NCBI GenBank assembly: GCA_025360045.1
Contig: JANYCY010000038.1
Span: forward strand, 1 to 35,357
From: Janthinobacterium sp.
Lineage (GTDB): Bacteria > Pseudomonadota > Gammaproteobacteria > Burkholderiales > Chitinibacteraceae
Length of the DNA: 35,357 nucleotides
Direction of reading: 5' to 3'
Made by a program: the position numbers and the translations under genes. Shown piece by piece: positions 1 through 35,357 of the stretch. A model generated the notes under the pieces. That model was not told where the DNA came from. It ran no database searches and worked only from the letters and a program-made list of their open reading frames with translations. Position 1 is the stretch's first letter. Each line of letters starts with the position of its first letter.

Positions 1-148
1 GCTCTCCCGCCACTGTGTCACGCGCAGTAGCCACTCCCCGCGCCGAGCCTGCAAATCCCCCATAAATCCTCCTGCTTGATAAAAACCTCAGCATGACGAA
101 AAAAGGGAGTGGCGTTTAGATGGGAGGGCTGGGCGCTTACGCTCGACC

Positions 149-346
149 GTCCCCGATCTATGCCGCGAGCACGGCATGAGTTCGGCCTCTTTTTATAAGT
201 GGCGCGCTAAGTTTGGCGGTATGGACGTCTCGATGATGACGCGCATGAAAGAACTGGAGGATGAAAACAAGCGCCTTAAAAAGATGTATATCGAAGCCCA
301 AATGCAGGCTGACATCATCAAGGAGGCCATGTCAAAAAAGTGGTGA
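149..346 (+). pseudogene. IS3-family transposase OrfA remnant
   Basis: The frame reads a C-terminal OrfA segment typical of IS3-family (IS407-like group) elements: CREHGMSSASFYKWRAKFGG, then an ELEDENKRLKK coiled-coil stretch, ending MSKKW and a stop at 344-346. The N-terminal helix-turn-helix start is missing, so the gene is 5' truncated. Near its end sits the heptamer A-AAA-AAG (334-340), the classical slippery site for -1 programmed frameshifting into orfB, and the -1 frame does continue directly into OrfB homology. Bases 1-148 show no recognisable gene. Family assignment is by motif recall, not by search. Confidence 0.8.
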
Positions 347-621
347 AGCCATCTCAACGTCGCGAGATGGCTCACTGGGCCGTTGAAACCAAGTCTGTGT
401 CCATTCGTGCGGCTTGCGCTAGTTTTGCGATTAGCACAACTTGCTATCGCTATATTCGTAAGCTGGATGCAGAAAATACCCAAATCGCTGATTCATTAGT
501 CCAGCTCACGGAAACGCATCGTAACTGGGGCTTTGGCCTCTGCTTTTTGCATTTGCGCAACGTCAGGAAAAAGCACTGGAATCATAAACGGGTCTACAAT
601 CAGGCGGGACTTGACACTTAA
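340..621 (+). pseudogene. IS3-family transposase OrfB remnant (N-terminal part only)
   Basis: This continues in the -1 frame from the OrfA remnant (KKVVKPSQRREMAHWAVE...), with the OrfB N-terminal signatures SIRAACASFAISTTCYRY and HRNWGFGLCFLHLRNV followed by WNHKRVY. Homology stops at about 594; the last codons to the stop at 621 are unrelated. The whole DDE integrase core is absent, so no transposase can be made. The break coincides with the start of tniQ-derived sequence on the other strand, so one element was joined to or inserted into the other. A short diverged copy of part of this gene recurs at 6031-6085. Confidence 0.8.
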
Positions 622-1464
622 ACGTAACCACCAACTCGCACGCTTCATCGAAAATGCGGGATCAACTTTGCTTATAAATTCACAACCGAGTTCGTCAATC
701 ATCGACGCCTGAAAATCCTGTAATGCAGGCATTGAGCCGCGAGAGTAACCTCGCTGCCTAATTTTCTCTCGATAGGCATTCATCAATATTTCAGGATGAT
801 ACGGAGGTATATTTTCAGCTAACAATTCCTGAGCAAAGAGCCCATAAGCGATTTCAAGCGGATTGGTCGCTTCATCTTGCTTCTTTTTTTCCAAATGAAT
901 CGAACATACGGGACAGGCCCCCCAAGGAACAGACAATAGCTTTTGGGGGCGTAGAAAAGGAAAACGGCAATTTTGGCAGCTACTGATAAGTAGCTCCTTG
1001 TGCTTCCAGCAAACGGTCACGCCTGGCATTTGATGCGACCTGTGCCAATAGCCAACACCATGTATCTGCTCATCTTCGAAAACACAGCTAATGCACAACT
1101 TTGCATTGCCCACCATCCCAACAACGTGCCTCGGGAAGTGCGTAATCTTTGCGTTCACATCAGTCTCACTGGCAGAGGGCAGCGGTGTATTGCGTCGCCC
1201 CAGAAATGGCCGGAATGCGGGGAGCAGAGTGTTATCTTGTAGAATTTTAGCTAGATTAGCATCGGCGTCACCAGGCAAGCGGGCAGCTAACACCTCTATG
1301 TAGGCAGGAACGACGCTCCCTAAGTTTAATCTCACCCGAGAGCAAAGCTCGCCGAACGTTGATTGTTCAGTCCTATTGCCCGAGATAAGATGGTATCGAG
1401 AGACGCGTGATATTAAAGATTCATCGGGTAGAGAGGGAGGAAAAAATAGAAGCTTGTCTTGCAT
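496..1464 (-). CDS. tniQ: TniQ/TnsD-family transposition protein, C-terminally truncated
   Basis: TniQ family proteins act in target selection for Tn5053/Tn402- and Tn7-like transposons alongside the TniA/TnsB transposase and TniB/TnsC ATPase, neither of which is visible here. The N-terminus FFPPSLPDESLISRVSRYH is the usual TniQ opening. A zinc-finger-like arrangement follows (CISC...YWHRSHQMPGVTVCWKHK...SSCQNC...CPVC), which is characteristic of the family. The last 30 or so codons run antisense through the IS3 orfB remnant, so the native C-terminus is lost and about 290 residues are original. The gene starts about 190 bp inside a putative transposon terminus at 1654 and is transcribed away from it. 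It is probably non-functional or an orphan. Confidence 0.75.
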   Translation of the reverse strand: MQDKLLFFPPSLPDESLISRVSRYHLISGNRTEQSTFGELCSRVRLNLGSVVPAYIEVLAARLPGDADANLAKILQDNTLLPAFRPFLGRRNTPLPSASETDVNAKITHFPRHVVGMVGNAKLCISCVFEDEQIHGVGYWHRSHQMPGVTVCWKHKELLISSCQNCRFPFLRPQKLLSVPWGACPVCSIHLEKKKQDEATNPLEIAYGLFAQELLAENIPPYHPEILMNAYREKIRQRGYSRGSMPALQDFQASMIDELGCEFISKVDPAFSMKRASWWLRLSVKSRLIVDPFMIPVLFPDVAQMQKAEAKAPVTMRFRELD

Positions 1465-1503
1465 TATCGAACGTCGCCCATGCCGATGCTAATATGTAAA
1501 ATA

Positions 1504-1654
1504 TTGTGTCAAACTTTTTTATTGCAAGATTTCACCATAGTTTTAGTTTTAGCATACTTGTGTCAAACTATTGCATTTAGACGCATGAGTACGTTTTAAC
1601 GTATATCGTTGATTTATATGGACCAGTTGTGTCAAACTTTTTTATGTGTCGACA
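1504..1654. mobile_element. Putative Tn7/Tn5053-like transposon end with three transposase-binding repeats
   Basis: The motif TTGTGTCAAACTTTTTTA occurs at 1504-1521 and 1627-1644, with a shorter copy TTGTGTCAAACT at 1558-1569, all in the same orientation. Just outside the last copy the sequence reads TGTGTCGACA, so read inwards on the minus strand the terminus at 1654 begins TGTCGACA. A TGT terminus followed by several spaced repeats facing inwards is the layout of TnsB/TniA-binding ends, and tniQ lies immediately inside. The other end and any target-site duplication are not seen. The array also overlaps the tniQ promoter region. Confidence 0.6.
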
Positions 1655-1770
1655 TTTGGGGCTGAACCAAACAATTGCGACCTAGCGTACCACCAGCGAT
1701 TTTTAACTTTCCTTCCGCCCCATCAATAAGCACAACCCTCTGCGTGCAAGGAATTTTCAGGGCCAGGCTG

Positions 1771-1858
1771 CCCCGAAAAATGGCCATTCACCGCCTGATG
1801 CGCCTCAGCAACAAGCCGTGATGGCTTTCGCCCTTCTGCCTTGTCCCCAGCCATTTTA
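1771..1858. repeat. Palindromic intergenic repeat, copy A
   Basis: This stretch is bounded by AAAATGGCC and CCATTTT, which pair as an inverted repeat, and it aligns along its length with 2171-2256. The shared core includes ATGGYCATTCA near the left and CTTCGCCC/CCTTGT/GGCCATTTT-like blocks to the right. It has no coding potential. Together with copy B it occupies the gene-free stretch between the transposon end and mesX. Confidence 0.55.
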
Positions 1859-2119
1859 CCGTCAACAAACGCTCGCCTTAATTCTGATGCCGCCCCCACC
1901 AAACCAGATCATGAACATGATTCATGCCATTTCTGAAATAACTTCATTTTTATTCATGGTTTAATTCCGGTATAAATCACTCTGAGTTCTGAAAGCCAGC
2001 CTCCATTAGCAGCAAACGGCTAATAAATGAGCTAACTGGCCCATATTTCACGGTATTTTTAAGCAGCTGGCGCGGCAAATTCAGCACAGGGGCTCAATCA
2101 TGCCATTTCACGCTGCCCA

Positions 2120-2292
2120 GGCTATGTTGGCATTTTATTCATGGCGGCGTTGGCTGCAGCTTTAGGGCGGGGCCGGAAAATGGTCATTCACAATCTAATG
2201 CTTCGCGACAATAAGCAGTAATTGCCTTCGCCCAGCCTTGTGCCTGGCCATTTTATAGCACAGTGCAGGATGAATAAAACGCCAACAGAGCC
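2120..2292. repeat. MITE-like inverted-repeat element containing palindromic repeat copy B
   Basis: The outer arms 2120-2142 and 2270-2292 are inverted repeats matching at 21 of 23 positions (GGCTATGTTGGCATTTTATTC type). They enclose a diverged copy (2171-2256) of the repeat at 1771-1858. The element has no open frame and ends about 70 bp before the mesX start, so the mesX promoter probably lies at or inside its right edge. The remaining sequence in 1655-2119 shows nothing beyond these repeats and an isolated ATTCATGCCATTTC motif. Confidence 0.55.
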
Positions 2293-2364
2293 TAAATTAA
2301 AAAAGACTTGCAGTGCATAAAATAAATTCAAGTTTTATTTCAGAAATCAGGACACACGATCACA

Positions 2365-3348
2365 ATGACTAAAGAATTTACATTTACAATTAATAGCATT
2401 AGTTTCGATGAAAACTATCTGCCTGCAGAAAATACGCGTATCACCACCAACTTTGCAAATTTAGCCAGGGGAGAGCATCGCCAAGAAAATCTGCGTAATA
2501 CCTTAAGGATGATTAATAATCGTTTCAATGAGTTGGCGCATTGGGATAACTATAAATCAGATCGTTATTCTGTAGAACTTGAAATTATTTCTGTTGAGTT
2601 AAATATTGATGCTGAAAATAGCACTAAGGGTTTGCCTTTAATTGAAATATTAAAGACGAGTATTGTTGATCATAAAACAAACGAGCGCATTGAAGGAATT
2701 GTAGGGAACAATTTTTCCTCTTATGTGCGCGATTATGATTTTAGCGTATTGCTGTTGGAACATAATAAGCAGCAAAGCCATTTTAGTACGCCAACAAATT
2801 ATGGTGAGCTGCACGGAAAACTGTTTAAAAGTTTCGTCATTTCTGATGCCTACAAAGAAAACTTTAAAAAACAGCCTGTGATTTGCTTAAGTGTTTCCAG
2901 CAGCCGGACCTATCAACGGACTGAAAACCAGCACCCTGTATTAGGCACAGAATACATCCAGGATGAATACTCGCTGACGGATGAATATTTCAAAAAGATG
3001 GGTATGCACGTTCGCTATTTCATGCCTGCAAATAGTGTAGCGCCTTTGGCATTTTATTTTTCTGGTAATTTGCTGGCCGATTATACAAATCTTGAGCTGA
3101 TTAGCACCATCAGTACCATGGGTGCATTCCAGAAAATTTACCGGCCTGAAATTTATAATGCCAATTCTGTTGCAGGAAAATTTTATCAACCCAGTTTACA
3201 GCACCAAGATTATTCATTAACCCGAATTGTTTATGATCGAGAAGAACGTAGCCGGCTAGCGGTTGAGCAAGGAAAGTTTGTTGAAGAGCATTTCATCAAG
3301 CCATACCAAGACATTCTTCTCCAATGGGCTGCTCATTGCGCTCTTTAA
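2365..3348 (+). CDS. mesX: DUF1852 protein, MesX-like partner of MesD methionine synthase
   Basis: The 327-residue soluble protein has no signal peptide or membrane segment and opens with FTFTINSISFDENY, as DUF1852 proteins do. This family is the obligate partner of the MesD core methionine synthase in aerobic bacteria such as Acinetobacter, where the pair makes methionine without methyl-folate or cobalamin and needs oxygen. Its biochemical role is unknown; generating or delivering the methyl group is the usual guess. mesD begins 27 bp downstream, so the two are almost surely co-transcribed. An AGGA lies 14 nt before the ATG, so the ribosome-binding site is weak. Codon use is visibly AT-richer than in genes beyond 6300. 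Identification relies on family recall plus the neighbour. Confidence 0.85.
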   Translation: MTKEFTFTINSISFDENYLPAENTRITTNFANLARGEHRQENLRNTLRMINNRFNELAHWDNYKSDRYSVELEIISVELNIDAENSTKGLPLIEILKTSIVDHKTNERIEGIVGNNFSSYVRDYDFSVLLLEHNKQQSHFSTPTNYGELHGKLFKSFVISDAYKENFKKQPVICLSVSSSRTYQRTENQHPVLGTEYIQDEYSLTDEYFKKMGMHVRYFMPANSVAPLAFYFSGNLLADYTNLELISTISTMGAFQKIYRPEIYNANSVAGKFYQPSLQHQDYSLTRIVYDREERSRLAVEQGKFVEEHFIKPYQDILLQWAAHCAL

Positions 3349-3375
3349 TCTAAATAAAATATCGCGGAATTGATT

Positions 3376-4404
3376 ATGAAAATACTATTACCCACTTCAA
3401 CTGCTGGCAGTTTACCCAAACCATCTTGGCTTGCAGAGCCAGAGAAAATTTGGTCTCCTTGGAAACTACAAGATCAAGAATTAACAGACGGCAAATTAGA
3501 TGCTTTACGTTTGTCTCTGCAAGAGCAATTACACGCAGGGATTGATATTGTGAGTGATGGAGAGCAAACGCGCCAACATTTTGTCACTACATTTATTGAG
3601 CATCTCAGCGGCGTTGATTTTGAAAAACGTGAAACGGTTAAAATTCGTAATCGCTACGATGCAAGCGTGCCCACCGTGGTGGGGGCAGTTGCTAGGCCCA
3701 AAGCTGTTTTTGTTGAAGATGCCAAGTTTTTACGCCAGCAAACCAAGCAGCCCATTAAATGGGCCTTGCCAGGCCCAATGACGATGATCGATACCTTGTA
3801 TGATCGCCATTATAAAAGTCGTGAAAAATTAGCTTGGGAATTCGCCAAAATTCTTAATCAGGAAGCCCGTGAATTAGAGGCTGCCGGGGTAGATATCATT
3901 CAATTTGATGAGCCTGCATTTAATGTCTTTTTTGATGAGGTGAATGATTGGGGAGTGGCTACCTTAGAAAGAGCCATTGAAGGACTTCAATGTGAAACCG
4001 CCGTGCATATTTGCTATGGCTATGGAATTAAAGCCAATACCGATTGGAAAAAAACTTTGGGATCTGAGTGGCGCCAATATGAAGCCGCTTTTCCCAAATT
4101 GCAAAAATCGAATATTGATATCGTTTCACTGGAATGTCACAACTCGCAGGTTCCCATGGATCTGATTGAATTGATTCGAGGAAAAAAAGTAATGGTGGGC
4201 GCAATTGATGTAGCAAACCATAGCATTGAAACCCCCGAAGAGGTTGCAGATACCCTGCGAAAAGCACTGCAGTTTGTCGATGCGGATAAGCTCTACCCTA
4301 GTACCAATTGTGGTATGGCCCCTTTGCCGCGCAGTGTGGCAAGAGGCAAACTCAATGCTTTAACTGCAGGTGCAGAAATTGTTCGCCAAGAATTATTAGC
4401 CTAG
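3376..4404 (+). CDS. mesD: Folate- and B12-independent core methionine synthase (MesD family)
   Basis: The protein corresponds only to the C-terminal catalytic barrel of MetE (342 aa against about 750 in MetE) and lacks the N-terminal folate-binding half. The MetE zinc/homocysteine ligands are present in order: His211 and Cys213 (AVHICYGYG), Glu253 (SLECHNS) and Cys312 (STNCGMAPLPR). It transfers a methyl group to homocysteine, but the donor for MesD proteins is not established. The ATG at 3376 is preferred over the upstream TTG because GCGGAA lies six bases before it. mesX immediately upstream and the flavin reductase downstream support the MesD subfamily over other core synthases. Confidence 0.87.
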   Translation: MKILLPTSTAGSLPKPSWLAEPEKIWSPWKLQDQELTDGKLDALRLSLQEQLHAGIDIVSDGEQTRQHFVTTFIEHLSGVDFEKRETVKIRNRYDASVPTVVGAVARPKAVFVEDAKFLRQQTKQPIKWALPGPMTMIDTLYDRHYKSREKLAWEFAKILNQEARELEAAGVDIIQFDEPAFNVFFDEVNDWGVATLERAIEGLQCETAVHICYGYGIKANTDWKKTLGSEWRQYEAAFPKLQKSNIDIVSLECHNSQVPMDLIELIRGKKVMVGAIDVANHSIETPEEVADTLRKALQFVDADKLYPSTNCGMAPLPRSVARGKLNALTAGAEIVRQELLA

Positions 4405-4563
4405 TTCTACTTAGCACAGAGCAAAACAGCAAATCGGGTCTGCCGCTATGGATTTCGAATAGAATCAATTTGACTCTTTCCTTCTCTGCTGATCTGCGCC
4501 GGGCCCTTTTTGCCCATGTCATCTTCATGTTTTAGTAATACGGTTTAATTTAGGAATGATGTA

Positions 4564-5055
4564 ATGATTGAAGCAACAGACTATAGAAGTGCAATGTCCT
4601 TATTAACGGGTGCGGTTAATGTGGTCACCACAACAGGTGTATCCGGCCGGCATGGATTCACTGCTTCTGCAGTTTGCAGTATTACGGATACACCACCGAC
4701 ATTATTGGTCTGCATGAATAAATCTGCCAGATCACACCCGCATTTTATAGCCAATAAAATTTTAACGGTGAATGTGTTAGGTGTGCATCATCAGCCTATT
4801 TCCAGCGCATTTTCATCCCCTATCAATTCAGAAGAACGTTTTCAATATGGCGATTGGACTGAATTAAAAACGGGAGCACCTGTTTTAGCAGATGCTTTGG
4901 TGAGTTTTGATTGTCAGATAGAGCAAATTCAAGAAGTGGGTACACATACTATTTTTATTTGCCCTATTGTCGCTATTGGGCAAAGCGAATATGCACAAGG
5001 GCTGGTTTATTTTAATCGTGCCTATCATCATGTGGGGCTGGCTACAGCAGCGTAA
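4564..5055 (+). CDS. Flavin reductase-like FMN-binding protein (HpaC/RutF family)
   Basis: The 163-residue protein matches the flavin reductase split-barrel family: an early TGAVNVVTT strand, GFTASAVCSITDTPPTLLVCMN (FMN-binding core), then a C-terminal YFNRAYH. Such proteins use NAD(P)H to make free reduced FMN or FAD for a partner monooxygenase. No monooxygenase lies nearby; the oxygen-requiring MesX/MesD pair is 159 bp upstream on the same strand, so feeding reduced flavin to that system is a reasonable inference. AGGA lies eight bases before the ATG. The 159-bp gap from mesD has no clear terminator. Confidence 0.85.
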   Translation: MIEATDYRSAMSLLTGAVNVVTTTGVSGRHGFTASAVCSITDTPPTLLVCMNKSARSHPHFIANKILTVNVLGVHHQPISSAFSSPINSEERFQYGDWTELKTGAPVLADALVSFDCQIEQIQEVGTHTIFICPIVAIGQSEYAQGLVYFNRAYHHVGLATAA

Positions 5056-5098
5056 ACCCGTTTATTTAACCTGCAGCACTTAATAAAGTAAGTATATC

Positions 5099-5899
5099 GT
5101 GGAATTAATCATTTTTTTAGCCATCGGTGCTATCGCTGGATTTACAGCGGGATTATTTGGCGTGGGTGGTGGAATTATCATCGTACCCATATTGTATGTG
5201 GTCTTTACGCAAATGAGTTATGGCCCTGAAGTGGTGATGCATTTAGCTTTAGGTACATCGTTGGCAACTATTATAGTCACTTCGATTAGTTCATTACTTG
5301 CGCACCATAAAAAAGGTGCCGTTATATGGCCAGTATTCAAAAATTTGGCACCAGGTTTGATCATAGGCTCTTTTTTCGGCGCGGGAATTGCCGGATTACT
5401 TGCTGGGGCACACTTGCGATTAATCATTGGTATTTTTGCGCTATGGGTTGCACGCAATATGTTTGTTGGTGCAAAAAAAATAGTCGATCAAAATAAAGCA
5501 CTTCCCTCAAGGGCTACACAAGTATTGGCAGGTACGGGGATAGGCGTGGCTTCTGCTATTTTTGGCATTGGTGGCGGCAGCTTAACCGTCCCTTATCTTA
5601 ATTTTTATGGCGTAAGCATGCAAAAAGCAGTTGGCACATCCGCTGCCTGTGGTTTACCCATAGCAATTTCGGGTGCTTTGGGATTTATGCTTTTTGGCAT
5701 CAAAGACCAAGTAAATATTAGCAATAGTATTGGCTTTGTCCATATTTATGCTTTCTTGGGAATTAGCATCATGAGTTTTTTTACCGCAAAGCTAGGCGCA
5801 AAAATAGCGCATATCTTATCCCCCGTGATGCTTAAAAAATGTTTTGCCATTATGTTATTTATTGTTGGATGTTTTTTTATTCTGAAGGGATTACTTTAA
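5099..5899 (+). CDS. TauE/SafE family sulfite/organosulfur exporter-like permease
   Basis: This 266-residue integral membrane protein has about eight hydrophobic segments and the duplicated family motif: GFTAGLFGVGGGIIIVP near the N-terminus and ASAIFGIGGGSLTVPYL in the second half. TauE/SafE (DUF81) permeases are linked to export of sulfite, sulfoacetate or related anions. It starts at a GTG (5099) 43 bp after the flavin reductase and is probably the last gene of the mesX operon. Its position suggests export of a sulfur by-product, but the substrate cannot be read from sequence. A short CGGTTTTACCG hairpin follows the stop, and the next 400 bp are gene-free. Confidence 0.85.
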   Translation: MELIIFLAIGAIAGFTAGLFGVGGGIIIVPILYVVFTQMSYGPEVVMHLALGTSLATIIVTSISSLLAHHKKGAVIWPVFKNLAPGLIIGSFFGAGIAGLLAGAHLRLIIGIFALWVARNMFVGAKKIVDQNKALPSRATQVLAGTGIGVASAIFGIGGGSLTVPYLNFYGVSMQKAVGTSAACGLPIAISGALGFMLFGIKDQVNISNSIGFVHIYAFLGISIMSFFTAKLGAKIAHILSPVMLKKCFAIMLFIVGCFFILKGLL

Positions 5900-6030
5900 A
5901 AAAACGGTTTTACCGGATTAACGCATGCAAGTCGGCACCCCCCCCACAAAACCAGCTTATTTTTAAGTAGAATTTTCTCGCAATCTTTGAGTAGCTCCGC
6001 ATGACAGCAGCAGCTTATTCCGACAAGCAA

Positions 6031-6085
6031 TGCGGCTTGCACCAGCTTTTCAATTAGCACGGCTTGCTATCGCTCTATTCCTAAG
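6031..6085 (+). mobile_element. Scrap of IS3-family orfB (second copy)
   Basis: These 55 bases align without gaps to 408-462 in the orfB remnant with 46 identities by my count, including TGCGGCTTGC and CTTGCTATCGC blocks. The reading frame is not kept open around it. The gene-free stretch 5900-6315 otherwise holds only short GC-rich palindromes (for example GCCCTGTAGGGC near 6154-6165) and no gene. With the copy at 149-594 it brackets the tniQ and mesXD block. Confidence 0.7.
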
Positions 6086-6315
6086 TTGTTTACGCCGTCA
6101 AACTGGAAAGTGTTACACGCTGATTTACAAGCCGGACTGCCCGCGCAGGCTCAGCCCTGTAGGGCGGCTTAGCTTTATCAACCCGCGCTGAGCGATCCAG
6201 CCAACCACTAACACCGACCCAATTACCCCTCAGCTTGCCATTCCTGAATCGCGGGTTACGCCTGCAGCTAAGCCGTCGCCCTGTTTAAGCAGCAGCGCAT
6301 CGCTAATGCCATTAA

Positions 6316-6762
6316 TTAGCCTGCAATCTCTGGCTCAACCAGCGTTGCTAGTTGCAGCAGTGACTCTTGCCAGCCGAGGTAGCACATTTCGGCGGGGATC
6401 ACCTCAGGGATGCCCTCTTGCACGATGCTGATCTCGGTTCCGCATGAGCACTTACTTAAAACCACAGTTACCTGCATTTCCCCTAGTAAGTTGGGGTCAT
6501 CAAACTTGTCGGTGTAGCGAATTCGCTCAAAGGGGACGAGTTCGAGGTACTCGCCACCAAATGAATGACTATTTCCAGTCGTAAAATTTGTAAACGACAT
6601 CCGAAAAGTGCCGCCTACTTTCGCATCCAGATGATCAACCTTGCATGTAAACCCGTGTGGGGGCAGCCACTTCGCCATTGCGTCCGCATCCAGAAACGCC
6701 CGATACACGCGCTCTGGCGGGGCCCGAAGTACACGATGCAAACGGATAGTGCCTGTGGTCAT
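6316..6762 (-). CDS. SRPBCC/AHSA1-like domain protein
   Basis: The 148-residue single-domain protein belongs to the START-like AHSA1 (Hsp90 ATPase activator homologue) group. It opens with the typical HRVLRAPPERVYRAFLDADAMAKWLPPHGF and has GGTFRMSF and a C-terminal YLGWQESLLQLATLVEP helix that closes the hydrophobic cavity. These proteins bind small hydrophobic ligands; no specific function can be assigned. The start MTTGTIR at 6762 is chosen because GGAGAA lies just upstream, while the longer frame adds eight unlikely residues. It stands alone, convergent with the mesX operon, with about 270 gene-free bases before dsbB. Confidence 0.85.
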   Translation of the reverse strand: MTTGTIRLHRVLRAPPERVYRAFLDADAMAKWLPPHGFTCKVDHLDAKVGGTFRMSFTNFTTGNSHSFGGEYLELVPFERIRYTDKFDDPNLLGEMQVTVVLSKCSCGTEISIVQEGIPEVIPAEMCYLGWQESLLQLATLVEPEIAG

Positions 6763-7032
6763 TTTGATTCTCCAATGATTAAGCAAAAAACGGATGAGTT
6801 AAATATTCAATAATCAATCGCAATTCTTTAATACTTTCTTTGCAACAAGATTTCTGTACAGCCCAAACAGCCATTCAAATATATACCTGCCAAACCCAAT
6901 ACGGCGATGTTGGTCATGAACAAGGCCAAAGGCGCGAGTCAATCGAAAAATTTACCTATAAATCGTCTGAACCCTAAGCCAGTCATTCAGGTCTATTCTC
7001 TTTTGCCAAACGCTGCATGCAAGAGGAATATT

Positions 7033-7485
7033 TTGCCTCATCGCCCCCCTACCTCCATATCTACTCACGATCCGGCCTGCTGGATGCTTATTTTTATTGC
7101 TTGGCTGATCGCTGCCAGCGGCACACTGGGCGCTTTGTTTTTTGGCGAAGTGATGGGTATTCCACCCTGCACCCTGTGCTGGTATCAGCGGATTTTTATG
7201 TTTCCACTGGCGATCTTCCTGCCGTTGGCGCTGTTTCCTCTCGACACCAAAGTCGTGCGCTATGCCCTGCCTTTGGCGCTGATCGGGCTTGGATTTGCGG
7301 TTTTCCACTGGTTTTTACAGCTAGGGCTCATTTCGCCCTCTGCCAGCCCCTGCGCCCAAGGCTCGTCATGCTCTGAAATAGAAGCCGAATGGCTGGGCTT
7401 TCTCACCATTCCACTGATGTCGGTCTGCGCCTTTGCGCTAATCAGTATTTCTTTATTTTCCACATCAATTCAGGGTAAAAAATGA
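7033..7485 (+). CDS. DsbB/BdbC-like disulfide bond formation membrane protein
   Basis: A four-helix membrane protein of the DsbB/BdbC family. It carries the periplasmic CTLC redox pair followed by WYQR after the first helix, and a second Cys pair (CAQGSSC) in the second periplasmic loop. It reoxidises a DsbA-type partner and passes electrons to quinone. The frame is open back to 6907, but a TTG at 7033 has AGAGG six bases before it and gives the normal family length (150 aa); the ATG at 7084 is an alternative. Its TGA overlaps the ATG of the next gene (ATGA), so the two are translationally coupled. Confidence 0.85.
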   Translation: MPHRPPTSISTHDPACWMLIFIAWLIAASGTLGALFFGEVMGIPPCTLCWYQRIFMFPLAIFLPLALFPLDTKVVRYALPLALIGLGFAVFHWFLQLGLISPSASPCAQGSSCSEIEAEWLGFLTIPLMSVCAFALISISLFSTSIQGKK

Positions 7486-8126
7486 AGCAAAAAATCATCT
7501 TTATTGCCGCAGCGCTGGTTTTATTGGCGCTGTTTATTGTCGGAACGCTGGCATTTAAAAACAATCAGCAATCTGCCGCTCAAACCAATATACAGGTCAA
7601 TCAAGAAGCCTTAATGCGCATGCATTCGCCCATGATTGGCGCGCAAAATGCCCAAGTGACTATTGTTGAATTTCTTGATCCCGCTTGCGAAGCGTGCGCA
7701 GCGTTTTACCCTTTTGTAAAAGAGCTAATGGCCAAAAATCCGGAGCAAATTCGCCTCGTGATTCGTTACGCGCCCTTGCATCAGGGTGCAGAGCAGGTGA
7801 TTGCCGTGTTAGAAGCCGCGCGTAAACAAGGCAAATACTGGCCCGCACTTGAAACCGTGCTTGCTACGCAAGATCAGTGGGCCAAAAATCATCAAGCGAA
7901 TGTCGATCTTGTTCTGCCGCTGCTCGCGCCACTGGGGCTGGATATGGTGCAATTAAAAACCGATATGCAATCCAGCGGCATTCAAATGCTGATCCAGCAA
8001 GAAATCGCCGATGCCAAAGCACTGGGCGTGAATAAAACACCAAGCTATTTTGTGAATGGCAAGCCATTGCAAAGTTTTGGGTATCAGCAATTGAGTGATT
8101 TAGTCGATGAAGCACTCAACAAGTAA
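7482..8126 (+). CDS. DsbA-family thiol:disulfide oxidoreductase (membrane-anchored, CEAC)
   Basis: The 214-residue protein has one N-terminal membrane segment (residues 5-24) and a periplasmic thioredoxin-fold domain of the DsbA/BdbD (Thioredoxin_4) kind. The active site is Cys69-Glu-Ala-Cys72 and the cis-proline loop is NKTPSYF. It probably inserts or handles disulfides in exported proteins with the coupled DsbB-like protein as its oxidant. The helical insertion between residues 100 and 160 fits the DsbA fold. A rho-independent terminator follows within 20 bp. The pair is a specialised accessory system rather than the housekeeping DsbA, judging from the CEAC motif and the membrane anchor. 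Confidence 0.88.
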   Translation: MKQKIIFIAAALVLLALFIVGTLAFKNNQQSAAQTNIQVNQEALMRMHSPMIGAQNAQVTIVEFLDPACEACAAFYPFVKELMAKNPEQIRLVIRYAPLHQGAEQVIAVLEAARKQGKYWPALETVLATQDQWAKNHQANVDLVLPLLAPLGLDMVQLKTDMQSSGIQMLIQQEIADAKALGVNKTPSYFVNGKPLQSFGYQQLSDLVDEALNK

Positions 8127-8145
8127 GTAAACTGCATCAAGAAAT

Positions 8146-8180
8146 TAGCCCTTATGCTTACGCAGGGGCTATTTTTTTTT
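8146..8180 (+). terminator. Rho-independent terminator after the dsb pair
   Basis: TAGCCC (8146-8151) pairs with GGGCTA (8166-8171), with a 14-base loop and a run of nine T on the plus strand. It lies 19 bp after the dsbA-like stop. Confidence 0.85.
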
Positions 8181-8271
8181 GTGGTTTTTTTGCCGACCAA
8201 ACGGAAATGAGCAACTAGCCTTTCCAATAAAACGAGCTAAAGTAAATAAAAATACAGCTTTGGAGCAGATG

Positions 8272-8709
8272 ATGCTAAAACCACTACAAGAATGGATTTG
8301 CGATTGCTGCGGGAAAACAATTACATCCCCTGATGAAGGCTACGTGATTTGGCAGCACGATAGTAGTCAGCATGATTTTGATTTCAAAATCATTCATAAA
8401 TTTGTGTGCGAGCCGCCATCCTATCCCTCATCGGTGCCACTTATAGATTTCTTAGGCACCAAAGGCAACACCTATTTACTCTCGTTTATTAGCTTAGGCA
8501 AAATCAAAGCACGCGGCCAATACCGCAATTATTGCCATGTGCTTGATTTCGACGAATTCGTCGATCTATATCGCCGCGTGCAAATCCCCTATTACGAAGA
8601 AGCACGCAAAAAATTTAATAACCCGCAATTACTGGCCGATATGGAAGACGCCAGCGAAGTACATCCTTATCAGGAAGATGTGCTGAAGCAGATTATTGAA
8701 AAATATTGA
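8272..8709 (+). CDS. Conserved hypothetical protein with N-terminal CDCCG motif
   Basis: A 145-residue soluble protein that I do not recognise. Near the N-terminus it has WICDCCGKTITSPDEGYVIW, a possible half zinc-knuckle or zinc-ribbon start, with further Cys in KFVCEPP and NYCHVLDF. The rest is acidic and helical. It has no signal peptide or membrane segment. Two ATGs are adjacent (8269 and 8272); GGAG at 8262-8265 is better spaced for the second. It has its own transcription unit after the dsb terminator and faces the LysR gene convergently. Bases 8710-8879 hold nothing recognisable. Confidence 0.7.
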   Translation: MLKPLQEWICDCCGKTITSPDEGYVIWQHDSSQHDFDFKIIHKFVCEPPSYPSSVPLIDFLGTKGNTYLLSFISLGKIKARGQYRNYCHVLDFDEFVDLYRRVQIPYYEEARKKFNNPQLLADMEDASEVHPYQEDVLKQIIEKY

Positions 8710-8879
8710 AGCGCTGCTTTAAAGTTAATTTGCAACCTAAATTAAACACCGAAGCATTTAGAAAATCTGTTGAAATAAAGGGCTACCGCAGCTTAGCAAA
8801 CCACGCTACGCGCTTGATGCATGGGGCGGGCCTAAGTTTCAATATCAAATTCAAGCCCCCCTAAGCCACATCCAGCCCT

Positions 8880-9773
8880 CTAAGCCCCCGCACAAACCTC
8901 AAAAACCACGCCCCTCAGCCAGCGATGCGCAGGGTCGGCCTCCATACGCGGGTGCCATAGCATGGAGATGGTAATTTCTGGGGCGGGGAAAGGCAGGGAG
9001 AAGCGGTACATTCCAGCGCTAAGGGCTTGGGTATGGTGCTCTGGCACGGAGGCAATTAGGTCCGTAGATCGCGCGAGGGCGAGGGCTGCGGAAAAGTCGC
9101 TGACGATGGTGGTGATTGTTCGAGTAAGCCCCAAGGGCTGCAAGGCTTCGTCGATCAGCCCCCTATCCTGCCCGCGCCTTGAAACAAGAATATGTTGATT
9201 AGCGGCAAATAGAGCAGGAGTGATTTCTACTTGGCTGAGCGCGTGCCCCATGCGCACCACGCCGATAAAGTAATCCCTAAACAAGGCTCGGGTGCGCACC
9301 TCGGGGCCGGTGGTTTCGCTGATTACGCCGGTCTCTAAATCAACCGAGCCATCCCGCAGCGAGGCGCTGTCTTTGTTTAGCTTTTGCACAAAACGCAGCC
9401 GCACGCTGGGGGCTTCTGTGCTGATGCGGGCGATGAGCGCGGGGCCAAAGTTCTCTACAAAGCCGTCGCTACTTCTTAAGGTAAATGTTCTGACCAGCTG
9501 CTGAATATCGAGTTGATCGGCGGGGCGGAGCACGGCTTCTACCTCTTGCACTAACTGGCTGACGTGCTCTCGCAGCGCCAGTGCGCGCGGCGTAGGCACA
9601 AGGCCGCGCCCAGCCCTTACCAAAAGTGGATCACCCATCGTTTCCCGCAAACGAGCCAAGGCACGGCTCATTGCCGACGGGCTAAGGCCTAGTCTTTTGG
9701 CCGCTTTAGCCACACTGCCCTCGGCCAGCACGGCATCAAGGGTGATGAGTAAATTAAAGTCTGGAGTCGTCAT
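8880..9773 (-). CDS. LysR-family transcriptional regulator
   Basis: The 297-residue protein has the LysR layout: an N-terminal winged helix-turn-helix (DFNLLITLDAVLAEGSVAKAAKRLGLSPSAMSRALARLRE, about residues 5-45) followed by a substrate-binding domain with FTLRSSDGFVENFGPALIARI and a C-terminal effector fold. It is divergent from the MFS exporter at 10094, the usual arrangement in which the regulator controls the neighbouring gene and itself. The binding site should lie in 9774-10093, but a palindromic repeat occupies much of that gap and no clean T-N11-A site was singled out. No inducer can be inferred. Confidence 0.92.
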   Translation of the reverse strand: MTTPDFNLLITLDAVLAEGSVAKAAKRLGLSPSAMSRALARLRETMGDPLLVRAGRGLVPTPRALALREHVSQLVQEVEAVLRPADQLDIQQLVRTFTLRSSDGFVENFGPALIARISTEAPSVRLRFVQKLNKDSASLRDGSVDLETGVISETTGPEVRTRALFRDYFIGVVRMGHALSQVEITPALFAANQHILVSRRGQDRGLIDEALQPLGLTRTITTIVSDFSAALALARSTDLIASVPEHHTQALSAGMYRFSLPFPAPEITISMLWHPRMEADPAHRWLRGVVFEVCAGA

Positions 9774-9918
9774 CGCTGGATATTAGCCTAATTTGCTATG
9801 GCGTTAAACGCATGAATAAAGTGTACACCACGCGTCTTCCGCCATACCAAACATGGGGCTATCTTGCAGGGAGTGGCTTTTAGCCCTCCGACCCTGTCAA
9901 CTTAATAGGATAACGCTT

Positions 9919-9997
9919 GGTTTTTATAGGGTGTGCAAGTCGTTTTTCTTGCGCACCGGTGCGCAACGACTACGTCGTTGTACACCCTATAAAAACC
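9919..9997. repeat. Short palindromic repeat element, copy 1 (79 bp)
   Basis: Perfect 16-bp inverted ends (GGTTTTTATAGGGTGT and its complement) enclose a core found again at 16039-16111, including GCAAGTCGTTTTTCTTGCGC and ACGACTACGTCGTTGT. Weaker outer arms, TCAACTTA at 9897-9904 and TAAGTTGA at 10016-10023, suggest that the inserted unit may be longer. It occupies much of the 320-bp LysR-MFS divergent region, which holds no gene. Confidence 0.8.
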
Positions 9998-10093
9998 GAT
10001 ACTCCTAGGCAATAGTAAGTTGATGGGATTGAGTTTCGCCCCCCACTACGATAATTCGATGCTTGAACACATGTCTCAGCAAGGAAGCTCATT

Positions 10094-11518
10094 TTGAAAC
10101 CAGCCCCATCTAATCCAGCCATCACGCAAAACGTAGCCTCAACGCGCTGGATACTCGCCAGCCTATCGCTGGCTATTTTGCTATCGTCGCTGGGTACCAG
10201 CATTGCTAATGTGGGCTTGCCGACTTTGGCGCAGGCATTTAATGCATCTTTTCAACAAGTGCAATGGGTAGTGATCGCTTACTTACTGGCAATTACTACC
10301 TTGATTGTAAGCGTCGGCAGGCTAGGCGATCTGCTTGGGCGCAGGCGGCTGCTGATGGCGGGGATTTTGCTGTTTACACTCGCCTCTATCCTGTGCGCCA
10401 GTGCACAAACACTCAATTGGCTGATTGCCGCTCGCGCCGTTCAGGGCTTAGGGGCAGCCATTATGATGAGCTTAGCCATGGCTTTTGTGGGCGAGACGAT
10501 TCCAAAAGAAAAAACCGGCAGCGCCATGGGGCTGCTAGGTAGCATGTCGGCCGTGGGCACGGCGCTGGGGCCATCGTTGGGTGGCGTATTAATTGCAGGT
10601 CTGGGTTGGCAGGCGATTTTTTTGATTAATATTCCGCTCGGCATTCTGGCTTTTGTGCTGGTGCAGCGCCATTTGCCACTTGATCGGCCTGCTGCCCAGC
10701 GCCCGCGCTTTGATCTCCCTGGCACATGTTTGCTCGCCTTCACACTGGCGGCATATGCGCTGGCCATGACCATGGGACGGGGGCATTTTGGACTACTAAA
10801 TGTGGCTTTATTATTGGCTGCGATTTGCGGAATCGGCCTGTTTATCCTCGCCGAAAAAAAGACCGCCTCCCCATTGATCCGCTTGGATTTATTACAAAAC
10901 TCCGCCGCAGGGCTTGCCATGAGTGCGCTGGTAGCCACCGTGATCATGGCAACGCTGGTAGTAGGGCCATTTTACCTATCCCGCGCATTTGGGCTAAGCA
11001 CGGCAGATATCGGGCTGGCGCTCTCTATCGGCCCCATCGCCGCCGCATTAACAGGGATTCCTGCCGGCAAAATCACCGATCATTTGGGTGCGCAAGCCTC
11101 TACTCTGATCGGGCTGGCTGGCATGGCGAGCGGCTCTTTCTTGCTGAGCCTCATGCCAATTTCATTTGGGCTAGCTGGCTATATCGCCCCCATCGTACTC
11201 ATCACGAGCAGCTACGCCCTGTTCCAAACCGCGAACAATACCGCCGTAATGGGTGAGATTAGCAAGGATCAACGCGGCCTTGTTTCTGGCCTGCTCAATC
11301 TGAGCCGTAACCTTGGCCTAATCACCGGCGCATCCCTGATGGGCGCAATTTTTGCACTGGCGGCCGGCACAAACACCCTTAACACCGCCAGCCCTACAGC
11401 GGTAACTCACGGCCTAAAAATCACCTTTGCTCTTGCTACAGGGCTGATTTTACTAGCGATTGTTATTGCATTTAAGGCTTATCGCATACAACAACCGCTG
11501 TTAAGCCGAAAAGCTTAG
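10094..11518 (+). CDS. MFS transporter, DHA2 (EmrB/QacA-like) drug exporter
   Basis: The 474-residue protein has about 14 membrane helices. It has the DHA2 hallmarks of an early NVGLPTLAQAF segment, the motif-A loop GRLGDLLGRRRLL after helix 2, RAVQGLGAAIM, and the antiporter motif C region GTALGPSLGGVL. It is a proton-driven exporter in the inner membrane; the substrate is unknown, probably a toxic organic compound. The start is a TTG at 10094 with AAGGAAG well placed upstream. It is divergent from the LysR gene, which is the likely regulator. A hairpin lacking a T-run follows the stop. Confidence 0.92.
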   Translation: MKPAPSNPAITQNVASTRWILASLSLAILLSSLGTSIANVGLPTLAQAFNASFQQVQWVVIAYLLAITTLIVSVGRLGDLLGRRRLLMAGILLFTLASILCASAQTLNWLIAARAVQGLGAAIMMSLAMAFVGETIPKEKTGSAMGLLGSMSAVGTALGPSLGGVLIAGLGWQAIFLINIPLGILAFVLVQRHLPLDRPAAQRPRFDLPGTCLLAFTLAAYALAMTMGRGHFGLLNVALLLAAICGIGLFILAEKKTASPLIRLDLLQNSAAGLAMSALVATVIMATLVVGPFYLSRAFGLSTADIGLALSIGPIAAALTGIPAGKITDHLGAQASTLIGLAGMASGSFLLSLMPISFGLAGYIAPIVLITSSYALFQTANNTAVMGEISKDQRGLVSGLLNLSRNLGLITGASLMGAIFALAAGTNTLNTASPTAVTHGLKITFALATGLILLAIVIAFKAYRIQQPLLSRKA

Positions 11519-11558
11519 GGCGCAATAAGTCTGAGGCTTTATCCAGACGCATTGCGCC
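11519..11558 (+). terminator. Strong hairpin after the MFS gene (T-run absent)
   Basis: GGCGCAAT...ATTGCGCC with an inner GTCTG...CAGAC stem forms a long, nearly perfect hairpin directly after the MFS stop codon. There is no U-tract, so it may act as an mRNA 3' stabiliser or a weak terminator. Confidence 0.5.
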
Positions 11559-11581
11559 GTGTATTCACCGCCCAGATGCAT

Positions 11582-11803
11582 AAGTATCTACACAATTCCT
11601 GTAGAAGAAAAGGTCATCGTAGGGTGGGTTAGGCCGCTCTTGATGCTTATTAGTGCGTTGATCTATTTCGGCCGTAACCCACCATGACACTGCGCTGCGG
11701 TGGGTTACGGCCAAGATACGGCAGCGCCCATATTTAATACATTTTCTGGCCTAACCCACCCTACGGATACGTTCCTTGTTCATTTCAACTTGTGTAGATA
11801 CTT
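11582..11803. repeat. 222-bp MITE-like element with nested inverted repeats
   Basis: Terminal 14-bp perfect inverted repeats (AAGTATCTACACAA at 11582-11595 and its complement at 11790-11803) enclose an 18-bp perfect inverted pair (CGTAGGGTGGGTTAGGCC at 11618-11635; complement at 11748-11765). These in turn enclose a 14-bp pair (GGCCGTAACCCACC at 11670-11683; complement at 11699-11712). No protein is encoded. It fills most of the gene-free gap between the MFS and multicopper oxidase genes (11519-11903). Confidence 0.8.
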
Positions 11804-11903
11804 TTGCCCCATATGGCACAATGCAGCCAAGCAAAAACCGCTTGGCTTTATATAGCCCCCTACGAACTAATTTTTCTTAAGTTGGCAGACTGGGGCCTCC
11901 CCC

Positions 11904-13403
11904 TTACTTCACCAACACCTGCCCCATCATCCCCTGCCCTTCATGCTCCAGAATATGGCAGTGAAACATGCGCAGGCCTGGGTGTTTCTGGGTAATCAAA
12001 ATTCGGGCGCTTTGGTAGGGTTTTAGGTTGAAAGTGTCTTTATAGGCTCGCCACGGCGCAGGCGTTGTTTTGCCTTTGAGCGTGGTGTCCAACACCTCAA
12101 ACTGCGTGCCGTGAATATGAAAAGGATGATCCATGTGCGAATCATTCACGATTTCCCAAAGCTCGGTGTCGCCAAGGCGGCTCTTCAAATCCACCCGCTG
12201 CATATCGTAGCTTTTGCCATTCACTAAAAATTGCATGCTGTGCTGGCTACCTTCCATGCTCATGATTTCGCTAAATACCACGCGTTTTTTGGCTACGGGT
12301 TTGATCTTTGGCGGCAAGGTGCGTAAGCGCTCTGGCAGTTTAGCAACGCTATCTTTAGTGAATTGAATACTTGCCAGCTTGATATCTTGCTCAGGCGCTA
12401 CCTTGCCCATTTTGCTTCTGTCGTAACTCAATGCCATCAAGCTAACAGAGCCAGCTGGCCCTGCGACTATCCATTCGGCTCGCTCGCCCGGTGCAAGTAG
12501 CAGCTCACTCACTTCTTGTGCCCGTTCTAGCAGACCACCATCGCTACCCACTAGGATGATTTTTCTGCTAGGAATAGCAAGCCGTAAGTAACGAGCGCTG
12601 CAGGCGTTCCAGATGCGCCAGCGCTGCGCTTCACCCACAGTAATCACCGGCTCTCTCTGGCCGTTGACCAAGACAAACTGCCCTTCGCGACCATTCATCC
12701 AGTCGTTCATATTATTGTCTGGAATACTGGCGTCGCTAGCCAAGCGCAAATCAGAAATCACCAGATGCTGCTCAGGCAGATGCCCCAACACATCGTTTTT
12801 AGCCCGCACAATAAAGAGACCCGCTAAGCCGCGATACACCTGCTCGGGCGTGTCACCATGCGGGTGCGGGTGATACCAGTACGTGCCCGCCGATCCTAGC
12901 GGTAGGGTAAAGCGATAAAGCCGCTCTCCCCCCGCTGGCACGGCATCTTGCGGGTTGCCATCTTGGTCGCTGGGCACAGGCATGCCGTGCCAATGCACGG
13001 TTGAAGCCTGCGCTAGCTTATTCACAAAGCGAATTTCTACCGTATCGCCTTCAAAAGCCTCGATCAACGGGCCTGGAATGTCGCGGTTATACGCCCAGAC
13101 TACGGTTTTTTTGCCCGGTATCAGCTCTGCTTCAAATGGCTCGGCAGTGATGGTTGCAGCAACCACGGCAGATTTAGGGCTGAGATTAGGCAGCCGAAAC
13201 AAAATAGCGTGCGGATTACCGGCAGGCAGCGCCTCAATCGGCATCAAGCTGATATTTTCTGCTGCCATTTTAAGTGGCATGGCGGAAGTGCCAGAGGCGT
13301 GCCCAGCGTGTTCGCCATGATTCATCGCCGCCCAAAGTGGATTTGAGGCCAAAGCCAAACCGGCCGAACCTAAAGCTGTGTGTAAGAAGTGTCTGCGATT
13401 CAT
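11904..13403 (-). CDS. Tat-exported multicopper oxidase
   Basis: The 499-residue protein opens with a twin-arginine signal (NRRHFLHTALG, cleaved after a hydrophobic stretch near residue 25) and has three cupredoxin domains. All four copper-binding clusters are visible: HWHG, YWYHPHPHG, HPFHIHGTQF, and the type-1 cluster MFHCHILEHEGQGMMG. Such periplasmic oxidases couple Cu(I) or other substrate oxidation to reduction of oxygen and serve in copper tolerance. It ends a minus-strand operon 12 bp after the DUF411 gene. It resembles the CueO/CumA/FtsP superfamily without an obvious Met-rich CueO insert, so the exact subfamily is left open. Confidence 0.93.
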   Translation of the reverse strand: MNRRHFLHTALGSAGLALASNPLWAAMNHGEHAGHASGTSAMPLKMAAENISLMPIEALPAGNPHAILFRLPNLSPKSAVVAATITAEPFEAELIPGKKTVVWAYNRDIPGPLIEAFEGDTVEIRFVNKLAQASTVHWHGMPVPSDQDGNPQDAVPAGGERLYRFTLPLGSAGTYWYHPHPHGDTPEQVYRGLAGLFIVRAKNDVLGHLPEQHLVISDLRLASDASIPDNNMNDWMNGREGQFVLVNGQREPVITVGEAQRWRIWNACSARYLRLAIPSRKIILVGSDGGLLERAQEVSELLLAPGERAEWIVAGPAGSVSLMALSYDRSKMGKVAPEQDIKLASIQFTKDSVAKLPERLRTLPPKIKPVAKKRVVFSEIMSMEGSQHSMQFLVNGKSYDMQRVDLKSRLGDTELWEIVNDSHMDHPFHIHGTQFEVLDTTLKGKTTPAPWRAYKDTFNLKPYQSARILITQKHPGLRMFHCHILEHEGQGMMGQVLVK

Positions 13404-13415
13404 GATGCTTAGCCC

Positions 13416-13838
13416 TTATTCAACAGAAAATAGCTTAGGCTCGGCAGCATTGCCTAGCTGATAAATTTTTAAAGTGCCTTTAATTTCTGGCCCCATTCCA
13501 GGGGAGTTTTGCGGCATACCCGGCGCGCTAATCCCTGCAATGGCGGGCTTTTCACGTAGCAATTTTTGAATCGCCGCCACCGGCACATGGCCTTCTACCG
13601 TGTAATTACCAATACGAGTGGTGTGGCAGCTGGCCAGATTGGACGAGCCATATTGCTTTTTAATTGTGGACATATCGTTGCTATTGATAGCGTTGACTTT
13701 AAAGCCATTTTTTTCCAGATATTTCACATATTCTTCGCAGCAACCGCAAGTCGGGCTTTTATACAAAGTCGCGTTAATCGCCGCCAGCGCAGGCTGGGCC
13801 AATAAAGTTAATACAAGAATAGAAAGTAATTTTTTCAT
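13416..13838 (-). CDS. DUF411 periplasmic metal-binding protein
   Basis: The 140-residue exported protein has a signal peptide (MKKLLSILVLTLLAQPALA) and then the DUF411 signature: TLYKSPTCGCCEEYVKYLEKNGF, CHTTRIGNYTVEGHVPVAAIQKLL and GISAPGMPQNSPGM. DUF411 proteins occur in copper and silver resistance loci, and CGCC plus Met/His residues suit Cu(I) binding. The start at 13838 is chosen because the signal peptide begins there; the longer open frame adds a non-signal leader. It lies between the small Cys-rich secreted protein and the multicopper oxidase on the same strand, which supports a copper role. Confidence 0.9.
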   Translation of the reverse strand: MKKLLSILVLTLLAQPALAAINATLYKSPTCGCCEEYVKYLEKNGFKVNAINSNDMSTIKKQYGSSNLASCHTTRIGNYTVEGHVPVAAIQKLLREKPAIAGISAPGMPQNSPGMGPEIKGTLKIYQLGNAAEPKLFSVE

Positions 13839-13915
13839 GACGGTTTCACCCATAAGCCAGCCAGCCGCAAGCGGCCTGCAAGGCAGATTATAAAAAGAAA
13901 GCAATAAATCAGCGG

Positions 13916-14230
13916 TCAAGCCAATCTGGGCGGCTTATCAGGTGATTCGAGCAGGGGATCAGGCAGGTGCAGCTCAGCCACGGCATTAAATACCGGCTGC
14001 AATAAAATAGGAGGGACTAAACTAAAAGCCACGGGAAAGCCTGTGTAATGACTCATGCAAGATTGCAGGCAATCAACCATTAACAACGATTGATCCATCT
14101 GGCATTTTTCAGCGGCAGGCATCTGCATCATGTGGCAAGCCTTGCTGGGCGCAGGCGCAACCCAAGCCGCCATGGCCGTATTCAAGGCCAAGACTGACAC
14201 CAGCAAAAAGAAAAGCCACACTTTTTTCAT
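13916..14230 (-). CDS. Small secreted Cys/Met/His-rich protein, probable copper-responsive (CopL/DUF2946-like)
   Basis: The 104-residue protein starts with MKKVWLFFLLVSVLALNTAMA, a clear signal peptide. The mature part is rich in possible Cu(I) ligands: CHMMQM, KCQM, DCLQSCMSHY. It ends with a proline-rich PDKPPRLA tail. This layout resembles the small CopL/DUF2946-type proteins found before copper oxidases, but the match is by general appearance only. The start at 14230 is preferred to 14281 because it gives the signal peptide at the N-terminus. It is the first gene of the copper operon, with 77 bp to DUF411. Confidence 0.7.
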   Translation of the reverse strand: MKKVWLFFLLVSVLALNTAMAAWVAPAPSKACHMMQMPAAEKCQMDQSLLMVDCLQSCMSHYTGFPVAFSLVPPILLQPVFNAVAELHLPDPLLESPDKPPRLA

Positions 14231-14322
14231 AGAATTGATTGTATCACTGCAAGATTTGATAGCTAGTTTTAAAAGTAACACTGAGCTTACATTAAAAACA
14301 AACCAGCAAGACCGGATGGGCT

Positions 14323-14925
14323 TCAGCGAATTTCAGCGCTTTCCACTCGGAACAACTCACAAGCACCCGCGCCAGTATCATCACGCGTCAGCGAAGACTG
14401 CCAACGCCAGCCATCGGGCGCATTCACTTCGACAAGCTTGCCGCGCAAACGAATGATTTGACCTGGCCTGACCGTTTTCAATGTTGTTTCAATCTGAGCA
14501 TTCGCCGGAATCATATGCATATTAGCGCTATGGCTGGCGATTTCCTCAGGCGGGCGGGGCGGCTGATTTTCCCAACGATAAAAGTAGAAACGATTGCTCT
14601 GAGAAATACTTAAAGCAGACAAGACTTCAGAATCGGACATCGCCCCCCACCCCAAAGCCAAATCGATTGGGGACAAATCAGCTTCGCGACCACTGGAGTA
14701 CATTTCTTTAGCCAATACACGGGCTTCAATATCAAAATCCGCTAAAGCTTTGATCGTGTAATTATCTTTCTGCCAAACCTCATCACGATCAAGCCTGCTT
14801 TGCACGGGGTCTCCCTGCACCAAAACGCCATTGGCCTGATGAATCGGCTTCTGTGCGCGATGTTGGCATTGATACCAAGCTCCCAATACCACCACAACAA
14901 CAAAAAACCAACGCCAAGAAAACAT
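14323..14925 (-). CDS. Conserved membrane-anchored hypothetical protein
   Basis: The 200-residue protein has an N-terminal membrane anchor (residues 4-20) and a periplasmic domain. Recognisable but unnamed features are LSPIDLALGWGAMSD, ISQSNRFYFYRW, SANMHMIPAN and the C-terminal SSLTRDDTGAGACELFRVE. Similar proteins are widespread in proteobacteria without an assigned function as far as I recall. The motif GQIIRLRGKLVEV suggests a small beta-barrel of the OB kind. It lies upstream of and co-directional with the copper operon (92 bp gap), but nothing ties it to copper. It is divergent from the next plus-strand gene. Confidence 0.75.
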   Translation of the reverse strand: MFSWRWFFVVVVVLGAWYQCQHRAQKPIHQANGVLVQGDPVQSRLDRDEVWQKDNYTIKALADFDIEARVLAKEMYSSGREADLSPIDLALGWGAMSDSEVLSALSISQSNRFYFYRWENQPPRPPEEIASHSANMHMIPANAQIETTLKTVRPGQIIRLRGKLVEVNAPDGWRWQSSLTRDDTGAGACELFRVESAEIR

Positions 14926-14993
14926 ATGTGTTCCATTTAAAATAGAGCCGTCATCATAGCAAAACCATTATCTATCGATACAAATTACATACT

Positions 14994-15053
14994 TTGAATT
15001 GCAATTTGAAATGCCAGCCCTTCGTGAAATAACGCTTCAAACTGCAATTCGAA
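14994..15053. promoter_or_regulatory. Inverted repeat around the putative start of the 15011 ORF
   Basis: TTGAATTGCAATTTGAA (14994-15010) and TTCAAACTGCAATTCGAA (15036-15053) are inverted copies with few differences, and each is itself near-palindromic. They bracket the proposed ATG at 15011, so they may be an operator pair, or the start may lie further downstream. The divergent gene's start is 70 bp away. Confidence 0.4.
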
Positions 15054-15370
15054 CTGCGCAATATCTCCGTATTGCAGATTGCCTTGTTCGCCCAGAGCGA
15101 CGATCTCATTTTATTGAAATGCAAAAAACAGTGTGGCAAACAGGGATGGCGGCCAGCATGCTGGCAGGTGCTTTTTGGCAAGACAACTCGCGCTTTCTTG
15201 TCACCACACTTTGGGCCAGTAAAGCAGCGCATCAAGAATATATAGATACGCAATTCCCTCTTTTACAAAAATTAGCCTGTCCTGAAAATGATCTCAGCGC
15301 AGGCGTGCATCTGCCACTTGTTCCAAAATGGACAGTGATTGCTAAATCCGAAGGTGCAGCAATCAAGTAA
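15011..15370 (+). CDS. Small protein, possible ABM/DUF4937-like domain
   Basis: The protein is up to 119 residues, soluble, with a core (RIADCLVRPERRSHFIEMQKTVW, then GMLAGAFWQ-like, RFLVTTLWASKAAHQEY, FPLLQKLA) that reads like a dimeric alpha-beta barrel of the antibiotic-biosynthesis-monooxygenase-like/DUF4937 type. Such proteins are small ligand-binding or enzyme-like folds; no function can be given. The start is doubtful: no Shine-Dalgarno is seen before the ATG at 15011, and the first 25 residues look unlike the domain. It is followed after 24 bp by the GST gene and is probably co-transcribed with it. Confidence 0.6.
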   Translation: MPALREITLQTAIRTAQYLRIADCLVRPERRSHFIEMQKTVWQTGMAASMLAGAFWQDNSRFLVTTLWASKAAHQEYIDTQFPLLQKLACPENDLSAGVHLPLVPKWTVIAKSEGAAIK

Positions 15371-15394
15371 TACCTCCTTAAACAAAAGGCTTAT

Positions 15395-15997
15395 ATGCAA
15401 CTCCTCGGCAGCACCGATTCTGGTCATTCTTATAAAGTTAGATCTTTTCTGCTTCTCACAAACACCGACCATGATTACCAATGGGTCGATTTAAGTCATA
15501 AACCCTCAGATTTTCTAGCCATCAGTCCCTTTGGCGAAGTGCCGGTATTGCTTGATCAGGAGCGAGTATTTTGCCAATCGAATTCAATTTTAATTTATCT
15601 GGCACAAAAAAGCGGGCAATTTACAGGAGGAGAAGAATGGCAAGGTGCGCTGGAATGGTTATCTTGGGAGGCTAATCGAATTGGCTTTAGCCTACCCAAT
15701 TACCGCTTTGCCCTGCATTGGCAAGCCCAAGCACCGGAAGTGATGCGCTATTTGCAGCAGCGCTTATTATCTGATTTAAATATGCTGAATGATAAATTGG
15801 CAGCGCGTGAGTTTCTTTTAAAATCAGGACCAAGTATTGCGGATATCAGCTGTTCGGCTTATTTATTTTGGCTGGATCAAGTAGGCATTGATGTGGCTGA
15901 TTATCCAAATATTAAACGCTGGCTTGCGGCGATTTGCCAACTCCCTGGCTGGAGCCATCCGGACTCAGCAATGAAGAGAGCGCTAAGCCCTGATTAA
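15395..15997 (+). CDS. Glutathione S-transferase family protein
   Basis: The 200-residue cytosolic protein has the two GST domains. The N-terminal thioredoxin-like half has LLGSTDSGHSYKVRSFLLL, FLAISPFGEVPVLLDQ (the cis-proline before VL) and CQSNSILIYLA (the glutathione gamma-glutamyl site). The C-terminal helical half has GPSIADISCSAYLFWLDQ, the conserved N-capping/hydrophobic-staple region. Ser11 is a possible catalytic residue. It probably conjugates or reduces small electrophiles with glutathione. It follows the small DUF4937-like gene by 24 bp. The downstream gap to 16211 holds two repeat elements. Confidence 0.9.
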   Translation: MQLLGSTDSGHSYKVRSFLLLTNTDHDYQWVDLSHKPSDFLAISPFGEVPVLLDQERVFCQSNSILIYLAQKSGQFTGGEEWQGALEWLSWEANRIGFSLPNYRFALHWQAQAPEVMRYLQQRLLSDLNMLNDKLAAREFLLKSGPSIADISCSAYLFWLDQVGIDVADYPNIKRWLAAICQLPGWSHPDSAMKRALSPD

Positions 15998-16038
15998 ATC
16001 TAATCCCGTAAACTTAAGATCAAAACATTGTTGGTTTT

Positions 16039-16111
16039 CATAGGGTGTGCAAGTCGTTTTTCTTGCGCACCGGCTTGTCGTAGCAACGACTACGTCGTTG
16101 TACACCCTATG
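16039..16111. repeat. Short palindromic repeat element, copy 2 (73 bp)
   Basis: CATAGGGTGT and its complement bound the same core as at 9919-9997, with a few extra bases (CTTGTCGTA) in the middle. It lies between the convergent GST and quinone oxidoreductase genes. Confidence 0.8.
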
Positions 16112-16123
16112 AACTAATTTAAT

Positions 16124-16197
16124 CGTCATCCCCAAATTTTTTTATCGAGGATCCAGCAGCGCAGCTGGATTCCTGCCAACTGCACGCGGGAATGACG
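16124..16197 (-). repeat. 74-bp CGTCATTCCC repeat, copy 1
   Basis: The ends CGTCATCCCC and GGGAATGACG are imperfect inverted repeats, with an inner hairpin ATCCAGCAGCGCAGCTGGAT. Its reverse complement aligns over its full length with 17649-17722, which has the same length. Confidence 0.8.
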
Positions 16198-16210
16198 ATA
16201 TCCCCAGCTT

Positions 16211-17170
16211 TTAAGAAACCTGCAGCACCACTTTGCCAATATTCTGATTATCTGCAATATATTGATGGGCAATCGCCGCTTCTTGCCAATTAAAATGACG
16301 ATCAACCGTTACTTTTAATTGCTCTAAAACAATGGCCGGTAAAATCGTATCCCTTAGTGCCGTGGCGAGCTTTGCTTTTACCTTTAGAGGCTGGGCACGC
16401 AATGTTGATCCAGTAAGGCGCTGGCGTTTCATTAAAAGCTGGCCCAAATTAATTTCTGTGCTGATGCCTCTTAATAAGCCAATCAATACAATTTGCCCAT
16501 CAAGATTCAAGCAGGCTTGATTCTTTGCTAGGTAATCCCCGCCTACGCCGTCCAAAATCAAATCCACACCACCTGCTTCTTTCACCATGGCGGCAAAGTC
16601 CTGCTGTTGATAATCCACTACCAAATCTGCCCCTAGCTGACGACAAAATTCAGCTTTTTTTACGCCGCCAGCGGTGGTTGCCACCCAAGCACCCAAGTAT
16701 TTGGCGAGCTGAATACTGGCAGCGCCCACGCCGCTGGCACCGGCATGAATCAATACCCGCTGGCCCGCTGCCAACTTACCAATTTCAACCAAATTAAACC
16801 ATGCCGTCATCCATACTTCGGGCAGGCTAGCTGCGTCAGTAAAAGACAAATTCGCGGGCTTTTTAATCGCAAGCGTAGATTCTAGCAGGCAAAACTCAGC
16901 ATATGCGCCGCCGCCCACTAGCCCCAGCACCTCATCACCTACGGCAAAATCGAGAACGCCCTCCCCCAGCTCGACGACAACTCCGGCCACTTCTAGACCC
17001 AAGATATTTGAATCCCCTACTGGCGGCGGATAGCGGCCTGCGGCTTGGGCCAAATCGGCGCGATTAATTCCTGCGGCCTGAACACGAACTAATAATTGCC
17101 CAGCCGCAGCTTTGGGCAAGACCACATCCCCGAGCAATAAAGTTTGATTTTCTTGAATGACAGCGCGCAT
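16211..17170 (-). CDS. NAD(P)H:quinone oxidoreductase, zinc-type alcohol dehydrogenase-like (QOR/PIG3)
   Basis: The 319-residue medium-chain dehydrogenase lacks the zinc ligands, as quinone oxidoreductases do. The GroES-like half includes VRVQAAGINRADLAQAAGRYPPP and GLEVAGVVVELGEGV; the Rossmann half includes VLIHAGASGVGAASIQLAK (NADPH-binding glycine-rich loop) and LILDGVGGDY. It reduces quinones or enone-type compounds with NADPH in the cytosol. The start MRAVIQEN at 17170 matches family N-termini; the longer frame from 17242 adds a non-homologous leader. It is flanked on both sides by inverted copies of a 74-bp repeat. Confidence 0.92.
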   Translation of the reverse strand: MRAVIQENQTLLLGDVVLPKAAAGQLLVRVQAAGINRADLAQAAGRYPPPVGDSNILGLEVAGVVVELGEGVLDFAVGDEVLGLVGGGAYAEFCLLESTLAIKKPANLSFTDAASLPEVWMTAWFNLVEIGKLAAGQRVLIHAGASGVGAASIQLAKYLGAWVATTAGGVKKAEFCRQLGADLVVDYQQQDFAAMVKEAGGVDLILDGVGGDYLAKNQACLNLDGQIVLIGLLRGISTEINLGQLLMKRQRLTGSTLRAQPLKVKAKLATALRDTILPAIVLEQLKVTVDRHFNWQEAAIAHQYIADNQNIGKVVLQVS

Positions 17171-17359
17171 AGCGACCTGCTTAAGGTGAGAGGTAAAAAA
17201 AGGAGCAAAGCCAGCTGCCAGCTGCCAGCAGCTTGGATGCACTTCTTCTGATATGGCGGCAAAGGCTTAAAAATCAATAGTCAGCAAAATGTCAGTTTTT
17301 TATTAGGAAATAATTGCTGTTTTAAATGGGATCAATCAAACATTTGTTCTATGACGTAA

Positions 17360-17605
17360 GCAAGGGACAGCGCCGAGCAGCTGCGGCAAATACGCAGCCA
17401 GAGTGTAGGAGAAGAAGCCACAGACCGCCTTGCCGCCTTAGATAAGGAAGAGAGCCAATGGCAAAGTAAAATCAATACTTATCTAGCCGCAACAAATAAT
17501 GCGCTCAGCACCCTGCCCCCCACCGAGCAAAATACCGCAGTGCAAAAATTACGCGATCAGTATTTTTCGGTGCAGGAACAAAAGCGATTGGGAGCGTTTG
17601 AGTAG
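17360..17605 (+). pseudogene. lifO: Lipase chaperone (LifO) C-terminal remnant
   Basis: The open frame from 17360 to the stop at 17603-17605 has no start codon and encodes 81 residues, beginning SAEQLRQIR after ARD. It contains GEEATDRLAALDKEESQWQ, YLAA and LRDQYFSVQEQKRLGAFE, which is the C-terminal pattern of lipase secretion chaperones of the Lif/LipB type (G-x-EAaxRLaaLD, then a final FxxxExxR). These membrane-anchored helices fold secreted lipases in the periplasm. An in-frame TAA at 17357 precedes it, and neither the N-terminal three quarters nor a lipase gene is present, so this is a decayed fragment. The rest of 17171-17768 holds only the 74-bp repeat. Confidence 0.75.
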
Positions 17606-17648
17606 ATCTAAGGATCTGCTTCAGATTAATTTCCCGTTTTACAAACAT

Positions 17649-17722
17649 CGTCATTCCCGCGTGCCTTTGGCGGGAATCCAGCTGCGCTGCTGGATCCCCG
17701 ATTAATACACTCGGGGATGACG
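17649..17722 (+). repeat. 74-bp CGTCATTCCC repeat, copy 2
   Basis: CGTCATTCCC at the left and GGGGATGACG at the right form terminal inverted repeats. It aligns with the reverse complement of 16124-16197 with only scattered differences. The two copies flank the quinone oxidoreductase and the LifO remnant in opposite orientation. Confidence 0.85.
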
Positions 17723-17768
17723 CTTTTGCGTTAATAAACCATTTTGAGAAGTTGTTTCGAGCCGGATC

Positions 17769-18920
17769 CTAAGTCTCACTAATCCCCGTCAACTGAGCTG
17801 CAATCGATTGATGCGGCAAGGCGAGGTATTCCTCAGCCTGCATTTCAGTTAAACGGCTGGCGGTGCGGAAAAACTCGCTGGCTTGTACGCCATCTTGGTA
17901 AAGATCATCCACGGGGACTTCCGCCGAGATAATCAGCTTTACGCGGTGGTCATAAAACACATCCACCAGCCAAGTAAAACGCCGTGCTTCCGACGCCTGA
18001 TTACTCGCCAACTTAGGAATGTCAGACACGATCACCGTGTGATAGGTATGCGCAATTTGTAAATAATCGGCCTGCCCACGGGTATCGCCGCAAATCGCAA
18101 AAAAATCGAACCACACCACCCCCGCAGCCACCCGCTGCGCTTTAATGGTACGACCTTCAATTTTCAGCTGTGGCGCGCTATCTTTGCTGGTTGCTATTGC
18201 AGAAAACAGATTATTTAATTCTGTAGCACTTTCTGCGGTATTGGGCGTGAAGTAAGTTCTAGCTTGGGTAAGCGTGCGCATACGGTAATCATTGCCACCG
18301 TCCAGATTAAACACATCCAGCGTGCTATTGAGCAAAGCAATGGTCGGCAAAAAATTATTGCGCTGCAAGCCATGGGGATACAGACCATCTGGCGGGTAAT
18401 TAGAGGTAGTCACCAGCACCACGCCACGCTTAAATAAATGCTCCATCAAGCGACCCAAAATCATGGCATCCGCAATATCAGACACATGAAACTCATCAAA
18501 ACACAGCACGCGCACCGATTTGGCAATCTTAGTGGCCACCGCAGCCAGCGGATCGGTTTCACTTTTGAGCTGACGTAACTCATGGTGAACTTCTTGCATA
18601 AATTGATGAAAGTGCAGTCTTTTCTTACGTTTATAAGGAAGAGCCGCAAAAAATGCATCCATCAAAAAGCTTTTACCCCGTCCCACCCCTCCCCAGAAAT
18701 ACAGACCTCTCGGTAAATCGGGCTGCGGCAACAGTGATTTGCCAAATAAACGGCTACGTTTGGTTTTGAAAAGCACGAGCTGATGATAGAGCGCATCTAA
18801 ACGCTCGATCGCGTCGCGTTGCGCCGGATCAGGGATAAAACTCGGGCTGGCGCTCAAGCCTTGATACCAAGCCTTAGGACTTGTACCTTGAGTGGGCGGA
18901 GCGATGACGTGTTGAGACAT
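17769..18920 (-). CDS. zapE: Cell division protein ZapE (AFG1-like ATPase)
   Basis: The 383-residue AAA-type ATPase has Walker A GGVGRGKS, preceded by PRGLYFWG, Walker B VLCFDEFHVSD, sensor VTTSNYPPDGLYPHGLQR and the family-specific FHQFMQEVHHELR, ending with a GVQASEFFRTASRLTEMQ stretch. ZapE binds FtsZ and destabilises the Z-ring at late constriction in E. coli, and its mitochondrial relative is AFG1/LACE1. AGG lies eight bases before the ATG. It stands downstream of the gamma-carbonic anhydrase gene on the same strand, separated by 100 bp. Confidence 0.93.
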   Translation of the reverse strand: MSQHVIAPPTQGTSPKAWYQGLSASPSFIPDPAQRDAIERLDALYHQLVLFKTKRSRLFGKSLLPQPDLPRGLYFWGGVGRGKSFLMDAFFAALPYKRKKRLHFHQFMQEVHHELRQLKSETDPLAAVATKIAKSVRVLCFDEFHVSDIADAMILGRLMEHLFKRGVVLVTTSNYPPDGLYPHGLQRNNFLPTIALLNSTLDVFNLDGGNDYRMRTLTQARTYFTPNTAESATELNNLFSAIATSKDSAPQLKIEGRTIKAQRVAAGVVWFDFFAICGDTRGQADYLQIAHTYHTVIVSDIPKLASNQASEARRFTWLVDVFYDHRVKLIISAEVPVDDLYQDGVQASEFFRTASRLTEMQAEEYLALPHQSIAAQLTGISET

Positions 18921-19020
18921 GACTAAAACCTGACAGAGAGCAAGCAGCGATTATAAAGCTAAGTGCTCTCATAAAAGTCTTCGAGCTTCGTAGGTAATTG
19001 CGAGGAGAGCCTCCCAAGAC

Positions 19021-19554
19021 TTACTCCGCATCACGGTATTTAGCCATTAAGCGCACATAATGCGCGGCTGAATAATTAAAATTGGCCAGCTCAGCCTCAT
19101 TCAATAGGCGTTTTTTCTCAGCGGGGCGGCCCATATAAAGCCAGCCAGATTCAAGTCGGCGATTCGGCGGCACCAAGGAGCCTGCACCAATCATGACTCG
19201 ATCTTCAATCACCACCCTATCCAGCACAATCGTACCCATCCCAATCAGGCATTCATTTCCAATGGTGCAGCCATGCAACATCACACCGTGGCCAATGGTG
19301 ACCCGCTCACCAATCACCAAGGGTGCGCCGCTCGGATCATCAGCCCGCTTGTGGCTGACATGTAAAACCGCACAGTCTTGCACATTGCTATCTTTGCCGA
19401 TGCTAATCGCATTTACATCACCACGAATCACCGCCCCAGGCCAGACCGAGGCATTTTCAGCCAGCACCACCTCGCCAATCACTTGTGCCGAATCGTGCAC
19501 CCATGCGCCCGCTTTTACCTCTGGTTTAATACCATCAAATAGGCCAAGTGCCAT
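19021..19554 (-). CDS. Gamma-carbonic anhydrase family protein
   Basis: The 177-residue left-handed beta-helix protein has hexapeptide repeats (VIGEVVLAENASVWPGAVIRGDVNAISIG...). The three metal-ligand histidines of gamma-carbonic anhydrases are present (HVSHK and IGHGVMLHGC), as is the RGDV turn. It probably binds zinc in a trimer; related YrdA/PaaY proteins have carbonic anhydrase or thioesterase activity. The ATG at 19554 is preferred because AGGGG lies nine bases upstream, whereas it touches the alternative ATG at 19563. It is divergent from the imelysin operon. Confidence 0.9.
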   Translation of the reverse strand: MALGLFDGIKPEVKAGAWVHDSAQVIGEVVLAENASVWPGAVIRGDVNAISIGKDSNVQDCAVLHVSHKRADDPSGAPLVIGERVTIGHGVMLHGCTIGNECLIGMGTIVLDRVVIEDRVMIGAGSLVPPNRRLESGWLYMGRPAEKKRLLNEAELANFNYSAAHYVRLMAKYRDAE

Positions 19555-19630
19555 GATTTTCATCCCCTAAAAATGCATATTGTAAGTGATCAATCACAAT
19601 ATATTCTTAATAATCTATTGCATATACTTT

Positions 19631-19649
19631 AAGAATCATTATCATTCAA
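19631..19649 (-). promoter_or_regulatory. Fur-box-like site before the imelysin operon
   Basis: Read on the minus strand, TTGAATGATAATGATTCTT matches the 19-bp E. coli Fur consensus at 13 positions by my count, with an unbroken AATGATAAT core. A possible -10 hexamer TATACT lies just upstream at 19623-19628, so a bound repressor would block the promoter of the gene at 19678. This fits the iron-regulated character of imelysin clusters. Confidence 0.6.
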
Positions 19650-19677
19650 GACTTATGCCATCTGCTTGAGACTATAA

Positions 19678-20841
19678 ATGACACGATTGAATCGAATTCT
19701 TTGCAGCGCTATGGCTGCAAGCTTTTTTGCAATGGCCTTACCCGCCCAAGCTGCAGATATTACAAATAGTGCCGTACTTGAGCAATATTCAATCGTGGTT
19801 TACGCCAGCTATAGCGATAGCATTACTGCTGCGCGTGAAATGCAAACCGTCATTGACGCGTTCTTAGCCGCCCCAAGTGAAGAAAGCCTCGCTGCTGCGC
19901 GCAAAGCTTGGCTGGCCGCTCGTGAGTTTTATCTTCCAACCGAAGCTTACCGCTTCTACTCTGGCCCGATTGATGATGCCCAAGGCCCAGAAGCACGCAT
20001 TAACGCTTGGCCCATTGATGAAAGCTATATTGATTATGTAAAAGGCAAAGCCAAGGCTGGGATTATCAATAATCCTAAGGTGGCCATCACCAAAGACAAA
20101 CTTAAATCCCTGAATGAAAAAGGCGGGGAAGAAAACGTTTCCACCGGCTGGCACGCCATTGAGTTTTTACTCTGGGGCCAAGATTTTAATCCCAAAGGCC
20201 CTGGCGACCGTAAATTTACTGACTTTGTTGACGGCAAAGCGCCTAATGCAGATCGTCGTCGCCAGTACATGCAAGTAGTCACCGAGCTCATGATCGAAGA
20301 TCTAGAGTATGTGGCTAAGCAATGGGCGCCTGCCGGACAAAATTATCGCAGTCGCTTTGTTGCAGGCGACAAAGAAAGCTTGAAAAAAGCGCTGACCGGT
20401 TTAGGCGTTCTGACTCGTGGCGAGTTGGCAGGCCAGCGTATGGAAGTCGCCATGGACACCCAAAACCAAGAAGACGAACACTCTTGCTTCTCTGACAACA
20501 CCCACCGCGATATTATCGGCGATGTAATCGGTATGCAAAATGTATGGGAAGGCCGCTACACCGGCAAAGACGGTAAAACACTAGAAGGTGCCAGCCTAAA
20601 AGCATTAGTCGCACAAAAGAACTCTGCGGCTGCCGAGCTAGTGAGTGCAGATATTGCACAAAGTTTAAAACTCGCCAATGAAATCCAAGCGCCATTTGAT
20701 CAAGAAATCATTGGCAAAAAAGATGCGCCAGGCCGTAAACGTGTACAAGCGGTCATTGATTCACTCAAAAAACAGGGCAAAGATTTGGTCGTTGCGGCGG
20801 AAACACTGGGCATTAAGCGCTTAACCACCAAGCAGCCTTAA
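19678..20841 (+). CDS. Imelysin family (peptidase M75) iron-regulated periplasmic protein
   Basis: The 387-residue exported protein has a signal peptide ending ALPAQA and the two imelysin four-helix repeats. The hallmark GxHxxE motif is present as TGWHAIEFLLWGQD, and the second half has QEDEHSCFSDNTHRDIIGD. Related proteins (IcmP/IrpA of Pseudomonas and cyanobacteria) are induced by iron limitation and lie in the outer membrane or periplasm; the peptidase claim for the family is doubtful and a metal-binding role is favoured. It is the first gene of the iron cluster, directly behind a Fur-box-like site. Confidence 0.9.
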   Translation: MTRLNRILCSAMAASFFAMALPAQAADITNSAVLEQYSIVVYASYSDSITAAREMQTVIDAFLAAPSEESLAAARKAWLAAREFYLPTEAYRFYSGPIDDAQGPEARINAWPIDESYIDYVKGKAKAGIINNPKVAITKDKLKSLNEKGGEENVSTGWHAIEFLLWGQDFNPKGPGDRKFTDFVDGKAPNADRRRQYMQVVTELMIEDLEYVAKQWAPAGQNYRSRFVAGDKESLKKALTGLGVLTRGELAGQRMEVAMDTQNQEDEHSCFSDNTHRDIIGDVIGMQNVWEGRYTGKDGKTLEGASLKALVAQKNSAAAELVSADIAQSLKLANEIQAPFDQEIIGKKDAPGRKRVQAVIDSLKKQGKDLVVAAETLGIKRLTTKQP

Positions 20842-20874
20842 GAAAGAGCGAGTACAGCCATTACCTCGTTCAAA

Positions 20875-20999
20875 AATCCAAACCTTAAACCACGGAGGAA
20901 AGGAGAATACGGAGGGCCACGGAGAAAAAACCCAATCAAGGTTTTCTCCGTGAAACTCTGTGTCCTCTGTGTTCTCTGTGGTTCAAGATTTGGGTTCTG
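20875..20999. repeat. Dispersed CACGGAG palindromic repeat, copy 1
   Basis: The left half (CCACGGAGGAAAGGAG..., 20876-20929) is roughly complementary to the right half (TTTTCTCCGTGAAACTCTGT...GTGGTTCAAGATTTGGGTT, 20940-20999), giving a long imperfect hairpin inside the iron cluster. Related sequence recurs at 22501-22596 and 28939-28998. Confidence 0.75.
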
Positions 21000-21089
21000 C
21001 ATGAGCTATTTGTGCTATGCAATAGATATCCAGATACAGCCCTGCCAACGATCCCTCGTGGCAGGGCCTTTGCCATTCATGAGCAGACT

Positions 21090-22490
21090 ATGATTTCCAA
21101 GACCACATCGATTGCCACGCTTTGCAGCGCACTGTTTGCCACGGCGGCTATTGCTTACAGCACCGGCCCATTGGCCCTGTTTGAAGAAGGCGAAGATCGC
21201 CCAGGTGGCGCTGCGGCAACCAGCGAAGACCATGGACGCAATGCCTTTTCACTGGATGCAGAAGCCCTGACCGAACAGCAAAAAACTGATTTTGCCATCG
21301 GTAATTCTTTCTTTAAAAAACCTTGGGTTGCAGCCCCATCGTCCACGACAGCCAGAGATGGCCTAGGCCCGCACTTTGTCGCCCGCTCCTGTGGAGCCTG
21401 TCATACCGAAGACGGCCGAGGCTCGCCACCCAGCTTTAGCAATGGCCTGCAAGACGAGCAGCCTCTTTCCCTGCTATTACGCCTCTCTATTCCCGGCAAT
21501 AAGCCCGATCCACGCTATGGCGGCCAGTTTAATAATGACGCGGTGGATGGCGTAAAGCCCGAAGGTAAAGTGCAAATCACTTACCGTGAAATCGCCGGGC
21601 AATTTGCGAGCGGCGAAAAATACAGCCTGCGTGCACCCACTTACACTCTAACTGACCTTGCCTATGGCAAAACCCATCCTAAGCTGATGATCTCCCCTCG
21701 CGTTGCCCCGCAAATGATCGGCCTTGGCTTACTTGAAGCCATCAACGAAAAAGATATTCTGGCTAATGCGGCAAGGCAAAAAGCAGAAGGCTTGGGCATT
21801 AAGGGCCAGCCTAATTATGTGCACGATGTTTACGCCAATAAAACCATGCTGGGCCGCTTTGGCTGGAAAGCCAATGTTGCCACCGTCGCCCATCAATCAG
21901 CAGGCGCATTTAATGGCGATATTGGCATTACTTCCAAGCATTTTCCTAAAGAGGAGTGCATGCCAGCCCAAAAAGACTGCCTGCGTGCACCCAATGGCGG
22001 CAGACCAGAAATCAGCGAAAAAACACTGGATAAAGTGATTTTATACAGCCGCACTTTAGCCGTGCCCTCGCGCCGTGATCCGCAAAACTCGGATGTGCTG
22101 CGCGGCAAGCAAATATTCAAAGAAAGCAACTGCGTAAGCTGCCACACACCCAGCTATACCACTGGTAACTTTAAACCTGTGCCGGTCTTATCTGCACAAA
22201 AAATCTGGCCCTATACAGACTTGCTTTTGCATGACATGGGATCAGGCTTAGCCGATGGTCGCCCTGACGGTAAGGCCAATGGCCAGCAGTGGAAAACGCC
22301 ACCACTCTGGGGATTAGGCTTAGTGCCTGCGGTGAATGAGCACAGCAATTATCTGCATGATGGCCGTGCACGTAATTTGATGGAAGCGGTGCTTTGGCAT
22401 GGTGGCGAGGCAGAAAACGCCAAGCAAGCGGTGTTGAAACTATCTAAGAGCGATAGAGACAATTTACTGAAGTTTCTGCAGTCGCTGTAA
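21090..22490 (+). CDS. DUF1111 di-heme oxidoreductase (putative peroxidase)
   Basis: The 466-residue periplasmic c-type cytochrome has a signal peptide (TTSIATLCSALFATAAIAYS) and two heme-binding CxxCH motifs, SCGACHT in the N-terminal third and NCVSCHT in the C-terminal third. Family signatures GPHFVARSCGACH, LLLRLSIPG and LLLHDMGSGLADGRPDG are present. DUF1111 proteins are sometimes called thiol oxidoreductases but are more like MauG/CcpA-type di-heme enzymes. The ATG at 21090 is chosen because it opens the signal peptide. It lies between two imelysin genes, as in the Pseudomonas iron-regulated cluster, and probably acts with them in periplasmic iron handling. Confidence 0.9.
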   Translation: MISKTTSIATLCSALFATAAIAYSTGPLALFEEGEDRPGGAAATSEDHGRNAFSLDAEALTEQQKTDFAIGNSFFKKPWVAAPSSTTARDGLGPHFVARSCGACHTEDGRGSPPSFSNGLQDEQPLSLLLRLSIPGNKPDPRYGGQFNNDAVDGVKPEGKVQITYREIAGQFASGEKYSLRAPTYTLTDLAYGKTHPKLMISPRVAPQMIGLGLLEAINEKDILANAARQKAEGLGIKGQPNYVHDVYANKTMLGRFGWKANVATVAHQSAGAFNGDIGITSKHFPKEECMPAQKDCLRAPNGGRPEISEKTLDKVILYSRTLAVPSRRDPQNSDVLRGKQIFKESNCVSCHTPSYTTGNFKPVPVLSAQKIWPYTDLLLHDMGSGLADGRPDGKANGQQWKTPPLWGLGLVPAVNEHSNYLHDGRARNLMEAVLWHGGEAENAKQAVLKLSKSDRDNLLKFLQSL

Positions 22491-22500
22491 AGCGCACAAA

Positions 22501-22596
22501 AACCTAAATTTTGAACCGCGAAGGACACAAAAGACACAGAGTTACACAGAGAAAACCTGTGTGTTTGCGTCTTTTATGTTTTCCATGGCGCAAGTT
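22501..22596. repeat. Dispersed CACGGAG/ACACAGAG palindromic repeat, copy 2 (diverged)
   Basis: This reads as TTGAACCGCGAAGGACACAA, then ACACAGAGTTACACAGAGAAAACC, then an imperfect complementary arm. It fills the gap between the di-heme gene and the second imelysin gene and resembles 20875-20999. Confidence 0.6.
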
Positions 22597-22634
22597 TAAT
22601 TGAAGAATACGCTTACCTTACACTTGGTACCTTC

Positions 22635-23621
22635 ATGCAACTAAAACGATGCATCACTGCCGCCCTGTTGACCTGCATGGCGCAAGCCTATGCTGAGCCC
22701 GTTCAACCCTCACCTGAATTTAGCGTGCGCTGGTTAGATGAAGCTTATTTACCACGGCATCAAGCCTTAGTAAAAGCCAGCCATAGTTTTGCCACAGAGA
22801 GCAAAGCCTTCTGCGCGGCCCCCACAGAAAAAAACCTCGCCAGCACTCGTAATGCTTGGAAAAAAGCGGCCTTGGCTTGGCATGCCATGGATGCCGCCCC
22901 TGGTGGCCCTATTGTTTTAGAAAGAACCGGCCGTAAAGTCGACTTTTGGCCGACTCGACCAGATGATATTGAAGCGATGATCCCCAAAGGCTTGGATGAG
23001 CGCAATGTAGGGGCTCGTGGCTTACCTGCCGCCGAATACCTGCTCTGGGGCAATGACGAGCCCAAAGCGCAACTCGCAAAGCTTAAAGCCAAAGAGCGCT
23101 GCCTCTATCTAGTAGGCATTAGCGAGCGCATTGTCAGCGACATCGCGCTACTCAACGATGGCTGGGGCTATTACCGTGAGCAACTTGGCGCAGAAAATCC
23201 GTTTTTCCGCCAAAACTTGCTGCCAGAAACACTCAACCTGATGCTGGGCGCGCTAGATAGTCAAGCTAAACGCCTTCCCAAAGAAGCGAAACGGACCGCC
23301 TTTGCCGAATGGCGCAGCGGCACAGGTAAAGCCAGCTCCGTCGCTGTACTGAACGCCATCGACAACACTTTATTTGGCCAAAGTGGTGGTATCTCTTCCC
23401 TGCTGGCCGATAAGCCCGATGTGGTCGTCAAGGTAAAAAAAGCCCTTAGCCAAGCTAAGTTAGCCCAAGCCAGCATCCCGGAAGCATTCGACAGCCCAGC
23501 AGCAAGCGCTACACGCAGCAATTATTTAGCCAGCATTAAGCTGCTAAAACACAGCATAGAAACCGACGTGGCCGAAGCTTTAGACCTGACCTTGGGATTG
23601 TCTGAGTCTGATGGCGATTAA
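22635..23621 (+). CDS. Imelysin-like protein with altered GxHxxE motif
   Basis: The 328-residue exported protein has a signal peptide ending AQAYA. The imelysin repeat is recognisable (FCAAPTEKNLASTRNAWKKAALAWHAMDAAPGGPI, then a YLLWGND block), but the GxHxxE position reads GLPAAE, so the conserved histidine is proline. It matches the second, shorter imelysin of Pseudomonas-type clusters, which sits between the di-heme protein and DUF1513. It probably binds the other components in the periplasm rather than acting alone. The next gene overlaps its 3' end by 11 bp, so the two are translationally coupled. Confidence 0.87.
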   Translation: MQLKRCITAALLTCMAQAYAEPVQPSPEFSVRWLDEAYLPRHQALVKASHSFATESKAFCAAPTEKNLASTRNAWKKAALAWHAMDAAPGGPIVLERTGRKVDFWPTRPDDIEAMIPKGLDERNVGARGLPAAEYLLWGNDEPKAQLAKLKAKERCLYLVGISERIVSDIALLNDGWGYYREQLGAENPFFRQNLLPETLNLMLGALDSQAKRLPKEAKRTAFAEWRSGTGKASSVAVLNAIDNTLFGQSGGISSLLADKPDVVVKVKKALSQAKLAQASIPEAFDSPAASATRSNYLASIKLLKHSIETDVAEALDLTLGLSESDGD

Positions 23622-24651
23622 GCTGACCCGCCGCCGACTGCTGCAAAGCTTGGCGCTTTTAGCCCTGCCTTTGCCAGCGAGGGCGATAAGCGAAGCACCG
23701 CCTGTTTTGCTTGCCGCCCAATTGGGTAAAAACTTTGGCGCAATCGCAGGAAAAGTGACTGCCACTCCCACCCGTGGCCACGGCATCGTCCCCATTGCAG
23801 GCAATGAAGCCATCCTCCTAGCACGCCGCCCCGGCTACTGGATGATGCGCATCAACTGGCAAACGGGAGAGATCATCCGGCAAGTCGCCGCCGCAGAAAA
23901 CCGCCATTTTTTTGGTCACGCCGTACTGAGCCCCGATGGCCGCACCCTGCTCACCAGCGAAAACAACATCCAGACTGGCCAAGGCCTGATCGGTATTTAC
24001 CATCCGCAAACACTGCAAAGGCTTGGAGAGCTGCCCAGCCACGGCATAGGCCCGCACGAGCTGTTGTTTATCGACAGCCAAACACTGGCCATTGCCAACG
24101 GCGGCATCCTCACCCTGCCTAAGAGTGGGCGCGACAAGCTGAATCTGGCCACCATGCAGCCCAGCGTCGTGCTGCTAGCCTGGCCATCAGGCCAAAAGCA
24201 AAGTGAGCATATTCTGCCCGATACCACGCTTAGCCTGCGCCATCTGGCCCTCAGCCGCGATGGTGCGCTCGGCATTGCCATTCAGGCCGAATCGCCTGCT
24301 GGTGACAGCGTAGACGATGCGCCACTCTTAGCCATCTTACGGGATGGCCAACTTAGCCTCGCTGAAACCGTACTCGGCCTAGGGGGCTACGCCGCCAGCA
24401 TCGCTGCCGTCGGCACGCAATTTATCCTGAGCTGCTTAGAGGGCAACACCCTTGCCATCTGGGGCAGTGACGGCAAAGCCCAAAGACAATGCGGCCTACT
24501 ACGCCCCGCAGGCATCGCAGCTTGGGGCGATCAAGCCTATGTCAGCACCGAGCTAGGGGTAATCACCCTGCTTGATCCGCAAAGCGGCAGCCTGACGCCG
24601 ATATCCAGCCACCCTACAATAAAATGGGACAACCACCTAATTTTGGCTTGA
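23611..24651 (+). CDS. DUF1513 exported protein (beta-propeller)
   Basis: The 346-residue protein starts with a twin-arginine-like signal (KLTRRRLLQSLALLALPLPARA) and continues as a WD/YVTN-like propeller with repeated blade motifs (HAVLSPDGRTLLTSEN, GPHELLFIDSQTLAIANGG, LRHLALSRDGALGIAIQ). DUF1513 proteins are the fourth member of the imelysin iron cluster. Its coding start overlaps the imelysin-like gene by 11 bp. No enzyme motif was found. Export as a folded protein would suit a metal or cofactor loaded in the cytosol, but this is inference. Confidence 0.88.
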   Translation: MAIKLTRRRLLQSLALLALPLPARAISEAPPVLLAAQLGKNFGAIAGKVTATPTRGHGIVPIAGNEAILLARRPGYWMMRINWQTGEIIRQVAAAENRHFFGHAVLSPDGRTLLTSENNIQTGQGLIGIYHPQTLQRLGELPSHGIGPHELLFIDSQTLAIANGGILTLPKSGRDKLNLATMQPSVVLLAWPSGQKQSEHILPDTTLSLRHLALSRDGALGIAIQAESPAGDSVDDAPLLAILRDGQLSLAETVLGLGGYAASIAAVGTQFILSCLEGNTLAIWGSDGKAQRQCGLLRPAGIAAWGDQAYVSTELGVITLLDPQSGSLTPISSHPTIKWDNHLILA

Positions 24652-24717
24652 AATAAGGGCGAACCGTTCGCATCTACTAAGCAATAGACCACACTCCACT
24701 TTATGCGAGCCTGCTGA

Positions 24718-26751
24718 ATGACCAATCCACTTCTCGATCTGACCGGTAAATTACCCGACTATCCAAGCGTTAAGCCTGAGCACGTCAGCCCAGCGCTGGA
24801 CACGCTCTTAGCCAGCTCTGCTGCAGCCGTTAGCGCGGCAGAACAAGTCGCCAATCCAACATGGGCCAATTTTGTAGAACCGCTCGACGCTGCGCTAGAA
24901 AAACTCGGCCAAGCTTGGGGCGTGGTTGCGCACTTAGAAAGCGTAGTCACCACGCCTGAGCTGCGTGAGGTTTACAACGCCAATATCGCGCGGATTTCCA
25001 ATTTTTATACTGAGCTGGGCCAGAACGAGCTGCTCTACGCGCAGTACAAGCTGATTGCAGCAAGCGCCGAATTTACCGATTACAACGCCGCCAGAAAAAC
25101 CATTATTGAAGACACGCTGAGAGATTTCCGCCTGAGCGGTGCTGAACTACCCGAAGCGCAAAAACAGCGCTTTGCCGAAATCGCCGAAGAGCTATCCGAG
25201 TTGACGGTTAAATTTGGCCAAAACGTGATGGATGCCACCGATGAGTGGGGCCTCTATATTGAAGACCTCGCAGAATTAGATGGCCTGCCGCAAGACTGGT
25301 TATCTGCCGCTCGATCCGCCGCGACCGCGGACGAAAAAACCGGCTACAAAGTCACGCTAAAGCAGCCTAGCCAAGGCCCAGTAATGCAGTTCTGTAGCAA
25401 CCGCAGCCTGCGCGAAACGGTTTACCACGCCAATGCCACCCGCGCCTCAGAATTTGGCCCAGCAGAGCGCGACAATGGCCCGCTGATTCAACGCATCCAC
25501 GCCTTACGTACCGAAGCCGCCCAATTGCTAGGTTTTAATAACTACGGCGAAGAATCACTGGCCACCAAAATGGCCGACACCCCTGCTGAGGTTGCAGAAT
25601 TTCTGCGCAATCTAGGCCACGGCGCTAAGCCTTTTGCAGCCAAAGATCGTGCTGAATTGAAAGCATTCGCTAAAGAACAACTCGGCTTAGACGAGCTGGC
25701 CGTTTGGGATTACGGCTATGCTGCCGAGAAATTATCCGAAGCCAAATATGCGTTTTCGGCCCAAGAAGTCAAAGCTTATTTTACCGAACCAACGGTTTTA
25801 TCCGGCCTGTTTAAAGTGATTGAATCGCTGTACAGCCTGCGTTTTGTTAAAGCCAGCACCCCCGTTTGGCACCCAGATGTCAACTACTACGCCCTGCAAA
25901 ACTTGGATGGTAGTGCGGTGGGTGGCTTGTATCTGGACCTGTACGCACGCACCGGCAAGCAAGGCGGCGCGTGGATGAACGATGTACTCAGCCGCGATCG
26001 TAAAGGCGACGACTTACAAAACCCCGTTGCCCTCGTAGTATGTAATTTTTCTGCTGGCGTCGATGGCAAACCAGCGCTCCTGACGCACGACGATGTGATC
26101 ACCCTCTTCCACGAATTTGGCCATGCCCTGCATCACCTCTTAACCGAGGTCGATGAATCCGGCGTATCTGGCATCAATGGCGTGGAATGGGATGCGGTCG
26201 AATTGCCTAGTCAGTTTATGGAAAACTTCTGCTGGGAATGGCAAGTATTGCCGGATCTGACTCACCACGTGGATAGCGGCGCAGCCCTAACACGCGAGCT
26301 GTTCGACAAAATGCTGGCGGCCAAAAACTTTATGAGCGGCAGCGGCATGGTGCGCCAGGTATTGCTCTCGCTGTTTGATATGGAGCTACACGCCAGCACC
26401 GATGCAATTGACGCCACCGCGCAAAATGCCGCGCTGGTGGCCGAATTCGAAATGCCGGTCGCCCCAAGCTATAACCGCTGGTTTAACACCTTTAGCCATA
26501 TTTTTGCCGGTGGCTATGCGGCGGGTTATTACAGCTATAAATGGGCTGAAGTGCTGTCTGCCGATGCCTATTCTGCTTTTGAAGAAGCCGCTGCCGCAGG
26601 CAAATCCATCCTCGACCCCGCCACCGGCGCGCGCTTCAGAAAAGAAGTGCTCGCCATGGGTGGCAGCCGCCCGGCGATTGACTCCTTCACGGCTTTCCGT
26701 GGCAGGAAGCCCGAAGTTGCGGCTTTGCTTAGACATAATGGTTTAAATTAA
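24718..26751 (+). CDS. prlC: Oligopeptidase A (M3 metallopeptidase)
   Basis: The 677-residue cytosolic zinc peptidase has the M3 motif HEFGHALHH (zinc ligands His465 and His469, catalytic Glu466) and the third ligand region GVEWDAVELPSQFMENF; the substrate loop YSYKWAEVLSADAYSAFEE is also typical. Oligopeptidase A degrades short peptides, including cleaved signal peptides, in the cytosol. Length and N-terminus (MTNPLLDLTGKLPDY) match the E. coli-type enzyme. It is probably separately transcribed from the iron cluster 66 bp upstream, though no terminator was seen between them. A bidirectional terminator lies beyond its 3' end. Confidence 0.95.
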   Translation: MTNPLLDLTGKLPDYPSVKPEHVSPALDTLLASSAAAVSAAEQVANPTWANFVEPLDAALEKLGQAWGVVAHLESVVTTPELREVYNANIARISNFYTELGQNELLYAQYKLIAASAEFTDYNAARKTIIEDTLRDFRLSGAELPEAQKQRFAEIAEELSELTVKFGQNVMDATDEWGLYIEDLAELDGLPQDWLSAARSAATADEKTGYKVTLKQPSQGPVMQFCSNRSLRETVYHANATRASEFGPAERDNGPLIQRIHALRTEAAQLLGFNNYGEESLATKMADTPAEVAEFLRNLGHGAKPFAAKDRAELKAFAKEQLGLDELAVWDYGYAAEKLSEAKYAFSAQEVKAYFTEPTVLSGLFKVIESLYSLRFVKASTPVWHPDVNYYALQNLDGSAVGGLYLDLYARTGKQGGAWMNDVLSRDRKGDDLQNPVALVVCNFSAGVDGKPALLTHDDVITLFHEFGHALHHLLTEVDESGVSGINGVEWDAVELPSQFMENFCWEWQVLPDLTHHVDSGAALTRELFDKMLAAKNFMSGSGMVRQVLLSLFDMELHASTDAIDATAQNAALVAEFEMPVAPSYNRWFNTFSHIFAGGYAAGYYSYKWAEVLSADAYSAFEEAAAAGKSILDPATGARFRKEVLAMGGSRPAIDSFTAFRGRKPEVAALLRHNGLN

Positions 26752-26823
26752 GGGGATGGCTTGGGATTAAAACCCAAACTTTACCCTACCAGCATAAATA
26801 TTTACATAAGCTTGATGCACTTA

Positions 26824-26847
26824 TTCCCCCCTTTAAAAAAGGGGGAA
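26824..26847. repeat. CCCCC/GGGGG palindrome downstream of prlC
   Basis: TTCCCCC and GGGGGAA pair around an AT-rich centre. It is a short intergenic palindrome of a type common in bacterial genomes, 72 bp after the prlC stop. Confidence 0.5.
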
Positions 26848-26897
26848 GCTAAATGCAAAATGGGCGAGGATTGGGGTTTAGATGCCCCATTCCAAAT

Positions 26898-26926
26898 AAA
26901 AAACGGGCCATTCAGCCCGTTTTTTT
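26898..26926. terminator. Bidirectional rho-independent terminator between convergent genes
   Basis: ACGGGC pairs with GCCCGT around a short loop (CATTCA), with a run of A before and a run of seven T after. It serves prlC on the plus strand and the S9 peptidase on the minus strand. Confidence 0.88.
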
Positions 26927-26943
26927 CACTACTAAAACGACGT

Positions 26944-28857
26944 CTACTTCAAATACGTCTCCAAAAACCGAATCGTATGTCCTATCGAATAAACGCGATT
27001 TTCGCGCTTAGCTGCGCCATGGCCTTCATCGGCAAATAGCATCAGCTCAGCGGGTACATTGCGTTTTTTTGCTGCCTCAAACATCTGTAAAGCCTCGCCC
27101 ACCGGCACACGCGGGTCGGACACGCCTTGAATCAACATCAGCGGGGCAATCAGCTTATCGATATGGTTAATCGGCGAGAGTTGAATTAATGCTTCACGAT
27201 CTTTCACCGGATCGCCATATTCAGCAATGCGTAGCGACCTTCGATAAGGTGCTGTGTTTTGTAAGAAGCTCATAAAATTAGAGATGCCCACGGTAGAAAC
27301 GCCCGCATCGTAAGCGCCCGCAAATATCGTCATCCCCGCCAAGGTGGAATAACCACCGTAGCTGCCGCCAATAATCCCCACCTTAGGCACTTGGCCACCC
27401 TTACCCCACTTGGCCCGAATATAGCGCGAGGCGTCTTCGATATCGCTGACCACTTGCAAGCGTTTCGGGCCGTCGTCCATGGCCAGCCACGCTTTGCCAT
27501 AGCCATCCGAGCCACGTACGTTCGGCTCGACAAAGATAAAACCGGCATCCACGTAGAGCTGCGCCACAGGGGAAAAGCCCGCCTTGGTCTGCGCTTCCGG
27601 CCCGCCATGAAAATGCACCACCACTGGGCAAGTCACCGTTGCACACTGGGCCGGACGGCGCACAAACATCGGAATCGGCGTGCCGTCTCTTGCGGGATAA
27701 GTCTCTAAGCTGGCTCTGGCAAAGCGCTGTGTATCGACTTCCGGGCTCATCGCCTGCTGCCACTGCACCAGCTTGCCAGTCGCCCACTCATAGCGATAAC
27801 TTAAGCGTGGCGATTTAGCCGTTTCAACGCTGATCAGGCTAAAGCGCCCATCCGGGCTATGCCCGCTGATAATGACATGGTCGGCGTCTTTAAAGACTGG
27901 CAGCTTAATTGGCCGCAAACTACTAGCATCCAGCGCAAAGCTACGGGTATAGCCCGCTTCGTTCACGCTATAGCTGATATGCCTGCGCGATTGATCCAGC
28001 TGAAAACTGCTCACATCCCAATTAATCTCTGGGGAAATCGGCTTAAACTGGCCCGCCTTCCATTGGTAAAGACGGCGGAAATTGCCAAATTTTGAGGTTT
28101 GTACAATCAGCTCGTCAGCACCTGCGCCATAAGCAGCCTGATATTCTTCTTTTTCATTCTGACCAAACAGTGACTTTAGCTCGCCATTATTCAACTCGTA
28201 ATATTCTGCGGCCAAATTGGTGATGGTTTTTTCCAACAAGATGCGCCCATGGCGCTGATCTGCAATATTCCACAAGCCCGGCTGATCGAACACCACTTGT
28301 TTAGTGCCACTGGCAATGTGGTAGCGGTAGATGGTGTAGCTGTCTTTTTGCTTATCGTTGGCGCTGTAATACACATACTGATTATCGTCAGAAACAAAAG
28401 CAAAGCGAGTTTGCACGCCGGCAATATGCTGGATTTCTTTGAGTGCGCCGCCCGCTGTGGGCTGCAAATAAAGGCCAGGGTTTTCTTCGCCCTTGCGATC
28501 TCGTTGAATCACCAAAGTCTGCCCATCGGGGCTGATCCCTGCAATTTGTGTGGCATCCTCTCCCCCTGTCATTTGCACCGGAAAGCGCTGCGGACCATCC
28601 AAACGCCAGACTTGGCTTACCCCTGTTACCCGCCAATTAAAATAAAGCTGCGCACCATCTGGGCTAAGCACGCCCGCTGAGGGACTAGAAATATCCAGCA
28701 TGCTTTGAATTCGCCGCGATAAACTAGGCTCAAGTGGCTTAGGGCGAAACGCTTCGATGGTTTCTTTACTGACACTTTCAGCGCCCAAACCCGCATAATC
28801 GGCCGCATAAACAGGGCTGCTGAACAAAACGCCTAAGAGCCATAAGTGGATTTTCAT
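26944..28857 (-). CDS. Exported S9-family prolyl oligopeptidase-like serine peptidase
   Basis: The 637-residue protein has a short signal peptide (LWLLGVLFSSPVYA) so acts in the periplasm or outside. A beta-propeller of about 350 residues (SPDGAQLYFN, SPDGQTLVIQ, ...) precedes an alpha/beta-hydrolase domain with the nucleophile elbow GGSYGGYS, the Asp-bearing QGVSDPRVPV and the His in DEGHGAAK, the complete S9 catalytic triad. It should cleave short peptides, probably dipeptidyl- or acylaminoacyl-peptidase-like. AGGAAG lies four bases before the ATG. The 3' end is convergent with prlC. Confidence 0.92.
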   Translation of the reverse strand: MKIHLWLLGVLFSSPVYAADYAGLGAESVSKETIEAFRPKPLEPSLSRRIQSMLDISSPSAGVLSPDGAQLYFNWRVTGVSQVWRLDGPQRFPVQMTGGEDATQIAGISPDGQTLVIQRDRKGEENPGLYLQPTAGGALKEIQHIAGVQTRFAFVSDDNQYVYYSANDKQKDSYTIYRYHIASGTKQVVFDQPGLWNIADQRHGRILLEKTITNLAAEYYELNNGELKSLFGQNEKEEYQAAYGAGADELIVQTSKFGNFRRLYQWKAGQFKPISPEINWDVSSFQLDQSRRHISYSVNEAGYTRSFALDASSLRPIKLPVFKDADHVIISGHSPDGRFSLISVETAKSPRLSYRYEWATGKLVQWQQAMSPEVDTQRFARASLETYPARDGTPIPMFVRRPAQCATVTCPVVVHFHGGPEAQTKAGFSPVAQLYVDAGFIFVEPNVRGSDGYGKAWLAMDDGPKRLQVVSDIEDASRYIRAKWGKGGQVPKVGIIGGSYGGYSTLAGMTIFAGAYDAGVSTVGISNFMSFLQNTAPYRRSLRIAEYGDPVKDREALIQLSPINHIDKLIAPLMLIQGVSDPRVPVGEALQMFEAAKKRNVPAELMLFADEGHGAAKRENRVYSIGHTIRFLETYLK

Positions 28858-28938
28858 TTGCTTCCTATTTAATCAATAATGTAAGCCAACTAGGCTCGAA
28901 AAACGCCTTAAGCAAGAATGAGTACGAAGGAAAACTTA

Positions 28939-28998
28939 GAGATTTTCTCCGTGAAGCTCCGTGCTCTCTGTGGCCTCCGTGGTTCAAGATTTGGGTTT
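28939..28998. repeat. Dispersed CACGGAG repeat, copy 3 (half element)
   Basis: It contains TTTTCTCCGTGAAGCTCCGTG and ends GTGGTTCAAGATTTGGGTTTT, near-identical to the right half of 20940-20999. The left arm is missing or reduced. It lies in the divergent gap upstream of the S9 peptidase. Confidence 0.75.
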
Positions 28999-29115
28999 TA
29001 TAGCGGCAAAAAACTGAGTCGAAAATAATTACGACCATCATCAGCCAGATTAAAGAAATATCAACCTTCCGGCAACTGCGGCTAGCACTAAGCAGCGGCA
29101 CTTTTAGAGAACACA

Positions 29116-29745
29116 ATGAGCTCAGAAACACACAATCCGCTCACCCTGACCAGTCAGCAAACACTGGCGCACTATCAGGCCAATGCAGAAAGCTTTAAAG
29201 CGGGCACAGCGAGCCATGATGTTAGCCAGAATATTGCAGCGCTGCTGCGCCACATCAGCAGCAAAGCGCCTTTCGATATTTTGGATTTTGGTTGCGGCCC
29301 CGGCCGGGATCTGCAGCAGTTTCTGGCGCTGGGCCATCGCCCCGTGGGGCTGGACGGCACGGCCCGTTTTGTAGAAATGGCGAGGGCAGACAGCGGCGCA
29401 GAAGTGTGGCAGCAGGATTTTTTGGCGCTCGATTTGCCAGCAGCCCGCTTTGACGGCATCTTTGCCAACGCCGTTTTATTTCATATCCCCAGCCAGGAGC
29501 TGCCACGGGTGTTAAGCCAGCTCCATGCCACGCTAAAGCTGGGCGGTGTGCTGTTTTGCTCTAACCCACGCGGCGATAATGTGGAAGGCTGGAATCAAGG
29601 CCGCTATGGCGCTTATTACAATCTGGAAACCTGGCAAAGCCATTTAGTTGCAGCGGGATTTACCGAGCTGGAGCACTACTACCGCCCAGAAGGACTGCCG
29701 CGTGAACAGCAGCCTTGGCTCGCCAGCGTTTGGCGGGCGATTTAA
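29116..29745 (+). CDS. Class I SAM-dependent methyltransferase
   Basis: The 209-residue soluble protein has the Rossmann methyltransferase motifs in order: motif I DILDFGCGPGRDLQQF (SAM-binding glycine loop), motif II PVGLDGTARFVEMAR, motif III-like WQQDFLAL and motif IV FDGIFANAVLFHIPSQELPRVLSQL. It resembles UbiE/Methyltransf_11/12 enzymes; the substrate is unknown. It starts about 260 bp divergent from the S9 peptidase and ends 77 bp before the LRR-kinase gene, with which it may be co-transcribed. Confidence 0.9.
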   Translation: MSSETHNPLTLTSQQTLAHYQANAESFKAGTASHDVSQNIAALLRHISSKAPFDILDFGCGPGRDLQQFLALGHRPVGLDGTARFVEMARADSGAEVWQQDFLALDLPAARFDGIFANAVLFHIPSQELPRVLSQLHATLKLGGVLFCSNPRGDNVEGWNQGRYGAYYNLETWQSHLVAAGFTELEHYYRPEGLPREQQPWLASVWRAI

Positions 29746-29822
29746 TCACAAATACCCACCGTTTAGCTGCACTTTTTCGCCCTTTACTGGATAATCCCCC
29801 CTTTATTTAGCCCAGCCATCAA

Positions 29823-31112
29823 ATGCACACACTTTCACAACTTCGCTCAGGGACACTCAAAGGCATTAAGCGACTAGATTTATCTTGTGGGCTCAGCACG
29901 TTCCCAGAAGAAATATTTTCCCTAGCTGATTCCTTAGAGATTCTGAATTTATCTGGCAATGCGCTAAGCAGCCTGCCCGATGATTTGCCACGGCTAAAGC
30001 GTTTGAAAGTGATTTTTTGCTCGGATAATCAATTCGATCATTTGCCCGAAGTGCTAGGGCGCTGTAGCAGACTCAGTATGGTGGGATTTAAAGCCAATCA
30101 AATTCAAACTGTCAGTGCAGCCGCCCTGCCATCTGAGCTACGCTGGCTCATCCTTACCGACAATCAAATCAGTCATTTACCAGATGAGCTAGGCCATTGC
30201 CATGCCTTGCAAAAGCTCATGTTGGCCGGTAATCAGCTGCAGGCTTTGCCCGAAACGCTGGCCGCCTGCCAAAATCTAGAACTGATCCGCATCTCAGCCA
30301 ACCAGCTTTTCGCCTTACCAGATTGGCTATTTAGCTTGCCTAAGCTGGCATGGCTGGCATTTGCGGGAAATCCATTTTGCCCAACGCCAATAGCCCAACA
30401 CGCGCCAGCGATTCACTGGCAAGATCTCGAAGTTGCAGAGCAGCTAGGCGAAGGTGCTTCAGGTGTGATTTACAAAGCGCTGTGGCAGCAAGAGCAGCCC
30501 AGAGCGGTTGCGCTCAAAGTATTTAAAGGCGCACTCACCAGCGATGGCCTACCGCAAAGTGAAATGGCCGCATGCATCGCAGCAGGAGAACACCCCTGTC
30601 TGATCGGAGCCATTGGCAAAGTAGATCACCATCCTGATCAAACACATGCACTTTTAATGCCATTAATCGATCAAGGATTTATGAATCTAGCCGGCCCACC
30701 CAGCTTAGATTCTTGCACCCGCGATATCTATGTTCAAAATCAGCGCTTTAGCCTGCACACCATTTTAAATATCGCCACACATATGGCAGCCGCAGCCGAG
30801 CATTTACACGCCGCTCAGATTCTGCATGGCGATTTATATGCGCATAATATTTTATTGAATACGGAAGGAAAGGCTTTATTGGGAGATTTTGGAGCGGCAT
30901 CTTTTTACGAGCCCAAATACGCACTATTACAAAATATTGAAGTCCGCGCTTTTGCTTGCCTGTTAGAAGAATTAATTAGCCGCACCGATGGCTCGTCAAT
31001 AATTTTAGATCGCTTAATCAGTTTAAAAGTGAGCTGTGCACAAAATCATTTACCAGAACGCCCACTTTTTTCAGTAATAAAACAACAATTGATGGCTATT
31101 CATTCACATTAA
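29823..31112 (+). CDS. Leucine-rich repeat protein with C-terminal Ser/Thr protein kinase domain
   Basis: The 429-residue cytosolic protein is a two-part fusion. Residues 1-190 hold about seven leucine-rich repeats (for example LEILNLSGNALSSLPDDL, LRWLILTDNQISHLPDEL, LQKLMLAGNQLQALPETL). Residues 203-425 form a kinase-like domain with glycine loop LGEGASGVIYKA, the lysine in VALKVF, the catalytic loop ILHGDLYAHNILL (His-Gly-Asp in place of HRD, with the Asn) and the metal-binding LLGDFGAAS. The key catalytic residues are present, so it is probably active. No membrane segment is seen. It follows the methyltransferase gene; the start has no clear Shine-Dalgarno. It is convergent with the HD-GYP gene, nine bases away. 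Confidence 0.88.
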   Translation: MHTLSQLRSGTLKGIKRLDLSCGLSTFPEEIFSLADSLEILNLSGNALSSLPDDLPRLKRLKVIFCSDNQFDHLPEVLGRCSRLSMVGFKANQIQTVSAAALPSELRWLILTDNQISHLPDELGHCHALQKLMLAGNQLQALPETLAACQNLELIRISANQLFALPDWLFSLPKLAWLAFAGNPFCPTPIAQHAPAIHWQDLEVAEQLGEGASGVIYKALWQQEQPRAVALKVFKGALTSDGLPQSEMAACIAAGEHPCLIGAIGKVDHHPDQTHALLMPLIDQGFMNLAGPPSLDSCTRDIYVQNQRFSLHTILNIATHMAAAAEHLHAAQILHGDLYAHNILLNTEGKALLGDFGAASFYEPKYALLQNIEVRAFACLLEELISRTDGSSIILDRLISLKVSCAQNHLPERPLFSVIKQQLMAIHSH

Positions 31113-31121
31113 AGCTTCAAA

Positions 31122-32255
31122 TTAGCCTGTCACTAAATGATGCTCAGGTTCTTCGTCTGCAAAAAGAATTGCGACATCTGGAAAAGAATGTTGAATACGC
31201 AATAAAGCACCAACGACAATAGGATCAAAATGAGTGCCGCCCCCTTTTACAATAATATTCATCGCATCTTCATGAGAAAATGCAGGCTTATATACCCGCT
31301 TAGATACTAAAGCATCATAGACATCAGCAACAGCCATTAGCCTTGCCGACAAAGGAATTTCCTCTCCTTTTAAGCCTTGTGGATAGCCACTTCCGTCCCA
31401 TTTCTCTTGATGGCAATACGCAATTTCACGCGCATAATGCAAAAACTTATCTTCAGTCGTACCCAAATAGTTTTCTACTGAAGTAATGACATCCCGCCCA
31501 TATACGGTATGCATTTTCATTAAATTAAACTCTTCATCCGTCAACTTCCCAGGCTTTAATAAAATATGATCAGGCACACCTACCTTGCCGATATCATGCA
31601 TAGGTGCTGATTTATACAGCCACTGGATATTGGCAGGTGTTAATTCATCGCTAAATTTTGGATCATCCGATAACTCCAATGCCAAAAGCGCCACAAAATG
31701 CTGAGTGCGTCGTAAATGTTTACCGGTTTCGTTATCGCGTGTTTCAGCAAGGGATGCCATCGCCAAAATAGTGGCTTGCTGTAAATGCGCTAGCTCTCTG
31801 GTCCGTTCTCGTACTAAATGTTCTAAATATTGATTTTGATTTTTCAAAAAAACTTGCGCTGCTTTTAATGCCAACTGTGTTTGCACACGCGCCAATAAAA
31901 TTGTAGGAATAATAGGCTTACTAATATAATCTGCCCCACCTGCCGAAAACCCCTCCTCTTCATCTTCCACAGCAGTTTTAGCTGTCAAAAAAATGACAGG
32001 GATATCTACCGTTTCTTTATTTTCTTTTAATTTTCTGCACACTTCATAGCCATTCATATCAGGCATCATGACATCTAATAAAATTAAATCAGGTCTTGGA
32101 TCAAGCAACACCAAACGCAAAGCAACCTCACCATGGTTGGCGACTTTTACACGATATTTATCCCTCAACAATCCATTAAGCAACATCAAATTGTCGGGCG
32201 TATCATCAACCACCAAAATCGTTGATCTATTTTCCTGCGTTTGTAGCGGTTCCAT
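31122..32255 (-). CDS. Response regulator with REC and HD-GYP domains (c-di-GMP phosphodiesterase)
   Basis: The 377-residue protein has an N-terminal receiver domain (residues 12-125: acidic pair VVDDTPD, phospho-acceptor Asp61 in LLDVMMPDMNG, Lys in ISKP). A C-terminal HD-GYP domain follows, with HDIGKVGVPDHILLKPGKL (His220-Asp221) and CHQEKWDGSGYPQGLKGEEIPLSARLMAVADVYDAL (GYP at 290-292). HD-GYP proteins hydrolyse c-di-GMP or related dinucleotides; all expected motif residues are present. AAGGAG stands before the ATG. It lies 36 bp after the hybrid kinase gene on the same strand, so the kinase probably phosphorylates it directly or by way of its HPt domain. Confidence 0.94.
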   Translation of the reverse strand: MEPLQTQENRSTILVVDDTPDNLMLLNGLLRDKYRVKVANHGEVALRLVLLDPRPDLILLDVMMPDMNGYEVCRKLKENKETVDIPVIFLTAKTAVEDEEEGFSAGGADYISKPIIPTILLARVQTQLALKAAQVFLKNQNQYLEHLVRERTRELAHLQQATILAMASLAETRDNETGKHLRRTQHFVALLALELSDDPKFSDELTPANIQWLYKSAPMHDIGKVGVPDHILLKPGKLTDEEFNLMKMHTVYGRDVITSVENYLGTTEDKFLHYAREIAYCHQEKWDGSGYPQGLKGEEIPLSARLMAVADVYDALVSKRVYKPAFSHEDAMNIIVKGGGTHFDPIVVGALLRIQHSFPDVAILFADEEPEHHLVTG

Positions 32256-32291
32256 ATCTACTCCTTACATCTTTGACCATTTTTCATTAAT

Positions 32292-34658
32292 TCAAATTGA
32301 AGATTTATTTATCCATTCAAGCGCATCATTAAATGAAAACTGATTAATAAGCCGTATTAACTCCTTACTTTTATCCCCCCATATACACTCAAATGCTGGC
32401 TGATTTTCTTCAAAAAACTCCCCAGCAGAAGCATCCCCCTCTTGTAATAAACGCTGAAGATCTTCAACTATCTTCTTTTTAGTTACACTATCCAAAACTA
32501 ATATGTTTTCCGAGGCCACAGGAGCCAACACCACATCCTGCTCCTTCGAACAAAAATAATAATTATAAATATCGTTAAGTAATTTCAACGCCTCACCATC
32601 AATGGCATTTTTCATATTTAAAATGATATTTTTCTCTTCACTTTGCCCAAGCGTAAACTCAAGGTCTGCAGAGACTTTTTGTAATGCATTCGCACCAATC
32701 GTTGCTGAAATTCCTTTTATCGTATGCGCATGTCGCTTTGCATCAATCCAATGTTCCGCACTAATAGACTCCGCCAAATTAGACTGCACCTTAGGAACTT
32801 CATCCAAAACCTTGATTAATAGTCGACGATAAAAATCTGGGTTGCCCATTGCATACTTGAGCCCCATCACCATATCTAGCCCTTCAATTACTAAAGGTAG
32901 ACCTGGTGAAGCTAAATCTTTATTCTCTACTTCTTTAATTACCGCCTTATGCCCAATATCCCTTTTGACTTCAGGCAGCCATTGAATCAACTTTTCAATT
33001 AATAAATTAGGGTCAATAGGTTTAAGTAAATGATCACTCATACCTGATTCTAAACACATGTGCTTATCTTCATTCATCGATAATGCGGTCAAAGCAATAA
33101 TCGGAATATTATTTAAAAAGTGCCCAGAGCGTATTGCCTTCGCAGCACTCCAGCCATCCATGACTGGCATTTGAATATCCATAAGAATTAAATCAAAAAC
33201 TTCTTTTTTTAAAATATCAATTGATTGCTGTCCATCACCAACGACAGTTACTTGCATTCCTGCATCAATTAATATTTCGCTAGCAACCTGCTGATTTAAT
33301 GAATTATCTTCAACCAATAAAACTCGTGATCCAGCTCGCTGAGCTAAAGCTAGCCCTTGTTTATTTTTCAATGCAACAAGAGAAACCTCTTCTACTTCCT
33401 GCTGATTTTTTCTCAAACAAACACTAAACCAAAAACAGCTACCTTTATCGACCTCGCTCAGTAAACCAATGCTGCCCCCCATTAAATTAACAAGTTGTTT
33501 AGAGATAATAAGCCCTAACCCAAGCCCACCAAACTTTCTTGTTGCAGAGGTGTCTGCTTGTGTGAACGCTTGAAATAACTGAGCCTGCTCATCATGACTA
33601 ATACCAATACCAGTATCAATAATAGAAAACTTAATCTTTACCTCTTCATTACTTTCTGATTCAAGCTCAGCAAACAACTCAACCTGCCCTTGTACCGTAA
33701 ATTTCACAGCATTTTCAATCAAGTGCAATAATATTTTTTCTAAACGCTTAGCATCCCCGATTACAGACAGAGGTAAGCTAGGCGCAATTCGTAAAAGTAA
33801 AGAGAGTCCTTTTGCCCTTGCTTCAATGCCTACACGTGCAACAACCTCTTCCAATATTTTGTGTAAATAAAAAGCTGATAACTCCAGCTTTAATTGTCCT
33901 TCTTCCATTTTAGAAAAATCAAAAATATCATTTATTATATTTAATAAATGTTCACTAGATCTTTGAATGACTTCAACGTAATTCTTTTGTCTTATATTTA
34001 GCTCTGTTTTAAGTACCAAATGAGTCATCCCAATAATCGCATTCATCGGAGTACGAATTTCATGACTAATATTTGCTAAGAAATCTCGTTTTATTTTTAG
34101 GGTCTCATCTAATATTTGTTGGATCCGATCTTGCCCTTTCATTGAATCCTGAAGTACAGAATCAACCACAATTCTTAAACAAACATTGGCTCCATCACTA
34201 CTTAGATATGGCAATAAATTTAAACGCACTTCAGCCTCAAAAGGCTCACCAACGAAAGGCTGCCAACTAAAAGAATAGCCCTCACTTAAAGCATCACAAT
34301 CACTCATAAGCGTAAAACTATCTAACTGAGCCAAAAATCGTTCTCGTTGATCGATCACAAGCAATTGCTCAACAGCAAAACCAACTAACTCAGTTTGTTG
34401 ATACGAAAATAATGTAGAAAACATCTGATTCGCCCAGACAATATTCCCTTCACCGTCAATAAGAAGCATTGCTTCTACAGAAAAGTTAAAAATACTTTTA
34501 TAGTTTGCATCAATCTCCTGCTGTTTTTGCTTACTCTTTTCTAAAGTGCGTACATGCAAATCTGCAACTTCAGCAAGAATTTGCTGAAAATCTGAAGATA
34601 TTTCCTTACGCTCCGAAAATAACTTTATTTGAGTTTGCACATTACATACTCCACTCAT
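32292..34658 (-). CDS. Cytosolic hybrid sensor histidine kinase (PAS-HisKA-HATPase-REC-HPt)
   Basis: The 788-residue protein has, in order: a coiled coil (about 15-50), a PAS domain (52-165), HisKA with the phospho-acceptor His199 in ISHEIRTPMN, HATPase_c with N (ENAVKF), G1 (DTGIGIS) and G2 (GGLGLGLII) boxes, a receiver domain with Asp494 in LMDIQMPVMDG, and an HPt domain with His645 in HAHTIKG. There is no transmembrane segment, so it senses a cytosolic signal, probably through PAS. The start is put at the ATG 34658 because GGGGGA lies just upstream; the GTG at 34673 is an alternative. It is transcribed with the HD-GYP response regulator downstream. Confidence 0.92.
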   Translation of the reverse strand: MSGVCNVQTQIKLFSERKEISSDFQQILAEVADLHVRTLEKSKQKQQEIDANYKSIFNFSVEAMLLIDGEGNIVWANQMFSTLFSYQQTELVGFAVEQLLVIDQRERFLAQLDSFTLMSDCDALSEGYSFSWQPFVGEPFEAEVRLNLLPYLSSDGANVCLRIVVDSVLQDSMKGQDRIQQILDETLKIKRDFLANISHEIRTPMNAIIGMTHLVLKTELNIRQKNYVEVIQRSSEHLLNIINDIFDFSKMEEGQLKLELSAFYLHKILEEVVARVGIEARAKGLSLLLRIAPSLPLSVIGDAKRLEKILLHLIENAVKFTVQGQVELFAELESESNEEVKIKFSIIDTGIGISHDEQAQLFQAFTQADTSATRKFGGLGLGLIISKQLVNLMGGSIGLLSEVDKGSCFWFSVCLRKNQQEVEEVSLVALKNKQGLALAQRAGSRVLLVEDNSLNQQVASEILIDAGMQVTVVGDGQQSIDILKKEVFDLILMDIQMPVMDGWSAAKAIRSGHFLNNIPIIALTALSMNEDKHMCLESGMSDHLLKPIDPNLLIEKLIQWLPEVKRDIGHKAVIKEVENKDLASPGLPLVIEGLDMVMGLKYAMGNPDFYRRLLIKVLDEVPKVQSNLAESISAEHWIDAKRHAHTIKGISATIGANALQKVSADLEFTLGQSEEKNIILNMKNAIDGEALKLLNDIYNYYFCSKEQDVVLAPVASENILVLDSVTKKKIVEDLQRLLQEGDASAGEFFEENQPAFECIWGDKSKELIRLINQFSFNDALEWINKSSI

Positions 34659-35049
34659 CAATCCCCCAATCACCGATTAGCCACAGCTTCACCTCTTGAT
34701 GGCTACGAGTAAAATTTAACATCGAAAATACAATGCCCAGCTCGATAGTAAAATTAAACAACAAATTCTCACATGAACATATGAGCATGATTAATTCTAG
34801 ATCAAAATTTTGAATAATTCTGAAATGGAGATAAACCATAAATAAAAAGCATTACCTATACTAAGGAAGAAGTAAGATTAGCAATCTAATGATTTGCTTG
34901 TATAGCGCTGACATCGAGCAGGTCGAGTTAGCCGCCCTGCCTACAAGGTTTTCCTCGCCTAGGTCGGGTGAGCGGCTTTATCGCGCAACCCAACAACAAG
35001 CTACAGAAGTAGCTCATTACGTTAAGGCTAAATTCCTTCCACCTAAAAC

Positions 35050-35085
35050 AAAACCCCCACCTCTTTCGAGTGCAGGGGGTTTTTT
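35050..35085. terminator. Terminator hairpin, unit A of the duplicated rRNA-downstream region
   Basis: AAAACCCCC pairs with GGGGGTTTT across a loop containing CTCTTTCGAG, with T/A-runs on both strands. A near-copy is found at 35220-35254. Confidence 0.8.
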
Positions 35086-35219
35086 ATGCAAATACGGGTG
35101 AATGACCTAAAAATGACATAACGGGCATAGGTTGGGTTAGCAGCCTTATCGCGTAACCCAACATGCAAACCACGGGTGGTTGCCCGCTACGCGATAGCCA
35201 CTTTTCTTCCGCGCAAAGC

Positions 35220-35254
35220 AAAACCCCCGCCTCTTTCGAGTACGGGGGTTTTTC
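35220..35254. terminator. Terminator hairpin, unit B, first after the 5S rRNA on the minus strand
   Basis: AAAACCCCCG pairs with CGGGGGTTTT, again with the CTCTTTCGAG loop. On the minus strand it comes about 35 bp after the 5S end and is the likely terminator of the rRNA operon. Confidence 0.83.
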
Positions 35255-35288
35255 TGCGTGCGAATCTATTGATTCGCTCAGCGATAGG

Positions 35289-35357
35289 GTGTCTGGCAAT
35301 GACCTACTTTCACACAGGTAATCTGCACTATCATCGGCGCTAAGGTGTTTCACTGTC
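35289..35357 (-). rRNA. rrf: 5S ribosomal RNA, 3' part (cut by window end)
   Basis: On the minus strand the end reads AGCGCCGATGATAGTGC, then GTGTGAAAGTAGGTCATTGCC, which is the 3' half of a betaproteobacterial-type 5S rRNA, closing with GCCAGAC. The 5' half and the rest of the rRNA operon lie beyond the window. The exact 3' end is uncertain by a few bases. Confidence 0.9.

Follow-up and report, generated by a model that had tools for sequence, protein, structure and literature searches.

Flavin reductase and TauE/SafE-family permease genes beside a mesXD methionine synthase locus

Introduction

MesD and MesX were named by Price et al. in 2021 (PMC7857596). According to the parts of that paper available to us, mutants and complementation showed MesD to depend on MesX and on an aerobic environment, and to be independent of MetF and of cobalamin, the aerobic requirement having been established with the Sphingomonas koreensis genes in E. 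coli; on minimal glucose M9, mesX and mesD alone restored growth to E. coli mutants in metE and in metF (PMC7857596). The same parts predict that MesX supplies the methyl group and that it uses a flavin and is fed from central metabolism, and they give the source of the methyl group as open. They also report that mesXD often lies near a putative flavin reductase gene, such as ACIAD3522 or Ga0059261_2931, and, as far as the available portion of the S. koreensis mutant screen goes, name no reductase phenotype (PMC7857596). TauE has no occurrence in the main text of that paper. A search of the open-access literature, which covers no preprints and few subscription papers, returned no later account of MesX biochemistry or of the methyl source.

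The closest described systems are those of Acinetobacter. In Acinetobacter baylyi, ACIAD3523 (MesD) and ACIAD3524 (MesX) belong to the same mesD and mesX families as the genes studied here, with the flavin reductase ACIAD3522 nearby (PMC7857596). In A. baumannii AB5075, the accessible sections of an expression study report lower expression under B12 of both ABUW_3198, the DUF1852 gene (log2 -8.33), and ABUW_3196, a flavin reductase gene (log2 -2.52), and state that sfnG, msuE, ssuD, and tauD rise as mesX falls (PMC12892962). In what is available of an A. baumannii glutathione mutant study, the taurine/sulfonate operons and ABUW_3197 fall together (PMC12914303), which indicates that the opposite pattern under B12 is not general. 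ABUW_3197 and ABUW_3198 also appear in a mutant fitness table (PMC12604733, available in part), and isolates with MesD are described as tolerating N2O in the accessible part of another study (PMC13059711).

Here we analyze a locus that differs from the A. baylyi system by an added, co-directional TauE gene. The window is the whole stretch of DNA analyzed, a complete contig of 35,357 bases from a genome of 4.02 Mb in 97 contigs.

Methods

PF08908, the Pfam family of MesX (DUF1852), was searched for in three sets of genomes. One set of 61 gave nine carriers, every one of them a member of the window's family (37 genomes); an even phylum sample gave 44 among 398; and the class to which genome G334 belongs gave 3 among 289, two of which also occur in the phylum sample. 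With duplicates and fragments removed, the comparison covered the window and 96 other loci, 48 of the latter found by close similarity to the window MesX and 48 from genome searches. Left out were three duplicates (L136, L138, and L140, of L002, L003, and L050, respectively), a fragmentary second copy (L133), a locus with a truncated MesX (L051), two loci on short contigs (L022 and L041), the window itself (L001), and the short loci L053-L089, which were replaced by longer versions of the same places. Contig ends shorten some of the flanks that were kept: the right flank is under 2.5 kb in L038 and L121, and L124 is a contig of 4.5 kb. The MesX tree has 98 rows, with the window, L022, and L041 added and L049, whose MesX is split over two frames, left out; the MesX alignment A1 holds 71 of these 98 rows. 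Locus L182 was looked at separately and enters no tally.

Results and discussion

Layout of the locus

As the earlier note on this DNA had read them, four genes run in one direction, all on the + strand. They are mesX (DUF1852, PF08908; 2365..3348, 327 aa, by Pfam match), mesD (3376..4404), which encodes a core methionine synthase consisting of the MetE C-terminal barrel only and is matched by both Pfam and NCBIfam, a RutF-like flavin reductase gene of PF01613 (4564..5055, by Pfam match, with a score below the RutF cut-off), and a TauE/SafE-family permease gene with a GTG start (5099..5899, by PF01925 match). The mesD reading frame spans 3370-4404 and opens with TTG at 3370; the ATG at 3376 is more likely to be the start. 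The intergenic gaps measure 21 bases between mesX and mesD (27 to the ATG), 159 between mesD and the reductase gene, and 43 between the reductase and permease genes, so that the earlier description of short gaps suits the first and the last of these and fits the mesD-reductase interval less well. A transcript common to the four genes is plausible; there are 12 promoter-like matches against a shuffle mean of 11.5, and 6 terminator-like matches against 5.7 in shuffles, with no excess of either.

The oxygen-needing route to methionine without methyl-folate or cobalamin that the earlier note gives for MesXD agrees with the available account (PMC7857596). We read the locus as a MesX/MesD methionine synthase of this aerobic, B12- and methyl-folate-independent kind, plus two accessory genes.

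MesD and MesX

The window MesD (344 aa) scores 130.1 bits against PF01717 (cut-off 21) and 700.9 bits against NCBIfam NF006589, 'methionine synthase' (cut-off 392). It keeps the catalytic barrel and lacks the N-terminal folate half. With residues numbered from 3370, H213, C215, and E255 occur in 97 of 97 sequences, window included, and C314 in 96 of 97; we take these four to be the zinc ligands. E255 and C314 align with MetE motifs, while the H-x-C pair was placed by eye, the alignment slipping there. S14, E65, and D180 are likewise kept in all 97 sequences, and the conserved residues comprise the presumed zinc and homocysteine residues. The protein had been described as a MetE barrel alone with all its zinc ligands, and this is borne out, since the presumed ligands are each kept in at least 96 of the 97 MesD sequences. 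In L137, the last part of the mesD frame no longer follows the family and C314 is absent, through either a sequencing fault or decay. The closest solved structure by sequence is 3RPD, titled 'Methionine synthase (B12-independent)', matched over nearly the full length of MesD (E 1.4e-199); the structure covers MesD only. The mesD gene adjoins mesX in the window and in 96 of 96 other loci.

MesX matches PF08908 with 608.5 bits (cut-off 25) over residues 1-323 of 327 and is the sole PF08908 match in the window's genome. It is presumed to be the oxygen-dependent partner that provides the methyl group. Among the 71 MesX sequences scanned, the only significant Pfam family was PF08908 itself, and no known oxygenase family was matched. 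A PDB sequence search found no MesX relative of known structure, and neither Pfam nor comparison by PDB sequence or by fold gave a flavoprotein relative.

Against GNAT acetyltransferases, the MesX structure model shows a weak, uniform resemblance only. The GNAT CoA motif R/Q-x-x-G-x-G/A, which lies near the junction of strand 4 and helix 3, is a near miss in the window MesX (R108-x-x-G111-x-V113) and complete in 6 of 71 MesX sequences; in the MesX models, R-x-x-G-x-V sits on strand 4 and not in a loop. No GNAT family was among the matches in the Pfam scan of the 71 sequences. Comparison of MesX with 15 GNAT-family proteins of its own genome (42 family matches, of which 20 were taken as loci and 15 had a usable ORF) gave an hhalign probability of 0.2%, with four unrelated controls at 0.1-0.2%. 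One could imagine MesX as a GNAT-like fold that has diverged strongly, in which the R-x-x-G-x-V/G/A motif has decayed and the nearly invariant stretch GNNFSSYVRDYDFS comes after it, where CoA once bound. Given O2 and reduced flavin supplied by the linked reductase, such a MesX would cleave a methyl group from a common acyl or keto metabolite and place it either on itself or on a small carrier serving MesD, a TauE-type permease removing the anionic by-product. We consider this proposal very unlikely; if true, it would be an oxidative methyl source independent of folate, cobalamin, and SAM.

Flavin reductase

The window reductase scores 125.7 bits against PF01613 (cut-off 27) and 203.3 bits against the RutF equivalog TIGR03615, below its cut-off of 254.75. 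The locus reductases share the PF01613 family with RutF, HpaC, HsaB, and FerA, the reductases of two-component flavin monooxygenases. However, all three copies scanned score under the curated cut-offs, and their neighbor MesX matches no known oxygenase family.

Of the 96 loci, 40 have a PF01613 reductase gene immediately after mesD and in its orientation: 33 of the 48 found by close MesX similarity and 7 of the 48 from genome searches. L182 has no adjacent reductase. Linkage is common among the closer MesX relatives of the window and rare elsewhere in this sample. The co-occurrence with mesXD to which the earlier note had looked is visible in the whole set, but the even phylum sample shows it at just 2 of its 43 loci (L122 and L124).

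The adjacent reductases form two clades with a very long branch between them. The smaller, of 9 rows, contains the window, its family, Acinetobacter, and L124; the larger, of 32 rows, contains Achromobacter, Pseudomonas, Herbaspirillum, Burkholderia, Advenella, and others, together with two genomes of the window's family. Three copies were scanned, and the best NCBIfam model was RutF for the reductases of the window and of Acinetobacter pollinis (L047) and HsaB for that of L010, all three falling under the curated equivalog cut-offs. The A. pollinis copy is of the same clade as the window's, ACIAD3522 itself being outside the comparison. One MesX carrier of the window's family (G010) has a reductase of the second type, 27% identical to the window's. 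On the MesX tree, the window-type label needs at least three changes by starred branches, which may be gain, loss, or replacement. Within the 37 family genomes, a reductase at least 83% identical to the window's is found in 5 (its own included), all MesX carriers, and the best match in genomes without MesX is 42% identical.

The reductase part of the earlier idea is not new, as its core was published by Price et al. in 2021. What is new is that two distantly related reductases, RutF-like and HsaB/FerA-like, lie directly behind mesXD in different lineages. Two distant clades in the same place strengthen the case for a flavin-helper role and, with the co-occurrence pattern, are its strongest new support, although the joint transfer of linked genes would account for part of that pattern. 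The reductase as a likely helper, already proposed in the available text (PMC7857596), also fits the co-repression in A. baumannii.

The best supported reading, which we hold with moderate confidence, is a MesXD system served by a dedicated flavin reductase, which is optional, and associated loosely with an anion permease. In an oxygen-dependent step, MesX would make the methyl donor from an ordinary compound of central metabolism, and the linked reductase would supply reduced FMN for this step or keep MesX/MesD reduced. Any host flavin reductase could replace the linked one, which would explain the many lineages without a reductase at the locus. A narrower role, in which the reductase or its product would protect MesX or the zinc-thiolate site of MesD from oxidation in oxidative conditions and would not feed a catalytic oxygenase step, appears unlikely. 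It is consistent with MesD being an oxygen-exposed thiolate enzyme and with the reductase being optional across loci, but MesXD requires aerobic conditions and does not merely tolerate them (PMC7857596). With two distant reductases behind mesXD, reduced flavin would be the first addition to an in vitro assay.

TauE/SafE permease

The permease scores 177.1 bits against PF01925 (cut-off 32.6). The family name does not show the substrate, and export of sulfite or sulfonate is putative. The strict order mesX-mesD-reductase-TauE occurs in 5 of 96 loci, four from the window's family (L002, L135, L137, and L139) and one from another family (L124), which argues against the earlier suggestion that the four genes make up one pathway. 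A distance of about 4 kb from the mesX end, a limit chosen after seeing the data, takes in a TauE-family gene of any kind at 17 of 96 loci and at 10 of the 43 phylum-sample loci, the latter from six genera; the other 79 of the 96 have no TauE-type gene within that distance. TauE-family matches number 0-3 per genome in 19 genomes of 2.9-5.3 Mb, 18 of which have at least one. By our own estimate, made without a control run, closeness by chance is expected in about 1% of genomes or fewer, and TauE-type genes would then be near mesXD more often than chance predicts.

The nearby TauE genes form three groups. Co-directional copies downstream, of the window type, make up a starred clade of 6 rows, the window among them. 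Divergent copies upstream, from Shewanella and family f39 genomes, make up a starred clade of 7 rows. Convergent copies downstream make up a group of 3 rows with support 86/93, which is unstarred and gains a star only with one paralog added. Those of L012, L039, L103, and L111 lie outside the three groups, L039 and L111 being beyond 4 kb. On the TauE tree, in which long branches are flagged, the 'adjacent' label, including two copies 5-7 kb away, needs at least five changes by starred branches. In all five f39 genomes examined, the copy nearer to the window's TauE sits elsewhere in the genome. Four MesX carriers of the window's family (G001, G010, G024, and G027) have no window-type TauE, their best match being 47% identical or none, and the A. 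pollinis locus has no TauE match in the stretch compared around mesXD.

The presence of TauE-type genes of several clades beside mesXD, in three orientations, is a new observation. The tie between TauE and mesXD suggested earlier is upheld in part: the genes are near each other more often than we would expect by chance, but the TauE-type genes come from several clades and lie in three orientations. Taken with the two reductase clades, this multi-clade pattern favors a functional link that is real but optional. The TauE-type permease may export an anionic by-product of MesX chemistry or of the accompanying sulfur/homocysteine flux, a weaker proposal than that for the reductase. This association, unnamed in the main text of Price et al., suggests looking for an exported anionic product. 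The locus is mostly an ordinary one with a modestly interesting transporter association.

It is also possible, if doubtful, that the two accessory genes are regulon neighbors only, switched on together with mesXD under a shortage of B12 or methionine, and have general flavin or sulfur roles without feeding MesX; their co-location and co-repression may reflect nothing but this shared regulon. In the even sample, the reductase is missing from 41 of 43 loci and TauE from 33 of 43. A single cluster of LysR genes is represented near mesXD at 16 of 96 loci, the two scanned being nearest MetR, so the place attracts methionine/sulfur genes. The E. coli complementation by mesX and mesD, without reductase or TauE, points the same way (PMC7857596). 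However, two distant reductase clades directly behind mesD are hard to explain without a need for reduced flavin.

The earlier note had gone further, proposing that reduced flavin and O2 may serve a step that releases the methyl group, perhaps out of a C1 organosulfur compound, and that TauE exports the sulfur by-product, such as sulfite; in the full model MesX carries out this step. FMNH2-dependent sulfonate monooxygenases need a reductase, and the likeness to them speaks for this model, as does the TauE-family gene at the locus. Yet MesX matches significantly no Pfam family but its own, and most loci (79 of 96) have no TauE-type gene nearby. The sulfur source of M9 medium is sulfate. As mesX and mesD alone suffice in this minimal medium, with glucose, for mutants of E. 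coli in metE and in metF (PMC7857596), an organosulfur donor is not supported, and we regard the full model as extremely unlikely. Sulfonate-gene expression gives it no clear help, as the data point both ways: the joint fall of the sulfonate/taurine operons and ABUW_3197 in the glutathione mutant study (PMC12914303) favors it, whereas the rise of sfnG, msuE, ssuD, and tauD when mesX falls in AB5075 (PMC12892962) opposes it.

Genomic setting

The window's genome also encodes full-length MetE (C12) and MetH (C92), both above curated cut-offs, so MesXD is here a third and probably conditional methionine synthase. A TniQ gene (496-1464, - strand) and three 20-base repeats (1504-1646) adjoin the four-gene locus, and MesX is patchy in the window's family, being present in 9 of 37 genomes. 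Together with the low GC content of the four genes, these features make it probable that the locus was acquired horizontally. The GC content is 40-43% across the four genes and 44-58% in the rest of the window, with 36-40% in its last 4 kb.

Sequence upstream of mesX

A gene coding for a TniQ protein (PF06527 match) lies on the reverse strand at positions 496-1464 and is adjoined by three 20-base direct repeats (TTGTGTCAAACTTTTTTATT-like; 1504-1646). Together, the TniQ gene and the three repeats resemble one terminus of a Tn7-like or Tn402-like element placed directly 5' of mesX. The TniQ region is also overlapped by a forward-strand fragment (340-621) that matches IS3 family transposase at 28.9 bits, short of the 160 bits set as curated cut-off.

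In the window, mesXD has no adjoining LysR gene; the closest one seen lies at 8880-9773 on the reverse strand. Among the 96 loci compared from other genomes, one LysR cluster is represented at 16 (L011, L112, and 14 more), each scoring at least 414 bits, and its genes mostly sit directly 5' of mesX. For the two members of this cluster that were scanned, MetR was the nearest family, at 226 and 223 bits against a cut-off of 382.

Variant and additional copies

Three loci from the window's order, Burkholderiales (L109, L126, and L132), encode a divergent MesD that scored 410-432 bits, against at least 631 at the remaining 93. In the mesD of L137 (genome G004), the open frame diverges from the family close to the 3' end and the conserved C314, a presumed zinc ligand (numbered from window position 3370), is absent; either a sequencing fault or decay caused this departure. 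A fragmentary second mesX-mesD copy was found at L133 (G142:C1:2168000-2184000, about 7760-8659), in a genome that also carries a complete mesX.

Distal end of the window

At the distal end, a forward-strand gene (29823-31112) combines leucine-rich repeats (PF13855) and a protein kinase domain (PF07714/PF00069) in one bacterial protein. Between 31001 and 35000, the GC content drops to 36-40% and the GC skew is strongly negative; this stretch contains a reverse-strand gene (32292-34673) whose product is a hybrid histidine kinase that includes an Hpt domain.
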